Positions 1 to 64,000 of a DNA stretch of 64,000 bases are shown piece by piece. Under the pieces are notes generated by a model, which worked only from the letters and a program-made list of their open reading frames with translations, did no database searches and was not told the origin of the DNA. Within the stretch, counting starts at the first letter, position 1; each line of letters starts with the position of its first letter. The position numbers and the translations under genes are program-made. This DNA is from Pricia antarctica (lineage in GTDB: Bacteria; Bacteroidota; Bacteroidia; Flavobacteriales; Flavobacteriaceae), in NCBI RefSeq assembly GCF_900101815.1, contig NZ_FNAO01000002.1, positions 496,001 through 560,000 on the forward strand. Reading direction: 5' to 3'.

Positions 1-86
1 TTATGATGAAACCCAAAACTTGGAACGATATTTTGGGAGCCATGATACAGGTGCGCGAGATGCATGGGTGGCATGAAGAGGAGTAG
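1..86 (+). CDS. C-terminal end of an unidentified protein (left-truncated)
   Basis: An open frame runs from the left edge to a TAG at 84-86 and gives about 27 residues ending in GWHEEE, with a charged C-terminus typical of a soluble enzyme. Only 43 nt separate it from the next start codon, so it is probably the upstream member of the same operon. The fragment is too short to assign a family. A second frame (stop at 74-76) is also open but has a less protein-like composition. I infer, but cannot prove, that the first frame is the coding one. Confidence 0.4.
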   Translation, partial: MMKPKTWNDILGAMIQVREMHGWHEEE

Positions 87-129
87 GCAGTGGTAGTAGC
101 ATTATGCAGGAATCAAAACTTTAAAAATT

Positions 130-1287
130 ATGAGCAAAAAAAAGGACTTACGTATCGGTCTAGTAGGTTACGGTTTCATGGGCCGAACCCATTCCAACGC
201 CTATAGAAGGATACCCAACTTTTTTCCCGAGTTACAATATAATCCCATTTTAAAGGCCGTTTGCGCCCGAAACGAAGAGCGGGTTACCGCATTCGCCGAA
301 CAATGGGGCTATGAATCCATTGAAACGGACTGGCGAAAATTGGTGGCCCGCGACGATATCGATGCCATCGATATCTGCACCCCGAACAATATGCACGCGG
401 AAATCGCCATTGCCGCAGCGGAAGCGGGAAAAATGGTACTCTGCGAAAAACCCTTGGCCAGAACCGTTGCCGAAGCGCAGCCGATGGTCGATGCCGTTGA
501 AAAGGCCGGGGTACCCAACACGGTCTATTATAATTACAGAAGAATTCCTGCAGTTACCTTGGCAAAACAATTGATAGACGCCGGAAAACTGGGTAAAATT
601 TTCCATTACCGCGCGAACTTTTTACAAGATTGGACGATTAGTCCCGAACTCCCACAAGGCGGTGAAGGACTATGGCGTTTGGATAATTCCGCTGCCGGAT
701 CAGGGGTAACCGGGGATCTATTGGCGCACTGCATCGATACGGCAATGTGGTTGAACGGGGGCATTAAAGATGTGTCCGCCATGACCGAAACTTTTATTAA
801 AGAACGGGTACATTCCAAGACCGGTGTAAAACAGGAAGTGACCATCGACGATGCCTGCTTGTTCCATTGCCATTTTGATAATGGTTCCTTAGGCCTGTTC
901 GAATCCACCAGATATGCACGCGGACACAAAGCCCATTACACTTTTGAAATCAACGGCGAACATGCTTCGATTAAATGGAACCTGCACGACCTGTCACGGC
1001 TGGAGTATTTTGACCACCGCGACGAATCCATAGAGCGCGGCTGGCGTTCCATTCATGTGACCGACGAAGATCAGCCCTATATGGATAAATGGTGGGTACC
1101 GGGACTATCCATCGGGTACGAACACAGTTTTGTACATCAAATTGCCGATTTTCTAAAAGCTTTGGAAGAAGGAAAACCCTGCTCCCCAACCTTTAGGGAG
1201 GCCCAGGAAACCCAGAAAGTTTGCGAGGCCGTTCTGGAATCTGCGAAATCGCGAAGTTGGAAGGATACAGGGGTGGAGTGGAAGTAG
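130..1287 (+). CDS. Gfo/Idh/MocA family NAD(P)-dependent sugar oxidoreductase
   Basis: Cytoplasmic 385-residue oxidoreductase, the normal length for the family. The N-terminus holds a Rossmann dinucleotide fold with GYGFMG at residues 13-18, and the family's EKP motif (CEKPLA, E106-K107-P108) supplies the catalytic lysine. The C-terminal half fits the alpha/beta substrate-binding domain, with a [14 protein letters not shown] segment holding the usual active-site Asp/His. There is no signal peptide. These enzymes oxidise or reduce sugar or cyclitol hydroxyls. It is the first complete gene of a plus-strand set with an alcohol dehydrogenase, an SDR epimerase and another Gfo/Idh/MocA protein, so a sugar or sugar-acid substrate is likely. 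The exact substrate cannot be read from the sequence. Confidence 0.92.
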
Positions 1288-1349
1288 CGATTAAATCGTA
1301 AACCAGAACATCTAGAAAGGGAAATTCAGACGAATAAAGAATCAAAAAA

Positions 1350-2462
1350 ATGAGCAAGCAATTAAAGGGTTTTTGCCTTCAAGGCCGCGAAAGAATTTAC
1401 CCCGGTTCGGGGGTATCCGTTACCGCCAACACATCAGTAGTCGAAATGGAAATCCCCGAACTGAAGGAAGGTGAGATTTTGGCGAAAACCTTATATACGG
1501 GAATCTGTGGTTCCGATAATAGCGCCTCCTTGGGAAAACCAAATTTCGATTGGGTCGAACGGCCGCGGATAATCGGACATGAATTCAGTGCCGAAATCCT
1601 GGAATTGGGCCCCGGCGATCATGGTGACCTGAAAGTAGGCGACCATTTCACGCCTTTGGCCATGTTGGGGTGCCAAGATGAGGAATGTCCCGCCTGTAGT
1701 GTAGCAAAATGGAACCTATGTCCTCAAAAACAAATCATTGGATTCCATAGAAATGGGGGTTTCGGACAACAGGTTGTATTGGAATCCGACAGGGTCGTAT
1801 CACTCATGGAAGGACTGACGCCGCAACAAGGGGCTTTGGTAGAGCCTTTATCCGTCGTTGTTAATGCCCTGTACAGCAAATGTCATATCAAACCCGGCGA
1901 CGATGTGGTAGTCACCGGATGTGGCATCATTGGCCTGATGTCCGCCGAATTGGCGAAGGCCGCGGGGGCAAGGGTAGTGGTGACCGGTATTGCCCACGAC
2001 CGCGACATCCGTTTAAAAAAAGCGAAGGAACAGGGGTTCATAACCGTTGAGGTATCCCCCGAGAACAACCTCGCCCAACAATTGAAAGCTGGAATTACAG
2101 ATGCCAAAGGAATTCCCTTTGGGAAAAATGGCCAAGTAGACCTGTTGATAGAATGCTCTGGCGTACCCCAAGTACTGACCGAGGCGATTTCCGTCGTTCG
2201 ACCTGAGGGTGATATTTGCGTAATCGCTACCTATCCAAAAGAGGTTTCCATTAATGCCACCCATTTGACTCGGACCTCCTTGAACATGCGCGGCTCCATG
2301 GGATCTTGTCGGGCGGATTATATGGTCGCCCAAAAGTTGATGGCTACGGGCGTTTTCCCCTCGGAAGCCTACATCGACGCCTATGATTTTAAAGATATTA
2401 CCCAAGCCTTCGAAGATTCCATTTCTGCGAACAATGTAAAGGCGGTAGTCAAAATGAATTGA
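1350..2462 (+). CDS. zinc-dependent medium-chain alcohol/polyol dehydrogenase
   Basis: 370-residue MDR-superfamily dehydrogenase of the threonine/sorbitol dehydrogenase type. Catalytic zinc ligands are visible as C53 (GICGSD) and H77-E78 (GHE). Four cysteines of the structural zinc lobe are at C108, C113, C116 and C124. The cofactor fold has a GCGIIG motif near residue 190. It lies 62 nt after the first Gfo/Idh/MocA gene and 50 nt before the epimerase gene, so they are probably cotranscribed. With an L-fuconate dehydratase and a diketo-acid hydrolase further along, this enzyme is a candidate for one of the two oxidation steps of fucose breakdown that are otherwise unassigned here. That is inference; the family also oxidises many other polyols. 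Confidence 0.92.
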   Translation: MSKQLKGFCLQGRERIYPGSGVSVTANTSVVEMEIPELKEGEILAKTLYTGICGSDNSASLGKPNFDWVERPRIIGHEFSAEILELGPGDHGDLKVGDHFTPLAMLGCQDEECPACSVAKWNLCPQKQIIGFHRNGGFGQQVVLESDRVVSLMEGLTPQQGALVEPLSVVVNALYSKCHIKPGDDVVVTGCGIIGLMSAELAKAAGARVVVTGIAHDRDIRLKKAKEQGFITVEVSPENNLAQQLKAGITDAKGIPFGKNGQVDLLIECSGVPQVLTEAISVVRPEGDICVIATYPKEVSINATHLTRTSLNMRGSMGSCRADYMVAQKLMATGVFPSEAYIDAYDFKDITQAFEDSISANNVKAVVKMN

Positions 2463-2512
2463 TGGGTTTGAAGAGGTACAATAAACACATAGCTATAATC
2501 TAACATCAAAAA

Positions 2513-3532
2513 ATGTCCAGAATTTTTATAACAGGTGGTACAGGTTGCATCGGATCGGTCACAATTTATAAATTGTTACAGTCTCCAGAAGTTGAAAAAA
2601 TCGTGATCGCTACACGCTCGAGCAATACAGATGCCCTACAACTTTGGCTGGGCGAAGGTTTGGACGCCCGTTTGGAATTTGTAAAGTTGGATGTCTCCAA
2701 TTACGACGCTATAACGGAACTGTTGCCGAAAATCAATCCCACCCACATCATACATCTGGGGGCGTATCAGAGTCCGGATTGTTCCAGAGATCATATAGGG
2801 GGTATGCAAATCAATACCGGGGGCACGATGGCACTTTTCGACGTTGCGGAAAAATTGCCGGATCTAAAACGTTTTGTTTTTGCCAGTTCCGCGGCGGTTT
2901 ATGGTAAACGGGCCATGTATTCACAAGAACTTATTTCGGAAAATGTGCCCTTGGCGCCTCCGAACCATTATGGAATCTGGAAATTGGCCGGGGAGCATTT
3001 GGCCCGATTCTTTTACGATAATACGGGTGTACCGACCCTGTGTCTTCGAATAAACACGACCTATGGCAAGGGCCGCGACAAAGGCAAGACATCGGCCCCG
3101 ACCAATGCGATGAAAGCGGTGGCCATGGGTGCGGTATCCGGAAAGGCGATTCCCTTTGAAATGCCCTATCAAGGTCGGGAAAACTATCATTTTGTTGAAG
3201 ATATCGGCAGTTATTTTGCCGAATGCAGCTTACAGCCTTATGAAGGGTTTGGGGCATTTAATGTTAAGGGTAAGACCATCCCTATTTCCGAATTTTTGCA
3301 AATTATCGAGGAGGAGGCCGGTACTTTGGACATGGGCGATTTTGCACAATTTTCCATAGCCGAGGGCGCTGATCCCAATCTTTTTGTTTGCGATCTCAAC
3401 CATGGAAAAATCGACACTACATTTAAAAATATGCCCTTGACACCAATTGCGGAGGGAGTGCGAAAATCACTTATAGCGTTTAGGGATATGGCAGAAAAAG
3501 GTACTTTGGAATTTTCAAGTCCCGCCTCATGA
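2513..3532 (+). CDS. NAD-dependent epimerase/dehydratase (extended SDR)
   Basis: 339-residue extended short-chain dehydrogenase. The N-terminal TGGTGCIG (residues 7-14) is the glycine-rich NAD motif, SSAAVYG near residue 125 carries the catalytic Ser/Thr, and Y153-x3-K157 (YGIWK) is the catalytic pair. These enzymes act on nucleotide sugars or free sugar acids (epimerisation, dehydration or oxidation). The gene overlaps the next start codon by 4 nt (ATGA), which points to translational coupling with the second Gfo/Idh/MocA gene. There are no sugar-transferase or capsule genes nearby, so a catabolic or sugar-lactone role is more likely than a cell-surface one, but this is inferred from context only. 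Confidence 0.9.
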   Translation: MSRIFITGGTGCIGSVTIYKLLQSPEVEKIVIATRSSNTDALQLWLGEGLDARLEFVKLDVSNYDAITELLPKINPTHIIHLGAYQSPDCSRDHIGGMQINTGGTMALFDVAEKLPDLKRFVFASSAAVYGKRAMYSQELISENVPLAPPNHYGIWKLAGEHLARFFYDNTGVPTLCLRINTTYGKGRDKGKTSAPTNAMKAVAMGAVSGKAIPFEMPYQGRENYHFVEDIGSYFAECSLQPYEGFGAFNVKGKTIPISEFLQIIEEEAGTLDMGDFAQFSIAEGADPNLFVCDLNHGKIDTTFKNMPLTPIAEGVRKSLIAFRDMAEKGTLEFSSPAS

Positions 3533-4503
3533 AGACCATCGGAATAGGATTTATCGGGGCAGGTGACATCGCCGACCTCCACGCAGAAGCTATAAATGGA
3601 CTCCCCGGTTCCGAGTTGATTGGCTTGTGGAATCGTACTGCGGAAAAAGGGCAAGCCAAAGCCAACAAATTCGGATGTAAAACCTATGCTTCGGTCGACG
3701 AATTACTAAAAGATCCAAAAATCGATGCCGTTTTCATTTTGACCAATATGGAAACACATTGCGAATACACGATTCAGGCTGCCCAGGCTAGAAAACATAT
3801 TCTGGTCGAAAAACCTGCAGCCTCCACCATTACCGAATTGGAGCACATGCAGAACGCCGTTGAAAATGCAGGTGTAAAATGCATGCCCGTACATAATTAC
3901 ATTTACGAGCCGGGAATCGAAAGGGCAAAATCAATGATCGAAAGCGGGCGTTTGGGTGCGATTACCCAATTCTATATGATGTATAACATCCATCACGCAC
4001 ACGATATCAGGGCCCGTTATCCGGGTGTTATCCGACAGATTTTGACCCATCACAGCTACACCATGTTGTATTTGGCCGGACAACCGAAGACCGTATCCTG
4101 TTTAAAGTACACTTCGGATCCGACTTTGGCCCCCCAAGAGAACGTGGCTATGGCGAACCTAAAGATGCAGAACGGATCGCTATCCCATCTTTGCGCCAGT
4201 TTTGCCAACGACGACCATGCGGGCGACCCTTGGACGTGTATCATCAAAGTAATAGGAACAAAGGGAAGCACGCGATACAGTTACCGCGATTTCGTAATCA
4301 ACGAAGCTAACGGGCCGCATTCGCAAACGTATCAATGCTATCCCGAATCCATAAAGAATACGGCAGTACACTTTATAGACAGGGTCATCCGAAATAATGA
4401 AAAACCCTTGTCGAGCTTGGCCGATGCAATTACCTGCCAGCGAATTATCGAAGCCTGTGAACGGTCGGAGGCAGAGGGGATTCACGTCGATTTAAATTTG
4501 TAA
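3529..4503 (+). CDS. Gfo/Idh/MocA family oxidoreductase
   Basis: 324-residue cytoplasmic oxidoreductase with a Rossmann N-terminus (GFIGAGDIA, glycines at 7, 10 and 12) and the EKP motif at E94-K95-P96 (VEKPAAS). It starts inside the last codons of the epimerase gene (ATGA overlap), so the two are translated together. It is distinct in sequence from the first Gfo/Idh/MocA protein and somewhat shorter, so the two are unlikely to be recent duplicates. Two such enzymes in one operon suggest an oxidation and a reduction on the same sugar scaffold, for example through a keto-sugar intermediate. Specificity is not readable. Confidence 0.9.
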   Translation: MKTIGIGFIGAGDIADLHAEAINGLPGSELIGLWNRTAEKGQAKANKFGCKTYASVDELLKDPKIDAVFILTNMETHCEYTIQAAQARKHILVEKPAASTITELEHMQNAVENAGVKCMPVHNYIYEPGIERAKSMIESGRLGAITQFYMMYNIHHAHDIRARYPGVIRQILTHHSYTMLYLAGQPKTVSCLKYTSDPTLAPQENVAMANLKMQNGSLSHLCASFANDDHAGDPWTCIIKVIGTKGSTRYSYRDFVINEANGPHSQTYQCYPESIKNTAVHFIDRVIRNNEKPLSSLADAITCQRIIEACERSEAEGIHVDLNL

Positions 4504-4547
4504 AAGTCCCAATTCAGATAATAAACAAGGGGAATTACAAGATATCC

Positions 4548-4711
4548 AGTGTTAAGTTAAAGCTGAAATGGCGTATAAGTCAATCGTGGATTTTGTGGTA
4601 GCCCTAGACAAAAAATCATTGCATAGACGTAGCTACGGAATTATTTTTTAACGACGGGATGCCGCAAAAGACGCATTGGATTATGCGACGATTTTGGCTT
4701 AACTTAACACT
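4548..4711. repeat. 164-bp imperfect palindrome (MITE-like element or long hairpin)
   Basis: The element begins AGTGTTAAGTTAA and ends TTAACTTAACACT, which are exact reverse complements. Similarity between the two halves continues inward for about 60 bp with mismatches, so the single strand would fold into one long hairpin. It fills most of the gap between the second Gfo/Idh/MocA gene and the cytochrome fusion gene. No clear target-site duplication is seen. It has no open frame. It could be a non-autonomous mobile element or a structured transcription attenuator. Confidence 0.7.
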
Positions 4712-4731
4712 AACATCTAAAATTTACAAAA

Positions 4732-7700
4732 ATGGTATATAGAAGTAAAGGTTTTATCGGAACGATAGTTTTGATAGTTTTACTTTTAATAAGCTGTACC
4801 GACGAGGAAGAAGGTAAGATACAAGTCCATAATCAAGACCATATCGTCCTTATCGGCAACAATCTCCCCTCCCGAATGATGAACTTCGGGCATTTTGAGA
4901 CGGAACTGCAGCTACGCTATCCCGATAGCACCCTCTTCATCCGAAATATGGGCGATGGCGGTAATACCCCAGGTTTTCGGCCGCATTCGGCAAGGAATTC
5001 CCCTTGGGCATTTCCGGGCGCCGAAAAGTTCCAGACCGAATATGCCAATAAGTCGGGCAGTATCGGCCATTTTCCAACGGAAGATGAATGGTTGACGAGC
5101 CTGGGTGCCGATATCATCATCGGTTTCTTCGGTTATAGCGAGTCCTTTCAAGGTGAAAAGGGATTGCAGAATTACAAGGATGAACTGCACGCCTTTATCG
5201 AACATACCAAAAAGCAGAAATATAATGGCGAATCGGCACCGAAACTGGTACTGGTGTCGCCCATAGCCTTTGAGGACCTATCGGATGAAATGGACTTGCC
5301 GAACGGCGTCGAAGAAAACAAGAACCTTAAGCTATATGCGGATGCCATGGCCGAAGTAGCGGCCAAGGACAGCATCCCTTTTGTGGATGCCTTTAAAGCT
5401 TCCAAAAAATGGATGGATTCCGAAGATAAAAACATAACGGCCGACGGTTTTCAACTCAATGACTACGGATACCAAAAGTTCGCCAAACTATTGACCGATG
5501 AAATTTTTGGAGCCCATGAAAGCGTGGCCGAAGCCAACCGCAAAGCGGTGCATGATGCGGTGCTGGACAAAAACTGGTATTGGCACAACGACTTCAAGAT
5601 TCCGAACGGTGTTCATGCTTACGGTCGGCGCTACGACCCCTTCGGACCGGCAAATTATCCCTTCGAAATTGAAAAGATCCGTGAGATGACGGCCAACCGC
5701 GATACGGCCATTTGGAACGCGGCGGCCGGTAAGTCGACCGACTTGGTCGCCATGGATGCCAAGACCGAAAAACTACCTCCGGTAAAGACGAATTATAAAG
5801 AAGTCGATGGGTCTGGGGACCCAAAATACCTGTACGGGCAGGAAGCGCTTGATAAAATTAAGGTTCCGAACGGCTACAAACTCGAACTCTTCGCTTCGGA
5901 AGAGGAGTTCGAAGATCTGGCCAACCCGGTACAACTGTCCTTCGATAACAAGGGTCGGTTGTGGGTGGGCGTCATGCCTAGCTATCCGGCCTACAAACCG
6001 GGCGACCCCAAACCGAACGATAAACTGCTCATTTTGGAAGATACCGATAACGATGGCAAGGCCGACAAGCAAACCGTTTTTGCCGACGGCTTGAGCATGA
6101 CCATTGGTTTTGAGTTTGCGCCCGAAGGGGTATATGTTTCGCAGGCACCCAATCTTGTTTTGCTGAAAGATACCGATGGCGACGATAAGGCCGATACCAA
6201 AGAAATCATACTTAGCGGCTTTGACGACCACGACACCCACCATGCTATCAGTGCCTTTACGGCCGATCCTTCAGGTGCCCTTTATATGGGAGAAGGTGTC
6301 TTTTTGCATACCAATGTAGAAACTGCCTACGGTACCGTTCGTGCCACCAATGGTGGCTTTTACCGTTATAGTCCGCAACGGCATTATTTGGAACGTACCG
6401 CACAACTGCCGATTCCCAATCCGTGGGGGATTGCTTTCGATGAATGGGGGCAACCCTTCTTCGCCCACACCTCGGGTCCCGATGTGACCTGGATGATGCC
6501 CGGAACGATCAAGTCCCGCTACGGCCAATCGAACCCGCTTCCCCAAAATATTATCGAGGAAGCCCATCGGGTACGGCCTACATCAGGACTGGAATTTGTC
6601 TCGAGCCGGCATTTCCCCGATGAGGTACAGGGCGATATGCTGATCAACAATACGATCGGATTTTTGGGAACCAAACAGCATATCGTGGTCGATGACCCGG
6701 AATCCTCAGGGTACACCAGTAAACATCGACTGGACTTGCTGACCTCGACCGATTCCAATTTTCGTCCCGTGGATATGGAATTCGCTCCGGACGGTTCGCT
6801 GTATTTCGTCGACTGGCACAATGTGCTGATCGGCCACATGCAGCACAACGCCCGCGACCCCCTACGCGATCATGTGCACGGAAGGATCTATCGCATGACC
6901 TATCCTTCAAGACCTTTAGTACATCCCGCAAAAATCGACGGAGCAACTATTGCCGAGCTTTTAGAAAATTTAAAACTTCCCGAATACCGTTCCCGGTATC
7001 GTACCCGGCGTGAGCTTAGGGGTAGGGATGCCGATAAAGTGCTGCCCGAATTGAAAACTTGGGTCCAAGATCTGGACAAAGACGATCCCCGTTACGAACA
7101 CCATGTGCTGGAAGCCCTTTGGGTGACCTGGGGTCTGAACCAGGTCGATGAAGATCTATTAAAACAAATGTTGAACGCCAAGGATTTCAGGGCGCGTGCC
7201 GCTGCGGTACAAGTGTTGCGCTATGCAGGTCACCAGATTCCCGAACAGGCCGATCTGTTGATGGCCGCTGCCAAAGACGAAAATCCGCGCGTACGTTTGG
7301 ATGCCCTGGTCGCCGCTTCTTGGTTGGATGAGAAAACGGGAGTACCCATTGTGGAAGCCGCCGGAAAATTACCAATGGACGATTGGATGCAAAAACCTTA
7401 TGAGGCGGCCCTGGCCCATTTGAAGGGATACAATTTGGGGGAGGACGAGTCCCACAAAACGAAAACAACTCTTGAAGGAGCCGCCAAGGAACTTTTCGTC
7501 AAAGGCGAGGAAATCTATAACCGCGAAGGCTATTGCGTCACCTGCCACCAACCGGATGGTAACGGACTGAGCGCTTCCCAATTCCCCCCACTTGCCGGCC
7601 AAAAATGGGTCACCGGGAGTGAAGAGCGTCTGATAAAGATAGTCCTTAAAGGATTGATGGGCCCGCTCGAACTCGAAGGCAAAACCTACCCCGGTCAAGT

Positions 7701-7890
7701 ACCCATGACGCCCTTTGGAGGGATGCTCGATGATGAAGAGATCGCATCTGTATTGACCTTTGTCCGAAACACCTTTGGCAACAAGGCAGACCCAATTTTA
7801 CCGGAAAAGGTTAAAGAGGTACGGGAAGCCATTAAAGATAAGGAAGGTTTTTATTCCCCCGCCGAACTTTTGGAAGCGCATCCGATGTGA
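4732..7890 (+). CDS. lipoprotein fusion: SGNH-like domain, PVC-type beta-propeller, HEAT repeats, cytochrome c
   Basis: 1052-residue secreted lipoprotein. A hydrophobic signal ends in a lipobox with C22 (LLLIS-C). Residues about 30-260 resemble an SGNH/GDSL hydrolase, but the block I serine is replaced (LIGNNLP) and block V reads DGFQLNDYG with no histidine, so hydrolysis by the usual triad looks unlikely. Residues about 375-730 match the membrane-bound dehydrogenase-type propeller of PVC and Bacteroidota proteins, with two calcium-loop-like repeats (DTDNDGKAD and DTDGDDKAD). About 740-890 is alpha-helical and HEAT-like. The C-terminus is a cytochrome c domain with C935-x2-C938-H939 and a likely Met ligand in PGQVPMTPF. 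The protein probably passes electrons from an extracytoplasmic sugar oxidation. It follows the sugar oxidoreductase operon after a 228-nt gap. Confidence 0.88.
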   Translation: MVYRSKGFIGTIVLIVLLLISCTDEEEGKIQVHNQDHIVLIGNNLPSRMMNFGHFETELQLRYPDSTLFIRNMGDGGNTPGFRPHSARNSPWAFPGAEKFQTEYANKSGSIGHFPTEDEWLTSLGADIIIGFFGYSESFQGEKGLQNYKDELHAFIEHTKKQKYNGESAPKLVLVSPIAFEDLSDEMDLPNGVEENKNLKLYADAMAEVAAKDSIPFVDAFKASKKWMDSEDKNITADGFQLNDYGYQKFAKLLTDEIFGAHESVAEANRKAVHDAVLDKNWYWHNDFKIPNGVHAYGRRYDPFGPANYPFEIEKIREMTANRDTAIWNAAAGKSTDLVAMDAKTEKLPPVKTNYKEVDGSGDPKYLYGQEALDKIKVPNGYKLELFASEEEFEDLANPVQLSFDNKGRLWVGVMPSYPAYKPGDPKPNDKLLILEDTDNDGKADKQTVFADGLSMTIGFEFAPEGVYVSQAPNLVLLKDTDGDDKADTKEIILSGFDDHDTHHAISAFTADPSGALYMGEGVFLHTNVETAYGTVRATNGGFYRYSPQRHYLERTAQLPIPNPWGIAFDEWGQPFFAHTSGPDVTWMMPGTIKSRYGQSNPLPQNIIEEAHRVRPTSGLEFVSSRHFPDEVQGDMLINNTIGFLGTKQHIVVDDPESSGYTSKHRLDLLTSTDSNFRPVDMEFAPDGSLYFVDWHNVLIGHMQHNARDPLRDHVHGRIYRMTYPSRPLVHPAKIDGATIAELLENLKLPEYRSRYRTRRELRGRDADKVLPELKTWVQDLDKDDPRYEHHVLEALWVTWGLNQVDEDLLKQMLNAKDFRARAAAVQVLRYAGHQIPEQADLLMAAAKDENPRVRLDALVAASWLDEKTGVPIVEAAGKLPMDDWMQKPYEAALAHLKGYNLGEDESHKTKTTLEGAAKELFVKGEEIYNREGYCVTCHQPDGNGLSASQFPPLAGQKWVTGSEERLIKIVLKGLMGPLELEGKTYPGQVPMTPFGGMLDDEEIASVLTFVRNTFGNKADPILPEKVKEVREAIKDKEGFYSPAELLEAHPM

Positions 7891-8062
7891 GGAATTTTTG
7901 GTTTCGTTATTTACAAAAAAGTGGAGTGGCGACTTTGCAGACGGATCAATCCATCCGAAATGTTAAAGGCGTACCACCTTCCTTGCTCATAAAGGAGGAT
8001 TCAGCCATTCTAAGCATTATGTGGATTTTAAAAACAACATACCAACGAAATACATTTTTATC

Positions 8063-8407
8063 ATGAAAACAAAACGCTACTGCCTAGCCCTAGACCTAAA
8101 AAACGACCCCGAACTTATCAAAACCTATAAAGAATACCATGAAAACGTATGGCCCGAAATAACGGCCAGCATTAAGGATGCCGGCGTCGAAAAATTGGAC
8201 ATCTACCACGTAGAAAACCGTTTATTCATGATTATGGAAACCCGTCCCGATTTTTCGTTCGAGAAAAAGCAAAAAGCCGACGAGGCCAATCCCAAAGTAC
8301 AGGATTGGGAAACTTTGATGTGGAAGTACCAACAGGCTATCCCAAATACGAAACCTGGTGAAAAATGGCGGCTTATGGCTCCTATTTTTGAGTTGGATAA
8401 AGCATGA
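8063..8407 (+). CDS. L-fucose/L-rhamnose mutarotase family protein
   Basis: 114-residue RhaM-type mutarotase, a small ferredoxin-like fold enzyme that interconverts alpha and beta anomers of a deoxy sugar. The start is placed at ATG 8063 (MKTKRYCLAL), because the family begins almost directly with the first strand; the frame is open 14 codons further up but that part is not family-like. Conserved features include YHENVWPEI (catalytic-type His and Trp) and the C-terminal GEKWRLMAPIFEL. Its neighbours are an L-fuconate dehydratase and a fucosidase, so L-fucose is the more probable substrate than rhamnose. It converges on the siroheme gene with 4 nt between the stop codons. Confidence 0.88.
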   Translation: MKTKRYCLALDLKNDPELIKTYKEYHENVWPEITASIKDAGVEKLDIYHVENRLFMIMETRPDFSFEKKQKADEANPKVQDWETLMWKYQQAIPNTKPGEKWRLMAPIFELDKA

Positions 8408-8411
8408 TTTT

Positions 8412-8993
8412 TTATTTTTTCTTGCCTACCAATCCCTTTGTAAATTCGTTCAGGGTCTCCACTTTTTCCTCAAAATCGCCTTTGATGGTCTTTCGGTATT
8501 CGTTGAGGTTCTTTACGAGATCATCGATGTTTTCGGGAATGACATCCTCGAAAAATTGGCGTAGGCGTTTGGCCGTGGTGGGCGATTTCCCATTGGTCGA
8601 AATGGCCACTTTCACATTGCCCTTGGTCACGATACCGCCCATATAAAAATCGCAGAACGGCGGATTGTCGGCAACGTTCACCAAAATACTTTTCGTTCGA
8701 CAGTCGTGATACACCTGTTCATTGACCTCCGGGCTATCGGTGGTAGCGATGACGATATGCCGATCCGTAAGATATTCCAAATTGTAGGTATCGCAATGCA
8801 TGGCAATACCGAACTTTTCGGCCAAGACTACGGTCTCCTCCCGAAACATCGGAGCCACCATTTCCACCTGCGCAGCGGGACTCGATTTCAACAAAAAAGT
8901 CAACTTTTCGAGGGCCACATTGCCGCCTCCGACAATCAGGACATTCAATTGGGATACCTTTAAAAATATGGGATATAGTTCGTTGCGTTCCAT
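8412..8993 (-). CDS. precorrin-2 dehydrogenase/sirohydrochlorin ferrochelatase (siroheme synthase N-terminal type)
   Basis: 193-residue protein of the Met8p/CysG N-terminal type, which oxidises precorrin-2 with NAD and inserts iron to make siroheme for sulfite or nitrite reductases. The N-terminus contains VLIVGGGNVALEK, the Rossmann motif, and the middle has NVADNPPFCDFYMGG, the conserved region with the catalytic Asp. The methyltransferase domain of full CysG is absent, as is usual when a separate uroporphyrinogen methyltransferase exists. It is the only minus-strand gene in the first 15 kb and has no sulfate or nitrite genes beside it, so it appears to be an insertion between two sugar genes. 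Confidence 0.93.
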   Translation of the reverse strand: MERNELYPIFLKVSQLNVLIVGGGNVALEKLTFLLKSSPAAQVEMVAPMFREETVVLAEKFGIAMHCDTYNLEYLTDRHIVIATTDSPEVNEQVYHDCRTKSILVNVADNPPFCDFYMGGIVTKGNVKVAISTNGKSPTTAKRLRQFFEDVIPENIDDLVKNLNEYRKTIKGDFEEKVETLNEFTKGLVGKKK

Positions 8994-9300
8994 GGGGATT
9001 TTGTTTGGTGCAAAAATAGAGATTAAAATAAAAAGCCGAAGTAGATGACATCCTCCAAAGCCAGGGTATCCCTGTTTTCTTTAATTTTTTATTTCCCAAC
9101 AGAAAAACTACCTTGTCGATAGTATACGCTGACTAATGGATATCCTGCAAAATTACAGCTGGTTTTTGGGGAAATGCCCAAATAGGATACTTATTAGTCC
9201 CAAAACTATAGTGCAGGACAAAAAAATATCGGTTTAGGTCATTTATGGAGTAGTTCAACGGCCGCTTAAGCCTTAATTTTGTTATTATACCCTTTATTAA
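8994..9300. other. divergent intergenic region with long inverted repeat
   Basis: This 307-bp gap lies between the divergent siroheme and L-fuconate dehydratase genes and has no convincing ORF. It holds an inverted repeat, GACTAATGGATATCC at 9131-9145 against GGATACTTATTAGTC at 9185-9199 (12 of 15 positions complementary). Inside it is a small TTTGGG/CCCAAA hairpin. TCCTGCA at 9143-9149 can alternatively pair with TGCAGGA at 9212-9218. The stem could be a terminator, an operator or a structured leader. Confidence 0.6.
9274..9281 (+). promoter_or_regulatory. putative -7 promoter box for L-fuconate dehydratase
   Basis: TAATTTTG matches the Bacteroidota -7 consensus TAnnTTTG exactly and ends 19 nt before the ATG at 9301. 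No convincing -33 TTTG is visible at the right distance, so the call is tentative. Confidence 0.45.
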
Positions 9301-10626
9301 ATGAAAAATACCACCCTTATTACAAATATCGTGGTCAAGGACATCCGCTTTCCGACCAGCCGCTCATTGGACGGCTCCGACGCCATGAATCCCGATCCTG
9401 ATTATTCCGCTGCATATGTAATCCTAAAAACAGATCATCCGGATGGATTGGAGGGACACGGTTTGACCTTTACTATCGGCAGGGGCAACGAACTTTGTGT
9501 TGCTGCCGTAAAATCGCTTTCGTACTTGATTGTGGGTAAGACCCTTGAAAGTTTTACTTCGAACATGGGCGATTTCTATAGGATGGTTTCCGGGGATAGC
9601 CAATTGCGCTGGTTGGGGCCTGAAAAAGGAGTCATCCATCTGGCCACGGCCGCTGTGGTCAATGCCGTTTGGGATTTGTACGCCAAGAAGGAAGGCAAAC
9701 CGCTTTGGAAACTCTTGGCCGATATGTCCCCTGAAGATTTGATTTCCTGCGTGGACTTTACCTATATTACGGATGCAATTACACCTGATGAAGCCCTACA
9801 ATTATTAAAAAGCAAAGAATCGTCAAAACAGGAACGTATCGATACATTACTACGGGAAGGCTATCCCGCCTATACCACATCCGCGGGATGGCTGGGCTAT
9901 TCCGATGAAAAGATGCGCCGGCTGTGTCGGGAGGCCAAGGCCGAAGGTTTCGATCATATTAAAATAAAGGTAGGTTCCGATCTGAAGGATGATATGCGTC
10001 GGGCAGCCATTATCCGTGAAGAAATCGGTCCGGATTTAAGACTGATGATGGACGCCAACCAAAAATGGGATGTTGACGAGGCCATTGCCAATATACAACA
10101 GCTGGCGAAATTCGATCCGTGGTGGATCGAGGAGCCTACGAGTCCCGATGATATTCTCGGGCATGCCAAAATCGCCAAGGCCATTGCCCCGATACATGTT
10201 GCTACGGGCGAGCATTGTCAAAATCGGGTGATGTTCAAACAATTGATGCAGGCCCGCGCCTTCGGAATCTGCCAGATCGATAGCTGCCGGGTAGGGGGCG
10301 TCAACGAGATATTGGCAATTTTGTTGATGGCTGCCAAATTCGAAATTCCTGTATGTCCGCATGCGGGTGGAGTGGGTCTTTGCGAGTATGTACAGCATTT
10401 ATCGATGATCGATTATATCGCTGTGAGCGGTTCCCTTGAAAATCGCATAATAGAATATGTGGATCACCTGCACGAGCATTTTCTCGACCCCGTAGTCATA
10501 AAGAACGGAGCCTATATGCCTCCGAAACTTCCGGGATATAGTATCGAGATGAAAGCGGAATCATTAGAAAGTTATCGTTTTCCCGAGGGAAAGATTTGGA
10601 AGGAAATTGCAAAGGAAAAGGAGTAA
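9301..10626 (+). CDS. L-fuconate dehydratase (enolase superfamily)
   Basis: 441-residue enolase-superfamily dehydratase that removes water from L-fuconate to give 2-keto-3-deoxy-L-fuconate. It is closely like human ENOSF1 and bacterial FucD in length and through its whole sequence, for example DAMNPDPDYSAAYV near the N-terminus, LGPEKGVIHLATAAVVNAVW, and SLENRIIEYVDHLHEHF near the C-terminus. Active-site residues are visible: K221-x-K223 (KIK), metal ligands D251 (MMDANQKW), E277 (WIEEP) and E304 (ATGEHC), and H354 (CPHAGG). It is a soluble cytoplasmic enzyme. It sits 141 nt upstream of a FAH-family hydrolase that would act later in the same route. This is one of the firmest functional calls in the window. 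Confidence 0.95.
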   Translation: MKNTTLITNIVVKDIRFPTSRSLDGSDAMNPDPDYSAAYVILKTDHPDGLEGHGLTFTIGRGNELCVAAVKSLSYLIVGKTLESFTSNMGDFYRMVSGDSQLRWLGPEKGVIHLATAAVVNAVWDLYAKKEGKPLWKLLADMSPEDLISCVDFTYITDAITPDEALQLLKSKESSKQERIDTLLREGYPAYTTSAGWLGYSDEKMRRLCREAKAEGFDHIKIKVGSDLKDDMRRAAIIREEIGPDLRLMMDANQKWDVDEAIANIQQLAKFDPWWIEEPTSPDDILGHAKIAKAIAPIHVATGEHCQNRVMFKQLMQARAFGICQIDSCRVGGVNEILAILLMAAKFEIPVCPHAGGVGLCEYVQHLSMIDYIAVSGSLENRIIEYVDHLHEHFLDPVVIKNGAYMPPKLPGYSIEMKAESLESYRFPEGKIWKEIAKEKE

Positions 10627-10767
10627 AACCTTTCGGTCAAAATTATGACGGCGCGGAAATATAAAAATAGCTTTGTATTTTAATGACCGGATAGCGGTTG
10701 GAAAACTTGGACAAAGTTGAAGGTCAATTATCAAAGCAAGAATTAAAAACTTAAAATAGATCAGAAC

Positions 10768-11622
10768 ATGAAATTAATACGATTCGGCGAAGCAGGAAAA
10801 GAGAAAACCGGTGTTCAACTTGAAGACGGCACCCGGTTGGATGTATCCGCTTTTGGCCAAGAGTACGACGAGAACTTTTTTGGAAATGAAGGCATCGCCA
10901 AACTCCAAAAATGGATGGCATCCCACCAAGGGGATTGTCCGAAAATCAGCGGCGATGTGCGTTTGGGACCTCCCTCGGTCAGGCCTTCCAAACTGGTCTG
11001 CGTAGGCTTGAATTACGCCAAGCACGCCGCGGAAAGCGGAATGGACATCCCTGAGGAACCCGTTCTTTTCTTTAAGGCTACCTCGGCAATCGTCGGTCCG
11101 AATGACGACGTGATCATTCCCAAAGGAAGCGTAAAGACCGATTGGGAAGTGGAGCTGGCCGTGGTCATCGGCAAAAAAGCCTCCTACGTTTCCGAGGCGG
11201 ATGCCATGGACCATGTCGCAGGCTATGTGCTGCATAACGATTATAGCGAAAGGGAATTCCAGTTAGAACGTTCCGGCCAATGGGTGAAAGGTAAAAGCTG
11301 CGACACCTTTGCGCCGCTGGGCCCGTTTATAGCGACCAAAGATGAAATCAAAGATCCGCATAACCTCGACCTCTGGCTGACGCTCAATGGCGAAACGATG
11401 CAAAATAGCAACACCTCCGATTTCGTTTTCGATATTCCCAAACAGGTCAGCTATATCAGTCAGTTTATGACCCTACTGCCCGGTGATATTATCTCGACGG
11501 GCACGCCTTTCGGTGTAGGTCTTGGTCTCAAACCCCAGAAATACCTGAAAGCGGGTGATGTAGTCGAATTGGGAATCGAAGGTTTAGGAACCTCGAAGCA
11601 GACGGCGAAGGCTTACGGGTGA
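10768..11622 (+). CDS. fumarylacetoacetate hydrolase family protein, probable 2,4-diketo-3-deoxy-L-fuconate hydrolase
   Basis: 284-residue FAH-family enzyme. Metal-binding acidic residues appear in PEEPVLFFKATSA, the EVELAVVIG motif and the DYSERE segment, and the C-terminal catalytic domain contains STGTPFGVG. FAH-family proteins hydrolyse C-C bonds of diketo acids. Next to L-fuconate dehydratase, the expected substrate is 2,4-diketo-3-deoxy-L-fuconate, giving pyruvate and L-lactate. The substrate is inferred from the known non-phosphorylating fucose pathway and the gene order, not from residues. The start ATG follows a purine-rich stretch and gives the expected N-terminus (MKLIRFGEAGKEKTG). 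Confidence 0.92.
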   Translation: MKLIRFGEAGKEKTGVQLEDGTRLDVSAFGQEYDENFFGNEGIAKLQKWMASHQGDCPKISGDVRLGPPSVRPSKLVCVGLNYAKHAAESGMDIPEEPVLFFKATSAIVGPNDDVIIPKGSVKTDWEVELAVVIGKKASYVSEADAMDHVAGYVLHNDYSEREFQLERSGQWVKGKSCDTFAPLGPFIATKDEIKDPHNLDLWLTLNGETMQNSNTSDFVFDIPKQVSYISQFMTLLPGDIISTGTPFGVGLGLKPQKYLKAGDVVELGIEGLGTSKQTAKAYG

Positions 11623-11770
11623 GAAAGTATAAACAGGGAAAAGCTGTTTTGGTGACGGTCGGCGGTAAATGTTTAAGGCTCAATCCATTGCTAAAGCCAA
11701 AAGGGCCTTGAACCACTTAAAACCTGAACCCCTCGATTCAAATAAACTAACCGCTAAAAATCCAAAAAAA

Positions 11771-13174
11771 ATGGGTGATTCAAAAAACAATTTCGATAGA
11801 AGGAAATTTTTACGGTCCTCCGCTTTGGTCGGGGCCTTTTTAGGACTACCTGGGGCCGCGGCTTTCGGCAAAGCGGATGTGGACAAAGCCATAGAACGGA
11901 TAACCGCTAAGCGTCCCTCACTTGGAAAATCCGTAATAGGTCTTAAAACCGATCCCATCGAACAGGTAAAGGTCGCCTTTATCGGGGTGGGCAACAGGGG
12001 CAGCGGTCACGTTAAGCAAATGACCGCCTTACATCCCAAGGCAACGATAACCGCAATCTGTGACCTACGTGATGAGTATGCCCAGAAATCCGTTGATTTT
12101 GCGAAGGAAAAAGGACAAAATCCCAAAAAATACAGTGGCTCGGAAGATGCCTGGAAAGAAATGGTCAAACGTGACGACATCGATCTGGTCATTATCGCCA
12201 CACCTTGGGACCTGCACGTGACGATGTGCGTCTATGCCATGCAACAGGGCAAACATGTAGCCACGGAAGTACCGGCCGCCTATACGGTAGAAGATTGCTG
12301 GAAATTGGTCGATACTGCCGAGGAGACCCAGCGCAACTGTATGATGTTGGAAAATGTCTGCTATGGCGACGAAGAATTGACACTTTTGCAAATGGTGGAC
12401 CAGGGCTTTTTCGGTACCCTCACCCATGGCGAAGCGGCCTATATCCACGATTTGAGGGAATCGATGTTCAGCAAGACCGGATACTACGACCAATGGCGGA
12501 TACGCCACCACGTAAAATACCACGGCAATCTCTATCCGACACATGGCCTCGGTCCCGTGGCCCAATATATGGGCATCAACCGGGGTGATCGCTTCGGCCA
12601 TCTGGTTAGTATGAGCTCGCTGGAAGCCAGCCTTTCGGAGTATGCGAAAACCGTTGAACCCGATAATGAGTTCTACAATTATACGGATTTTAAGCACGGC
12701 GATATGAACACTAGCTTGATCAAAACGGCGAAGGGACGCACTATTATGGTTCAGCACGACACGGCATCGCCGAGGGTTTACAGCCGTATCAATGCCCTGA
12801 TGGGTACCAAGGCCTATCACGAAGGCTACCCCAGCCGTTTGAGCGTTAACGGCAACCACGAGTGGCTTACCGAGGCCGAACGTGCCGAGATTTTTGAAAA
12901 ATATAAACATCCCATTTGGAACAAACTAAAAGACGAGATAGCCAAAAACGGCGGTCATGGCGGTATGGATTTCGTGATGCTTTACCGGCTCATCGATTGT
13001 TACAACCAAGGAATTATGCTCGATCAAGATGTGTATGACGCCGCCGATTGGTCCGTGGTCACCCCACTTTCGGGCATATCGATCCAGATGGGCAATTCCG
13101 CGGTCAAGTTCCCGGATTTCACACGGGGGAAATGGCAGGAAAATCGGGCGTTGGGTATTATGAAGAATGTTTAG
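11771..13174 (+). CDS. Tat-exported Gfo/Idh/MocA protein of the GH109 type (alpha-N-acetylgalactosaminidase-like)
   Basis: The start is placed at ATG 11771 (MGDSKNNFDRRKFLRS), which puts a twin-arginine signal (RRKFLRSSALVGAFLG) at the N-terminus; the frame is open upstream to 11669 but that part is not protein-like. The mature part has a Rossmann motif (GNRGSGH), then ATEVPAAYTVEDCW and ENVCYGDEELTLLQMV, then YPTHGLGPVAQYMGINRGDR. These segments are typical of family GH109, in which NAD-dependent chemistry cleaves alpha-N-acetylgalactosaminides. GH109 assignment rests on these signature stretches and the length (467 residues). It is followed 25 nt later by a fucosidase gene, so the pair may trim fucosylated, HexNAc-bearing glycans in the periplasm. 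Some family members have other specificities. Confidence 0.88.
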   Translation: MGDSKNNFDRRKFLRSSALVGAFLGLPGAAAFGKADVDKAIERITAKRPSLGKSVIGLKTDPIEQVKVAFIGVGNRGSGHVKQMTALHPKATITAICDLRDEYAQKSVDFAKEKGQNPKKYSGSEDAWKEMVKRDDIDLVIIATPWDLHVTMCVYAMQQGKHVATEVPAAYTVEDCWKLVDTAEETQRNCMMLENVCYGDEELTLLQMVDQGFFGTLTHGEAAYIHDLRESMFSKTGYYDQWRIRHHVKYHGNLYPTHGLGPVAQYMGINRGDRFGHLVSMSSLEASLSEYAKTVEPDNEFYNYTDFKHGDMNTSLIKTAKGRTIMVQHDTASPRVYSRINALMGTKAYHEGYPSRLSVNGNHEWLTEAERAEIFEKYKHPIWNKLKDEIAKNGGHGGMDFVMLYRLIDCYNQGIMLDQDVYDAADWSVVTPLSGISIQMGNSAVKFPDFTRGKWQENRALGIMKNV

Positions 13175-13199
13175 CGATTGCCTAAAACCATCCTTTACC

Positions 13200-15296
13200 A
13201 TGAAGTCCTTACGCTTGTTCTTGATACTGTTATCCTCCATTTACATTTCGTGTGACCCCGTCGGTCCGCCTGCTCCCATAGGTCCCTTACCGTCCGAACG
13301 GCAAATGGGCTGGCAGCAATTGGAGTATTATGCCTTCATCCATTTCAACATGAATACCTTTACGGATATGGAGTGGGGTACGGGCGGCGAATCTCCCGAA
13401 CAGTTCAATCCATCAGCGCTCGATGCCAAGCAATGGGCGAAGGTCGCCAAAGATGCGGGCATGAAAGGCATCATCATCACGGCAAAACATCACGACGGCT
13501 TTTGTCTTTGGCCGACAAAGACTACGGAGCATTCGGTCAAGAATTCCCCATGGAAAGGCGGCAATGGTGACGTAATCAAAGACCTATCAGATGCCTGCAA
13601 GGAATACGGGCTCAAATTCGGCGTCTATCTTTCCCCTTGGGACCGGAATAGCGGAGACTACGGCAAACCGGCATACGTAGCGGACTTCCACGAACAATTG
13701 CGGGAACTATTGACCAACTACGGAGACATTTTCGAGGTTTGGTTCGATGGGGCCAATGGTGGAACCGGCTATTACGGGGGTACGAACGAAGAGCGAAAAA
13801 TTGATAACAAGACCTATTACGAATGGGGAAAGGCCACCAAAATAATCCGGGAGTTACAACCTGATGCCGTCATCTTCAGCGATGCCGGGCCCGATATCCG
13901 ATGGGTGGGCAATGAAGAGGGATATGCCAACGAGACCAATTGGAGCATTATGCGCCGCGACGAAATCTATCCCGGATGGCCGCGCTACAAAGAACTGCGT
14001 TCGGGGCATGAGGACGGAACCCACTGGCTTCCTGCCGAGGCAGACGTTTCTATGCGTCCCGGATGGTACTATCATCCCGCAGAAGACCACCAAGTCAAAA
14101 CCTTGCCCCATCTCTTGGATATCTATTACCGTTCCGTAGGAAGAAATGCAAGCTTGTTGCTCAACCTGCCTGTTGACGATCGTGGATTGGTGCATGAAAC
14201 CGATGTAAAACAACTGATGGCACTACGGCAACAATTGGACAGGGATTTCGAGACCGAACTTGCTAAAAACACCAACGTGAATGCTTCCGATGAACGCAAA
14301 AGTAGTTCGCAGTACGGTGCCAATAATGTAAACGATGGTGATCTCGAAACCTATTGGGCGACCAACGATACGGTAAGCGCTGCATCCATCGATTTTGAAT
14401 TCGCCAAGCCCACCGAAGTCAACCGTATCCTATTGCAAGAATATATCCCGTTGGGGCAACGGGTCAAAAATTTTGTAGTGGAGGCCGAGGTCGACGGCCA
14501 ATGGCGTGAAATCGACGGGCAGACGACCATTGGATACAAGAGAATATTGCGTTTTGATCCCGTTAAGACATCTAAAATAAGAGTCGATTTTCTGGATGCC
14601 AAGGGACCATTGGCCATTTCGAACATTGAATTGTATCGGGCGCCGAACTTGCTCACCCTACCCAACATCCAAAGAAATAGGAATGGGATGGTAACACTAT
14701 CGGTGCCCGACAAAAATGTTGAGGTGCACTATACCTTAGACGGTAGCGAACCCCGGGTGACTTCCCCAAAATTCGAAAAGCCGTTTTTAATCGATGCACC
14801 TACCACGTTAAGGGCCATCGCCTATGATCCCGAATCGGAAGACACGACTGAAAGTACATCCAACTATTTGGATATCGCCAAAAAGGATTGGAAGTTTATC
14901 AAAGTATCCACGGGAAATATTATGGAGGCCGTAAAAGCCATTGACGATAATCCCGATACCTTTTGGGCTACGGCCGAGGGAGCGAAAACACCTCAGGAGG
15001 TGATTATCGACCTTGGGAAAACCCATACGCTGAAAGGCTTTACCTATGGGCCCATACAAGAGCGATATCCTTTTGGAATCATCACTGATTACGAGTTTGC
15101 GGTCAGTTCGGACGGTAGCCGTTGGAAGACCGTTGCCGAAGGCGAATTCGGCAATGTAGTCAACAACCGTATCGAGCAGACTGTCGATTTTGACCCGACA
15201 AATGCCCGCTATATCAAATTGAAGGGCATAAAAGTGAACGGAAAGGATTTTAGAACGTCATTCGGAGAAATCGGAGTAATCACGGAGCGGAATTAA
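13200..15296 (+). CDS. GH29 alpha-L-fucosidase lipoprotein with F5/8C and CHB_HEX_C-type domains
   Basis: The start is ATG 13200 (MKSLRLFLIL), giving a lipoprotein signal ending SIYIS-C; the frame is open upstream over the end of the GH109 gene. The catalytic domain spans about residues 25-360 with HHDGFCLWPTKT and the nucleophile region VWFDGANGG (D183). After it come a discoidin-like F5/8C domain (about 365-475), a chitobiase C-terminal-like domain with VHYTLDGSEP (about 480-570) and a second F5/8C domain with DNPDTFWAT and VIIDLGKTH. GH29 enzymes release terminal alpha-L-fucose, which fits the fucose pathway genes just upstream. The extra domains probably bind glycans. As a lipoprotein it is expected on the outer membrane or in the periplasm. 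Confidence 0.94.
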   Translation: MKSLRLFLILLSSIYISCDPVGPPAPIGPLPSERQMGWQQLEYYAFIHFNMNTFTDMEWGTGGESPEQFNPSALDAKQWAKVAKDAGMKGIIITAKHHDGFCLWPTKTTEHSVKNSPWKGGNGDVIKDLSDACKEYGLKFGVYLSPWDRNSGDYGKPAYVADFHEQLRELLTNYGDIFEVWFDGANGGTGYYGGTNEERKIDNKTYYEWGKATKIIRELQPDAVIFSDAGPDIRWVGNEEGYANETNWSIMRRDEIYPGWPRYKELRSGHEDGTHWLPAEADVSMRPGWYYHPAEDHQVKTLPHLLDIYYRSVGRNASLLLNLPVDDRGLVHETDVKQLMALRQQLDRDFETELAKNTNVNASDERKSSSQYGANNVNDGDLETYWATNDTVSAASIDFEFAKPTEVNRILLQEYIPLGQRVKNFVVEAEVDGQWREIDGQTTIGYKRILRFDPVKTSKIRVDFLDAKGPLAISNIELYRAPNLLTLPNIQRNRNGMVTLSVPDKNVEVHYTLDGSEPRVTSPKFEKPFLIDAPTTLRAIAYDPESEDTTESTSNYLDIAKKDWKFIKVSTGNIMEAVKAIDDNPDTFWATAEGAKTPQEVIIDLGKTHTLKGFTYGPIQERYPFGIITDYEFAVSSDGSRWKTVAEGEFGNVVNNRIEQTVDFDPTNARYIKLKGIKVNGKDFRTSFGEIGVITERN

Positions 15297-15504
15297 GAAG
15301 AATCTTTAAAGAACGAGTGGTCTTAATTTTTTATATCATTGCAGTATCTTTACAGAAGATATTATTGGTTCCTAACAGATGGTCATCCTTCAGAACTAAT
15401 TTTGATTGATGAATTATAAAACATTGTGAGCGTATATCGCTTTGGTTTTTTTTTCGTTATAAAAGAGATATATCGACATTTATTCTAATTAATAAAACGG
15501 GATT

Positions 15505-16692
15505 TTGAATTTGAAACCTGCTTATGTACTTTCTGGTCAACAGCCGGCTTTAGGAGTTGTTCGTGCTCTCGGCGTCATGGGTGTACCGATTGTGGTATTG
15601 CATTACAAAGACGAGGATGTGGCGTATTTGTCCAAATATGTTACGCACAGTGTGGCATCACCACATCCTGAAACTCATGAAAAGGAATTTATTGAGCTGC
15701 TATTGAAAAGTGCCGCCCAATTTGGTGATGGCATTTTATATCCGGCATCGGATGAGACCTTGGTGGCCGTTGTGAAAAATAAGGAAATCCTTGAAAAACA
15801 TTTCAATGTGCCCAGCCCTGATTGGGACGTTGTTCAGAAGTTTATAGAAAAAAAATATACGTACGCAATTGCGGATGAAAATGGAATCCCTGCCCCCAAA
15901 ACAATCACTCCCAGCTGTTTAGAAGATGTTTTGCGTTATGCAGAACAAGTTGATTTCCCGTGTCTTGTCAAACCGAGTCAAAGCCATCTTTTTTTCGATC
16001 ATTTCAAACGTAAAATGTTTGCTGTAGAGAATAAAGACGAATTAATTTCTATCTATAATCAATCTGTCGATGCTGGACTTGAAGTGATGTTACAGGAAAT
16101 TATTCCGGGAGATGATCTGAACGTTGTGAATTACAATGCTTATTTTTGGGAGGGTAAGCCATTGGTCGAATTTACTGCCCAACATATTAGAAACGCCCCG
16201 CCGTGGTGGGGATCACCAAGAGTCGTTTTGAGCAAAGACATTCCAGAGGTCATTGAACCCGGTAGAAAAATTTTACACGCTATGGGTTTTAATGGATATG
16301 CGTGTACGGAATTTAAGAAGGATGAACGAAATGGCATCTATAAACTTATCGAAGTTAACGGACGTCACAACTTGTCAACGAGTCTTGCGGTCGAGTGCGG
16401 AATTAACTTTCCTTATTTACAATATCGACATATACTTGAAAACGAACGACCCTCACAAAGTAGTTATAAAGAAGGTGTTTATTGGCTCGAAATAATATCT
16501 GACATCACAAACAGCATAAAATTTTTTCGGCAAGAGAAATATACCTTATCACAATATCTGCGTCCTTATGTGAAGCCAAACGTATTTGCCACCTTTGCAT
16601 TATCGGATCTTCGGCCGTATCCAAAAAGGATGTTTATTCCGATAAAAAAGGGGTTCCATGCACTATCTAAAAAACTTTTTGGAGGTAAATAA
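15505..16692 (+). CDS. ATP-grasp domain protein (carboxylate-amine ligase-like)
   Basis: 395-residue ATP-grasp protein with an N-terminal pre-ATP-grasp fold (VLSGQQPALGVVRALG), a central ATP-binding lobe (PCLVKPSQSH, then EVMLQEIIPGDDLNVVNYNAY) and the metal-binding region LIEVNGRHNLSTSLAV. These enzymes join a carboxylate to an amine using ATP, and this subfamily is often found in surface polysaccharide or peptide modification loci. The only start codons available after the in-frame stop at 15490 are TTG at 15505 and 15511. It is more AT-rich than the neighbouring sugar genes and has no related gene beside it, which suggests separate acquisition. The last part is basic (PYPKRMFIPIKKGFHALSKK). 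The substrate is unknown. Confidence 0.85.
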   Translation: MNLKPAYVLSGQQPALGVVRALGVMGVPIVVLHYKDEDVAYLSKYVTHSVASPHPETHEKEFIELLLKSAAQFGDGILYPASDETLVAVVKNKEILEKHFNVPSPDWDVVQKFIEKKYTYAIADENGIPAPKTITPSCLEDVLRYAEQVDFPCLVKPSQSHLFFDHFKRKMFAVENKDELISIYNQSVDAGLEVMLQEIIPGDDLNVVNYNAYFWEGKPLVEFTAQHIRNAPPWWGSPRVVLSKDIPEVIEPGRKILHAMGFNGYACTEFKKDERNGIYKLIEVNGRHNLSTSLAVECGINFPYLQYRHILENERPSQSSYKEGVYWLEIISDITNSIKFFRQEKYTLSQYLRPYVKPNVFATFALSDLRPYPKRMFIPIKKGFHALSKKLFGGK

Positions 16693-16769
16693 AACGCTTT
16701 TGTTTACTATTTCTTACAAAATTACCTGCTGTTTTCTACTTTTTTGTTGAACTAAAAGACTATCCGTAA

Positions 16770-16991
16770 TTACCGAAATGGCGAACCTCTTAACTTATCG
16801 AACATTTTGTTGGCTCGCTCGACTGTTTCCTTTGGGACTTGTTCAAATTCCCTTTCAGTGACCTTGTAGACTTTCTGGACACTGTCAAGCTTTTTGTGCA
16901 TCATTTGTACCACATCGGCGTAGGCTTCGTCATCGCTACTGTTGGTCAGTTCCTTGGGATCTTTTTTCAAGATCGTTGAATTTCCAGGCAT
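16770..16991 (-). CDS. small hypothetical protein
   Basis: 73-residue charged protein (MPGNSTILKK start, DKLRGSPFR end), predicted to be mainly helical with a heptad-like middle (DVVQMMHKKLDSVQKVYKV). There is no signal peptide, membrane segment or known motif. Its composition and codon choice look coding rather than random, and no longer gene overlaps it. It stands alone between the ATP-grasp gene and the DUF1080 gene. I do not recognise the family. Confidence 0.55.
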   Translation of the reverse strand: MPGNSTILKKDPKELTNSSDDEAYADVVQMMHKKLDSVQKVYKVTEREFEQVPKETVERANKMFDKLRGSPFR

Positions 16992-17135
16992 TTTGATTTT
17001 TTTGGTTGGGTTTCCTTAGCCTGCCTCGTTCTTTTATGGAGTTTTCACCAATTTTTCGGACACCCCGCATTCTCGGCGTCCCTAACTGATACTAATTGTT
17101 ATTTTGGCCCCGAGGTTTCGTAGGGATTTCATGCC

Positions 17136-17792
17136 TTAAGGCAAAAGTCTTACCCTAATATCCTTGTAAAAAACAACACTGCCGGGGTCATGGCCCTGTA
17201 GGGCGAAAGTGCCCGAGCCCAACACCCGGTTTTTCTCTCCCTCCCCTCGTTTCGGATTATCCGGCTCGGTGTAATCCACGGTCACGATATCGTTGATCTT
17301 AACGATAATCCGTTTCCCTTCAACCTTAATATATTCGGTGTACCATTCGTTGTCCTTTACATAGGTTTCCCTGATGTCAACGATGCCGTATAGACTTCCG
17401 GTACGTTTCCAGTCTTCTTGGGAATTATTGACTTGTACCTCGTAGCCCTGCGAAGGCCAGCCGTCTTCTTGATATGCGGTATGGATGTAGATTCCGGAAT
17501 TGGCTCCCGGTTTCGTCATGACGGTCGCCTTGAACTCGAAATTGGTGAAATCGTGGTTTTCTAACTCCCCCTCATAGAACAGGTGCGCCGTGGGACCGGC
17601 CACTTTGATTGCCCCGTCCGATACGGAAAAAGTATCCGCATGGTTGCCCACTTTCCAACCGTCCAGATTTTTTCCGTTAAAAAGGGAAATCCAATCTTCG
17701 TTTTTTTCGTTGTCCATTTTCTGGGCCGATACCAAGTTGGATAGGCCGAAGGCTAGAAACAGAAGTAGTGCATATTTGAAATTTGTTTGCAT
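17136..17792 (-). CDS. DUF1080 (3-keto-disaccharide hydrolase-like) secreted protein
   Basis: 218 residues with a Sec signal (MQTNFKYALLLFLAFGLSNL, then VSAQ). The mature protein is one DUF1080 concanavalin-like domain: SLFNGKNLDGWKVG at its start, GANSGIYIHTAY and SQGYEVQVNN in the middle, and GTFALQGHDPGSVVFYKDI near the end. Members of this family have been linked to cleavage of 3-keto-glycosides, which agrees with the several Gfo/Idh/MocA oxidoreductases in the window, some of which could make keto-sugars. It starts 6 nt after the stop of the GH3 gene, so the two form one minus-strand operon with the PHP gene. Confidence 0.92.
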   Translation of the reverse strand: MQTNFKYALLLFLAFGLSNLVSAQKMDNEKNEDWISLFNGKNLDGWKVGNHADTFSVSDGAIKVAGPTAHLFYEGELENHDFTNFEFKATVMTKPGANSGIYIHTAYQEDGWPSQGYEVQVNNSQEDWKRTGSLYGIVDIRETYVKDNEWYTEYIKVEGKRIIVKINDIVTVDYTEPDNPKRGEGEKNRVLGSGTFALQGHDPGSVVFYKDIRVRLLP

Positions 17793-17798
17793 TGTGAA

Positions 17799-20234
17799 CT
17801 ATTTTAAGGTGAAAGTTGTTTTTAAAAGGGCATCGGAATCCGTTCCCACGAAAACCTCGAATTCGCCGGGATCGGCCACAAAATCCAATTCGCTGTTATA
17901 GAACTTTAAGTCTTCCGGTTGCAGTTCCAAGGTAACCATTTTTTGCTCCCCTTTTTTCAAAAACTCCTTTCTAAAACCTTTCAATTCTCGTTTCGGGGGG
18001 GTAATACTGCGCACTACATCCCTTAGATACAGCTGAACCACTTCTTCACCATCAAAGTTGCCCGTGTTTTTCAAGTTGACCGAAACGGTCAAAGCTTCGT
18101 CCCTACCGATTTCGGATTTGTTCAGTTTAAGATTCGAATATTCGAATTCCGTATAGCTTAAACCGTATCCAAAGGGTAGCAAAGGGGAGTTGGGCGCATC
18201 CAAATAATTGGATTTGAATTTTTGGAAGGCTTGGGATTCGGCGGGGCGTCCGGTATTTTTCATGCTATGATAAATAGGAATTTGTCCTACACTTCTAGGC
18301 CAAGTGGCCGTCAGTTTTCCGGAAGGATTATAATCCCCAAAAACCACATCGGCGATGGCATTACCAGCCTCCACTCCGGGATGCCAAACCTGAAGAATGC
18401 TTACCGGAAGCTTAAATTCGGTTTCAATGGTCAGCGGTCGGCCGCTCATCAAAACCAGTACCACTGGTTTTCCGGTTTTAACCAAGGCCTGTATCAGTTT
18501 TTTTTGGGCATCGGGAATCGAAATATCCGTTCGGCTGGCGGCCTCTCCTGTCATTTCGCTGGCCTCGCCTACTACGGCAACGATCGCATCGGACGCCTTG
18601 GCCACTTCAAGGGCTTCGTTTAAAAGGGTTTCGGGGGAACGTTTATCGATTTCTATTTTTGGTCCGAATACGTTTACGTTTTTGGCCATGACGGTATCGT
18701 TGGAAATATTGGCACCCTTGGCATAGCGTATCGCAGCATCGGGAGCGACCTTTTTAAATCCTTCTAGCACGGTAACGGCCAATTCAGGATCACCGGTAGG
18801 CGCCCAGGTGCCGAGCATATTGTTCCGGCTATCGGCCAAGGGGCCTATCAGGGCGATTTTAGCCGTTTTTTTTAGGGGCAGGGTATTATGGTGTGTCTTA
18901 AGGAGGACAAAACTGTGCGCTGCGACCTTGCGGGCCAAGTTTCGGTTTTCGTCGGTCAGGATGTCCTTTTCAGGCCGTTTTTCATCGGAATAGCGAAACG
19001 GATCGTCGAAAAGTCCCAATTTGTGCTTGGCTTCCAAAATACGTCTACAGGCATTGGTGATTGCCGCTTCAGTCACCTTGCCTTCATCTAAAGATTTTTT
19101 AAGGGTGGTCAAAAATCCTTCCCCAACCATATCCATATCCAGACCCGCAGTAATGGCCTGCGCCGAAACGGCTTGTAGGTCGCCCAAGCCATGGGCGATC
19201 ATTTCGTTGACCGAGGTGTAGTCGGAGACCACGAACCCCTGAAATCCCCAACGTTTTCGCAACAGGTCGGTGATCAGCCATTTGTTGCCCGAGGCGGGAA
19301 CGCCGTCAACGTCGTTAAATGAAGTCATGGCACTGGCGACTCCCGCGTCGACCGCCGCTTTGTACGGCGGCAGGTATTGGTTAAACATTTTTACCTTGCC
19401 CATATCCACCGAATTGTAATCGCGGCCCCCTTCGACGGCCCCGTATAACGCTAAATGTTTTACGCAGGCCAGCATCGTATTGGGTGCGGTCAAATCACTG
19501 CCCTGATAACCCTGCACCATGGCGGTAGCAATGGCAGAGCCCAAGTAGGGATCCTCTCCGGCCCCCTCTGCGATACGACCCCAGCGCGGATCGCGGGCGA
19601 TATCGACCATGGGTGAGAAGTTCCAGTTGATGCCGTCGGCCGTGGCCTCCTTGGCCGCGGTCTGTGCCACTTGCTTGATCAATTCCATATCCCAGCTCGA
19701 GGCGGAGCCCAAGGGAATGGGAAAGGTGGTCTTGTAACCGTGAATCACATCGGAACCGATAAGTAGGGGAATCTTTAAACGGGAACTGTTGACCGCAATT
19801 TCCTGTGCCTTGCGCACCTTATCGGGGCCCGTAACCCCAAAGATACCGCCAACTTCGCCCGCCTTGATCTTGCCCTCGACATCTTCGCTCACTACGGATC
19901 CGGTAGCCACACCGCCCCCCGGGGTCAACAGGTTCAGTTGACCTATTTTTTCGGCTAGGGTCATTTTTTGCAAAAGGGACTCCACCTCGGGGATGGTATT
20001 TTGCCCTTGTGCCGTAAAAGGACCTAAGCCTATCAAAAGGACGATAGCAATAAAGGGCATCCCTAAAAACCTTATTTTGGTTACTGACTTGTTATTTTTC
20101 CCACCTACTTCGTTGCCAAAATACTCATTTAGCCATGCCAAACCCCGTTTTTGGCGCCTAGTAACTGAAAAAAATCCCTGCTTCATCAATACAAAAAGAA
20201 ATATTAGAGATGCCCTATATTTTTGGAGTCTCAT
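17799..20234 (-). CDS. GH3 beta-glycosidase (beta-glucosidase type)
   Basis: Secreted GH3 enzyme. The catalytic (alpha/beta)8 domain holds GSDVIHGYKTTFPIPL, the KHLALYGAVEGGRDYN region and the nucleophile stretch FVVSDYTS; the second alpha/beta sandwich and a fibronectin III-like end (RDVVRSITPPKRELKGF) follow, giving the usual three-domain length. The N-terminus is uncertain. ATG 20234 lies 1 nt after the stop of the PHP gene and would be coupled to it but adds an odd 58-residue extension. ATG 20060 (MPFIAIVLLIGLG) gives a tidy hydrophobic signal ending AQG but lacks a basic start. GH3 enzymes remove terminal beta-linked glucose, xylose or HexNAc; here beta-glucoside is most likely. Confidence 0.92.
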   Translation of the reverse strand: MRLQKYRASLIFLFVLMKQGFFSVTRRQKRGLAWLNEYFGNEVGGKNNKSVTKIRFLGMPFIAIVLLIGLGPFTAQGQNTIPEVESLLQKMTLAEKIGQLNLLTPGGGVATGSVVSEDVEGKIKAGEVGGIFGVTGPDKVRKAQEIAVNSSRLKIPLLIGSDVIHGYKTTFPIPLGSASSWDMELIKQVAQTAAKEATADGINWNFSPMVDIARDPRWGRIAEGAGEDPYLGSAIATAMVQGYQGSDLTAPNTMLACVKHLALYGAVEGGRDYNSVDMGKVKMFNQYLPPYKAAVDAGVASAMTSFNDVDGVPASGNKWLITDLLRKRWGFQGFVVSDYTSVNEMIAHGLGDLQAVSAQAITAGLDMDMVGEGFLTTLKKSLDEGKVTEAAITNACRRILEAKHKLGLFDDPFRYSDEKRPEKDILTDENRNLARKVAAHSFVLLKTHHNTLPLKKTAKIALIGPLADSRNNMLGTWAPTGDPELAVTVLEGFKKVAPDAAIRYAKGANISNDTVMAKNVNVFGPKIEIDKRSPETLLNEALEVAKASDAIVAVVGEASEMTGEAASRTDISIPDAQKKLIQALVKTGKPVVLVLMSGRPLTIETEFKLPVSILQVWHPGVEAGNAIADVVFGDYNPSGKLTATWPRSVGQIPIYHSMKNTGRPAESQAFQKFKSNYLDAPNSPLLPFGYGLSYTEFEYSNLKLNKSEIGRDEALTVSVNLKNTGNFDGEEVVQLYLRDVVRSITPPKRELKGFRKEFLKKGEQKMVTLELQPEDLKFYNSELDFVADPGEFEVFVGTDSDALLKTTFTLK

Positions 20235-20235
20235 T

Positions 20236-21432
20236 TCATTTTGAATTTATGATTATGGGCTGGGTCCAGGCTTTTTCAAATTCGGTCTCATCAAAAAAGT
20301 TTTGGTTCGTTTTGTCCGATATGACCTTGGCCCTTACAAAAACATATCCGTCTGGGAATGTGAAATTTGCGTGGGTACCTTCGACCTTCTCTATGATTTG
20401 GGATGTTTTGGAAGATGCATCCCTTCCAATCAACTGAATTTCATAATGCACTCCAGGCTCGGAAGCTATTTCAATTTTTAGGCGGTCGTTACTGATTTCC
20501 AAATGCTTTAAGACCACTCCCGTAGAAGCATAGAAATCTCCTTTTTCCATGGCCTCGATAATGCTGGAGGCTTTCAGGGAATCTGTTCTGACCATCAACC
20601 ATCCCCTTCCGGGATTGCTATAACTTTTATCAAACCGATGGTAATGGTGACTGTCGTCGGTAGCCAATCCATATAACAAAGGTTTCTTTTCCTGTAGATA
20701 GGAACTATTTATCAAATCCCACATTTCTTCGGTGCCCAGATGGGTCGAATCGCCTTCATTGTGTACCGCGGGATGCCCGTTATATACCTCGAAAAATCGC
20801 ACATCGTGCAAGGGGATAAAATCATCGGCTGAAATACCGTACCCAAAGTTCGGGTGGTTGATATGGGGCATGATCGGCACATGTAAGCTTTTACGCTGTT
20901 GTAAAACGGCATCGATATTATTTTGGATAACTTCGGTGACACTTTCACCGTTCTTTGGATCTATTTTCTGTTGGATATTGGTGGCGTTAATGTGGATGGG
21001 CTTATCCCCAAAGTTGGTGGTCAATTCTTCGGATTGAATGATCAAGAATTCGCCATCTTCCTCAAAAAGTGGCCGATATTCCATTAAAGTCTTCAATTTC
21101 ACTTTCGTGTGGCCTACGCTGTCCAATTTATGGATTACCCAGTCCTCTCCATATTTTTTAAGGTAGTCTCTAAAACCTTTTTGTAGATATTCTTTTTCGG
21201 ATAAGGTGATCCATTTTTCGCCCTCTGCCAAAGTGTTATGATCGGAGAGTACCGTAAAATCATATCCGTCGGACTTATACCATTCCATGATCATTTCCGG
21301 AAATTGATCTCCGTCGCTCCAATACGAATGGGCATGCAGATTGCCTTTGTACCATTTTTTATCCTGCGAAAACCCCTGAAAATGCAGAAATAGCACGGAA
21401 AGAATTATGCCTAAAAAAACCTTGTTTGTCAT
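20236..21432 (-). CDS. secreted PHP-domain metal-dependent hydrolase
   Basis: 398 residues with a Sec signal (MTNKVFLGIILSVLFLHFQG). The metal-binding PHP motifs are present: GNLHAHSYWSDG at the start, LSDHNTLAEG, PHINHPNFGYG and ATDDSHHYH, which together supply the His/Asp cluster for two or three metals. PHP enzymes hydrolyse phosphoesters, but secreted forms in sugar loci have no settled substrate. It is the first gene of the PHP-GH3-DUF1080 operon. Upstream of it lies the relic at 21482-21791, so its original promoter region may have been altered by that rearrangement. Confidence 0.88.
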   Translation of the reverse strand: MTNKVFLGIILSVLFLHFQGFSQDKKWYKGNLHAHSYWSDGDQFPEMIMEWYKSDGYDFTVLSDHNTLAEGEKWITLSEKEYLQKGFRDYLKKYGEDWVIHKLDSVGHTKVKLKTLMEYRPLFEEDGEFLIIQSEELTTNFGDKPIHINATNIQQKIDPKNGESVTEVIQNNIDAVLQQRKSLHVPIMPHINHPNFGYGISADDFIPLHDVRFFEVYNGHPAVHNEGDSTHLGTEEMWDLINSSYLQEKKPLLYGLATDDSHHYHRFDKSYSNPGRGWLMVRTDSLKASSIIEAMEKGDFYASTGVVLKHLEISNDRLKIEIASEPGVHYEIQLIGRDASSKTSQIIEKVEGTHANFTFPDGYVFVRAKVISDKTNQNFFDETEFEKAWTQPIIINSK

Positions 21433-21481
21433 CTTATGTTTGATTGAGAGCCTGTTTCAGGTTCTTGTTCCATCGAAGCCC

Positions 21482-21791
21482 TTATTCCACTTTCACCACC
21501 GGACTTCTTTCCCCCACGCCATTTTCACTAAAGGCCTCGACTGCAAAATAGTAATTTTGTTCGGAATTCAACCACCTTAGCGTAACCGAAGTACTGTCGT
21601 AGCCCAACCAAGAGCTGTAGAGTTTGTCGGGCGCAAAAAGTTCGCCATTCTCGTTTGCCGCTAGGCCCCAATTTTTGCTTGCTGCGTTGTAGTCGAAGAT
21701 TTTATAGTTGTGGATGGGAGGTAACAGATTTTGCCCCGTTAAAGTAACTGGGAGGATAAGAAAAAGTAGCAGCCCACAAAAAAAAATTCAT
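21482..21791 (-). pseudogene. chimeric gene relic: signal and propeller-regulator N-terminus joined to an FN3 C-terminus
   Basis: On the minus strand one frame encodes a hydrophobic signal (LLLFLILPVTLTGQ), then LPPIHNYKIFDYNAASKNWG and LAANENGELFA, typical of the start of triple-tyrosine/two-component-propeller sensor proteins, then without a stop SSWLGYDSTSVTLRWL and NYYFAVEAFSENGVGE, typical of a fibronectin III domain ending a secreted glycoside hydrolase, then TAA at 21484-21482. The natural ATG (21791-21789) is followed by AA and nine Ts, which puts it one base out of frame with the rest; 310 nt is not a multiple of three. I read this as the scar of a deletion between two genes plus a homopolymer slip. 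Whether it is ever translated is unknown. Confidence 0.72.
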
Positions 21792-21994
21792 TGCCTTAGG
21801 GTGTTTCTATTAACAACAACAAGTTACAAAAAACAAAGATGCAACAATCATCAAGGCCTTTCCATTGATTTGATGCATACCCTCAAAAATAATTTCATTT
21901 ACATCATCCCATTATCGAATACTTTCGTAAATAGCCCTGAATGTAGCGGTTTGAAATTAATACAGAATTGGCAAAAACTCATAAGCAAAGGTTT

Positions 21995-22002
21995 TACTTT
22001 TG
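21995..22002 (+). promoter_or_regulatory. putative -7 box for tamB
   Basis: TACTTTTG fits TAnnTTTG exactly; a TTG at 21968-21970 is a weak -33 candidate. Transcription would begin near 22009, just upstream of the proposed TTG start at 22029, which supports that start over the much longer upstream ORF. Confidence 0.45.
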
Positions 22003-22028
22003 AATTTTATGAGACTTATCGACCCACT

Positions 22029-25000
22029 TTGGAGAAAAAGAAAAGAAATAAAATTTTACGGCGTTTAGGTCGGGTGTTCCTCGTAATAATCTTGCTATTT
22101 GTGGCTTTGGTGCTTTTTATCCGCAGCCCTTGGGGGCAGGATATCATTGTGACGAAGGCTACGGATTATGTTTCTGGTAAAACGGGTACGAAGGTCGAGA
22201 TTGACCGTTTGTTCCTCACGTTTTCAGGGAATTTGTCTTTGGAAGGCTTATATCTGGAGGATAAAAAAGGGGATACTTTAGTCTATTCAAAGGCCTTGGA
22301 AGCCGATGTGGGCTTGTCGCAGCTGACTTTTGGGAACGAATTCGATCTCGAATATTTGAGATGGGAAGGCCTAAAAGCGAATGTCACCCGACAGGAAGGT
22401 TCCGAGGATTTCAATTTTACTTTTTTAATCGATGCCTTTGTGTCGCAGGATTCGGTTCCTGCTCCCGAACAAGCGAAATCCGAACCTATGGCGATCAACG
22501 TTGGTTCCATTGATTTGAACGATTTTGATATCGTTTACGATGATGGATTTATGGGTATTGACAGTAAATTCAGGCTCGGTCGATTATACTTGGAGGCCAA
22601 TACCATCGATCTAGAGGCCATGCGTTTCGAATTGGACGATCTCGAACTGAGCGACACCGAGGCTGTTTATAAGCAGACCAAGCCCTTTCCGGAAACGGAG
22701 GATACCACCGAAACGGCTTTACCCTTTCTGGCGGTCGAAAGTTTTAAGATCGAGAAGGTAAGGGCGAATTACCACTCCTTGCCGGATAGCGTAATGGCCG
22801 ATGTCGAAATCGGGAATTTCCTATTGGAATTGCCAAAAGCCGATCTCGCCAAGAACGATATCGAGGTAGCAACTTTGGAGCTTAAAAATTCCGATATTTC
22901 CCTGCGGATGCCCGGGCAGTCAGCACAATCGGAAGACTCGGTTGCCGTTGCCCATACCGGTTTCGAATGGCCGGAATTTTTGGTGCAAGTGGATAAGATC
23001 GATTTTGAAAACAACAATATCGCCTACGCTACGGGAAATAATAGTCCCCAAGCCGGAAAGTTCAATCCCGATGCCGTGGCCATTTCCCATTTCACCTTTC
23101 AGGCCAGCGCAATCGAATATCGGCCAAAAGCCGCAAACCTAGAGCTGCGGCAACTAGCCTTTAACGAAAAGAGCGGATTCCAGTTAAAGGATTTCGCCTT
23201 CAGTGCCCGTCTTAAAGATGGCAGCGCGGCCATTTCGGGGCTAAAAATTCGAACGAAAAACAGTTCCGTTTCAGGAGATATGTCTTTGGAATATGCCTCC
23301 GTAGACGCACTGATCGAAACTCCTGAAAATGCCCAAATCGATATAAATATTCCCGACCTGAATCTGGCCCTGCAGGATGCCTATGTTTTTCAGCCCGACC
23401 TCGCCAACAACGAATACATCAAAAAAGTGGCCGAAAGACCCGTTACCGGTAATCTTGAGGCCAACGGTACTTTGGCCAGTATCCAAATACCGAATTTGAA
23501 TATCGATTGGGGCGAAACCACCTCGCTAGTCGCAAAGGGGCAGGTGAACCATGTCACAGAACCCGAGTCTCTTTCCTTTGATTTCAATACCATTAGGGCT
23601 ACTTCCGCAAGAAATGATGTGTTGCAATTTGTATCCGAAGATAGTTTGGGCATATCCATACCCGAAACGATTCTTGTGGATGCCTCCGCTAAGGGCTCCG
23701 TCGATGATATGGCTGCGGATGTCCTCCTGAAAATTCCCGAAGGTACCGTACAGCTTACCGGTAGCTATTCCAATCGACAGAGCATCGCTTTTGACGGCAA
23801 TTTGAAAGTGGATAGTCTGCAGTTGGACAAAATCTTAAAAAACGAACAGCTGGGGGCAATAACCTTTACCATGGACGCCAAGGGTAGTGGCAGCAGCTCC
23901 AGCACGCTCAACGTCTCCTTAAAATCCGATTTCCAGCAACTTTCTTTCAAGGATTATGATTTTTCGAATCTCGCGTTAGAAGGGGATATCGTCGACGGCA
24001 AGGGCGATATCGACCTGAATTTTAAGGATGATAACCTGAACCTGAAGACGAACTTTCAAGTCGACCTTGATTCGTTGGACTCCAACATAAAACTCGATTT
24101 AAACCTGATCGGGGCCGATTTGCAGGCATTGGGGGTCACCCAAGAAAATATCAGGGCAGGGATGAAATTGAATGCCAATTTCAGCGGAAATGCCGAAGAT
24201 TTTAGCATTGACGGCCTACTTTCCGAAGGTACCGTGGTCTACGAAAACAAACAGTACAAACTGGGCAACATCCATCTGAATGCTGCAATTAGCACAAAAA
24301 GTACCGAAGCCAGCATCGACAGCGATTTTCTCACAGGCGACCTGAAGTCCAACGCCACTCCCGATAAGATTACCGCCGCCCTGCAAAGGCAGTTCGAGGG
24401 GTATTTCTCCGATGCCGTTGTTTCCGATACCATTTCCGACGCCGTGCGATTACAAATGAATGCGCATTTTAGGACCCTCCCTATTTTAACGGATGTATTC
24501 CTCAAAGGCTTGGAACGTTTGGATACCTTAAATTTAAAAGCCGATTTTGACGCATCCACTAAAAAGCTGTCGGCCAGGCTCGACCTGCCTACCGTCACCT
24601 ATGCCGGTTCATCCGTCGACAGCCTTGAGGTACTGCTCGACGGTAATGCTACCGATCTCGATTTTAGCGCGGGACTGGCGGCCTTGAAATCCGACCCCAT
24701 AAATGTGAAACGCATACTTTTCAAGGGGGACCTAAAGAACAAGCAGATGCATTTGGACTTCAGTTCTTTTGACGACCAAGAACAACTGGTGCACCTGGCG
24801 GCGGAAATGGCCTTGAAAAAAGATACGGTCAACTTGAGCATTTCCCCCAAAAACCTAGTATTCAACAAAAAGCCATGGTCCGTTCCGGAAGATAATCAAA
24901 TAGCTATAGGGGATAAGCTGTTGCATTTTAAAAACTTTATCCTTAGCCGTAACGACCAACGGCTTACCCTAAGCAATGCTATCGAGGGCGTAGAAAAAGA

Positions 25001-27086
25001 GCATATCGGTTTGCGTTTTGATAATTTTAAGTTGCAGACTATTTTAAGTCTATTGAATCCTGACGAAGCCTTGGCGGGGGGATTGGTAAAGGGGAACGTG
25101 GTGGTCGAAAATCCTTATGGTGCGACGGGCATCGTGGCCGATTTCAACATTGACGATCTCAAGGTCATGGAGAATGCCTTAGGAAATCTTTCGTTGAATG
25201 CTGCGTCAAAGGGTCAGGGAAGCTACGATTTTGACCTTGCCTTAAAAGACGGGGGCATCGATTTTGATCTTACGGGAGATTATGCCGCTGCCGAAGCCGG
25301 TGCAAAACTAGATTTGGATCTCATTTTGAACAAAGTGGAACTTGCGGCAATCGAAGGTCTTTCCCAAGGGGCGATCAAAGAGGCCAGCGGATATGTATCT
25401 GGAAACGTAAAAGTCAGCGGAACCACCGCCGAACCCAAATACCAAGGGCAGTTCGATTTCAATCAAGTGGCGTTCAACGCGGCTACCTTAAATAATGTAT
25501 TCAAAATAGATAATGAAACGCTAAAAGTGGATAATTCCGGACTCTATCTTGACACCTTTAAGATTTCGGATGCCAACAACAACGCGTTTACTATCGGCGG
25601 TTCTATCCTGACCGAAGAATTGACCAATCCCGCTTTTGACCTTAGCCTGAAGGCCAAGGCTTTTCAGGTGTTGAACTCCACCGAAGAAGATAATGAACTG
25701 TTTTACGGCAAGGCCAGCTTCGATACCGATATGACGGTGGGGGGCAATCTTGACCTTCCTAAGGTAGAAGGAAAACTGCGCATACGAAAGGTCACCGACG
25801 TCACCTTCGTAGTGCCCGAAGAACAATTGGACGTGCAGGAAAGAGACGGTGTGGTTATCTTTGTCAACCGCGAAAATCCCGATGCCATACTCACCAAAAA
25901 CGAAGAAGAAGAGGCCCCGGCATTTTTTAAGGGGATGAACGTCGATGCCATACTGGAAATCGCCAACGATGCTGTATTCAACGTGATTATCGACAAAAAG
26001 ACCGGCGATAACCTGCAGGTTTCCGGTGAGGCGGCCTTGAACCTAAATATAGAGCCGAACGGAAGAATCGGTCTTTCCGGCCGGTACGAGGTGAACTCCG
26101 GCCACTACGAAACCAGTCTCTATAATTTAGTAAAACGTAAATTCGAGATAAAGCCCGGAAGCACCGTTACTTGGCGGGGTGAACCGATGGACGCGGCCTT
26201 GGATGTTACCGCCGTCTATGAGGTAGAAACCTCAGCGGCGCCTTTGATGACCACGGTAACTTCGGGAGAAGATCCTAATGTGGCCGGAAAATTTCGCCAG
26301 GTATTGCCCTTTTTGGTATACCTTAATGTAAAGGGCGAACTGTTGCAGCCCAAACTATCTTTCGGGATGGATATGCCCGAGGATGAGCAAGGTGCCCTGG
26401 GCGGCGCGGTATACGGTCGGGTACAGCAACTGAACGAACAAGAAAGCGAACTGAACAAGCAAGTATTTTCGCTTTTGGCGCTCAATAAGTTTTTTCCGGT
26501 CTCCGGAAGTGATGGTAGTGGCGGCGGTACCGCGGCAATTGCGAGGGACAATGTGAACAAGATGCTCTCGGGACAGTTGAACTCCTATTCCGATAAGGTT
26601 TTTGGCAATACCGGCATCGACCTCAATTTCGACCTCGACAGCTTTACCGATTATCAGGGCGATAGTCCCCAAGACCGTACCCAGCTCAATATCAACGCCC
26701 AGAAAAAACTGTTCGACGACCGCTTGATTGTCACCGCGGGCAGTGCGGTAGATGTCGAGGGCAGTTCGTCGCAGAGCCAAGGTTCGACCCCGCTCATCGG
26801 AAACGTTAGTCTAGAATATTTGCTGACCGAAAACGGGAGGTATCGATTAAGGGGCTTCCGAAAAAACGAGTATACCAATGTCATCGACGGGCAGTTGATC
26901 GTAACGGGCGCGGCCTTGATATTCAATCGGGAGTTCAATAAGTTCAGCGAGCTTTTTAATCCTCTGAAAGAGGAGGTTAAAGAGGAGGTGGAGGTTGATA
27001 AAGAGGATACCGATAAAAACGCGGATAGTGAGGATAATGATAAGAAAGACGATAGCGTCAAGAACGAGTCAAAAGAGAAGAAATAA
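22029..27086 (+). CDS. tamB: translocation and assembly module protein TamB (DUF490/AsmA-like)
   Basis: About 1685 residues from the proposed TTG start at 22029 (LEKKKRNKILRRLG), which gives a basic N-terminus followed by one membrane helix (VFLVIILLFVALVLFI). The frame is open up to 21708, but that upstream part lies antisense to the relic and is not protein-like. The body is a long run of beta-rich AsmA-like repeats, and the DUF490 domain lies near the C-terminus (GRYEVNSGHYETSLYNLVKR and PGSTVTWRGEPMDAALDV). A low-complexity acidic/lysine tail ends the protein. TamB spans the periplasm and works with the Omp85 partner encoded 7 nt downstream to deliver lipids or proteins to the outer membrane. 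Confidence 0.93.
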   Translation: MEKKKRNKILRRLGRVFLVIILLFVALVLFIRSPWGQDIIVTKATDYVSGKTGTKVEIDRLFLTFSGNLSLEGLYLEDKKGDTLVYSKALEADVGLSQLTFGNEFDLEYLRWEGLKANVTRQEGSEDFNFTFLIDAFVSQDSVPAPEQAKSEPMAINVGSIDLNDFDIVYDDGFMGIDSKFRLGRLYLEANTIDLEAMRFELDDLELSDTEAVYKQTKPFPETEDTTETALPFLAVESFKIEKVRANYHSLPDSVMADVEIGNFLLELPKADLAKNDIEVATLELKNSDISLRMPGQSAQSEDSVAVAHTGFEWPEFLVQVDKIDFENNNIAYATGNNSPQAGKFNPDAVAISHFTFQASAIEYRPKAANLELRQLAFNEKSGFQLKDFAFSARLKDGSAAISGLKIRTKNSSVSGDMSLEYASVDALIETPENAQIDINIPDLNLALQDAYVFQPDLANNEYIKKVAERPVTGNLEANGTLASIQIPNLNIDWGETTSLVAKGQVNHVTEPESLSFDFNTIRATSARNDVLQFVSEDSLGISIPETILVDASAKGSVDDMAADVLLKIPEGTVQLTGSYSNRQSIAFDGNLKVDSLQLDKILKNEQLGAITFTMDAKGSGSSSSTLNVSLKSDFQQLSFKDYDFSNLALEGDIVDGKGDIDLNFKDDNLNLKTNFQVDLDSLDSNIKLDLNLIGADLQALGVTQENIRAGMKLNANFSGNAEDFSIDGLLSEGTVVYENKQYKLGNIHLNAAISTKSTEASIDSDFLTGDLKSNATPDKITAALQRQFEGYFSDAVVSDTISDAVRLQMNAHFRTLPILTDVFLKGLERLDTLNLKADFDASTKKLSARLDLPTVTYAGSSVDSLEVLLDGNATDLDFSAGLAALKSDPINVKRILFKGDLKNKQMHLDFSSFDDQEQLVHLAAEMALKKDTVNLSISPKNLVFNKKPWSVPEDNQIAIGDKLLHFKNFILSRNDQRLTLSNAIEGVEKEHIGLRFDNFKLQTILSLLNPDEALAGGLVKGNVVVENPYGATGIVADFNIDDLKVMENALGNLSLNAASKGQGSYDFDLALKDGGIDFDLTGDYAAAEAGAKLDLDLILNKVELAAIEGLSQGAIKEASGYVSGNVKVSGTTAEPKYQGQFDFNQVAFNAATLNNVFKIDNETLKVDNSGLYLDTFKISDANNNAFTIGGSILTEELTNPAFDLSLKAKAFQVLNSTEEDNELFYGKASFDTDMTVGGNLDLPKVEGKLRIRKVTDVTFVVPEEQLDVQERDGVVIFVNRENPDAILTKNEEEEAPAFFKGMNVDAILEIANDAVFNVIIDKKTGDNLQVSGEAALNLNIEPNGRIGLSGRYEVNSGHYETSLYNLVKRKFEIKPGSTVTWRGEPMDAALDVTAVYEVETSAAPLMTTVTSGEDPNVAGKFRQVLPFLVYLNVKGELLQPKLSFGMDMPEDEQGALGGAVYGRVQQLNEQESELNKQVFSLLALNKFFPVSGSDGSGGGTAAIARDNVNKMLSGQLNSYSDKVFGNTGIDLNFDLDSFTDYQGDSPQDRTQLNINAQKKLFDDRLIVTAGSAVDVEGSSSQSQGSTPLIGNVSLEYLLTENGRYRLRGFRKNEYTNVIDGQLIVTGAALIFNREFNKFSELFNPLKEEVKEEVEVDKEDTDKNADSEDNDKKDDSVKNESKEKK

Positions 27087-27093
27087 TACCTAA

Positions 27094-29451
27094 TTGCAAC
27101 CTATTTCAAAAAGAAAACGACGATTCCCATTGAATACTACATCCACATATAGATATATTTTTTTCTTACTATCCTTTTTAGTCACCTCCTCGTGCAGTAT
27201 AAAAAAATATATTCCCGAAGGCGAAACCCTTTACACAGGGGCTGAAATAGAGACTACTTTAGAAGAGAATGCCAAGGATATCAAAATCGATGCATTGAAC
27301 GCGGAGCTGAATACCCTTCTACGGCCCGAGCCCAATTCCAAAATTATAGGCATGCGGTTGGGGCTTTACTATCACTACAAGGCACAACGCGAAAAACCGG
27401 GCTTTATCAACAAATGGCTCAACAAGAAAATAGGGGAGGAGCCGGTCTATTTTTCGGAAGTCGATCCCCAGCGGGTCGAAGAACTGATCTTGAACCGTAT
27501 GGACAATCGAGGATTTTTCTACGGCAAGGCCAATTCGGAAATCGACAGCACGAGAAAGTTTGCCGGTGTAAAATATACGGTCGATGTGCCCCAACCCTAT
27601 ACCCTCGAAAAATTCGAGTTGGAAAAAGATTCGCTGCCCATCTACGATGAGATACAGGATTTGCTATCGGAGACCAGAATTAAACCGGGCGACCGATTCG
27701 ATTTGCAATTGATGAAATTCGAACGCGAACGTATCGATGTCGCGATGAAGCAACGGGGGTATTATAATTTCAATCCCGATTTTCTCATTTTCGAGGCCGA
27801 TACCAACCGCTATGACAACAAAAAGTTCGACCTTTTTCTACGATTGAAAGAGGGTACGCCGAGCCGCTCGGTGATTCCGTATACTATCGATTCCATTACA
27901 GTGCATCCCAATTATAGTATTGGTAGCGACACCTTGACGCGGGTTTCCGATACCGTTAACGGCATCAACTTCGTACAGCGGGAAGAATTTTTCAAGCCCA
28001 AAAAACTCGAACCTTACATCCTCTTCGAAAAAGGGCAGAACTACAATTCGCAGACCGCCCGTTTGACCAGTAACCGTTTGTCGTCAATCGGCAGCTATAA
28101 ATTTGTGAATACCCGCTTTAGCGAAAAGGATACCGTGGCGAACGAAAACGGTAATGGCCTACTCGATGCCGATATCTTTCTATCCCCATTGAACAAACGA
28201 TCCCTGCGCGCCGAGCTGCAGGCGGTAAGTAAATCGAACGGATTTGCGGGGCCCGGTGTTGCGTTGACCTATAACAACCGCAATTTTTTTCGTGGCGGGG
28301 AGACCTTTAGCCTTAGTGGCAATTTTTCGTACGAGACCCAAATTTCGGCCGGAAGCAATTCCGGTCTGAGCAGTATCGCAGGCGGATTGAGGGCCGATTT
28401 GGTGATTCCCAGGCTGGTGCCCTTTTCCCCTAGCCGTTTTAAGTATTCCGTACCCAAGACCAAGATCAGTTTGGGCGGCGATATTTTGAAACGCAGTAAA
28501 TTGTATACTCTTACCTCGGTGAATTCAACCTTTGGATACACATGGAACGCCAATAAATACGTTTACCACGAATTGAATCCCATTAATTTGACCTATGTAA
28601 ACCTGGCGAATACTACCGCGGAATTCGATAGTATTTTGGCTAAAAATCCCTTTCTACGGCAAAGTTTCCAACAGCAGTTTATAGCTAGTCTTAACTACGG
28701 CTTTACCTATAACGAACTGGCCGATGAGGAGAAGTCGAATCCCTTCTTTTTTTCCACAAATCTCGACATTGCGGGTAATCTATTGAGCTTGGTGAGCGGC
28801 AACAAGAACACCGTTTTCGGATTGGAATACGCCCAATACGCCAAATTGGATGTCGATTTGCGCTACTATTTCAAATGGGGCAAGGAACAGGCCTTTATCA
28901 CCCGGGTCTACGCCGGATGGGGCATTCCGTACGGCAACTCGTCGACCCTGCCCTTTGTGAAGCAATTTTTTTCAGGCGGACCTTACAGTGTTCGGGCATT
29001 TAAGATCCGATCTTTGGGGCCGGGCACTTTTTCTTCCGAAGGCGATGGAACCACCTCGTTCTTCGACCAATCGGGCAACCTGAAGTTGGAAGCGAACCTA
29101 GAATATCGCTTTCCGATTATTTCCTACCTGAAAGGAGCATTCTTCGCCGATGCCGGCAATGTGTGGCTGACCAATAAACTCGATATCTCTGATGACGAGC
29201 CGCAGGCCACGCAGGATTTCAACCAAGAACTATCCACCAAGGGACAGTTCGGGAAAGATTGGACGAAGCAATTGGGAATCGGGGTAGGCTTCGGACTGCG
29301 CGTTGACATTCAAAGTTTTGTCATCCGTTTGGATCTCGCCTCCCCGATTCAGATACCTTATCTGCCCGAGGGCGAAAGGATACGCACTCCATTTTTTGAT
29401 GGGGGCAGCAATAATTTGGTGTTCAATTTTGCGATTGGGTATCCGTTTTGA
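27094..29451 (+). CDS. tamL: TamL-type lipidated Omp85 outer membrane protein (BamA/TamA family)
   Basis: 785 residues. The N-terminus has a lipoprotein signal (FFLLSFLVTSSC, C34 counted from TTG 27094), then POTRA-like modules, and a C-terminal 16-strand barrel with surface-antigen features (PFVKQFFSGGPYSVRAF) and a final aromatic residue (IGYPF). A lipidated TamA-like partner of TamB is characteristic of Bacteroidota, and this gene directly follows tamB. No ATG is available near the signal; TTG 27094 or TTG 27130 must be used, and the latter gives a more usual signal length. The pair is expected to be cotranscribed and important for envelope assembly. Confidence 0.92.
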   Translation: MQPISKRKRRFPLNTTSTYRYIFFLLSFLVTSSCSIKKYIPEGETLYTGAEIETTLEENAKDIKIDALNAELNTLLRPEPNSKIIGMRLGLYYHYKAQREKPGFINKWLNKKIGEEPVYFSEVDPQRVEELILNRMDNRGFFYGKANSEIDSTRKFAGVKYTVDVPQPYTLEKFELEKDSLPIYDEIQDLLSETRIKPGDRFDLQLMKFERERIDVAMKQRGYYNFNPDFLIFEADTNRYDNKKFDLFLRLKEGTPSRSVIPYTIDSITVHPNYSIGSDTLTRVSDTVNGINFVQREEFFKPKKLEPYILFEKGQNYNSQTARLTSNRLSSIGSYKFVNTRFSEKDTVANENGNGLLDADIFLSPLNKRSLRAELQAVSKSNGFAGPGVALTYNNRNFFRGGETFSLSGNFSYETQISAGSNSGLSSIAGGLRADLVIPRLVPFSPSRFKYSVPKTKISLGGDILKRSKLYTLTSVNSTFGYTWNANKYVYHELNPINLTYVNLANTTAEFDSILAKNPFLRQSFQQQFIASLNYGFTYNELADEEKSNPFFFSTNLDIAGNLLSLVSGNKNTVFGLEYAQYAKLDVDLRYYFKWGKEQAFITRVYAGWGIPYGNSSTLPFVKQFFSGGPYSVRAFKIRSLGPGTFSSEGDGTTSFFDQSGNLKLEANLEYRFPIISYLKGAFFADAGNVWLTNKLDISDDEPQATQDFNQELSTKGQFGKDWTKQLGIGVGFGLRVDIQSFVIRLDLASPIQIPYLPEGERIRTPFFDGGSNNLVFNFAIGYPF

Positions 29452-29501
29452 CGGTGGCGACTGGCAGGGCGTGGTCTTGTAGCGACCTTATTGTAGGTCT
29501 T

Positions 29502-30578
29502 TCAACCTAACTTGCCGCGCACCACTTCCTCCATATACTCCATCTCATCCAAAGTCTTCCGCGTAAAATCAAAAAGGCTCAAACATCGGTCAAGATTTTG
29601 ATTTTCGTAGGCCACCTTGTAATAGATGTTGCCGTTGAGGTAATCGGTCAGGGCACGGATTCCATGTAGAAAGGGCATTAGAACCGCACCCCAGGGCATC
29701 GTCTCTGTCTCCTTTTTTGAGAACATCGATTTATTTACGGCTAAACCATCCACAAAAGCTTCAAAGAGCTCCTTTTCAAAAGTGATTTTGCTATGATCTT
29801 TTTCGTCTTCGGGAGCAGTATTGACTATGGTACGGACGGCATCCCCGAAATCGAACAGAAAGCGGCCGGTCATCAAAGTATCGAGATCGATTAGGCACAG
29901 GGCTTTGCCGGTCTCCCTGGAAAAAAGGATATTGTTGAGCTTGGTATCGTTATGGCAGATACGGACCGGTTGTGCCGAGGGATTTATTTTCTCCAAAACA
30001 GACAGAATTTCATGCGTAAAATCGATTGCCGATTTCGCAACTTCTTTTTTCTTGGTGGCAGCGGTGGTAAGAGCGGTTTCGAATTGCTGTTTTCTCAGTT
30101 CAAGGTCATGAAACCTGGGAATCGTATCCACGTAATTCTCGGCATCCTCATTTTCCAGAAGTAAATGGAACTTGCCGATGATGCGTCCCGCTTCAAAAGC
30201 GATTTTGGGGTCTGAGGTCGTATTGTGGGCCGTACTCTCGTCGATATAGGTCATCATCCGCCAATAGTCCGAGCTGTCGCTATGGAGTTCCAAATACTCC
30301 TTTCCGGCTTTGGTTTCGACCAAGTTGATTTTACTGTAATCGGGTGCCGTTAAATTCCTAAGGGCATGATTAATGTTATTCATCACCCCTGAGATATTCT
30401 TGAACACCTTATGGTTGACCCGCTGCAATATATAGCGGGGGGCACTGTCTTCGAACACCAAAAAGGTGTCGTTGATATAACCATCGGTCAGGGGGTTGAA
30501 CGTATATTCTTTTTCCGCAACGGAAAAATAGGCCAAAATGGCGTTCAGGTCGCGGTCGGAATAGTTTTTCATTTCCAA
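29502..30578 (-). CDS. N-acetylhexosamine 1-kinase-like aminoglycoside phosphotransferase family protein
   Basis: 358-residue kinase of the APH/choline kinase fold. CHNDTKLNNILF is the catalytic-loop Brenner motif and LIDLDTLMTGRFLFDFGD the metal-binding DFG-like region. Length and many stretches (PRYILQRVNHKVF, MTYIDESTAHNT) resemble bifidobacterial NahK, which phosphorylates GlcNAc or GalNAc at C1. The stop and start of the kinase and the upstream nucleotidyltransferase overlap by 10 nt, so both are made together. The pair would turn free N-acetylhexosamine into a sugar nucleotide, a salvage route that fits glycan degradation elsewhere in the window. AmgK-type MurNAc/GlcNAc kinase is the main alternative. 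Confidence 0.85.
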   Translation of the reverse strand: MEMKNYSDRDLNAILAYFSVAEKEYTFNPLTDGYINDTFLVFEDSAPRYILQRVNHKVFKNISGVMNNINHALRNLTAPDYSKINLVETKAGKEYLELHSDSSDYWRMMTYIDESTAHNTTSDPKIAFEAGRIIGKFHLLLENEDAENYVDTIPRFHDLELRKQQFETALTTAATKKKEVAKSAIDFTHEILSVLEKINPSAQPVRICHNDTKLNNILFSRETGKALCLIDLDTLMTGRFLFDFGDAVRTIVNTAPEDEKDHSKITFEKELFEAFVDGLAVNKSMFSKKETETMPWGAVLMPFLHGIRALTDYLNGNIYYKVAYENQNLDRCLSLFDFTRKTLDEMEYMEEVVRGKLG

Positions 30579-31453
30579 AGCGGTGAATCATACTTGCCGG
30601 CTTCCGTTTTTTCCTGAAGGATGGCCACGGCATTTTCACGATCGCTCGAATAGGTAACGCCGAACCAATCGCCTTCGGAGGGTACTACCTTCACTTCGAT
30701 TTCTCCCGCTTGCAGCATTTCTTGAATGGTCTTGGGGATGTAAAGCTCGCTTTTCATGCCCAACTCTTTATCGGCAAGGAAGGTTCGGAACTCGCTCTCT
30801 ATTTTTTCGAAAATCGAGGGTTTGCAGATCCAAAAGTTCATGCTTACGTGCTCGTCGCCGGAGTAGGAGTTTCCTGAATCGAGATCCTTGACCTTGTCGC
30901 CGTCCGGTTCCAGTTTTAGGCGTTCGTCTACCGATAGAAGGTTGTCACCCTCTACTTGGCAAACGCCACGGGATACCGAGCCATGCGTTGAAAGCGTATC
31001 CCTCAACATATAGCCCACAAGGGCAAAGGTATTGTCATTGCGGTGCGCCCGAATAAAATCGGCGGCATTTTTGTAGGCGGACTGTCCATAGAAATCGTCG
31101 GCATTGATGACGGCAAAGGGGCCATCGATGACGTTTCGTGCCGTCCACACGGCGTGTGCGGTGCCCCATGGTTTTTGGCGTTCGCCCGAAAAAGAGGTTC
31201 CGTGGGGAAGGTCGGTCAGTTTTTGCACCAAGACATCCAATTTGATGTTGGCAGGTAACCTTTTGCGGAGGTGGTCGTCGAGAAATTTTTGGTTTTCTTC
31301 TTTGGTAATGACCACGATATGGTCAAAGCCATTATTTAGGGCGTCGCTGATACCGAATTCCATTAAGAATTCCCCTCTGGGACCCAAGTCATCGAATTGC
31401 TTCAATTTTCCATATCGGCTACCGCTTCCCGCGGCCATTAGAAGTAAGGTCAT
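30569..31453 (-). CDS. sugar-phosphate nucleotidyltransferase
   Basis: 294-residue NTP_transferase. The N-terminus has LLMAAGSGSRYGKLKQ, the nucleotide-binding loop with its catalytic Arg and Lys, and INADDFYG is the metal-binding Asp motif. It transfers a nucleotidyl group to a sugar 1-phosphate. It overlaps the kinase gene by 10 nt (kinase start inside the last codons), which strongly links the two. The substrate is therefore probably the HexNAc 1-phosphate made by the kinase. The nucleotide (UTP or other) is not readable. Confidence 0.88.
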   Translation of the reverse strand: MTLLLMAAGSGSRYGKLKQFDDLGPRGEFLMEFGISDALNNGFDHIVVITKEENQKFLDDHLRKRLPANIKLDVLVQKLTDLPHGTSFSGERQKPWGTAHAVWTARNVIDGPFAVINADDFYGQSAYKNAADFIRAHRNDNTFALVGYMLRDTLSTHGSVSRGVCQVEGDNLLSVDERLKLEPDGDKVKDLDSGNSYSGDEHVSMNFWICKPSIFEKIESEFRTFLADKELGMKSELYIPKTIQEMLQAGEIEVKVVPSEGDWFGVTYSSDRENAVAILQEKTEAGKYDSPLWK

Positions 31454-31601
31454 GTATTCCTATTTTTTTGGATGAGGCAAAAATAAGGTTTTGCGGGTAA
31501 AATTCTTCCCCCCGAGCGATTATTTGGTATTATCCCTATAAATTGGACGAACTACTGGAATTGATTTTATATTTTAGTTGTAAGTTATATCCGTTACCAA
31601 A

Positions 31602-32762
31602 ATGCAAAAATCAATACAGCTACTGTTACTTCTGATTTCCCTTACCACCTTTGCCCAACAAGGTAGCAATATGCTATGTGTAGGCCGGTACTGGACCCCC
31701 GATGAAGCCAATTTGCAAATGAAAGCGTTTGCCGCACAATGGAACGATAGGGCTTCTTGGGAAACGAGGACGGAAAAAATACGGGCTGTAATGCGGGAGG
31801 GGATGCAATGGGATAAGATGCCCGATATCGCAGGAAACTTTAATCCCATCGTTCATAGCACCCGAGAAATGGACGGCTATATCGTTGAAAACATAGCCAT
31901 CGAAAGTTTCCCCGGTTTCTACATTACCGGAAATTTATACCGGCCGACCGAGTCCAAGGGAAAACAGGCGGCCATCTTGAGTCCACATGGGCATCTGCAA
32001 GACAAACGTCTGCTCGAAGACGTACAGACCCGCTGTGCCGTTTTCGCAAGAATGGGTGCCGTGGTGTTCGCCTATGATATGGTAGGTAGGGGAGAAAGTC
32101 TACAGGTAACCCATACGATTCCTATTGCCATGTTTCTTCAGACCTACAACAGCAAAAGGGTGCTGGACTATCTGCTCTCACGCCCTGACGTCGATTCCGA
32201 AAGGGTCGGAATGACTGGAGGCTCCGGCGGGGCCACCCAGACCTTTATGTTGACCGCGCTCGACGATAGAATTACGGCATCCGCTCCGGCCGTACAGGTG
32301 TCCGCCCACTTTTTCGGCGGCTGTGTCTGTGAAAGCGGCATGCCCGTGCACAAATCCACCAATTTTCAGACCAACAATGTGGAAATTGCCGCCCTGGCCG
32401 CTCCGAGGCCTATGATATTGGTTTCCGATGGCGGTGACTGGACGCGAAACACGCCTAGAATCGAGTATCCATACATTCAAAGTGTGTATGCGCTTTACGA
32501 CGCAGAGCACAAGGTCGAAAATGTGCACCTTCCGGCCGAGCGGCACGATTACCGGTATTCGAAGAGGGCGCCGGTCTATAATTTTTTTGCAGAATATCTA
32601 CAGCTGAACGGCGGAGCCATACCTTATGAAGATGGCTATAAAGAGGATTTTGTTACGATATTACCGAAAAACGAACTTAAAGTTTTTAACGACGAACACC
32701 CGTTACCGGCCAATGCGTTACAGGGCGATGATGCCGTTATGGCCTATTTGAAGTTGGATTAA
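31602..32762 (+). CDS. secreted alpha/beta hydrolase (acetyl-xylan-esterase/dienelactone-hydrolase type)
   Basis: 386 residues with a Sec signal (MQKSIQLLLLLISLTTFAQQ). The alpha/beta hydrolase core has a nucleophile elbow GMTGGSGGATQTF (G-x-S-G-G), an oxyanion region near ILSPHGHLQDKR, an Asp in ILVSDGGDWTRN and a His in LPAERHDYRYSK. It probably removes an ester group (acetyl or similar) from a carbohydrate, but the substrate is not known. It is divergent from the nucleotidyltransferase gene; the 148-bp gap contains no obvious consensus promoter. Family members in Bacteroidota usually sit in polysaccharide loci, which is not the case here. Confidence 0.83.
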   Translation: MQKSIQLLLLLISLTTFAQQGSNMLCVGRYWTPDEANLQMKAFAAQWNDRASWETRTEKIRAVMREGMQWDKMPDIAGNFNPIVHSTREMDGYIVENIAIESFPGFYITGNLYRPTESKGKQAAILSPHGHLQDKRLLEDVQTRCAVFARMGAVVFAYDMVGRGESLQVTHTIPIAMFLQTYNSKRVLDYLLSRPDVDSERVGMTGGSGGATQTFMLTALDDRITASAPAVQVSAHFFGGCVCESGMPVHKSTNFQTNNVEIAALAAPRPMILVSDGGDWTRNTPRIEYPYIQSVYALYDAEHKVENVHLPAERHDYRYSKRAPVYNFFAEYLQLNGGAIPYEDGYKEDFVTILPKNELKVFNDEHPLPANALQGDDAVMAYLKLD

Positions 32763-32773
32763 AAAATGGTATC

Positions 32774-33100
32774 ATGGCGTACAGCGAAAGATTGGCCGAA
32801 AGAATTAGAAAAGCGTTAACCCATTTACCGATCAAGGAGAAAAAAATGTTTGGAAGCCTCGCCTTTATGGTTAACGGAAAAATGTGCCTGACCGCTGGTC
32901 CGGAAAGAATGATGTGCCGTATAGACCCAGATCTGCATGAACGGGAGGTCAAGAGGCACGGCTGCAATACCGTAATAATGGGAGGCCGGGAATACAAGGG
33001 TTACATACACATACAGGAAGAGAATTTAAAGTCCGAAAAGGATTTTGACCATTGGGTTCGCCTTGCGTTGGAGTTTAATGAAAAATTGACATCCAGCTGA
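32774..33100 (+). CDS. TfoX N-terminal domain family protein
   Basis: 108-residue TfoX_N protein with the signature KKMFGSLAFMVNGKMCLTA and a conserved VIMGGREYKGYIHI segment. The C-terminal half of full-length TfoX/Sxy is absent, as in many short homologues. These small proteins are often found among stress or metabolic genes, and no competence role should be assumed. It begins 11 nt after the esterase stop codon and is probably cotranscribed with it. Confidence 0.85.
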   Translation: MAYSERLAERIRKALTHLPIKEKKMFGSLAFMVNGKMCLTAGPERMMCRIDPDLHEREVKRHGCNTVIMGGREYKGYIHIQEENLKSEKDFDHWVRLALEFNEKLTSS

Positions 33101-33104
33101 TTGG

Positions 33105-34088
33105 CTAAGCTATCGCCGCGACTTTTCCGTACTTGTTTAAATAATCCATGGGCGTCATGTCCGTAATCTTTCGGAACACGTCCCTGAAGGCTTTGGGGTC
33201 GGCATAACCCACTTCGTACATGACTTCGTTGACTGTCTTTCGACCTTTTTCGAGTTCTTTTTTTGCTGCTTCCACCTTTACCCTTTGGTGGTACTCGCCT
33301 ATGGTATTGGCGGTCGCTTTTTTAAAGCGTCGCTCGAAAGTGCGTCGACTTACCGCCATTTCTTTGCAAAGTTCGTCTACCGTTATTCTATCGTTAAAAT
33401 GCTGCTCAATATGCTCCTGCGCTTTTAAGACTGCTTTGTCCTTATGTGATTTTTGTCCGGAAAAAATCATGAAAGGCGACTGGCTGCTCCTGTCGATATC
33501 GATCATAAAGCCTTTGGCCGCAATTACTGCTGTATCCCTTCCTGCATATTTTTCAATGAGGTATAGGATGAGGTTGGTAAAGGAATAGGCACCGCCACTG
33601 GTGTAGATACCATCTGCTTCGGTCAGTATTTTATCGTCCTTCAGATCCGCTTTCGGATATTTTTTTCGGAATTCGTTCGCGAATTGCCAATGGGTGGAAC
33701 AACATTTGCCGTCTAGAAGTCCCGTTTCCGCAAGAAAAAAGGAGGCTACACACAGGCTTACAATTTCCGCCCCTTCCTTATATTGGTCCACGATCCAAGG
33801 AAGAAATTCCGAATTGTTTTTGAGGTTTTCTTCAAAATTCCCATGGATGGCGGGTATGATGATAAGGTCGGTTTTATTTAGATTTGAAATAAGCTGATCA
33901 GGGTTTACAGTAAAAAATCCGTGGGACTGTTCAGTCTGTTTTTCGAGTCCCACCAAGTGGATATCGAACAGTGCTTCCTTTCCGGTCTGTTCGAAAAATT
34001 CATTGACCCATGAAAACATTTGGTGGGTGCCACCAATATTCACAACACTGGTATGGCCTTTGGGCACGAGAATGGATACATGTTTCAT
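33105..34088 (-). CDS. GlxA-type transcriptional regulator (DJ-1/PfpI domain plus AraC HTH)
   Basis: 327-residue regulator. Residues about 1-190 form a DJ-1/PfpI-like domain with SLCVASFFLAETGLLDGKCC, carrying the nucleophile-elbow Cys. Residues about 225-320 are an AraC-type double HTH (RITVDELCKEMAVSRRTFER, then GYADPKAFRDVFRKITDMTP). Such regulators usually respond to small metabolites and activate an adjacent gene. It is convergent with the TfoX gene (5 nt between stops) and divergent from the small stress-protein group that starts near 34360, which makes that group its likely target. The ligand is unknown. Confidence 0.92.
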   Translation of the reverse strand: MKHVSILVPKGHTSVVNIGGTHQMFSWVNEFFEQTGKEALFDIHLVGLEKQTEQSHGFFTVNPDQLISNLNKTDLIIIPAIHGNFEENLKNNSEFLPWIVDQYKEGAEIVSLCVASFFLAETGLLDGKCCSTHWQFANEFRKKYPKADLKDDKILTEADGIYTSGGAYSFTNLILYLIEKYAGRDTAVIAAKGFMIDIDRSSQSPFMIFSGQKSHKDKAVLKAQEHIEQHFNDRITVDELCKEMAVSRRTFERRFKKATANTIGEYHQRVKVEAAKKELEKGRKTVNEVMYEVGYADPKAFRDVFRKITDMTPMDYLNKYGKVAAIA

Positions 34089-34193
34089 GCGAATTATTTT
34101 TTTGTCATTCCCGCACAGGGGTATCTTTTTAATTTAGCTAATATAATCAAAGCATCTGTCGCAATCAACCCGTGACATTGACGGAAACACCCC

Positions 34194-34224
34194 TTTGCAA
34201 TACCAAATAACCGGTTTATCTTTG
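34194..34224 (+). promoter_or_regulatory. consensus Bacteroidota promoter
   Basis: TTTG at 34194-34197 and TATCTTTG at 34217-34224 are separated by 19 bp, matching the TTTG-N19-23-TAnnTTTG consensus in both boxes. Transcription would start near 34231 and run through the remnant at 34237-34350 into the VOC gene at 34360. Confidence 0.7.
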
Positions 34225-34236
34225 AGAAGGCCTTAA

Positions 34237-34350
34237 AAACGTGCCATTCTCGAATTCGATAAAAAAGGAACAACGTACCATGAAAAGTGGGAACTCAAGA
34301 AAAACGGCAAATGGCATCCGTTGTGTGAACGAAAAGCTGCGAAAATTTAA
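34237..34350 (+). pseudogene. remnant of an unidentified gene (37 codons, no start)
   Basis: The frame encodes RAILEFDKKGTTYHEK followed by WELKKNGKWHPLCERK and a TAA, which reads like the last beta-strands of a small soluble protein, but no start codon precedes it. It lies directly behind the promoter at 34194 and before the VOC gene. Alternatively, ATG 34280 in another frame starts a 27-codon basic ORF whose TGA overlaps the VOC ATG by ATGA, so a leader peptide is also possible. Confidence 0.4.
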
Positions 34351-34359
34351 ATCCATATT

Positions 34360-34773
34360 ATGAAAACAGTTTGGTTAAACCTTCCCGTAAAAAACCTCAA
34401 AAAATCAAAGACCTTTTTTAAGGCCATCGGTTTCCGTGAAAACCCCATGCACGAAAAAGCAGAACATTTGGCCGGTTTCCTTATCGGGGAAAACAACTTT
34501 GTGATGATGCTCTTTCCCGAAGAAAGTTTTAGATCCTTTTCTGCAAACGAAATTGCCAACACCGCAAAGGGCACGGAAGTCCTAATAAATATTGATGCGC
34601 AAAGCAAAGCGGAAGTCGATGAAATGGCGGAAACCGTTCGAAAGGCAGGTGGCAAGGTATTTGCTGAACCCGGGGAAAGCCAAGGCTGGATGTACGCCTT
34701 CGGTTTCGAAGATCTTGACGGGCATCGTTGGAGCATGCTTTATATGGATATGGACAAGATGCCAAAAGCGTAA
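34360..34773 (+). CDS. VOC (glyoxalase/bleomycin resistance) superfamily protein
   Basis: 137-residue VOC protein made of two beta-alpha-beta3 modules (NLPVKNLKKSKTFFKAIGF at the N-terminus, FGFEDLDGHRWSMLYMDM at the C-terminus). Glyoxalase-like metal ligands are partly recognisable (E/H in the terminal module). VOC proteins act as dioxygenases, isomerases, glutathione transferases or binding proteins; the role is not readable. It is the first of three VOC-type genes within 1.4 kb. Of these, the third is broken. Confidence 0.88.
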   Translation: MKTVWLNLPVKNLKKSKTFFKAIGFRENPMHEKAEHLAGFLIGENNFVMMLFPEESFRSFSANEIANTAKGTEVLINIDAQSKAEVDEMAETVRKAGGKVFAEPGESQGWMYAFGFEDLDGHRWSMLYMDMDKMPKA

Positions 34774-34854
34774 AGGACCTGCAAGGTGTTCCCCTCCACA
34801 GGTGGGCTCGTTGTAGGTCTGGCCGAGGGAAGACGGGACGAGCATTAAAATTCA

Positions 34855-34881
34855 ACAGATTCCCGCCTTTGTGGGAATGAC
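34855..34881. repeat. REP-like hairpin (ATTCCC-GCCTTTGT-GGGAAT)
   Basis: A short inverted repeat (ATTCCC at 34859-34864 against GGGAAT at 34873-34878), followed by GACTTTT, resembles the common GTCATTCCCGC intergenic repeat family. It lies 19 nt before the next VOC gene. TCATTCCCGC also occurs on the plus strand around 34108, upstream of the GlxA gene. Confidence 0.5.
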
Positions 34882-34899
34882 TTTTAAATAAGAATAATC

Positions 34900-35283
34900 A
34901 TGAGAAATTCAAATGCATCAGTTTGGTTCGAAATCTATGTAGACGATATCGAGAGGGCCTCAAAATTTTATGAAACCGTTTTTGACGTGAAATTGGAAGA
35001 ATTGCCCAATCCCGGTGATGACCCCACACAAATGAGAAGCTTCCCGGGCGACATGGAGAAATATGGGGCCAACGGCGCCCTGGTTAAAATGGAAGGCAAA
35101 AAAGCAGGCGGTAACGGCACGCTTATTTACTTTGGTACCGAAGATTGTACTACGGAAGAAAATCGAGTGGAAAAAGCCGGGGGTAAAATCTTTAAGCCAA
35201 AAATGTCCATCGGGGAGTTCGGGTTTATCTCCCTGTTTTATGATACCGAGGGCAATATGATCGGCGTACAGTCGATGAAATAA
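34900..35283 (+). CDS. VOC superfamily protein
   Basis: 127-residue VOC protein. The start (SVWFEIYVDDIERASKFYE) and the end (GFISLFYDTEGNMIGVQS) fit the two-module glyoxalase fold, and the tail F-x-D-T-E-G-N is the usual last strand. It differs from the preceding VOC protein in sequence, so it is not a recent tandem copy. It is in line with the stress-protein run and is probably cotranscribed. No substrate can be assigned. Confidence 0.9.
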   Translation: MRNSNASVWFEIYVDDIERASKFYETVFDVKLEELPNPGDDPTQMRSFPGDMEKYGANGALVKMEGKKAGGNGTLIYFGTEDCTTEENRVEKAGGKIFKPKMSIGEFGFISLFYDTEGNMIGVQSMK

Positions 35284-35322
35284 TTTTTTATATTGTTGAA
35301 CATATTGGTAAAAAATCATACG

Positions 35323-35713
35323 ATGACAAAAATTGACCCAATAAATAGCCGTAAAGGATGTAGAAGCCAGTTCTAACTGGTATCAATAAGTATTTGGTTG
35401 CAGAAGTATGCACGGGGGAAAAGAATTCGATATCCTAGTCTCGAAGTATGATGAAGTTTTGATCTGTCTTCACAAATGGGGAGCACACGAGCATCCTACA
35501 ATGAAAGATTCCGGTATTACTGCCGGTAATGGTCTGATTCTTTACTTTAGAACCGAAAATATGGGCAATATTAGACAAAATGTAGAAAAAATTAGCTGCT
35601 CCATCGAAGAAGACATCCACAATAATCCAAACTCCACGAAAAAGGAATTTTCACTTAGAGATCCGGACGGGTATTATTTGACCATAACTGAATTTCATAA
35701 GTATAAGGGGTAA
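35323..35713 (+). pseudogene. VOC superfamily pseudogene (frameshift plus nonsense)
   Basis: ATG 35323 opens MTKIDPI, but the continuation AVKDVEASSNWYQ is one base out of frame, with an extra base near 35341-35347. In the restored frame a TAA at 35387-35389 interrupts before VFGCRSMHGGKEFDIL. After it the gene is intact through LRDPDGYYLTITEF to the stop at 35713. The full reading is a normal VOC protein of about 130 residues. Two independent lesions argue for real decay and not a reading error. The internal ATG 35408 could still yield a 101-residue fragment. Confidence 0.82.
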
Positions 35714-35754
35714 AAGGGAATCGTACTACTAGTTCATTAAAAAGGAAGTATAAC

Positions 35755-36336
35755 ATGAAAAAAGATATTAGCGCTTTCTTTGAAGACCCCAGTAAATGGC
35801 AAAAGGAGTATACATTACTTCGAATGATAATTCTTGACTGTGGTTTGAAGGAAGAATTTAAATGGGGGAAACCCTGTTACACTTTTCAGGACAGCAATAT
35901 TGTGCTTATTCACGGATTTAAGGACTATTGTGCATTGCTATTCCACAAAGGTGCCTTGCTAAAAGATACTGAAGATCTATTAATACAACAAACAAAAAAT
36001 GTGCAGGCTGCACGGCAAATCCGATTTACGGGTGTCGAGGAAATCGAAAAAAGCAAAGACATTTTGAAGGCATACGTGTATGAGGCCACGGAGGCAGAAA
36101 AAGCAGGCTTGGAAGTTGAGATGAAAAACACTTCCGATTACGAGGTGCCGGAAGAATTTAAGAAGATCCTAAAGGAAAATAAGGATTTGAAAGTAGCCTT
36201 TCAAGAATTAACCTCGGGGCGGCAAAGGGGATACTTGCTGTATTTCTCCAACGCCAAACAATCGGATACCCGTAAACGTAGGATCGAGAAATACACACAG
36301 AAAATTCTCGATGGAAAGGGATTGAACGATTCGTGA
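35755..36336 (+). CDS. YdeI/OmpD-associated family protein (DUF1801-like N-terminus)
   Basis: 193-residue cytoplasmic protein. The N-terminal part (EFKWGKPCYTFQDSNIVLIH, then CALLFHKGALL) is the DUF1801-type fold and the C-terminal region (LTSGRQRGYLLYFSNAKQSD, then TRKRRIEKY) is the YdeI-type bacteriocin-protection tail. The biochemical role of the family is poorly defined. It belongs to the run of small stress-type genes. A CCCCGAAC/GTTCGGGG inverted repeat lies downstream. Confidence 0.88.
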   Translation: MKKDISAFFEDPSKWQKEYTLLRMIILDCGLKEEFKWGKPCYTFQDSNIVLIHGFKDYCALLFHKGALLKDTEDLLIQQTKNVQAARQIRFTGVEEIEKSKDILKAYVYEATEAEKAGLEVEMKNTSDYEVPEEFKKILKENKDLKVAFQELTSGRQRGYLLYFSNAKQSDTRKRRIEKYTQKILDGKGLNDS

Positions 36337-36353
36337 TTGTTGTCAGATGAAAA

Positions 36354-36419
36354 CCCCGAACATGGCAATAGGAATCCTGGCCCCTAAACACTCCCGCCAC
36401 CATCTGCTTCAGTTCGGGG
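36354..36419. terminator. possible terminator: widely spaced inverted repeat
   Basis: CCCCGAAC at 36354-36361 is the exact reverse complement of GTTCGGGG at 36412-36419, with about 50 nt between, and a short T-rich stretch (GATTTTTG) follows. It sits between the YdeI and DinB genes. The long spacer makes the call weak. Confidence 0.35.
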
Positions 36420-36475
36420 CCTGATTTTTGAAAAACAATGCTTAAATTAGGGCTAGCATCCTAAAAATAGAGACT

Positions 36476-36967
36476 ATGGACACATTACAACAATTAAAAG
36501 ATGAGTTCACCTACGAGTACAATGTCACCAAAAATTTCTTCGACAAATATCCCGAAGGAGAAAACAACTATGCGCCGCATGAAAAAAGTATGAAGATGAT
36601 TTCTTTGGTCACTCATATCGCGACTATTTTTGGATGGCCGGTTGTCATCTTGAATACCTCCGAACTGGATGTCACCGAAGCGCAAGCGGATAAAATCGAA
36701 AACAAAGCGCAGTTAAAATCGGTGTTGGATCAAGAATACAAGGCATCCTTATCGGCATTGGAACAGGCTTCGGAGTCGGACATCGAACCGAATTGGGCGC
36801 TCACTATGAACGGCCAGAAATTGATGGAATGGACAAAATACGGCGCCATTCGCCACGGACTCAACCAAATTAGCCATCACCGAGCCCAGTTGGGAGTGTA
36901 CTATCGATTGTTGAATATTCCGGTACCTGCGAGTTATGGGCCCTCTGCCGATGACCAAGGCCTCTAA
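36476..36967 (+). CDS. DinB family protein
   Basis: 163-residue four-helix-bundle DinB-like protein. Metal-site histidines are recognisable in SLVTHIATIFGWP (first), GAIRHGLNQISHHRAQLGVY (second and third), giving the usual three-His arrangement. Members are thiol-dependent or uncharacterised metalloenzymes related to YfiT/DinB. It is a complete homologue type of the decayed DinB gene at 57875-58343. The start ATG 36476 gives an ordinary N-terminus. Confidence 0.9.
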   Translation: MDTLQQLKDEFTYEYNVTKNFFDKYPEGENNYAPHEKSMKMISLVTHIATIFGWPVVILNTSELDVTEAQADKIENKAQLKSVLDQEYKASLSALEQASESDIEPNWALTMNGQKLMEWTKYGAIRHGLNQISHHRAQLGVYYRLLNIPVPASYGPSADDQGL

Positions 36968-37147
36968 ATGAACTCATTTAGACGTATTGTTTGGAACGGG
37001 GAATATCGGCTTTTGAGGTCAGATGAAGTCATTTTTTAACGGCATAGTAGGATTATGGTTTTCAAAAATGAGAAAATAGGGCCTCACAATGTGATATATG
37101 CAGGTAAAAGAATACGTCTAAACGACCTCACTGTAAACAAATTTCAA

Positions 37148-37573
37148 ATGGATATAAAAAGTAAAATAATTACCGTAACAACGAGCGTCAAAGCTCCCGT
37201 AGAAAAAGTCTGGGAATTGTGGACAACTCCAGAACATATTAAAAACTGGAACAGGGCCAACGATGATTGGCATACGCCAAAAGCCGAAAATAATTTAAGA
37301 GCAGGGGGCAGGTTTGTTTCAAGAATGGAGGCCAAAGACGGTAGTATGGGCTTTGATTTCGGAGGAACTTATGATGAGATAAAAGCCAAGAAACTAATTT
37401 CATACACTTTGGATGATGGCAGAAAGGTCGAAGTCGTTTTTTTATCCGATGGAAATACGACCAAGATTACTGAAAATTTTGAGGCTGAAAGCACCAATCC
37501 CATAGAAATGCAGCAAGAGGGATGGCAAGCAATTTTGGACAATTTTAAAATATACGCAGAATCTAAAAGCTGA
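37148..37573 (+). CDS. SRPBCC/AHSA1 family protein
   Basis: The start is placed at ATG 37148 (MDIKSKIITVTTSVKAP) because the family begins with this first strand; the frame is open up to 37055, but that stretch is not conserved-looking. The 141-residue protein has the START-like Bet v1 fold (VEKVWELWTTPEHIKNWN, FGGTYDEIKAKKLISYTL, EMQQEGWQAILDNFKIY). AHSA1-type proteins in bacteria bind hydrophobic ligands, and their role is mostly unknown. The stop overlaps the DUF1801 start (TGATG), so the two are translationally coupled. Confidence 0.9.
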   Translation: MDIKSKIITVTTSVKAPVEKVWELWTTPEHIKNWNRANDDWHTPKAENNLRAGGRFVSRMEAKDGSMGFDFGGTYDEIKAKKLISYTLDDGRKVEVVFLSDGNTTKITENFEAESTNPIEMQQEGWQAILDNFKIYAESKS

Positions 37574-37941
37574 TGAACGGCACCCCTACAACTATCGATT
37601 CGTATATTGCGGGCTTTCCGAAGGATGTTCAGACCGTTCTGAAAGAAATCAGAATGACCATTAAAAAAACGGCGCCCGAAGCGGAAGAAACCATCAGCTA
37701 TGGCATGCCCGCTTTTAAGCTGAACGGCAAACCCCTCGTCTATTTGGCGGGCTACAAAAGCCATATCGGCTTTTACGCGACCCCTATGGGCCATGACAGA
37801 TTTAAAAAAGAGCTATCTGGCTACAAACAAGGCAAAGGCTCGGTACAATTTCCTTTGGACGAACCTTTGCCGCTCGATTTGATAAGTAAAATCGTTGTTT
37901 TCCGGGTCGAGGAGAACTTGGCGAAAGATTCAAGAAAATAA
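37573..37941 (+). CDS. DUF1801 family protein (iron-chaperone-like)
   Basis: 122-residue DUF1801 protein with the signature PEAEETISYGMPAFKLNGKP and LVYLAGYKSHIGFYATPMGH. The fold resembles frataxin-like/YdhG proteins, and an iron-related role has been suggested for some members. Its start overlaps the stop of the SRPBCC gene. It ends the stress-protein run on this strand. Confidence 0.9.
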   Translation: MNGTPTTIDSYIAGFPKDVQTVLKEIRMTIKKTAPEAEETISYGMPAFKLNGKPLVYLAGYKSHIGFYATPMGHDRFKKELSGYKQGKGSVQFPLDEPLPLDLISKIVVFRVEENLAKDSRK

Positions 37942-38191
37942 ATAGGATATTGTTTCTGGTTGACGAAATTGATCAGCTCATCACTTTTTGATTTCGATCC
38001 TACGAAAGGATGTATAAAAGATTTGAGCTTTCTAGGCACTAATTAATCTTTATTTACGTTGTCATTTCAAGTCGATATGCTAAGTGCTACGGGTTATCAA
38101 TATTGACTTCTTTTGAATGCTGGATACGAATGAAGAAATAGCAAACAAAATTTTTCCATCTCCATAGCAATGTCAAATAAATAAGTTATTT

Positions 38192-39013
38192 ATGAAAAAA
38201 ATAATTGTCCCGGTCGATTTTTCCGAACAGTCCGAATTTGCTTTAGAAGCGGCGGCCCAACTTGCGGACAAGCACGGAGCTGAAATTTTTGCGCTACACA
38301 TGCTTGAACTCTCAGATACGCTCACCAACTCAGATGATGCGTTACAACAACAACAGACCACTTTGTATTTAAAGGCCGCCGAGAAACGTTTTCACAACTT
38401 TTTGGACAAGCCCTATTTGAAGGGTATCCGATTGACACCTATCATAAAACATTTTAAGGTTTTTGATGAAATCAACGATGTGGCCCAAAAACATCAGGTC
38501 GATCTTGTCGTCATGGGCTCCCATGGTACGGACGGTCTGAACGAAATCTTTTTTGGGTCGAATGCCGAAAAGGTGGTACGGAATTCTGAGATTCCCGTTC
38601 TGGTCGTTAAAAATAGACAGCAGGACTTAAAAATGGAAAATATCGTTTTCGCTAGTGATTTTAAGGAAGAGAGTCTAGCGGCCTTCAGTAAGGCAAAGCA
38701 TTTTGCCGATTCATTGTCCGCAAAATTGGACCTCGTCTACATCAACACGCCCGGCAACAGTTTTCTGAGCACGCAGGACGCTTACCATCGGATCAACCAA
38801 TTTATTGCAAAGGTCAACGTTGGCCTTGAAGTCGAAATCTACTGTGATTATAGCGTGGAAGAAGGTATCATGAACTATAGTGCGGCGAACAATGCCGATG
38901 CGATAGCGATTTCGACCCATGGTAGAAAGGGGCTGACCCATTTTTTTATGGGAAGTATCGGGGAGGATGTAGCGAACCATTCTAATTTACCTGTGATTAC
39001 CTTTAAGATCTAA
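38192..39013 (+). CDS. universal stress protein (tandem UspA domains)
   Basis: 273 residues, two Usp domains in tandem. The first (KIIVPVDFSEQSEFALEAAA) ends with the ATP-binding pattern GSHGTDGLNEIFFGSNAEKV, and the second ends with STHGRKGLTHFFMGSIGEDV, so both have G-2x-G-9x-G-S/T type nucleotide sites. It lies 250 nt downstream of the DUF1801 gene and likely has its own promoter. AAATAA-G-TTATTT forms a small dyad right before the ATG. Usp proteins bind ATP and are induced under growth arrest. Confidence 0.93.
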   Translation: MKKIIVPVDFSEQSEFALEAAAQLADKHGAEIFALHMLELSDTLTNSDDALQQQQTTLYLKAAEKRFHNFLDKPYLKGIRLTPIIKHFKVFDEINDVAQKHQVDLVVMGSHGTDGLNEIFFGSNAEKVVRNSEIPVLVVKNRQQDLKMENIVFASDFKEESLAAFSKAKHFADSLSAKLDLVYINTPGNSFLSTQDAYHRINQFIAKVNVGLEVEIYCDYSVEEGIMNYSAANNADAIAISTHGRKGLTHFFMGSIGEDVANHSNLPVITFKI

Positions 39014-39029
39014 ATCCCGTCCTTGTCTC

Positions 39030-39899
39030 TCATTTCGAAAGCATAGGGAACAGCACTTTTATCTCTTCGTCGGAAGGTTGTTTTCCGTATTCGCAGACTT
39101 CGAAACCTTCGGCGTGCTTGACGGATGAAGCCTTGTCACCGTACCATTTTTTCAAACTTTCAATAGTCGCATCGTTCGGGGCATAGGTACGCCAATCGGT
39201 TAAGAATTGCAATCTATCCTTTTCGTCTTTGGGCACCTGGTTCAGCTTTCCGGACGTCCAGGGAAGCCATTCGAAGAATTGGGATTCATGTGCCGCCATG
39301 GCGTAAATTTTTTGGTCGAAGACTTCGTCGATATTAACTGCGATATCCGGCTCGAAGGGGCTAGGTTTTTGAAATCCATCCTCTGAATACAAAAAGACGG
39401 GATTTTTTTCAAGCGGCGGTACATCAGGTGCCACGTTGGGCACGATGACCATATAGGCTGCATCCTGAACCAAAATTCCGGTGTACCGATGGTCGGGGTG
39501 GTAGTCGTTCGGTCTCGGTGCGATAACGATATCAGCGTTCCATTTTCTGATTTCCCGAATGACTTTTAGGCGATTTTCCAAAGTAGGCATTAATTCGCCG
39601 TCATGGTTATCTAAAACGGTATATTCCACACCGAAACGTTTTCCAGCCTCTTTGGCTTCGGCAATCCTGATCTTGGCCAATTCGCCCCCACCTTTGTCCT
39701 GATGTCCTGCATCGCCATTGGTCAATGATACGAATTTAACATTGTGGCCCATTTTTGAAAATAATATGGCAGTACCACCAGCATCGTTGTCACAATCGTC
39801 GGGATGAGCCCCAAAAACGATAACATTGATTTTTTCCCCTTGGGAAAAACCCAAGGTCGTAAGGAGCGTAAGACAAAGAACAGGAAATAATCTTTTCAT
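39030..39899 (-). CDS. secreted PIG-L family deacetylase
   Basis: 289 residues with a Sec signal (MKRLFPVLCLTLLTTLGFSQ). The metal motif AHPDDCDNDAGG and the later His in DYHPDHRYTG mark it as an N-acetylglucosaminyl-type (LmbE) zinc deacetylase. Such enzymes remove the acetyl group from GlcNAc-containing substrates. It lies 29 nt downstream of the Tat-exported Gfo/Idh/MocA gene on the same strand, so the two are cotranscribed, and both act outside the cytoplasm on sugars. The substrate is not known. Confidence 0.92.
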   Translation of the reverse strand: MKRLFPVLCLTLLTTLGFSQGEKINVIVFGAHPDDCDNDAGGTAILFSKMGHNVKFVSLTNGDAGHQDKGGGELAKIRIAEAKEAGKRFGVEYTVLDNHDGELMPTLENRLKVIREIRKWNADIVIAPRPNDYHPDHRYTGILVQDAAYMVIVPNVAPDVPPLEKNPVFLYSEDGFQKPSPFEPDIAVNIDEVFDQKIYAMAAHESQFFEWLPWTSGKLNQVPKDEKDRLQFLTDWRTYAPNDATIESLKKWYGDKASSVKHAEGFEVCEYGKQPSDEEIKVLFPMLSK

Positions 39900-39928
39900 T
39901 TTCGGTTATTTAGGGTTTGAAAAGTTTC

Positions 39929-41320
39929 TCAAACAAGCTTCATGGCATCTGGATCCCAGTTAACGGGCTGTTTGCTATAATAACTATCGTTGGCCAAAAG
40001 TGCCGCGCCGGCGGCCCGTAGTCCAAATGTAGGGTCTTCGATGATTTTTCCCTTTCCCCGTATTGCCTGGAAGAAATTGTAAAAATGGTCGTAATGGCCG
40101 CCCTTGTAGTCATCGGGTGCCTCCCACTTCGTTTCTCCCGTGGTCAACGAAGAAGACCTTGGTTCCAAATTCTTGGCGGCATATTCTTCCCTGATTTTTT
40201 GTTGTGTGGTTTCAGTGTATGCAATCATCGAATATCCGCCAGGAACCATCCCCAATTTCGAACGTTTAAGGGTAACGGAGTTTTGACCGATTTCCATTTC
40301 GCCTTCGGTGCCGACCAGTTTGAATCCGCCGCCACCGCCGCTGCCAGCTATAAAATTGATACGGAAAGCTGCATTAAAGGCCGCATGCGTTTCGGTCTTT
40401 GGGTAGTCATATAAGGTAATGCTAACGTCAGGTACATCGCGGCCGTCCTTCCAATACCGCAGACCGCCTGTGGCCAATGCCCGATCGGGTCCGTTCGAAC
40501 TGATAACGTAGTTCAATGTCGAAAAAGCATGTACAAAAAGGTCTCCAGCTACCCCTGTACCATAATCCCTATAATTCCGCCACCTGAAAAAGCGTTTGTT
40601 ATCATAAGGTACTTTCGGAGCATTGCCCAAAAACGTATCGAAATCCACCGTTTCAGCACTCGCATCAGGTGGAATGGGGTATTGCCATGCCCCTTCGGCG
40701 GAGTAGCGGTCGTTGTAGAAATCGAGCATCACGATATCGCCGATGGCTCCTTCCGCATATAGTTGTTTCGCCTTTTCGTTGCCAAGCGAAGACATACCTT
40801 GGCTACCTATCTGACACAATTTTCCGCTATCTTTTTGAGCCTTTATAATATCTTGTCCCTCTTCGTACTTTTGCACCATCGGCTTTTCGCAATACACATG
40901 TTTGCCTGCCTTTAGCGCATCGATGACGATTTTTTTATGCCAATGGTCCGGGGTGGCTATAATGACGGCATCGATATCTTTCCGGTTCAACAGCTCGCGG
41001 TAGTCCCTTGTCGTAAAAAGTGCATCGCCCCAAAGTTCCTTACCGCGATCCAATCGCCCGGTGTACAAATCGCAGACGGCGACTAATTTGACCCCGTCGA
41101 CCTGCAAGGCGGTCTGGGTATCGTGAATACCTTGGATGCCACAGCCGATCAGGGCAAGGTTGATCTGATCATTGGCCAAAAAGAGAGAGGGTTCATAAGA
41201 TCTGTTAAGCCACAGCTTTTCTTTGTAGGAAGAAGCGAAGACCAGAGGTGCAGAGGTCAATGCGGCGGAACCTAAAGTTGCTTTTCTAAGGAAAGACCTT
41301 CTTGAGGAGTCTTTTTTCAT
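39929..41320 (-). CDS. Tat-exported Gfo/Idh/MocA family oxidoreductase
   Basis: 463 residues. A twin-arginine signal (RRSFLRKATLGSAALTSAP) directs export folded with NAD. The Rossmann motif is GCGIQGIHD and the family motif is HVYCEKPMVQKYEEG. There is a C-terminal substrate domain with FRWRNYRDYGTGVAGDLFVH. This subfamily is common in sugar loci and lacks the GH109 signature stretches seen in the protein at 11771. Its cotranscribed partner is a PIG-L deacetylase, which suggests an acetylated sugar substrate. Confidence 0.92.
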   Translation of the reverse strand: MKKDSSRRSFLRKATLGSAALTSAPLVFASSYKEKLWLNRSYEPSLFLANDQINLALIGCGIQGIHDTQTALQVDGVKLVAVCDLYTGRLDRGKELWGDALFTTRDYRELLNRKDIDAVIIATPDHWHKKIVIDALKAGKHVYCEKPMVQKYEEGQDIIKAQKDSGKLCQIGSQGMSSLGNEKAKQLYAEGAIGDIVMLDFYNDRYSAEGAWQYPIPPDASAETVDFDTFLGNAPKVPYDNKRFFRWRNYRDYGTGVAGDLFVHAFSTLNYVISSNGPDRALATGGLRYWKDGRDVPDVSITLYDYPKTETHAAFNAAFRINFIAGSGGGGGFKLVGTEGEMEIGQNSVTLKRSKLGMVPGGYSMIAYTETTQQKIREEYAAKNLEPRSSSLTTGETKWEAPDDYKGGHYDHFYNFFQAIRGKGKIIEDPTFGLRAAGAALLANDSYYSKQPVNWDPDAMKLV

Positions 41321-41385
41321 GTTGTTTCGCTATAAAGGATGAATAATTGATGCCTTAAAAGTATAGTTTTTGTTTTTTACTGGCC

Positions 41386-41404
41386 TGAATCCATGACGGA
41401 TTCA
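41386..41404. repeat. perfect 7-bp hairpin upstream of the Tat oxidoreductase
   Basis: TGAATCC-ATGAC-GGATTCA lies 66 nt upstream of the Tat-Gfo/Idh/MocA start on the minus strand. It could be an operator for that gene or a weak terminator. The surrounding 41321-41593 gap holds no ORF. Confidence 0.35.
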
Positions 41405-41593
41405 TCTTCTTTGATGCGTAAGGTATAAAAAATCGATTGCAAATACTACAACGTATGATGCGACCAAGGTTCTTATTGTTGCACTTCGATGTGAATCGGG
41501 GAATCGTTTTGTGCCGGAAATTTAGAAACTGAGGATAGTATTCGGGGTATAAGTTTATGTCTCACGCAGCCGTTAATTTGCTTACCGGTTTGG

Positions 41594-41917
41594 CTATTTG
41601 CTTTTGTCCGTGTTTGCTCTTTCAGGCGCTTCTAGGCCTTCCTTGCTCTCTGTACCTTGACCGTATAAGGTATTTTCTTCATCTTTTAGGTTCTTAGTAT
41701 TTGTATTGTTTGTGGCATCCCTTCCAGCTATGTCCAGGTCCTTGCCCGAGAAGTCGATATCTTTCTTTCTTTTCTCCAACAATCGGTCATCGCCGCCGTC
41801 CATACTTAGTCCCTTCTTTCCTAAGGCATCGATATCCTCTTTTGTGACTTCGGAGTTGTACTTTTCTGATGTCTCTTGTGTCTCTTGTGGCTTTTTATTT
41901 ATGTTCTTTTTACTCAT
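41594..41917 (-). CDS. small disordered hypothetical protein
   Basis: 107-residue, highly charged, low-complexity protein (KKNINKKPQETQETSEKYN, and DIDFSGKDLDIAGRD) with no hydrophobic core, no signal peptide and no Cys. It is predicted to be intrinsically disordered, and proteins of this style are frequent in Bacteroidota. The coding frame is supported by clean stop-free length and sensible codon use. The function is unknown; it may be a stress-linked protein. Confidence 0.65.
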   Translation of the reverse strand: MSKKNINKKPQETQETSEKYNSEVTKEDIDALGKKGLSMDGGDDRLLEKRKKDIDFSGKDLDIAGRDATNNTNTKNLKDEENTLYGQGTESKEGLEAPERANTDKSK

Positions 41918-42363
41918 TTTTATAATATTTTAGGTTTATAATAAGTTATGGACATTTGGTAGAGGCCATGAGCTTTTAACGGATTTTTATTGATGCTAAA
42001 AAAAAGGATGACACTATACTGATAGAATTATCAGGTCACGAAAGATTTTTCCTTCTCATTTCCTAGGCAGATCCTCACTATGTTAATATGAGGACTTGGG
42101 TCAACCAATTTCCCACGGGCGCGATTCAGGGGTCTTGGTCGCTTGCGATTGCCGAAGCCACATCGCAATGCAGAATTTTTCGGAAGCGGCTTGGTTTTTT
42201 ATTTGGAAATACTTTTTGTCCACTAGGGTCCGAACCCCCTATCGATTCCATGTACCGAAACCCACGTTTCGGCAATTTCGGCTAAGATTTTACGACCTGC
42301 CTTTATTTTTTTTGACAATCTAAAAGTACGTCTTCCGTTAGTCATTAGCCAACGCATTGTTTT
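41918..42363. other. gene-poor stretch upstream of the repeated leader
   Basis: No convincing coding region was found here. The 65-codon frame at 42088-42285 lacks protein-like composition. A perfect hairpin, CCGAAAC-CCAC-GTTTCGG, is at 42255-42272. The stretch ends at the -7 box that opens the 178-bp repeated element. Confidence 0.5.
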
Positions 42364-42541
42364 TACCTTTGTCCTTTTAATAGCGTGTTCAAAAATACTG
42401 CTTATTCAAAACCAGTATTTTGAGAACTTTGGCGTCAGATTAAAAAGGTCCCCTATTTCGGTATGCGACCGATTTAATTTGTAGCTAGAACCTCAAACTC
42501 CTGATTTAAAGTGGGCATTGTTTTAAAACATGCTCTAAAAC
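42364..42541 (+). repeat. 178-bp repeated promoter-leader element, copy A
   Basis: It aligns without gaps to 58361-58538, with about 128 of 178 identical positions by hand count. It opens with TACCTTTG (TAnnTTTG -7 box) at 42364-42371 and ends in an imperfect 22-bp dyad at 42520-42541. Its hairpin arms include AAAATACTG (42392-42400) against CAGTATTTT (42413-42421). It stops 7 nt before the nitroreductase ATG, so the transcript would carry the element as a structured 5' leader. Confidence 0.75.
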
Positions 42542-42548
42542 CCGAACT

Positions 42549-43103
42549 ATGATTTTTGATTTGATAAAAAAAAGACGGGCCGTATTTCCCGCACAATACA
42601 ATGATGCATCCATTGCCAAGTCCGATATTGAAAAAATTCTTGAAGCCGCAAATTGGGCCCCGACCCATAAAAAGACTGAACCCTGGCGCTTTAAGGTGAT
42701 GGTGGGCGATGCGAAGGAGAAATTGGGACTCTTCCTATCCTATAAGTATATGGAAACCGAAGCGAGACCCAAACAGGTGAAGGTGAAAAAACTAATCGAA
42801 AACCCGAAAAAGGCGGGGGCCATAATCGCCATCTGTATGCAGCGGGATCCCCAAGAACGCATTCCGGATTGGGAAGAAGTCGCAGCTGTCGCTATGGCCG
42901 TGCAGAACATGTGGCTCTGCTGTACCGAAATGGGCATCGGATGTTATTGGAGCTCCCCGGGACTTGTAAAATATATGGATGAGTTTTTTGACTTAAACAC
43001 GGGGGAGGTTTGTTTAGGGTTCTTTTATATGGGGCACTACGATGGGGAAATCGACGAGCAGACTCGTACGCCGATAGGGGAGAAGGTAGTTTGGATGGAG
43101 TAA
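42549..43103 (+). CDS. nitroreductase family protein
   Basis: 184-residue FMN-dependent nitroreductase of the short YdjA-like type. Typical stretches are KKRRAVFPAQY (FMN phosphate site), AANWAPTHKKTEPWRF, and MGIGCYWSSPGLVKY near the C-terminus. These enzymes reduce nitro, quinone or enone substrates with NAD(P)H. The gene stands alone behind the 178-bp leader element, and its downstream neighbour is on the other strand with convergent stops (43103 and 43104), so any regulation by the leader affects this gene only. Confidence 0.92.
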   Translation: MIFDLIKKRRAVFPAQYNDASIAKSDIEKILEAANWAPTHKKTEPWRFKVMVGDAKEKLGLFLSYKYMETEARPKQVKVKKLIENPKKAGAIIAICMQRDPQERIPDWEEVAAVAMAVQNMWLCCTEMGIGCYWSSPGLVKYMDEFFDLNTGEVCLGFFYMGHYDGEIDEQTRTPIGEKVVWME

Positions 43104-43619
43104 CTAGTCCAACAACGGAAACAATCCCGTCCGATGCTCCCACGCCTTCGCAATAAAAAGCCCTAAAAAGATCGCGGCAACCAGAAACTTCAAAAAGGTA
43201 CCGGTCAAAAAACCCATAAACGATCCAAAGGCGGCCTTAAGTGCCGTTTTTTGGTCTGCTTTGTTGATGAGTTCGCCGACCAAGGCCCCGATAAAAGGCC
43301 AAATAATAATCCCGAAGATACCTAGCACTGGAAAAATTAAGGATACTAAAAGTCCGATGGTCGTGCCGACCATGCCCGCCCTACTGCCCCCGAATTTTTT
43401 TGTACCCATAGCCGGGATGATGTAATCGAGCGCAACAACTATTATAGCGACCGCTCCGGTAATACCCAAGAAAATCCAGTTCTGTGGAACTGCGCTCGTA
43501 AGTTGCAACAACAGAAGCCCCACCCAACTAATTGGCGGGCCGGGTAGCACGGGAAGAAAACTACCGAGTATACCGACAAGCATAAGAATGAAGCCGATAA
43601 TAAGTAAAACGATATCCAT
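43104..43619 (-). CDS. DUF456 family membrane protein
   Basis: 171-residue integral membrane protein of the DUF456 type, with three to four helices rich in Gly (LLIIGFILMLVGILGSFLPV, then AAIFLGLFIAKAWEHRTG at the end). The AGMVGTTIGLLVSLIF stretch is a glycine-zipper-like helix. The role is unknown. It is divergent from the blaI operon and the gap between them holds tandem operators nearer to blaI, so it may or may not be coregulated. Confidence 0.9.
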   Translation of the reverse strand: MDIVLLIIGFILMLVGILGSFLPVLPGPPISWVGLLLLQLTSAVPQNWIFLGITGAVAIIVVALDYIIPAMGTKKFGGSRAGMVGTTIGLLVSLIFPVLGIFGIIIWPFIGALVGELINKADQKTALKAAFGSFMGFLTGTFLKFLVAAIFLGLFIAKAWEHRTGLFPLLD

Positions 43620-43782
43620 ATCACTTCATTTCTTGTTGGTCGAAGGTACGGTGAAATTGTTGTGGTGGTGGAAAAATAGGACATTCTAATTTTTTCCATG
43701 GAACTTGGGTACTTATTCTGACCACAAGGATACGGAAAAGCCTAAGCCAGACAGATACTGACGATACCTACAAAATTTTAAC

Positions 43783-43816
43783 AACTAAATAGTTAGTTTA
43801 AACTAAAAAATTAGTT
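43783..43816. promoter_or_regulatory. tandem operators for the BlaI-type repressor
   Basis: AACTAA-ATAG-TTAGTT at 43783-43798 and AACTAA-AAAA-TTAGTT at 43801-43816 have identical 6-bp arms and 4-bp centres and are 18 bp apart, so both lie on nearly the same face of the helix. The second one overlaps the first base of the -7 box. This is the position and symmetry expected for autorepression by the dimeric winged-helix repressor encoded at 43915. Confidence 0.8.
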
Positions 43817-43823
43817 ATATTTG
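43816..43823 (+). promoter_or_regulatory. -7 promoter box of the blaI-M56 operon
   Basis: TATATTTG fits TAnnTTTG exactly and touches the second operator. The transcript would start near 43830 and have about an 85-nt leader before the ATG at 43915. No clear -33 TTTG is visible, which may mean the promoter is weak or the operators replace it. Confidence 0.6.
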
Positions 43824-43914
43824 CAAGGTTAAGAAGGTTTTGAAGAGATTTCTGCCTTGCTTTCGACCCTGCCAAGTAGGCGGCGCGAGGGAATGACAAA
43901 AACGATAATAAATT

Positions 43915-44277
43915 ATGAAACAACTCACAAAAGCGGAAGAAGAGGTCATGCAGATTCTCTGGCAGCTCGAAAAAGCCAATGTGGCGGCTATGATCGAAGA
44001 GCTGCCCGAACCCAAACCGGCGTACAATACCGTGTCAACAATTGTGCGGATACTCGAAAGCAAGGGCTTCGTCGACCACGAACAAGAGGGTAGGGGGCAC
44101 CTGTATTTTCCACTGGTCAAAAAGGGGGATTACAGTAACCAGAGTATCAACAAATTGGTCGACGGCTATTTTCAAGGCTCCTTTAAGAGCATGGTTTCCT
44201 TTTTTATGAAAAAGAACGATATGAGCCTTTCGGAGTTGGAATCGATTTTAAAGGATATAAAAAAGGATAAGCCATGA
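43915..44277 (+). CDS. BlaI/MecI/CopY family transcriptional repressor
   Basis: 120-residue winged-helix repressor. The recognition region has KAEEEVMQILWQLEKANVAA, and the wing region reads PKPAYNTVSTIVRILESKGF, both typical of the family. The C-terminal part is a dimerisation helix (MSLSELESILKDIKKDK). Family members bind palindromes as dimers and are inactivated by proteolysis triggered by the cognate M56 sensor; here that gene begins inside the last codons (4-nt overlap). The regulated genes probably include the M56, S41, TPR and TonB-domain genes downstream. Confidence 0.94.
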   Translation: MKQLTKAEEEVMQILWQLEKANVAAMIEELPEPKPAYNTVSTIVRILESKGFVDHEQEGRGHLYFPLVKKGDYSNQSINKLVDGYFQGSFKSMVSFFMKKNDMSLSELESILKDIKKDKP

Positions 44278-46394
44278 TACAATACATCTTAGAATCCATC
44301 GCCTTCCAACTGGTGTTTCTCATCATCTACGATTTTTTCCTAAAACGGGAAACCTTCTTCCAATGGAACCGGGCGTACTTGATTGGCACCTACCTAATAT
44401 CATTGTTTTTGCCATGGATAAAAATCGAGGCTTTTCAGACCGACGTTCCTGAACGATTTTATACATATCCGGAATACCTTTGGGGTGCAAACGATGCCGT
44501 AGTCGTCTCAGGCGCAGCAAGTTCAGGGTTTTCCATCTCTTGGGAACATGGCCTGCTGTTCGGTGGAATGCTGTTGGCCGCCTTGCTTTTCGGGTATAAA
44601 ATGCTACAGCTGTACCGGTTGAGAAGAAAAGGGGAAATCAAATCTTTCAAGGATTTTACCCGGATTGTTGTTAGTAACAGCAACGTGGCCTTCTCATTTT
44701 TCAGGTCCATTTTTCTGGGTGACCGGATCGTAGAAAAGGAACATGAACATATTATTGAACACGAACTGGTACATATCCAACAAAGGCACACGTATGATCT
44801 TTTGTTCTTCGAACTGATGCGTATTTTTGGATGGTTCAATCCATTGGTTTATGTCTATCAAAACAGAATATCCGAACTGCACGAGTTCATCGCCGATGCA
44901 CAGGTAGCGAAAACGGGCAAAGAAGAGCAATACGAATTGTTGCTGTCCCAGGCCTTTCAAACCCAGAATATATCATTCATCAATCAATTTTTTAACTCAC
45001 CATTGATCAAAAAACGGATAGTCATGTTAACCAAAGAAAAATCACTCAATATCTGGAAAGTAAAGTATTTGGCCTTAGTGCCCATGTTGATCGGTATACT
45101 GTTCTATACCTCTTGTGACCGGGATGTTTCTGACGATGAAAGTGAACAACAGGAAACCATAACCGTCGGGGATATCGAAAATTTAAGCTTGGACGAGGAG
45201 AAGGAAGTATTTACCCGATTGACCGAGTTTTCGGTTCAACTGCAGAATTGGAAGTTGACCCTAAAGGACAAAAATTCCATAATCGAGTTCTCAAAACCTC
45301 TAAGGGAAGGTTCTACGATTTCCGGACCCAACGGGGTTCCGATTAAAGCCCGAATGAAAATCGAATCCAGTGTCCTACAAGATGATTTTAGTCTATTTGA
45401 TAATCATCAGGACGTACTAAAGCTCTCCATCGGCGGGAAAAACTTTAATGCTAATGTAAAGGACAAGGATGTTCCTTTTTCGGTGGTCGAAGAAGTTCCG
45501 ATATTCCCTGGTTGTGAAGGTGCCAGCAATACGCGGGCCTGTTTTCAGGAAAAGATGCAAAGTCATATCAGCAAAAATTTCAGGTATCCCGAAGAGGCTC
45601 AGAAACAGAGTATTCAAGGTAGGGTATCGATTATGTTCACTATTGATGAACAAGGTAATATTACGAATATCAGAAAACGGGGCCCCAGTCCATTATTGGA
45701 AGATGAAACTGTACGGATAATCGAGAAACTGCCCCAAATGAAGCCGGGAAAGCAAAGGGGCGTAGCGGTTAGGGTACCGTTTTCGATTCCCATTAATTTT
45801 AAGTTGCAGCAGGCTGGGTTTAATTCTTCTTCCAAAAACCAAGATGGAAATACAACAACGGAAAAACTCCACCTGAATTCAAATGGCCCTTATCCATTAG
45901 TCATTATCGATGGCGAAGAAACTTCAAAAACGGAGTTAGATGAGATGAATACCGAGAGAATTAAATCAGTAAACGTTTTAAAAAAGGAGGCTGCCCTGAA
46001 AAAATATGGTTTAAAAGCAAAAAACGGGGTTATCGAGATAATCACAAAGGAGGGGGCCGTAGGAGATAATTCTTTTCGAGGGAATTTGCAGCCCATACAA
46101 ATCGCGGGGCACAATGCCCCAAAAGAAAAAGCTGATCATTCCAAGGCAGATCAGAATCGGATACAAGTTTCAGGATACACCTATGATATGGCCAAAAACA
46201 TGGTCTACGGTAAAATTACAGATGGCTCAATGCCCTTGCCAGGGGTAAACATAGCGGTTCAGGGATCTAATTACGGTGTAATTTCCGATTTTGATGGGGC
46301 GTTTGCCATAAACGCCGAAAAAGGGGATGTTATCACTTTTCAATACATTGGGCTACCAACTGCAAAGTTGTCGGTTACAAACTCCAAATCATAA
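44274..46394 (+). CDS. M56 (BlaR1-like) peptidase fused to TonB C-terminal, plug-like and carboxypeptidase-regulatory-like domains
   Basis: 706 residues. N-terminal membrane helices (IAFQLVFLIIYDFFL onward) and a zinc site H163-E-L-V-H167 form the M56 peptidase domain, followed by another helix (ALVPMLIGILFYTSC). The extracytoplasmic part has a TonB C-terminal-like domain (about 405-525, YPEEAQKQSIQGRVSIMF and NITNIRKRGPSPLLEDE), then a segment like the plug of TonB-dependent receptors (PLVIIDGEETSKTELDEMN, then GLKAKNGVIEIITKEG), then a carboxypeptidase-regulatory-like domain (LPGVNIAVQGSNYGVISDFD). It probably cleaves the BlaI-type repressor on sensing an envelope signal. The last three parts suggest that it mimics or contacts the TonB machinery. 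Confidence 0.9.
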   Translation: MIQYILESIAFQLVFLIIYDFFLKRETFFQWNRAYLIGTYLISLFLPWIKIEAFQTDVPERFYTYPEYLWGANDAVVVSGAASSGFSISWEHGLLFGGMLLAALLFGYKMLQLYRLRRKGEIKSFKDFTRIVVSNSNVAFSFFRSIFLGDRIVEKEHEHIIEHELVHIQQRHTYDLLFFELMRIFGWFNPLVYVYQNRISELHEFIADAQVAKTGKEEQYELLLSQAFQTQNISFINQFFNSPLIKKRIVMLTKEKSLNIWKVKYLALVPMLIGILFYTSCDRDVSDDESEQQETITVGDIENLSLDEEKEVFTRLTEFSVQLQNWKLTLKDKNSIIEFSKPLREGSTISGPNGVPIKARMKIESSVLQDDFSLFDNHQDVLKLSIGGKNFNANVKDKDVPFSVVEEVPIFPGCEGASNTRACFQEKMQSHISKNFRYPEEAQKQSIQGRVSIMFTIDEQGNITNIRKRGPSPLLEDETVRIIEKLPQMKPGKQRGVAVRVPFSIPINFKLQQAGFNSSSKNQDGNTTTEKLHLNSNGPYPLVIIDGEETSKTELDEMNTERIKSVNVLKKEAALKKYGLKAKNGVIEIITKEGAVGDNSFRGNLQPIQIAGHNAPKEKADHSKADQNRIQVSGYTYDMAKNMVYGKITDGSMPLPGVNIAVQGSNYGVISDFDGAFAINAEKGDVITFQYIGLPTAKLSVTNSKS

Positions 46395-46405
46395 AAAGAA
46401 CATAG

Positions 46406-48667
46406 ATGAAGAATGCCTTCTTGCTTTTTATACTTGTTGTAAGCAGTTCCATTGTCAATGCGCAGGACGAGGAAAAGATAGCACACCTTAAAGCGTTCGC
46501 AAAAACATACGGTTATGTCAAGTATTTTCATCCGAGCGATGAGGCGGCAAACCTTGATTGGAATGCTTTTGCCATTTATGGTGCTGCACAAATCGAGAAA
46601 TGTAATTCCGAAAAGGAAGTCCTCTTAACTTTGAAAGAACTTTTTGGCCCGATTGCCCCTTCCGCAGATTTTCAGATGGGAACAACGCCTTCGAAGTATG
46701 ATTCTTCAAAAATAACTCCAAAAGATGCCAAGGATTACAAATTGACCTATTGGCAACATAAAGGGGTCAGCAGGGGAATGGCGGTTCAAGGCCGGCCGTA
46801 TCTCAGTGTTCGGATCAATAGAACATCTACGACCGACAATTCCTCCCCGTTTGGAAATGTTATGACTTCTATCGACGCTGCGGAATATAAGGGGAAGGAC
46901 ATAAAATATTCGGGATCGGTCAAGCTGTGTGATGGCTCCGAAGGAACGGGACATCTTTGGTTTCGGGTGGATAATTCCGATGGCTCAAAGGGCTTTTTTG
47001 ATAATTTGGGAAATTCCCCCATTACCAAAAATGAATGGATGGACTATGAAATTCAGGGCAATGTCGATTCTTTGGCGACCTCACTCGTGTTCGGCTGCTT
47101 TTTGAAAGGAAAAGGGAAGCTGCTTTTAGACGATGTTCATCTTTCCTATAAAGATGGCGGGGAATGGATAGACATCCCCATAGAAAACAGCGATTTCGAA
47201 AGCGAAGCACTGGACGATAAACATGGTCAATGGAGAACTAGGGGTTACGGATATTCCTTCGGCAGTGTTTTGGAAGATACGCATGAGGGAGAGAAATCTG
47301 CGGTAATCGACTATGTTGGGGCCACCATGGAAGAAAAGGGAAATCCGATTTTCGATTTCGAACCGAAATTTGGGGAATTGATCGAGAAGAATCTCGGGGG
47401 CACTATTTTTTGTCAAATTCCCTTGGTTTTGTATGCAGATGATGAACACACCTATCCACAATCAAAAAAAGCGGATCTGACGTTTTTGGAAAAACAGTTG
47501 GAAAGCGCTCCGTCAGACCCCGCACAACTCGCCTTCAGATTGGGAAATGTGATAAATACCTTCAATGTATTCCAACATTTCTATCCTTATTTTGATGTGG
47601 TCGATGTGGATTGGGATGCCGCTTTCGAAAAGGCACTTTCAAGATGTTTTACCGATAAAACGGCAAAGGACCATTTGATAACCCTTCAAAAATTTACAGC
47701 CGAACTCAAAGATGGCCATGTTTCAGTATCAGGGATGGACAGCGAAACCTTTGCGCCCCCAATTACGTGGGAATGGATTGAGGATAAACTCATCATTACC
47801 CATATTTTTGATGAAAAAAAAGGACTAAAGGTCGGCGATGAAGTTACGCGTATCGACAATCAATCCGCTGCGGACTATTTTAAGGAAATTGAGTCCAGAA
47901 TTTCTGCGGGAACTCAGGGTTGGCTGGCCTATAGGGCAAAGGATGCCAGCTTGTTCGGCGCCAAAGACAGCAAACTCGTAATCACTTCCAAGGGTAAAAA
48001 TAGGGAACTGATCAGGGACAAGGATTTTTATCGCGAAGTACGTTCACTGATTCCTAAAAGGGATAGCTATAAGGCAATAAACGACTATGTTTTTTACCTG
48101 AATTTGGATGCCGTTTCCATGGATGCCATCAACGAACTGATGCCTGAATTGGTAAACTATAAGTCCATTATTTGTGACATGCGAGGATATCCGAACAGCA
48201 ATCATGAGTTTATTTCACACCTGTTAAAATCCAACGACACTACGGAAGCTTGGATGCAAGTGCCTAAAATTGTCTATCCCGACAGGGAAAAAATCGTCGG
48301 ATTCGAAGGTTTCGAATGGAAGATGAGGGCCAAAAAACCCTATTTGGGCGACAAGCAGATTATTTTTATAACCGATGGCAGGGCGATAAGCTATGCCGAG
48401 AGTTTCATGGGCTATATCGAAGGCTATGATTTGGCTACCATCATCGGTCAACCGACGGCGGGAACGAATGGTAACGTAAATTCATTTGAACTGTCAGGCG
48501 GATACGCAATACGGTGGACGGGAATGAAAGTAGTAAAACATGATGGTTCACAGCAGCATGCCGTAGGTATACTGCCTGATATTTACATAGAGAAGACCAT
48601 CGATGGGGTCATATCGGGAAAAGATGAATTCTTGGAAAAGGCCATTGAACTGACCGAGAAAAATTGA
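46406..48667 (+). CDS. S41 family (C-terminal processing type) peptidase
   Basis: 753 residues with a Sec signal (MKNAFLLFILVVSSSIVNAQ). The N-terminal half has a jelly-roll-like region (YSGSVKLCDGSEGTGHLWFR). A PDZ-like segment follows (KGLKVGDEVTRIDNQSAADY). The catalytic domain has VFYLNLDAVSMDAINELMP and ITDGRAISYAESFMGYIEGY, where the Ser of ISYAES is the expected nucleophile, then IIGQPTAGTNGNVNS. It starts 11 nt after the M56 stop codon and is likely in the BlaI-controlled operon. Its substrate is probably an envelope protein. Confidence 0.9.
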   Translation: MKNAFLLFILVVSSSIVNAQDEEKIAHLKAFAKTYGYVKYFHPSDEAANLDWNAFAIYGAAQIEKCNSEKEVLLTLKELFGPIAPSADFQMGTTPSKYDSSKITPKDAKDYKLTYWQHKGVSRGMAVQGRPYLSVRINRTSTTDNSSPFGNVMTSIDAAEYKGKDIKYSGSVKLCDGSEGTGHLWFRVDNSDGSKGFFDNLGNSPITKNEWMDYEIQGNVDSLATSLVFGCFLKGKGKLLLDDVHLSYKDGGEWIDIPIENSDFESEALDDKHGQWRTRGYGYSFGSVLEDTHEGEKSAVIDYVGATMEEKGNPIFDFEPKFGELIEKNLGGTIFCQIPLVLYADDEHTYPQSKKADLTFLEKQLESAPSDPAQLAFRLGNVINTFNVFQHFYPYFDVVDVDWDAAFEKALSRCFTDKTAKDHLITLQKFTAELKDGHVSVSGMDSETFAPPITWEWIEDKLIITHIFDEKKGLKVGDEVTRIDNQSAADYFKEIESRISAGTQGWLAYRAKDASLFGAKDSKLVITSKGKNRELIRDKDFYREVRSLIPKRDSYKAINDYVFYLNLDAVSMDAINELMPELVNYKSIICDMRGYPNSNHEFISHLLKSNDTTEAWMQVPKIVYPDREKIVGFEGFEWKMRAKKPYLGDKQIIFITDGRAISYAESFMGYIEGYDLATIIGQPTAGTNGNVNSFELSGGYAIRWTGMKVVKHDGSQQHAVGILPDIYIEKTIDGVISGKDEFLEKAIELTEKN

Positions 48668-48711
48668 ATCCTACGTTTACCGGATTTTAATACAAATACG
48701 CTCTAAAGATT

Positions 48712-49866
48712 TTGAGAAGCTTACTACTTATTTTTGTCGGCAGCATAATTTTTAGAATTGATGCCCAAGCTCCGCCTGACGCCAAAGGCTACTTGAAAAT
48801 CGCCGACAGCCTCTACGCCACGGGCAACTACAACAAGGCGATAAATTATTACGCAGAAACAGGAGGTGAAAATTCAGGTCTTCAGATTGCCCGGGCCTAT
48901 AACGCCATAGGCAATTTAGAGAAAGCCATTGTGCAGTATCAGAGTGTAATAGGGCAGCATCCCGATTGGCAGATTCCCCGTTTTGAATTGGGAAAATTAC
49001 TGCTTAAGGCCAAGGCGTACGACGAAGCGCGGAAACTTTTTTCCCAATTGACCGCTTCTGGAAACGATAATCCTGAATACCACTACTATCTCGGCGAAAC
49101 CTTTCAGGAGCTCGACCAACCCGCCAGTGCCCTGGTCGCCTATAAAAGCGCTATCGAATTGGATAGCAACCATTTGCGCAGTCTGTTCCAATTAGGCAAA
49201 TACTTTACGATTAAACTAGAACGCGACCAAGCATTAAGGTACGTCGATGTGGGACTCCGATTCTATAAAAACGACGTTTCCCTGATCAATTTAAAAGCGC
49301 TGATATATTATAATGATAACCAATACAAAACCGCAATCCCATGGTTCGAACGCCTGCTTGAACTTGGCGAGAACAAGCCCTATGTCTACGAGAAACTGGG
49401 GTATTGCTACTATAAAAACTGGGAATTCGAAAAGGCCAAGGAAACCTATCGCATCCTGATCGGTATCGATGACCAAAATTCCGATACCTATTTTGGTATG
49501 GCTGAGACCCTATGGAAAAACAAACAGCTTGATAGCGCTGAAATCTACATCAACAAGGCCATGAACATTCAGCGACCTATCTTTGCCAAAGGCTATGGTT
49601 CGTTGGCCAGTTTTGCACGGGAGCGGAACAACTTGAAATCCGCTTTGGCCTATTATAAACTCGCGTATAAAGAAGCCCCTTCCGATGAGATGCTCTATTT
49701 CAACATCTGCACTGTGGCCGATCAACTGTTCAAAGACCCGAAAATGAAGTTGGGGTACTATGAAAATTTTATTAAAAAGTTTGGTGCGAATAGGCCCTAT
49801 GCCTCAAAAACAGCAACCAAGCGGATTAAGGAATTGAAGGAGGAGATTCATTTTGCGAAGAATTAA
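48712..49866 (+). CDS. tetratricopeptide repeat protein (secreted)
   Basis: 384 residues starting at TTG 48712 (MRSLLLIFVGSIIFRIDAQ), which gives a Sec signal; no suitable ATG is nearby. About eight TPR units cover the mature protein (AYNAIGNLEKAIVQYQSVIG, EYHYYLGETFQELDQPASAL, YEKLGYCYYKNWEFEKAKET). TPR proteins mediate protein contacts, here on the periplasmic side. It lies 44 nt after the S41 gene and probably belongs to the same operon, suggesting an envelope-maintenance function. Confidence 0.9.
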   Translation: MRSLLLIFVGSIIFRIDAQAPPDAKGYLKIADSLYATGNYNKAINYYAETGGENSGLQIARAYNAIGNLEKAIVQYQSVIGQHPDWQIPRFELGKLLLKAKAYDEARKLFSQLTASGNDNPEYHYYLGETFQELDQPASALVAYKSAIELDSNHLRSLFQLGKYFTIKLERDQALRYVDVGLRFYKNDVSLINLKALIYYNDNQYKTAIPWFERLLELGENKPYVYEKLGYCYYKNWEFEKAKETYRILIGIDDQNSDTYFGMAETLWKNKQLDSAEIYINKAMNIQRPIFAKGYGSLASFARERNNLKSALAYYKLAYKEAPSDEMLYFNICTVADQLFKDPKMKLGYYENFIKKFGANRPYASKTATKRIKELKEEIHFAKN

Positions 49867-49951
49867 CTGGTCTCTCTGGCTCCGCTCTTTTCCTACATTC
49901 CTCCATGAATCCCACAAAAAAATCGTAATTTCCGCCTAACAATCCAAGGTA

Positions 49952-50422
49952 ATGCGGAACCTTTCCATTTTATTTTTGCTATGCCTGCTGACCGCTTGTG
50001 ACTGGTCTGCCAAACGGGAGAAAAGGACTCAAGAACTGGTCGACCAAGAAATACTGGCCATTGATTGGGAAGATGTGGACCAATACCCCCTTTTTGCCGA
50101 TTGTGATGAACTGGACAGCAAATCCGATCAGAAAAAGTGCTTTATGGAAACCTTGCTGAGGCACTTTTCCAAGTCCTTGCAAAATTCGGATCTTGTTTTG
50201 GAAAAGGAAATTAAGGATACCATTTTTGTCAATTTCAGAATGGAAGATACTGGCGCGATTACCCTGATAAACATCAAAAACGATGAACAGCTAAGCCAAC
50301 AAGTCCCCGATTTTCGTAACCAGATCGAAAAAAGCCTGAACAGCCTTCCGAAGATAGAACCTGCCTTGAAGCGTGGCATTCCCGTAAGTGCTAAATTTCG
50401 GATACCGATTGTTTTGCAGTAG
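49952..50422 (+). CDS. lipoprotein with a TonB C-terminal-like domain
   Basis: 156 residues. A lipoprotein signal ends LCLLTAC-DW, then a charged linker (KREKRTQELVDQ), then a domain resembling the TonB C-terminus (VDQYPLFADCDELD, VNFRMEDTGAITLINIKND, LPKIEPALKRGIPVSAKFR). There is no N-terminal transmembrane helix of a true TonB. It resembles part of the M56 protein in the same operon, so the two may share a partner. A CATGGCG/CGCCATG hairpin follows. Confidence 0.8.
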   Translation: MRNLSILFLLCLLTACDWSAKREKRTQELVDQEILAIDWEDVDQYPLFADCDELDSKSDQKKCFMETLLRHFSKSLQNSDLVLEKEIKDTIFVNFRMEDTGAITLINIKNDEQLSQQVPDFRNQIEKSLNSLPKIEPALKRGIPVSAKFRIPIVLQ

Positions 50423-50433
50423 GCCGCTGTTTT

Positions 50434-50457
50434 CATGGCGAGGAGCGTTGCGCCATG
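50434..50457. repeat. hairpin CATGGCG-N10-CGCCATG
   Basis: Exact 7-bp arms directly after the TonB-domain lipoprotein gene. The loop contains GAGGAGCG, a word that recurs near 57327. No T-run follows, so it is more like a REP element than a classical terminator. Confidence 0.4.
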
Positions 50458-50562
50458 GTTGGTTTAAGGTTTAATACCTTTAGGCGTGATTGAACCTTGA
50501 ATTTTATGCTTGCAAATGTCAAACCAATACCAACTAGGGCATGCTGCAAACCGAACTCCAAG

Positions 50563-50594
50563 ATAAACTCATAAACCTATAAACCCATAAACTC
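50563..50594. repeat. four tandem copies of an 8-bp repeat before ruvC
   Basis: ATAAACTC, ATAAACCT, ATAAACCC and ATAAACTC follow one another exactly and end 6 nt before the ruvC start codon. Copy-number changes would alter the spacing around the initiation region. Confidence 0.7.
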
Positions 50595-50600
50595 CCTTTT

Positions 50601-51152
50601 TTGTCCAAAGAAAAAATCATATTAGGCATAGACCCCGGAACTACAATCATGGGTTTCGGGCTTATAAAAGTAGTCGATAAAAAAATGGCTTTCCTTCAAA
50701 TGAACGAGCTGCTTCTGAGCAAGTATAAAGATCCGTACACTAAGCTGAAACTAATTTTTGAGCGTACCATCGATTTGATCGATCAGTACCATCCCGATGA
50801 AATTGCCATCGAGGCTCCGTTTTATGGCAAGAATGTACAATCAATGCTCAAGTTAGGTCGTGCGCAAGGTGTGGCCATGGCCGCAGGTCTTTCACGGCAA
50901 ATTCCCATTACGGAATACCTTCCCAAAAAAATCAAGATGGCCATTACGGGCAATGGCAATGCGAGTAAGGAACAGGTCGCTAAAATGCTGCAAAGCACCT
51001 TGGGCCTAAAATCCCTTCCCAAAAATCTGGACAGTACCGACGGCCTTGCCGCAGCGGTCTGCCATTTCTACAACGAGGGTAGGGTCGAGGCCGGTAAAAG
51101 CTACACCGGTTGGGAGGCTTTCGTGAAGCAAAATCCGAAAAAAGTCAAGTGA
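50601..51152 (+). CDS. ruvC: crossover junction endodeoxyribonuclease RuvC
   Basis: 183 residues from TTG 50601 (MSKEKIILGIDPGT). The acidic active site of the RNase H-like resolvase is visible: D11 (GIDPGT), E71 (AIEAPFYG), D144 and D147 (NLDSTDGLA). RuvC cuts Holliday junctions with RuvAB. In Bacteroidota it is often found close to hemW, as here. An octamer tandem array lies immediately upstream. No ATG start is available. Confidence 0.95.
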   Translation: MSKEKIILGIDPGTTIMGFGLIKVVDKKMAFLQMNELLLSKYKDPYTKLKLIFERTIDLIDQYHPDEIAIEAPFYGKNVQSMLKLGRAQGVAMAAGLSRQIPITEYLPKKIKMAITGNGNASKEQVAKMLQSTLGLKSLPKNLDSTDGLAAAVCHFYNEGRVEAGKSYTGWEAFVKQNPKKVK

Positions 51153-51318
51153 TTCAGTACCGTTAAATGATTTTATCGAATTAAATCGCGGGTAATCCGA
51201 CAAATCGAATTAAAATCGCATTCCCTTCGTTTTAAAATAAAAGCCGTATTAAAACGTTCACGTTCCTAATACTATGGGTTTTTTATAGAATCATAACATA
51301 CCGTTGTCCAAAAAAGCG

Positions 51319-51332
51319 GTAGGTAAACCTAC
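51319..51332. repeat. GTAGGT-AA-ACCTAC palindrome just before the kinase gene
   Basis: A perfect 14-bp palindrome ends 5 nt before the ATG of the hybrid histidine kinase. It could be an operator or a small stem masking the ribosome entry site. Confidence 0.35.
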
Positions 51333-51337
51333 TTTTT

Positions 51338-53737
51338 ATGCGGCATATCAGACAGTATTCTTTCCACCTATTTTTCGTGCTAGCTTTTTTGCTATGTGGG
51401 TGCGGTTTACTTCAAGCACAGCTAGTCATCACCGAAAATCTTAAAAGCCCCATATCTCTTCGCTCAAAGGCCGAGTTATTTGTCGCGGGAACAAAATCCT
51501 ATTCAATAGACCAAATAATCCGTCTTTCGGACCCTGATTCGTTTGAACCCCTGACCGATTTTGACGAAAATCTGGGTTTTTCGAAGGATAACTTTTGGAT
51601 GCGTTTTCAACTGAAAAATCAAACTGAAAAAGAGGGGCATTATTATTTGGAAACCGCTCGCCCGATAACGGATATCGTTACGCTGTACATCAAGGATGGC
51701 CCCGAGAAAATAACATCCCAGAAAAGTGGGGATGCCATCCCATTCGGTCAAAAAAGTATTTTGCACCGAAAATCCGCTTTCCGGATAGATATAGGTGCAG
51801 GGCGGACTATTGAAGCTTATATCCATATAAAAAGCGATGGCGAAGTGGTAATGCTTCCCCTAAAATTAGTACCGGAAAAATTATTTTTATACGAAACCTA
51901 CAAAGAGCAATTGTTCTACGGGTTTTTCTACGGCATTCTGGTTTTGGCCTGTATCATCTACCTCTTCTTTTATTTTGCGATGCGCGATACTGCTTTCGTG
52001 TATTATGGTCTTTATGTCTTGTTTATCGCCCTATTGCAGTTTTCTTTGGATGGGCTTTTCCATCAGTACATCCTTCCCGACGGGGGCTACTTTTCGAAAA
52101 GGGCCGTGCTTTTTGCCGCCTTGATATCCCTGTTCTTTTTCGTAAATTATGGCCGGAAGTTTTTGGATATTAAGAACCATGGCACCTATCTATTGGCCGC
52201 CTTTGAAATCATGTCGGGCATTACATTTATTGTTACTCTGGCGCTTTTGGCAGTACCGGGATTTTTAGCCTATTGCTATCCTTTGGCAAACCACATCGGG
52301 TTGGCCATTTTACTTTTGACCATAACTTCGATTGTCTTCTTACGAATAAAAAAAGTCGAGGTGGATAGGTTCTTTATGCTAGGTATCAGTTTCTTGATAC
52401 TTGGTTTCGTAGTGTTCATCCTAAATAATCTCAACTTGTTGCCCAACTCTTTTATCACGGAGAACGGAGCCAAATTCGGTATCGGCCTTGAGATTATTTT
52501 TCTTTCACTTTCCATGGGCAACCGCATCCGAAATCTTCGGGAAAGCAATGAAAAAAACCAGCTTCTGGCCTTGCAACGGCTTGAGGATATGAACGATATG
52601 AAATCCTCTTTTATCTCGAACATAAGCCATGAACTACGAACGCCATTGAACCTGATCATGGGCGTAGCGGAAACCCTTCGGAAAGATAAAAGGGATAAAG
52701 ACCTTCAAGAAAAGTGCCAACTGATATTGAACTCCTCGGAAACGCTTTTGGGCCACGTCGATGACATTATCGACTTTACGAGTATCGAAAAGGGGGAGCA
52801 GGAACTAGATGAAAATCCTTTTGACCTTCATAACACATTGAACAGGGTCGCACGAATCAACCAAAATAAGGCACAGCATAAAAATATCGATTTCACCTAC
52901 ACGCATGCCACAGGAATGCCCGAAAAAATCATCGGCGACCGAAGAAAATTGATTCAGGTGCTCAACAATCTTTTAGATAATGCGGTTAAGTTCACCTCGT
53001 CTGGCAAGGTAAGCTTTCATGTGGACCATCGCCTGAAAAAAGATGCTTCGGTAGGATTTGTTTTCTCTATTCAGGATACCGGTAGCGGTATATCCAAGGA
53101 AAAAATGAGCACCATCTATGAATCTTTTACAAAAAATTCTAGTGCGGATAAACGGGAGTTTTACGGACTGGGACTGGGACTCTATGTGGCCAAGAGTTAT
53201 GTCGACCTTCAAAATGGAAATATCAACATACAAAATGCCGCTGATCAGGGTACGGTGTGCCGTGTAGAGCTGGAGTTTAAAATAGACGTAAGCCAAACTT
53301 CCGAACCAGAGGATATAAAAATCGGAGAAGTCGGTAAAACTAATTTTGATGGATGCCGTATCCTTCTGGTAGAGGATAATAAAATGAACCAAATGGTCGT
53401 CAAACTGGCGGTCAAACAGTGGCAAAACATTCATTTAGAAATAGCGAATCATGGCGGGGAAGCCATGGAAATGCTTAAACAGTGCACCTACGACATCATT
53501 CTAATGGATCTACAAATGCCCGTCATGGACGGTTTCGAGGCTACCGCCAATATTCGCTCCGGAAAAGCAGGGGAAGCCATAAAGAATATTCCAATTCTGG
53601 TCCTTACCGCCGACGCTACCGATGCCACCAAAAAGGAAGTTTTCAGGTTAGGGGCGAACGACTACATGACCAAGCCCGTAAAGGCCGACCTTCTTTGTAG
53701 CAAGATTAGAAAGAATCTTGTGCCCGTCGGCCGGTAG
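51338..53737 (+). CDS. 7TMR-DISM hybrid histidine kinase with C-terminal receiver
   Basis: 799 residues: signal region (FHLFFVLAFLLCGCGLLQAQ), a 7TMR-DISM extracellular jelly-roll domain (about 30-180), seven membrane helices (about 190-395), a HisKA domain with H431 (NISHELRTPLN), a HATPase with DNAVKFTSSGKVSF and FYGLGLGLYVAKSYVD, then a receiver domain with D724 (ILMDLQMPVMDG). It senses an external, probably carbohydrate-like ligand. The receiver without an output domain suggests it passes the signal to another protein by phosphorelay. It sits between ruvC and hemW, which are usually adjacent, so it may be an insertion. Confidence 0.94.
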   Translation: MRHIRQYSFHLFFVLAFLLCGCGLLQAQLVITENLKSPISLRSKAELFVAGTKSYSIDQIIRLSDPDSFEPLTDFDENLGFSKDNFWMRFQLKNQTEKEGHYYLETARPITDIVTLYIKDGPEKITSQKSGDAIPFGQKSILHRKSAFRIDIGAGRTIEAYIHIKSDGEVVMLPLKLVPEKLFLYETYKEQLFYGFFYGILVLACIIYLFFYFAMRDTAFVYYGLYVLFIALLQFSLDGLFHQYILPDGGYFSKRAVLFAALISLFFFVNYGRKFLDIKNHGTYLLAAFEIMSGITFIVTLALLAVPGFLAYCYPLANHIGLAILLLTITSIVFLRIKKVEVDRFFMLGISFLILGFVVFILNNLNLLPNSFITENGAKFGIGLEIIFLSLSMGNRIRNLRESNEKNQLLALQRLEDMNDMKSSFISNISHELRTPLNLIMGVAETLRKDKRDKDLQEKCQLILNSSETLLGHVDDIIDFTSIEKGEQELDENPFDLHNTLNRVARINQNKAQHKNIDFTYTHATGMPEKIIGDRRKLIQVLNNLLDNAVKFTSSGKVSFHVDHRLKKDASVGFVFSIQDTGSGISKEKMSTIYESFTKNSSADKREFYGLGLGLYVAKSYVDLQNGNINIQNAADQGTVCRVELEFKIDVSQTSEPEDIKIGEVGKTNFDGCRILLVEDNKMNQMVVKLAVKQWQNIHLEIANHGGEAMEMLKQCTYDIILMDLQMPVMDGFEATANIRSGKAGEAIKNIPILVLTADATDATKKEVFRLGANDYMTKPVKADLLCSKIRKNLVPVGR

Positions 53738-53806
53738 TCTTGTATTTGAAGGAATCAATAGGTCAACGAATGAATTGGTACTTTTACACCTTGAACCATA
53801 ACGTTG

Positions 53807-54943
53807 ATGTCCGGTATTTATATTCACATTCCTTTTTGCAAACAAGCCTGTCATTATTGCGACTTCCATTTTTCGACCGTGATGGGGAAAAAGGAGGCGA
53901 TGGTTTCCGCATTGCAAAAAGAATTGGTTTTAAGAAGGGACGAGTTTAGCGATGAGGTTGTCGAAACCATCTATTTCGGAGGTGGCACTCCCAGTGTGCT
54001 TACTGTCGATGAAATACAATCTATAATAGAAACGGTCTACACCAATTTCGAAGTATCGGATAGTCCCGAGATTACCTTGGAAGCCAACCCCGATGACCTA
54101 TCCTTGGAAAAAATAGAAACCTTGGCCGCTTCACCGTTAAATCGACTTAGCGTAGGTGTCCAGTCCTTTTTTGAGGCTGATTTAAAACTGATGAACCGTG
54201 CCCATAATGCCGAGGAAGCGGAGGGTTGCATCCGACTGGCCAAAAAATACTTCGACAATATTTCCATAGATCTTATTTACGGCATCCCCGATATGTCAAA
54301 TGCGCGCTGGAAACAGAATATAGAAAAAGCTTTGTTCCTCGACATACCCCACATTTCCAGCTATGCCTTGACCGTGGAACCGAACACTGCCTTGGCCAAT
54401 TTTATTAAAAAAGGTATCATAAAAAACGTCGATGATGAGGTCGCCCAGGCCCATTTCCACATCCTCTCTGAAACTTTGGAAGCTGCCGGATTTAAAAGTT
54501 ACGAGATATCCAATTTCGGTCAACCGGGCTATTTTTCCCGAAACAATACGGCCTACTGGCAGCAGAAAAAATACATCGGTATCGGGCCATCCGCACATTC
54601 GTTTGATGGTTTGCGGCGAGGCTGGAACATCAATAATAATCCCAAATATCTGAAAGCCATCGAAAGCGGCGAACTTCCCATGGAAACGGAAATCCTCTCG
54701 ACCACGGACAAATACAATGAATACGTCATGACGGGGTTACGAACGATCTGGGGCGTTTCTTTGGATAGGATTTCATCCGAATATGGAACAAAGTATAGGG
54801 AGTATCTACTCAAACAGGCCAAAAAGCACAGGGAGGGACAACTGTTATATTTGGATGGAGACCTCCTTTTGACCACCAAAAAAGGACAATTTCTAGCGGA
54901 TGGAATTGCATCGGATCTTTTTATGCTAAATTTGGGTCAGTAA
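53807..54943 (+). CDS. hemW: radical SAM heme chaperone HemW
   Basis: 378 residues from ATG 53807 (a TTG is directly before it). The radical SAM cluster ligands are C11, C15 and C18 (CKQACHYC), with the next cysteine-independent HemN-like regions FGGGTPSVLTVDEI and RLSVGVQSFFEADLK. The lack of the extra N-terminal segment of HemN and the shorter length make it HemW, the heme chaperone, rather than an oxygen-independent coproporphyrinogen oxidase. The stop codon is the first part of the inverted repeat that follows. Confidence 0.93.
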   Translation: MSGIYIHIPFCKQACHYCDFHFSTVMGKKEAMVSALQKELVLRRDEFSDEVVETIYFGGGTPSVLTVDEIQSIIETVYTNFEVSDSPEITLEANPDDLSLEKIETLAASPLNRLSVGVQSFFEADLKLMNRAHNAEEAEGCIRLAKKYFDNISIDLIYGIPDMSNARWKQNIEKALFLDIPHISSYALTVEPNTALANFIKKGIIKNVDDEVAQAHFHILSETLEAAGFKSYEISNFGQPGYFSRNNTAYWQQKKYIGIGPSAHSFDGLRRGWNINNNPKYLKAIESGELPMETEILSTTDKYNEYVMTGLRTIWGVSLDRISSEYGTKYREYLLKQAKKHREGQLLYLDGDLLLTTKKGQFLADGIASDLFMLNLGQ

Positions 54944-54986
54944 TTGCGAGCCATGCTGGCCTACGGCCGCATGGCTCGCAATGACG
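54943..54986. repeat. REP-like hairpin (14-bp perfect arms) after hemW
   Basis: ATTGCGAGCCATGC at 54943-54956 and GCATGGCTCGCAAT at 54969-54982 are exact reverse complements, with a GGCC-TAC-GGCC loop. The word GGCTCGCAATGACGA recurs at 57484-57498. It could end hemW transcripts, but it has no T-run. Confidence 0.6.
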
Positions 54987-55005
54987 ATTTTAAACAACTT
55001 TTGCA

Positions 55006-55758
55006 ATGATAGCTAATGTAGAACACAACGACCAGACCTACCAAATCGACCTCCTTAGCCCTTTGGACATCTCCATTCCCCTACGCGGCGATGCACAAAA
55101 TGTGAATGCTTGGGGTTTGGCACCGCCTAAAATAACACCACACATCGATGGTGATTTTGTAGGAAAGGTATCCGTAGGTGCCCCCATCAATTTTAACGAT
55201 ATTGCATTCAATCCGCATGCGCACGGAACCCATACGGAATGTGTCGGACACATCACGGAGGAATTCCATTCCATCAACCAAAATCTAGATCACTTTTTCT
55301 CTTTGGCGGAACTGATTTCCGTAACACCGGAACTTCAAAACGACGATTGGGTCTTCTCAAAACATATTTTAGAGCTGGCATTACAAGACAAGAAACCGAC
55401 CGCATTGGTACTTCGCAGTATGCCCAATGACCGAACAAAACTATCACGGCAGTATTCCGGCACGAATCCGCCCTATCTTTTAGAGGATGCGGTGCAATTT
55501 TTGGTCGACATTGGGGTCGAACACCTACTTATCGACCTGCCGTCGGTGGATAAAGAAAACGATGGCGGTCAATTACTTGCCCACAAGGCCTTTTGGGATT
55601 TTGATGGCCAGCTTCGCAAACAAGCGACCATCACCGAACTGATCTATGTGCCAAATGGTGTCGTAGACGGCCGCTATTTTTTGAATTTGCAGGTCGCGCC
55701 CTTCGAAAACGATGCCAGCCCGAGCCGGCCGGTTTTGTATAAAATTTTGGAGAAATGA
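55006..55758 (+). CDS. cyclase family protein (kynurenine-formamidase-like)
   Basis: 250-residue cyclase-family metal hydrolase. The zinc motif HGTHTECVGHI (HxGTH) and the preceding DIAFNPHA are present, and the second half contains LLIDLPSVDKENDG and AHKAFWDFDGQL. Members hydrolyse formyl kynurenine or similar lactam/amide bonds. It overlaps the next gene by 4 nt (ATGA), so the two are coupled. The substrate is not readable. Confidence 0.88.
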   Translation: MIANVEHNDQTYQIDLLSPLDISIPLRGDAQNVNAWGLAPPKITPHIDGDFVGKVSVGAPINFNDIAFNPHAHGTHTECVGHITEEFHSINQNLDHFFSLAELISVTPELQNDDWVFSKHILELALQDKKPTALVLRSMPNDRTKLSRQYSGTNPPYLLEDAVQFLVDIGVEHLLIDLPSVDKENDGGQLLAHKAFWDFDGQLRKQATITELIYVPNGVVDGRYFLNLQVAPFENDASPSRPVLYKILEK

Positions 55759-56114
55759 ATCTCTTGCTAAAAATGGAGGAAATTCTGATGTTCGCTCTGG
55801 GCATCCACCTTTTCGGTCTTTTGAATTACCAATGGTGGTGGTTTTTAGTGCTTATATTGGCGCCGGATATCGGTATGATAGGTTACTTATTCGGAAACCG
55901 GGCCGGTGCCGCCCTATACAATATCTTTCATCACAAGGCGGTGGCCATTGCCCTATACCTTTTAGGAAGTTATCTTTCATTACCTTTATGCCAATTGGCC
56001 GGGATCATCTTATTTTCGCATTCCGCCATGGACCGTATTTTCGGTTACGGACTGAAATACGACAAAGGATTCAAGTTTACGCATTTGGGGGAAATAGGGA
56101 ATACAAATGGATAG
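55755..56114 (+). CDS. DUF4260 family membrane protein
   Basis: 119-residue small membrane protein. It has about four hydrophobic segments (YQWWWFLVLILAPDIGMIGY, then AVAIALYLLGSYLSLPLCQL) and a HSAMDRIFGYGLKYDKGF stretch typical of DUF4260. Start overlaps the upstream cyclase gene and its end overlaps the next start by 8 nt, which suggests an operon of three. Function unknown. Confidence 0.88.
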   Translation: MNLLLKMEEILMFALGIHLFGLLNYQWWWFLVLILAPDIGMIGYLFGNRAGAALYNIFHHKAVAIALYLLGSYLSLPLCQLAGIILFSHSAMDRIFGYGLKYDKGFKFTHLGEIGNTNG

Positions 56115-56730
56115 CATTTTCGATACATTTTTAGGGCTGGCGCTTGGTGCGATCGTGACCTACTGGGTCTATACTTTTTTTCGCATGAAGAAAAGGAAGG
56201 AAATCACGAACCATCAGTCCACTGTACTTTTAGAAAAAATCCGGAGCGTCTGTAAGCTCGTATCCGTGGAGGGGGAGTTTGCCGAAATCTACAAGTACGA
56301 GAACATCAGGGAATATTTTATGAGTTTGGTGGGCAGTAAGAAAAAGGCCTTGTTGATTATCAATGCCAAGGTGCAGATCGGGTATGACCTCAAGAAAGTG
56401 GAATTGACGGCCGATAACGAGAGCAAAAAAATTATTATGCGGAAGTTTCCAAAGCCAGAGATTTTGTCCATCGAACCTGATATCCAGTTTTATGACATTC
56501 GAAGCGGCATGTTCAATTTCTTTTCGTCGGATGACCTTACTTTGCTGAACAAGGAAGCTAAACAGCACATCCGCGAAAAAGTGCCCGGTAGCGGCCTGAT
56601 GGAAACTGCTGGAAGGGAAGCCTTACAGGCCGTTCTCCTAATAGAAAAAATCGTAGAAACCATCGGTTGGAAACTGGATTACTCAGCTTTGGAGGTCACG
56701 GAGAAACAGAAGGAGCAGCTGGAGAAATAA
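56107..56730 (+). CDS. DUF4230 family protein
   Basis: 207 residues with one N-terminal membrane helix (FLGLALGAIVTYWVYTFF) and a soluble DUF4230 domain outside it (VSVEGEFAEIYKYENIR, then SLVGSKKKALLIINAKVQIGYD). Members are membrane-anchored proteins of unknown role in Bacteroidota. It is the last gene of the cyclase-DUF4260-DUF4230 set, with an 8-nt overlap upstream. Confidence 0.88.
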   Translation: MDSIFDTFLGLALGAIVTYWVYTFFRMKKRKEITNHQSTVLLEKIRSVCKLVSVEGEFAEIYKYENIREYFMSLVGSKKKALLIINAKVQIGYDLKKVELTADNESKKIIMRKFPKPEILSIEPDIQFYDIRSGMFNFFSSDDLTLLNKEAKQHIREKVPGSGLMETAGREALQAVLLIEKIVETIGWKLDYSALEVTEKQKEQLEK

Positions 56731-56854
56731 TTAGGAGCGGGCATTTCCAAGAGCTGCTGGAAATTTGAAACTGGTATATTGACGCACATCAATGACCTGC
56801 CGTCACAATTCCTAAATGGCTGAGCCAGCTTTTACAACTACAAAACTAAAATTT

Positions 56855-57316
56855 ATGAGAACTATTGGCACTACATTATTATTTTTGGTCTTTGCTTTAA
56901 CGGCCTATGGCCAAACAGAAACCGATTCCCGTCGGAATTCATCCAGAGCGGAGCCGAAGGGCGGGAATCACAAAAATGAAAAATTATCTATGAAAGAATT
57001 CGATCCTCATTTTGCACATACCGTATTTTTCTGGTTAAAAAACCCCGACAGTCAAGAAGACCGGATGGCCTTCGAGACATCGCTTAAAAAGTTCTTGAGC
57101 AAATCTGCCTACGCGAAGACCACGTTCATCGGTAAACCCCCAAAGGCGAGCCGAAATGTTGTCGATGGATCGTTCACCTATTCGTTAATCCTAAGTTTTG
57201 AATCTGCCGAAGCACAACAGCACTATCAAGACGAACCGCCACACAAGGTCTTCATTGAAGAATCGGAGAAATTGTGGGAGAAGGTGATAGTGTACGATTC
57301 CCAGAGCGTGAATTGA
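56855..57316 (+). CDS. secreted Dabb-like (stress-responsive A/B barrel) protein
   Basis: The start is placed at ATG 56855 (MRTIGTTLLFLVFALTAYGQ), a clear Sec signal; the frame is open upstream to 56816. The mature domain resembles dimeric A/B barrel proteins (AHTVFFWLKNPDSQEDRMAF, then FTYSLILSFESAEAQQHYQD). These fold as ferredoxin-like dimers, and exported forms are uncommon. No active-site pattern can be named. The linker after the signal is rich in Arg, Lys and Asn. Confidence 0.78.
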   Translation: MRTIGTTLLFLVFALTAYGQTETDSRRNSSRAEPKGGNHKNEKLSMKEFDPHFAHTVFFWLKNPDSQEDRMAFETSLKKFLSKSAYAKTTFIGKPPKASRNVVDGSFTYSLILSFESAEAQQHYQDEPPHKVFIEESEKLWEKVIVYDSQSVN

Positions 57317-57447
57317 CCACGTTTTGCGAGGAGCGATAAATAAGTTGAAACTACTCTTGGAGTCTACGTGATGCTGAAAACTGTCGAGCGTGCGTACAGT
57401 TGATCATGACGTTGCAATCTGTTAAAGCCCACTAGAAAGTTCAACTG

Positions 57448-57498
57448 ATTGCCGCGCCAGCTCGCAGCTTACCGGTTAGGTTTGGCTCGCAATGACGA
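57448..57498. repeat. degenerate second copy of the REP-like hairpin
   Basis: ATTGCCGCGCCA at 57448-57459 against TGGCTCGCAAT at 57483-57493 forms an imperfect stem, and the right arm plus GACGA is identical to the one after hemW. It lies between the Dabb-like and MmcQ genes in a 194-bp gap that otherwise holds nothing clear. Confidence 0.45.
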
Positions 57499-57510
57499 AT
57501 CCAAGGAACA

Positions 57511-57873
57511 ATGAACATAGAAGAATTCAGAAACTACTGCATCACTAAAAAAGGCGTGACCGAAGAACTGCCCTTCGGCCCCGATACATTGGTTTTCAAG
57601 GTTATGAGCAAGATATTTGCCCTGTGCGCCTTAGAAAGACTTCCGTCGCAGGTAAACCTAAAATGTGATCCCGAGCGATCCGTCGAGCTCCGGGAAGAAC
57701 ATGACGGTTTTATCATTCCCGGGTATCACATGAGCAAAACCCATTGGAACACGCTTTATCTGGATAATCTTCCGCCTAAACTGATAATTGAACTGGTCGA
57801 TCTTTCGTATGATTTAGTAGTTGCCAAACTTACCCAAAAGGCAAAAACGGAATTGAATGCGCTTCGCCTATGA
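57511..57873 (+). CDS. MmcQ/YjbR family protein
   Basis: 120-residue MmcQ/YjbR-like protein. The typical stretches are RNYCITKKGVTEELPFGPDT, LVFKVMSKIFAL and EEHDGFIIPGYHMSKTHWNT. The fold is related to double-wing DNA-binding folds, and the physiological role is undetermined. The DinB pseudogene starts one nucleotide after its stop codon, so they were once coupled. Confidence 0.9.
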   Translation: MNIEEFRNYCITKKGVTEELPFGPDTLVFKVMSKIFALCALERLPSQVNLKCDPERSVELREEHDGFIIPGYHMSKTHWNTLYLDNLPPKLIIELVDLSYDLVVAKLTQKAKTELNALRL

Positions 57874-57874
57874 C

Positions 57875-58343
57875 ATGAAAAAAATCAGCTCGAACCGATT
57901 ATTGATCATTTAAACGAATGTTTCGAAGGAAAGCCATGGTACGGCATTTCGGTAATGGAAAAATTAGATGCAGTTCCTTGGGAAATTGTCAACGATACGA
58001 AAAAGGATATAAAGTCCATTGCTGTGTTGATACAGTATATGATTAATTGGCGGATTATCGTTCTAATAAAATGGATGGGAAATGTGGCGTACGATGTTAA
58101 AATCGATGGCCCGAATGATTGGAGCAGTGTTTATATCAATGGTAAAAAGGAGTGGGATGAATTAACGATGCGCCTACAGCAGACCCATAAAGACTTTCTC
58201 GAAATTTTATCCGACGCTACTGAGGAGTTATTGAAAAAAAAGTGCCTGGCAAGAAGTATACTTTTGTAAATATATTGCCCAGTATCGCATAGCATGATAT
58301 CGATCACCTAAGACAAATTGCGATGCTCAGTGCAATGCAATGA
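57875..58343 (+). pseudogene. DinB family pseudogene (two homopolymer frameshifts and a nonsense codon)
   Basis: ATG 57875 is followed by seven As; eight would put it in frame with NQLEPIIDHLNECFEGKPWY. A second run of eight As at about 58234-58241 needs one more to join LLKKK to VPGKKYTFVNILPSIA. In that last frame TAG at 58290-58292 replaces a codon (IA-stop-HDIDHLRQIAML) before the natural TGA at 58341-58343. The repaired protein would be about 156 residues, the normal DinB length. Three lesions together make this a decayed gene. A 104-residue internal fragment (ATG 57955) remains open. Confidence 0.8.
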
Positions 58344-58360
58344 AGCTGAAACGAAAGACC

Positions 58361-58538
58361 TATATTTGGCGTTCTTAGAGTATGTTTGAAAACCCTGCTT
58401 CCTGAAAACCAGTATTTCGAGAACCATGGCGTCAAATTAAATCAGTCCTGTCCCTCGATATGCGACCGATTTAATTCATAGCCAAGACCTCAAAATACTG
58501 ATTATCAGTTAGCATTGTTTTAAGCGTACGCTTAAAAC
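58361..58538 (+). repeat. 178-bp repeated promoter-leader element, copy B
   Basis: Gapless paralogue of 42364-42541. It opens with TATATTTG (exact TAnnTTTG) at 58361-58368. It can form a long stem: CAGTATTTCGAG (58410-58421) with CTCAAAATACTG (58489-58500), and AATTAAATC (58435-58443) with GATTTAATT (58468-58476). It ends with a perfect 22-bp palindrome (GTTTTAAGCGT and its complement, 58517-58538), 12 nt before the MutS-like ATG. Confidence 0.75.
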
Positions 58539-58550
58539 AAGAAACGCCGC

Positions 58551-60323
58551 ATGCAAGATCTGACTTCCTTTTATACCAATGAAATCAAGAAATACGGGGC
58601 GGAACTATCCCGGATAAAAAAGATACTTTTTGCCTCGAGCATGATCCGTCTGGCGGTTTTCTGTGTTGCGGGCCTCGGCATTTATTTGGTCTTCGGTAAT
58701 ACCAAATGGGTACTGGCAATCATACTGCTGGCCATCGTTCTTTTTCTTTTTCTAGTTTCTAGACATTCCGACCTGCAATATAAGCGGGATAGGCTAAAGG
58801 CGCTTATACAGATCAACGAAACCGAAATCAAGGTTCTGCGGCGCGATTTTCACGATTTGCCGGAAGGGGATGTATTTAAAGACCCGCTACATTATTTCAG
58901 TCAGGATATCGACCTCTTCGGAAGGGGTTCATTTTACCAATACGCCAACCGTACGGCTCTGCAACAGGGCAGTGATACCTTTGCGGGATTGCTTAAGGAA
59001 AATTCCATTGCCAACATTCCGGAAAAACAGGAAGCTATCAAAGAACTCGCCCAAATTCCGGAATGGCGACACGATTTTGCTGCTAATGCATCCTTGGTCA
59101 AGGCAGAAAAGCCTTATCGCGCCATCATCGAATGGATGAAGAACTACAATCCGTTCGTTCCTAGCTCGATGAGGTATGTGCCGTTAATCTTCTCGGTGTT
59201 TTCGGGTGTACTGATCGCGACCTATTCTCTTGGAGGAATTTCTGGCTGGTTGCTGACTATCTGGTTTTTCTTAGGATTGGGAATTACTGGTCAATTCTTC
59301 AAAAAAATCAATGTGCTTTCTTCAGACGCCTCAAAAATATCGGACACTTTTCAACAATACCAAAAATTGATTGTTGCCTTGGAAAATATCAATTTCGAAT
59401 CCGATTTGCTCAAGAAAAAAAAGAATGCCATTCTCCGGGAAGTCGAAAAGACTTCTAAAATTTTAAAGCAATTTTTAAAACTGTTATATGCACTAGATCA
59501 AGGCAGGAATCTTTTAATGGGACCGTTGGTCAACGGATTTTTTTTATGGGATTTGCAACTGGCTTATAAAATTGAAAAATGGGTAAAACATCACGGAAAC
59601 TCGGTCGAGGAATGGTTCGACACAATAGCCTTTTTCGATGCATATAACAGTCTTGGCAACTTCGCTTTTAATCATCCAAAGTATTCCTATCCTGTTTTAT
59701 CCAAGGGGGAAATTGTGCTGAAGTCCGAGGGGGCCGGCCATCCCCTTTTACATCCTGAAAAAAGCGTCCTGAACGATTTCCAAATCGGAAAGGAGCAGTT
59801 TTTTATCATTACGGGCGCCAACATGGCGGGAAAAAGCACCTTTTTGCGCACCGTATCTTTACAGATCATGATGGCCAATGTGGGGCTTCCGGTCTATGCC
59901 TCATCAGTCGAATATTCTCCCATAAAACTGATAACCAGTATGCGTACGACCGATTCACTGACCGATGACGAGTCCTACTTCTTTTCCGAACTGAAACGCT
60001 TGAAGTTCATTGTCGATGAAATACAAATGGATCGGTATTTTATTGTGTTGGACGAAATACTGAAAGGCACGAACAGCACCGACAAAGCAAAGGGAAGTCG
60101 AAAATTCGTCGAGCGTTTGGTCAGATCGAAATCCACGGGAATCATCGCCACACATGACCTTAGCCTGTGCGAGGTCGCCAAAGAACTCCCCCAAATAGAA
60201 AATCATTATTTTGACGCCGAGATTATCGACAACGAGCTGCATTTTGATTACAAGTTCAAAGAGGGCATTTGCCAGAATATGAATGCGTCGTTTTTGCTTA
60301 GAAAAATGGAAATTGTTGATTAG
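58551..60323 (+). CDS. membrane-anchored MutS-family ATPase
   Basis: 590 residues. Two N-terminal helices (MIRLAVFCVAGLGIYLVF and WVLAIILLAIVLFLFLV) and two more near 205-250 (VPLIFSVFSGVLIATYSLGG) precede the MutS-like lever and ATPase. Walker A is GANMAGKST (422-430), Walker B is FIVLDEILKGTNSTDK and the signature region is STGIIATHDLSLCEVA. No mismatch-recognition domain I is present. This membrane subtype is known in Bacteroidota and has no established function. Expression probably starts in the 178-bp leader directly before it. Confidence 0.9.
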   Translation: MQDLTSFYTNEIKKYGAELSRIKKILFASSMIRLAVFCVAGLGIYLVFGNTKWVLAIILLAIVLFLFLVSRHSDLQYKRDRLKALIQINETEIKVLRRDFHDLPEGDVFKDPLHYFSQDIDLFGRGSFYQYANRTALQQGSDTFAGLLKENSIANIPEKQEAIKELAQIPEWRHDFAANASLVKAEKPYRAIIEWMKNYNPFVPSSMRYVPLIFSVFSGVLIATYSLGGISGWLLTIWFFLGLGITGQFFKKINVLSSDASKISDTFQQYQKLIVALENINFESDLLKKKKNAILREVEKTSKILKQFLKLLYALDQGRNLLMGPLVNGFFLWDLQLAYKIEKWVKHHGNSVEEWFDTIAFFDAYNSLGNFAFNHPKYSYPVLSKGEIVLKSEGAGHPLLHPEKSVLNDFQIGKEQFFIITGANMAGKSTFLRTVSLQIMMANVGLPVYASSVEYSPIKLITSMRTTDSLTDDESYFFSELKRLKFIVDEIQMDRYFIVLDEILKGTNSTDKAKGSRKFVERLVRSKSTGIIATHDLSLCEVAKELPQIENHYFDAEIIDNELHFDYKFKEGICQNMNASFLLRKMEIVD

Positions 60324-60372
60324 TGGAAAATGGAAAATGGAAAATGGAAAGTGGAAAGTGGAAAGTGGAAAA
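60324..60372. repeat. seven tandem copies of a 7-bp repeat
   Basis: TGGAAAA three times, TGGAAAG three times and TGGAAAA once follow the MutS-like stop codon directly. It lies in the 270-bp gap before the DUF457 gene, which also holds AACTAC-AAA-GTAGTT at 60500-60514 but no ORF. Confidence 0.85.
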
Positions 60373-60593
60373 GAAAAAGAGGCTCAAGCTTCGGTTCTGC
60401 CTATCCGGTAGGATGGTCTGCCTTATGGAAGTTTCAAGTTTCAATGCAAGTCCGCGCTGTGATTTAAGATACAAGTAATGTCATAAAAACTTTGAACCCA
60501 ACTACAAAGTAGTTTTGAAAACCTGCCCTGAACCGGGCCGAAAGATTGAATTTTTTGATCTTGACATTGAAACTCGCCCTTTACCTTTTATAA

Positions 60594-61595
60594 ATGGATT
60601 CATTAACTCAAATCGTATTAGGTGCCTCCGTCGGGGAGGCCGTTCTTGGTAAAAAGGTAGGAAACAAAGCCATGCTTTACGGGGCAATTGCAGGTACGAT
60701 TCCCGATCTCGACGTGCTGACAAGATACTTCGTCGATACCGTAACGGCTACCGAATGGCATCGGGGTTTCAGCCATTCTATCTTTTTTGCGGTGCTGTTC
60801 TCCCCGATTTTCGGATGGTTGATCTACAGGATTGAACGCAAAAGCCGGGCTACCTTTATGGATTGGAGTTGGCTGATGTTCTGGGGATTGTTTACGCATC
60901 CTATTTTGGATTCTTGTACCACATGGGGCACACAGCTGTTCTGGCCGTTCGAACTGCGTTTAGCCTTTAAGAACATTTTTGTGATCGACCCCTTGTACAC
61001 CCTCCCCTTTCTGGTGTTCCTTATTTTGGCGATGCGGCAACAACGACTATCCCCAAAACGCAAAAAATATAACCAAATGGGTCTTATTATAAGCTGTAGT
61101 TATTTATTGGTTACCCTACTTCTAAAAGGGGTTGCCCATAGGAAATTTGTGGATAGTTTAGACGCCAAAGGTATTGACTACAAGGCCATCGATACGCGTC
61201 CGACACCTCTTAATACGATGTTATGGACGGCCAATATCGATGTCGGGGATGCCTATCTCATTGGTAATTATTCATTTTTTGATTCCAAGGCAATTAATTT
61301 CAACGAATATCCAAAAAACCGGCAACTTCTAGGGGCTCTTAAGCAAGAGGCTAAACTAAAAAGACTTGCCAAAATAGCGGAAGATTGGTATACGATTACC
61401 CAGAAAGAGGGCACTCTTTTTTTTAACGACCTCCGTTTCGGATTGATCAGCCTTGATCCTAAGGAAACCCGTTTCACTTTCAGCTATAAATTGATCGAAA
61501 CCGAAGACGGACTACAAGTTCAGGAGACCGAAAAATTCAATCGAGATGCCAAAAAACTGTTATCGGCCCTTTGGGAACGGATGTGGGGGAATTAA
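60594..61595 (+). CDS. metal-dependent hydrolase of the YdjM/DUF457 membrane family
   Basis: 333 residues. The N-terminal half has several membrane helices and the conserved metal residues PDLDVLTRYF, HRGFSHSIFFAV and THPILDSCTTWG. The C-terminal half is a soluble domain (TPLNTMLWTANIDVGDAYLI) found in the longer Bacteroidota members. Despite its name in some annotations (LexA-binding), no SOS link is visible here. The substrate is unknown, and a lipid or other membrane substrate is possible. Confidence 0.9.
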   Translation: MDSLTQIVLGASVGEAVLGKKVGNKAMLYGAIAGTIPDLDVLTRYFVDTVTATEWHRGFSHSIFFAVLFSPIFGWLIYRIERKSRATFMDWSWLMFWGLFTHPILDSCTTWGTQLFWPFELRLAFKNIFVIDPLYTLPFLVFLILAMRQQRLSPKRKKYNQMGLIISCSYLLVTLLLKGVAHRKFVDSLDAKGIDYKAIDTRPTPLNTMLWTANIDVGDAYLIGNYSFFDSKAINFNEYPKNRQLLGALKQEAKLKRLAKIAEDWYTITQKEGTLFFNDLRFGLISLDPKETRFTFSYKLIETEDGLQVQETEKFNRDAKKLLSALWERMWGN

Positions 61596-61677
61596 ATGGA
61601 GTTTGAAAAACAGCATCTATTTCTCTGTGAATCTCCTCACCTTTCCTGCGGAATAGCCTAAGGACATGGTAGATACC

Positions 61678-63998
61678 TTAGTCCTTCGAAACTTCCAGCA
61701 CTGGTCTGCCCTCTGTTCCCTTTCTTAGGTTTACACGGCTAAAGGTATTTTCTTCGAATAGCGTTTCAGCTTCTTCGCACCCAATTTCCTTTCCGTCGAA
61801 TATGATTTTGACATTGTCTTTTTTGAGTTCTTTGAGCAGTTCAAGAGGTGATTTTGGAGCAGGAGGATTAGGTGGAGTAGGGGGTTGAAAGCTTGTTTCG
61901 TTCAATTTTATAATACTGTTCCCATTAGGTATTTTGGTGATGGTCATACTTGTAATCATACCATTCCGCTCCATCTTCTTCATTTTCGCATATGTAATTT
62001 CCTTTCCCTCCAAATAGACTTCAGCTTCTTTTTCTGAATTTAAAAGCCAGAATGGTGTTGTTATTAGAGGGCGTTCTTCAGCAATAATTTCTTGATTCTC
62101 GATAATTTCTTTAATTACTTCCTCCTTATTTTCGACTTCTTCAACAGTTCGAATAGTTGAATGATTTTTATTCGGATAAGGCTTTTTCTTCCCATTACGG
62201 TCTACCGACAGATTTATGTTGCGACCCAAGTCGTCGTACGGATCTTGATTAACAATGATTTCTTCGATAATTTTTTCGGCATATACTTCATCATTGGGTT
62301 CTAGCGGACTCGGGGGCATCGGTGGTTCGGGTGGCTCCGGAAAATCTGGGAAAGGTTCTGCTTGGGCTCGCTGGTCTTCGGTCATGATGCTATGCAGGTA
62401 TTCAAAGCGGTCAACATCCGATCTTTTGATGTGGATATTTCCAGTATTGGCCAGCATCTTGTTGTATGTTTTTGCCAATCCATTATATTCGCCGACTTGT
62501 TTTTTGGTAGCACCTTCCTGATTTGATGATTTTGGGTCGGGGCATTCGGGAAAGGGTTGTGCGTCAGTCTTTTGTTCGTTGGTCATTTTGCCATAGATAG
62601 TTTCCAAACTTTTCAAATCCCCGGAAGGAATGACCCGCTTTTCTTTGGGTAGTGCGTTATATTTTTTTGCCAAAGCGTTGTATTTGAAAATTTGTTCTTT
62701 TGTCGCACCTTTTTGAGAAGAAGCGAGAAAAGGAACTTGCCCTTCTACAACATCGATTTGGGCAACCCCGTATTCCTTTAGAATATTTTCAACCTTAGCA
62801 ATTACATCCTTGGGCGCACTGTTATCGGGTATAATCTCTGCACGGACTACTTTTTTTCTCTCCTCTTTTGAAAGTTGGCTGTTCATTTTTGACAAAAAGG
62901 ATACAAGATTTGTAATTTCAACCAACTCATCATGGATTAGCAATTGGCTCTTTTTGTTGATATAAACAGTAATTATTTCATCATTTTGAGCGTTTTTTTC
63001 AACTTCTTCGTGGGTATATAGATGTAGTTGATAGGGTTGAGGATATTTTTCGTTACGGGCGTTTTTAGACACAAAGCTCAAGAAGTAATCGGTAAAATCA
63101 GATGGCTTATAATTGCTCAAGACTGAATTATCTGCGGGTTTGCCATGAATCCATATCGCAAACTCACCCTTATTTTTCCATTGTTCAAAGTCGGACGCGC
63201 TTGGCCCTTTTTGGGTAATCTTAGGTGTATCCTTGTTTTTGTCGATTTGCTGAACCAATTTTTGTTCGTGACTCGGAACCTTTTGTAGTGGTTGCTGCCT
63301 TTCAATAATTTTTGTTCCACTAAAACTATATAACAAAAGGCTAAACAAGGGCAGAAGTAATAGGTTCCTGATTAAAATCGACTTCTTTGAGGTTTGTGTT
63401 TTCATGACGGTAAAACGTTTTTTGATTGATGAATAGGATGAATAATTGATGGCATTGGCCATCGACGGCTGATTGCTTTTATAGTTTGCTGATGAGGCAA
63501 AAGTTAATAGGATATTTTGATAGTCGGCTGTAGCGGAACCCTGGTGGATAACTGCCGCGTCCGCCAAAAATTCGTGATTGAGTTTTATCGATTTTTTGAC
63601 CCAATGAATTAACGGATTGAACCAGAATACAATCTGTAGCAGCTCCACGAACAAAACATCCAAACTGTGTTTTTGTCGGGCATGGGTGGCTTCGTGTACC
63701 AAGACATCCTTTGGAATTTCATTGCACTCGAATTGTTGGCGGTTCAGAAAGATGTAGTTCAAAAAGGTATGCGGAACAACGGCATCCTTCAGTAATACAT
63801 TGATTATCGAATCGATTTTTAATTTTTGATTATTTCGAATATTGAGGGCGATTATCTGGAGATTGAAAAAGAACTTCAACGAGAAGAGCAAAACGCCCAA
63901 TCCGTATAGCATCCAAAGTGCAAGAGTCCAATTATGGATTCCGGTTTTATTGACTTCTTGCTCAGTAGTATTTTCACGAATGGCCATTGCGGTTTCGG
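61678..63998 (-). CDS. M56 (BlaR1-like) peptidase, N-terminus beyond the right edge
   Basis: The frame is open to the right edge. An ATG exists at 63987, but the upstream codons (TETA) are open and the first membrane helices expected for the family are missing, so the true start lies outside the window. The zinc site HEATH is at 98-102 counted from that ATG, followed by VELLQIVFWFNPLIHWVKKS. After the last helix the extracytoplasmic part has two tandem copies of an approximately 60-residue unit (GATKEQIFKYNALAKKYN and GATKKQVGEYNGLAKTYN), a Pro-rich linker and short plug-like strands (VYLEGKEITYAKMKKME). It probably pairs with a BlaI-type gene outside the window. Confidence 0.88.
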   Translation of the reverse strand, partial: ETAMAIRENTTEQEVNKTGIHNWTLALWMLYGLGVLLFSLKFFFNLQIIALNIRNNQKLKIDSIINVLLKDAVVPHTFLNYIFLNRQQFECNEIPKDVLVHEATHARQKHSLDVLFVELLQIVFWFNPLIHWVKKSIKLNHEFLADAAVIHQGSATADYQNILLTFASSANYKSNQPSMANAINYSSYSSIKKRFTVMKTQTSKKSILIRNLLLLPLFSLLLYSFSGTKIIERQQPLQKVPSHEQKLVQQIDKNKDTPKITQKGPSASDFEQWKNKGEFAIWIHGKPADNSVLSNYKPSDFTDYFLSFVSKNARNEKYPQPYQLHLYTHEEVEKNAQNDEIITVYINKKSQLLIHDELVEITNLVSFLSKMNSQLSKEERKKVVRAEIIPDNSAPKDVIAKVENILKEYGVAQIDVVEGQVPFLASSQKGATKEQIFKYNALAKKYNALPKEKRVIPSGDLKSLETIYGKMTNEQKTDAQPFPECPDPKSSNQEGATKKQVGEYNGLAKTYNKMLANTGNIHIKRSDVDRFEYLHSIMTEDQRAQAEPFPDFPEPPEPPMPPSPLEPNDEVYAEKIIEEIIVNQDPYDDLGRNINLSVDRNGKKKPYPNKNHSTIRTVEEVENKEEVIKEIIENQEIIAEERPLITTPFWLLNSEKEAEVYLEGKEITYAKMKKMERNGMITSMTITKIPNGNSIIKLNETSFQPPTPPNPPAPKSPLELLKELKKDNVKIIFDGKEIGCEEAETLFEENTFSRVNLRKGTEGRPVLEVSKD

Positions 63999-64000
63999 TA

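Follow-up and report, generated by a model that had tools for sequence, protein, structure and literature searches.

Why do two unrelated genes carry the same long leader? The question is raised by two stretches, 42364-42541 and 58361-58538, in a window of 64,000 nucleotides from the Pricia antarctica genome (contig NZ_FNAO01000002.1, positions 496,001 to 560,000). The first precedes a gene for a nitroreductase family protein (42549..43103, + strand; PF00881, E = 2e-26), and the second precedes a gene for a membrane protein with a MutS domain V ATPase (58551..60323, + strand; PF00488, E = 7e-28). These domain matches bear out the view of an earlier note that the downstream genes are unrelated. 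The note had also described a gapless pair of equal length with about 72% identity, and the exact count gives 128 identities in 178 positions. The similarity fades upstream as had been noticed, the preceding 50 bp agreeing at only 12 positions. In a whole-genome search with copy 2 as the query, copy 1 was recovered with E = 1.7e-25. Taken together, these three results indicate that the similarity is genuine. The explanation held with near certainty here is that both stretches are copies of one 155-bp IS5-type MITE, which inserted between existing promoters and start codons.

Boundaries and ends of the element

The register of the element was set by an alignment of the genome copies, in which homology runs from GAGCATGTTTAAAAAC to the same sequence inverted. 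The family consists of 155-bp non-coding elements with the termini GAGCATGTTTAAAAAC...GTTTTTAAACATGCTC. The ends are 16-bp terminal inverted repeats in the consensus, with 15/15 matches in Muricauda relatives, and the element matches its own reverse complement at 67-72% along its entire length. In other words, the whole element is an imperfect hairpin. With lengths of 154-155 bp and no transposase, the window copies fall in the MITE range of 50-1000 bp.

Copy 1 occupies 42381..42535 (155 bp, + strand) in the leader of the nitroreductase gene and is 85% identical to the family consensus, its register being set by its ends. Its left terminal inverted repeat (42381..42396, + strand) differs from GAGCATGTTTAAAAAC in having T as the first base, and its right one lies at 42520..42535 (+ strand). 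The trinucleotide TAA flanks it as a target-site duplication at 42378..42380 and 42536..42538. Copy 2 occupies 58378..58531 (154 bp, + strand) in the leader of the MutS-V ATPase gene, is 86% identical to the consensus, and has terminal repeats at 58378..58393 and 58516..58531 (both + strand) between two TTA duplications (58375..58377 and 58532..58534). The note's pair of 178-bp elements is thus upheld in its similarity, but not in its size, which is 155 and 154 bp, or its number, as the genome holds the element in 13 places.

TAA or TTA is duplicated perfectly around 6 of the 10 full copies in the Pricia set, which includes one copy from the same-genus genome G003; the duplication of one of the six, on contig C19, is based on the empty site in G003. 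The chance of such a result is ~6e-9, assuming independent bases. The other four full copies lack a perfect duplication, which counts against the MITE reading. A TNA target with a 3-bp duplication, as found in this family, is a feature of IS1031-group IS5 elements, which reportedly insert at TNA and generate a 3-bp repeat (PMC12016507).

Copies in the genome and empty sites

The earlier note had proposed a genome search for further copies, taking matches in all kinds of context, accompanied by target duplications, as support for a mobile element. The search found nine near-full-length copies (two on C17, one each on C18, C19 and C20, and two each on C27 and C28) and four fragments, and G003 adds one full copy and one decayed co-insertion. 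The sequence of the element was also recognized in L048 (G003) and L165 (Pricia sp. LH_M77). The copies do occur in any context and with target duplications, which by the note's own measure makes the element mobile. Copies on C20, C28 (C28a), C18 and C19 lie between divergent genes or beside a 5' end, those named C27a, C28b and C27b lie directly after stop codons, and the G003 copy lies within the 3' end of mutY. The neighboring genes have no common function. Two shortened derivatives have lost the middle of the element and retained both ends. One of the C27 copies (L008 1660) was inserted right at a TAA stop codon, and the stop is preserved by the target duplication.

Empty sites were found in one relative. 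G003 lacks copy 2, and its flanks are contiguous across a single shared TTA (...CCTATATTTGGCCTTCTTAAAACAAGAAACGCCGCATG). The C19 copy is likewise missing from G003, at a single TAA. The orthologous place of the copy at C28:353899 holds a decayed, internally deleted copy in G003, so this insertion is old. The element is also absent from the copy 1 site in relatives, where the intergenic flanks are too diverged for a clean empty junction.

Relatives elsewhere and a likely IS5-family partner

Scanning 84,980 species genomes for TNAGAGCATGTTTAAAAAC returned 61 stretches. The genome of Aquimarina sp. RZ0 contains >100 such ends, many of them paired 155 bp apart with TAA or TTA duplicated, and dozens of 155-bp homologues that agree with the Pricia consensus at 73-77% identity. 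The duplication was present at 32 of the 36 sites listed in this Aquimarina-type set. The same ends also bound other elements whose cores are unrelated, with lengths of 161 bp in Muricauda, 159-172 bp in a Chitinophagales bin, and 131 and 76 bp in a Humisphaera bin. In a Muribaculum bin (L149 2219-2258), two GAGCATGTTTAAAAAC ends form a bare 40-bp palindrome flanked on each side by TAA.

Aquimarina sp. RZ0 also carries an 884-bp IS with the ends GAGTATGTTTAAAAA and TAA on both sides. Its transposase matches the IS5 model NF033580 at 149.8 bits (cut-off 110), an assignment at the level of the family only, and it also matches PF13340 and PF01609. With the same ends as the MITE, this IS is its likely autonomous partner. 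Neither the P. antarctica genome nor any of its three relatives yielded a transposase with matching ends; PF01609 matches in the genome itself and PF13340 matches in the genus were considered as the parent and rejected, having other ends or no matching ends. As no such transposase was found in their own genome, the Pricia copies look like fossils.

Outside the genus, the element was found in none of 397 genomes of the family with two candidates scored per genome, which is weak evidence of absence. Weak matches to copy 2 in other families (L017-L021) lie in genes or unrelated DNA and were set aside as chance. A plasmid collection yielded no match to the element, and viral contigs yielded one locus with the end sequence.

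Promoter, operator or regulatory RNA?

Do the leaders owe their promoters to the element? Flavobacterial sigma-A is known to use TAnnTTTG as its -7 box (PMC9723704), and a similar sequence, TACCTTTG (42364..42371, + strand), stands before copy 1, as the box TATATTTG (58361..58368, + strand) stands before copy 2. The insertion target lies 6 nt downstream of the box in both, near the expected transcription start. This equal spacing favors a mobile element with its own promoter driving the downstream genes, and the earlier note had placed the 5' boundary of the element at the box. However, the first 17 nt of each stretch, including the box, are host flank outside the repeat. At the copy 2 site the identical TATATTTG is found in G003 and TATCTTTG in G002, both without the element and each lying 33 nt ahead of the start codon. 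At the copy 1 site, again without the element, the orthologous gene is preceded by TATCTTTG in G002, TAACTTTA in G003 and TAACTTCG in G001; TATCTTTG alone fits TAnnTTTG, and the G003 and G001 variants are weaker. Beside the 36 Aquimarina-type insertions TAnnTTTG was not enriched (0 near, 0 far). An insertion preference for sites beside -7 boxes was rejected on this ground, and the equal distances at both window copies were accordingly put down to coincidence. A promoter carried by the element is thus very unlikely, and judged from sequence the promoters at both leaders appear to belong to the host. The note's mobile promoter-carrying element was right about mobility, given the duplications, empty sites, dispersed copies and matching autonomous IS, but the promoter finds no support. 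A short operator for one transcription factor, duplicated before its target genes, could be read into a perfect 26-bp palindrome at 58515-58540. The palindrome, however, is made of the right terminal repeat of copy 2 and host TTAAAAC, which also occurs at this site in G003 without the element, and it is missing from the other copies. The 22-bp dyad that had been assigned to the element likewise has an outer half (TTAAAAC or TAAAAC) of host DNA past the insertion point. A shared operator is hardly credible.

A structured cis-regulatory RNA, that is, a riboswitch-like leader common to a small regulon, would account for the position of both window copies in probable 5' leaders. The long structured region reported for both was confirmed, as their folds are much better than those of dinucleotide shuffles (z = -6.5 for copy 2 and -3.7 for copy 1). 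Any long inverted repeat must fold strongly. Does the hairpin covary? Between Pricia and Aquimarina, both sides have changed in 22 of 59 pairs, and the covariation score of 0.219, against 0.134 in shuffles (0/500), is also above every slid control; this inter-genus signal represents few independent events that are shared by descent. Among the nine Pricia-genus copies, in contrast, pairing is 82.2% as against 81.8% after shuffling of partners, and doubly changed pairs number 5 against 4.7 in shuffles, with no excess. The copies within Pricia thus speak against a riboswitch-like regulon, the excess being found only between genera. Moreover, only 2 of ~14 copies lie ahead of a gene as a leader, and others lie after stop codons or between divergent genes rather than consistently upstream of genes of related function as riboswitches would. 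Rfam has no match for the element, and such RNAs have neither terminal repeats nor 3-bp target duplications. These observations lend no support to a regulon sharing an RNA or an operator as the note had envisaged it, and a regulatory RNA must be considered highly improbable.

As there is no covariation beyond shuffles in Pricia, the copies there decay unconstrained; as pairs covary between Pricia and Aquimarina, the hairpin was maintained during the mobile phase of the element. How was it maintained? Selection is one explanation and template switching between the arms another. Template switching reportedly both generates and preserves hairpins (PMC8794818).

Model for the origin of the two leaders

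In the model of an inserted MITE, an IS5-family transposase supplied in trans would have recognized the ends, moved the element and later been lost from the lineage. The shared ends point to such mobilization in trans. The element targets TNA, here TAA or TTA, and duplicates these 3 bp. The box lies 6 nt before the target and the element ends 13 nt (copy 1) or 19 nt (copy 2) before the start codon, so the promoter and the start region remain intact. The mRNA leader would gain a hairpin of ~155 nt, and the effect on expression, if any, would be local and incidental. After insertion the copies decayed independently. The element belongs to a common type of mobile DNA and is not a new shared genetic switch.

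Comparison with known elements

ERIC/IRU, Correia (NEMIS) and RUP are bacterial MITEs of ~100-170 bp whose long inverted repeats fold when transcribed and which often lie in UTRs; they duplicate TA. The Pricia element differs from them in its IS5-type ends and TNA target, theirs being other ends. The enterobacterial repeats among them have been described in the literature (PMC2759123).

IS5-derived MITEs of Porphyromonas gingivalis (MITEPgRS/MITE464 and BrickBuilt; PMC4596501) are likewise short, non-coding, intergenic elements of Bacteroidota, and their termini match an IS5-family IS and start with GAG. Fragments of BrickBuilt had promoter activity in E. coli (PMC4596501). However, the P. gingivalis termini, GAGACTGTTGCA, are different from those of the Pricia element, and BrickBuilt holds a 23-nt tandem repeat whereas the Pricia element is an end-to-end hairpin with a fixed length of 155 bp. 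IS1031-group elements such as ISLrh share with the Pricia element the TNA target, the 3-bp duplication and ends beginning with GA(G/A), and their size of ~860-890 bp (PMC12016507) compares with 884 bp for the Aquimarina IS. Unlike them, the window element codes for nothing, and the Aquimarina transposase is placed only in the IS5 family. The sequence family is new in that it was not found in Rfam and a literature text search brought up no publication about MITEs in Aquimarina; IS5-type MITEs as a kind are already known.

Other hairpin repeats

The window contains two further hairpin repeats. One of ~155 bp at 4550-4710 (z = -5.2) has the arms GTGTTAAGTTAA...TTAACTTAACAC and lies before a gene for 1052 aa at 4732; the apex of this hairpin, TGCATAGACGTAGCTACGGA, agrees with a motif found in other hairpin repeats of Pricia and Aquimarina, with a chance expectation of 0 in the window. 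The other, at 36970-37130 (z = -5.7), lies between a gene that ends at 36967 and the coding region that follows, and is 68% identical to a repeat family of G003 (L075). Aquimarina sp. RZ0 has another high-copy repeat, ~160 bp long and nearly identical between copies, with the ends ATACGATTT...AAATCGTAT and the apex AAGCATAGCTATAGCTACGGTTT (L111 5860-6020, L111 6310-6480, L203 720-880 and other sites). The apex GCATAGCNRTAGCTACGG reappears in repeats whose ends differ widely.

In the sister species G002, the leader of the nitroreductase gene (L065 1325-1507) holds, in the 182 nt directly after the TATCTTTG box, a hairpin repeat that is unrelated to the MITE. It is apparently an independent insertion in the same leader. 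Repeats of G003 and the core of the Muricauda element are related to this hairpin. These bacteria have several families of end-to-end hairpins of 130-170 bp that are unrelated to one another and share leaders, including two different ones at the nitroreductase gene of two sister species. One possibility, which we regard as unlikely, is that end-to-end hairpins are kept for a function while mobile (for example a transcribed RNA, hairpin-dependent mobilization or a neutral insulating leader), and that unrelated MITEs converge on lengths of ~130-170 bp and come to rest in the same leaders time and again. If so, an insulating hairpin would let insertions in 5' UTRs survive.

Implications

An inserted MITE explains how unrelated genes come to have a long structured leader in common without shared regulation, and it is a warning that such pairs of leaders are not to be taken as riboswitches. 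The likely autonomous partner in Aquimarina and the Pricia fossils with clean empty sites together offer a system for testing what a hairpin does between a promoter and a start codon. To our knowledge, the phylum is one without Shine-Dalgarno sequences, and this would be the setting of such tests of expression from hairpin leaders.
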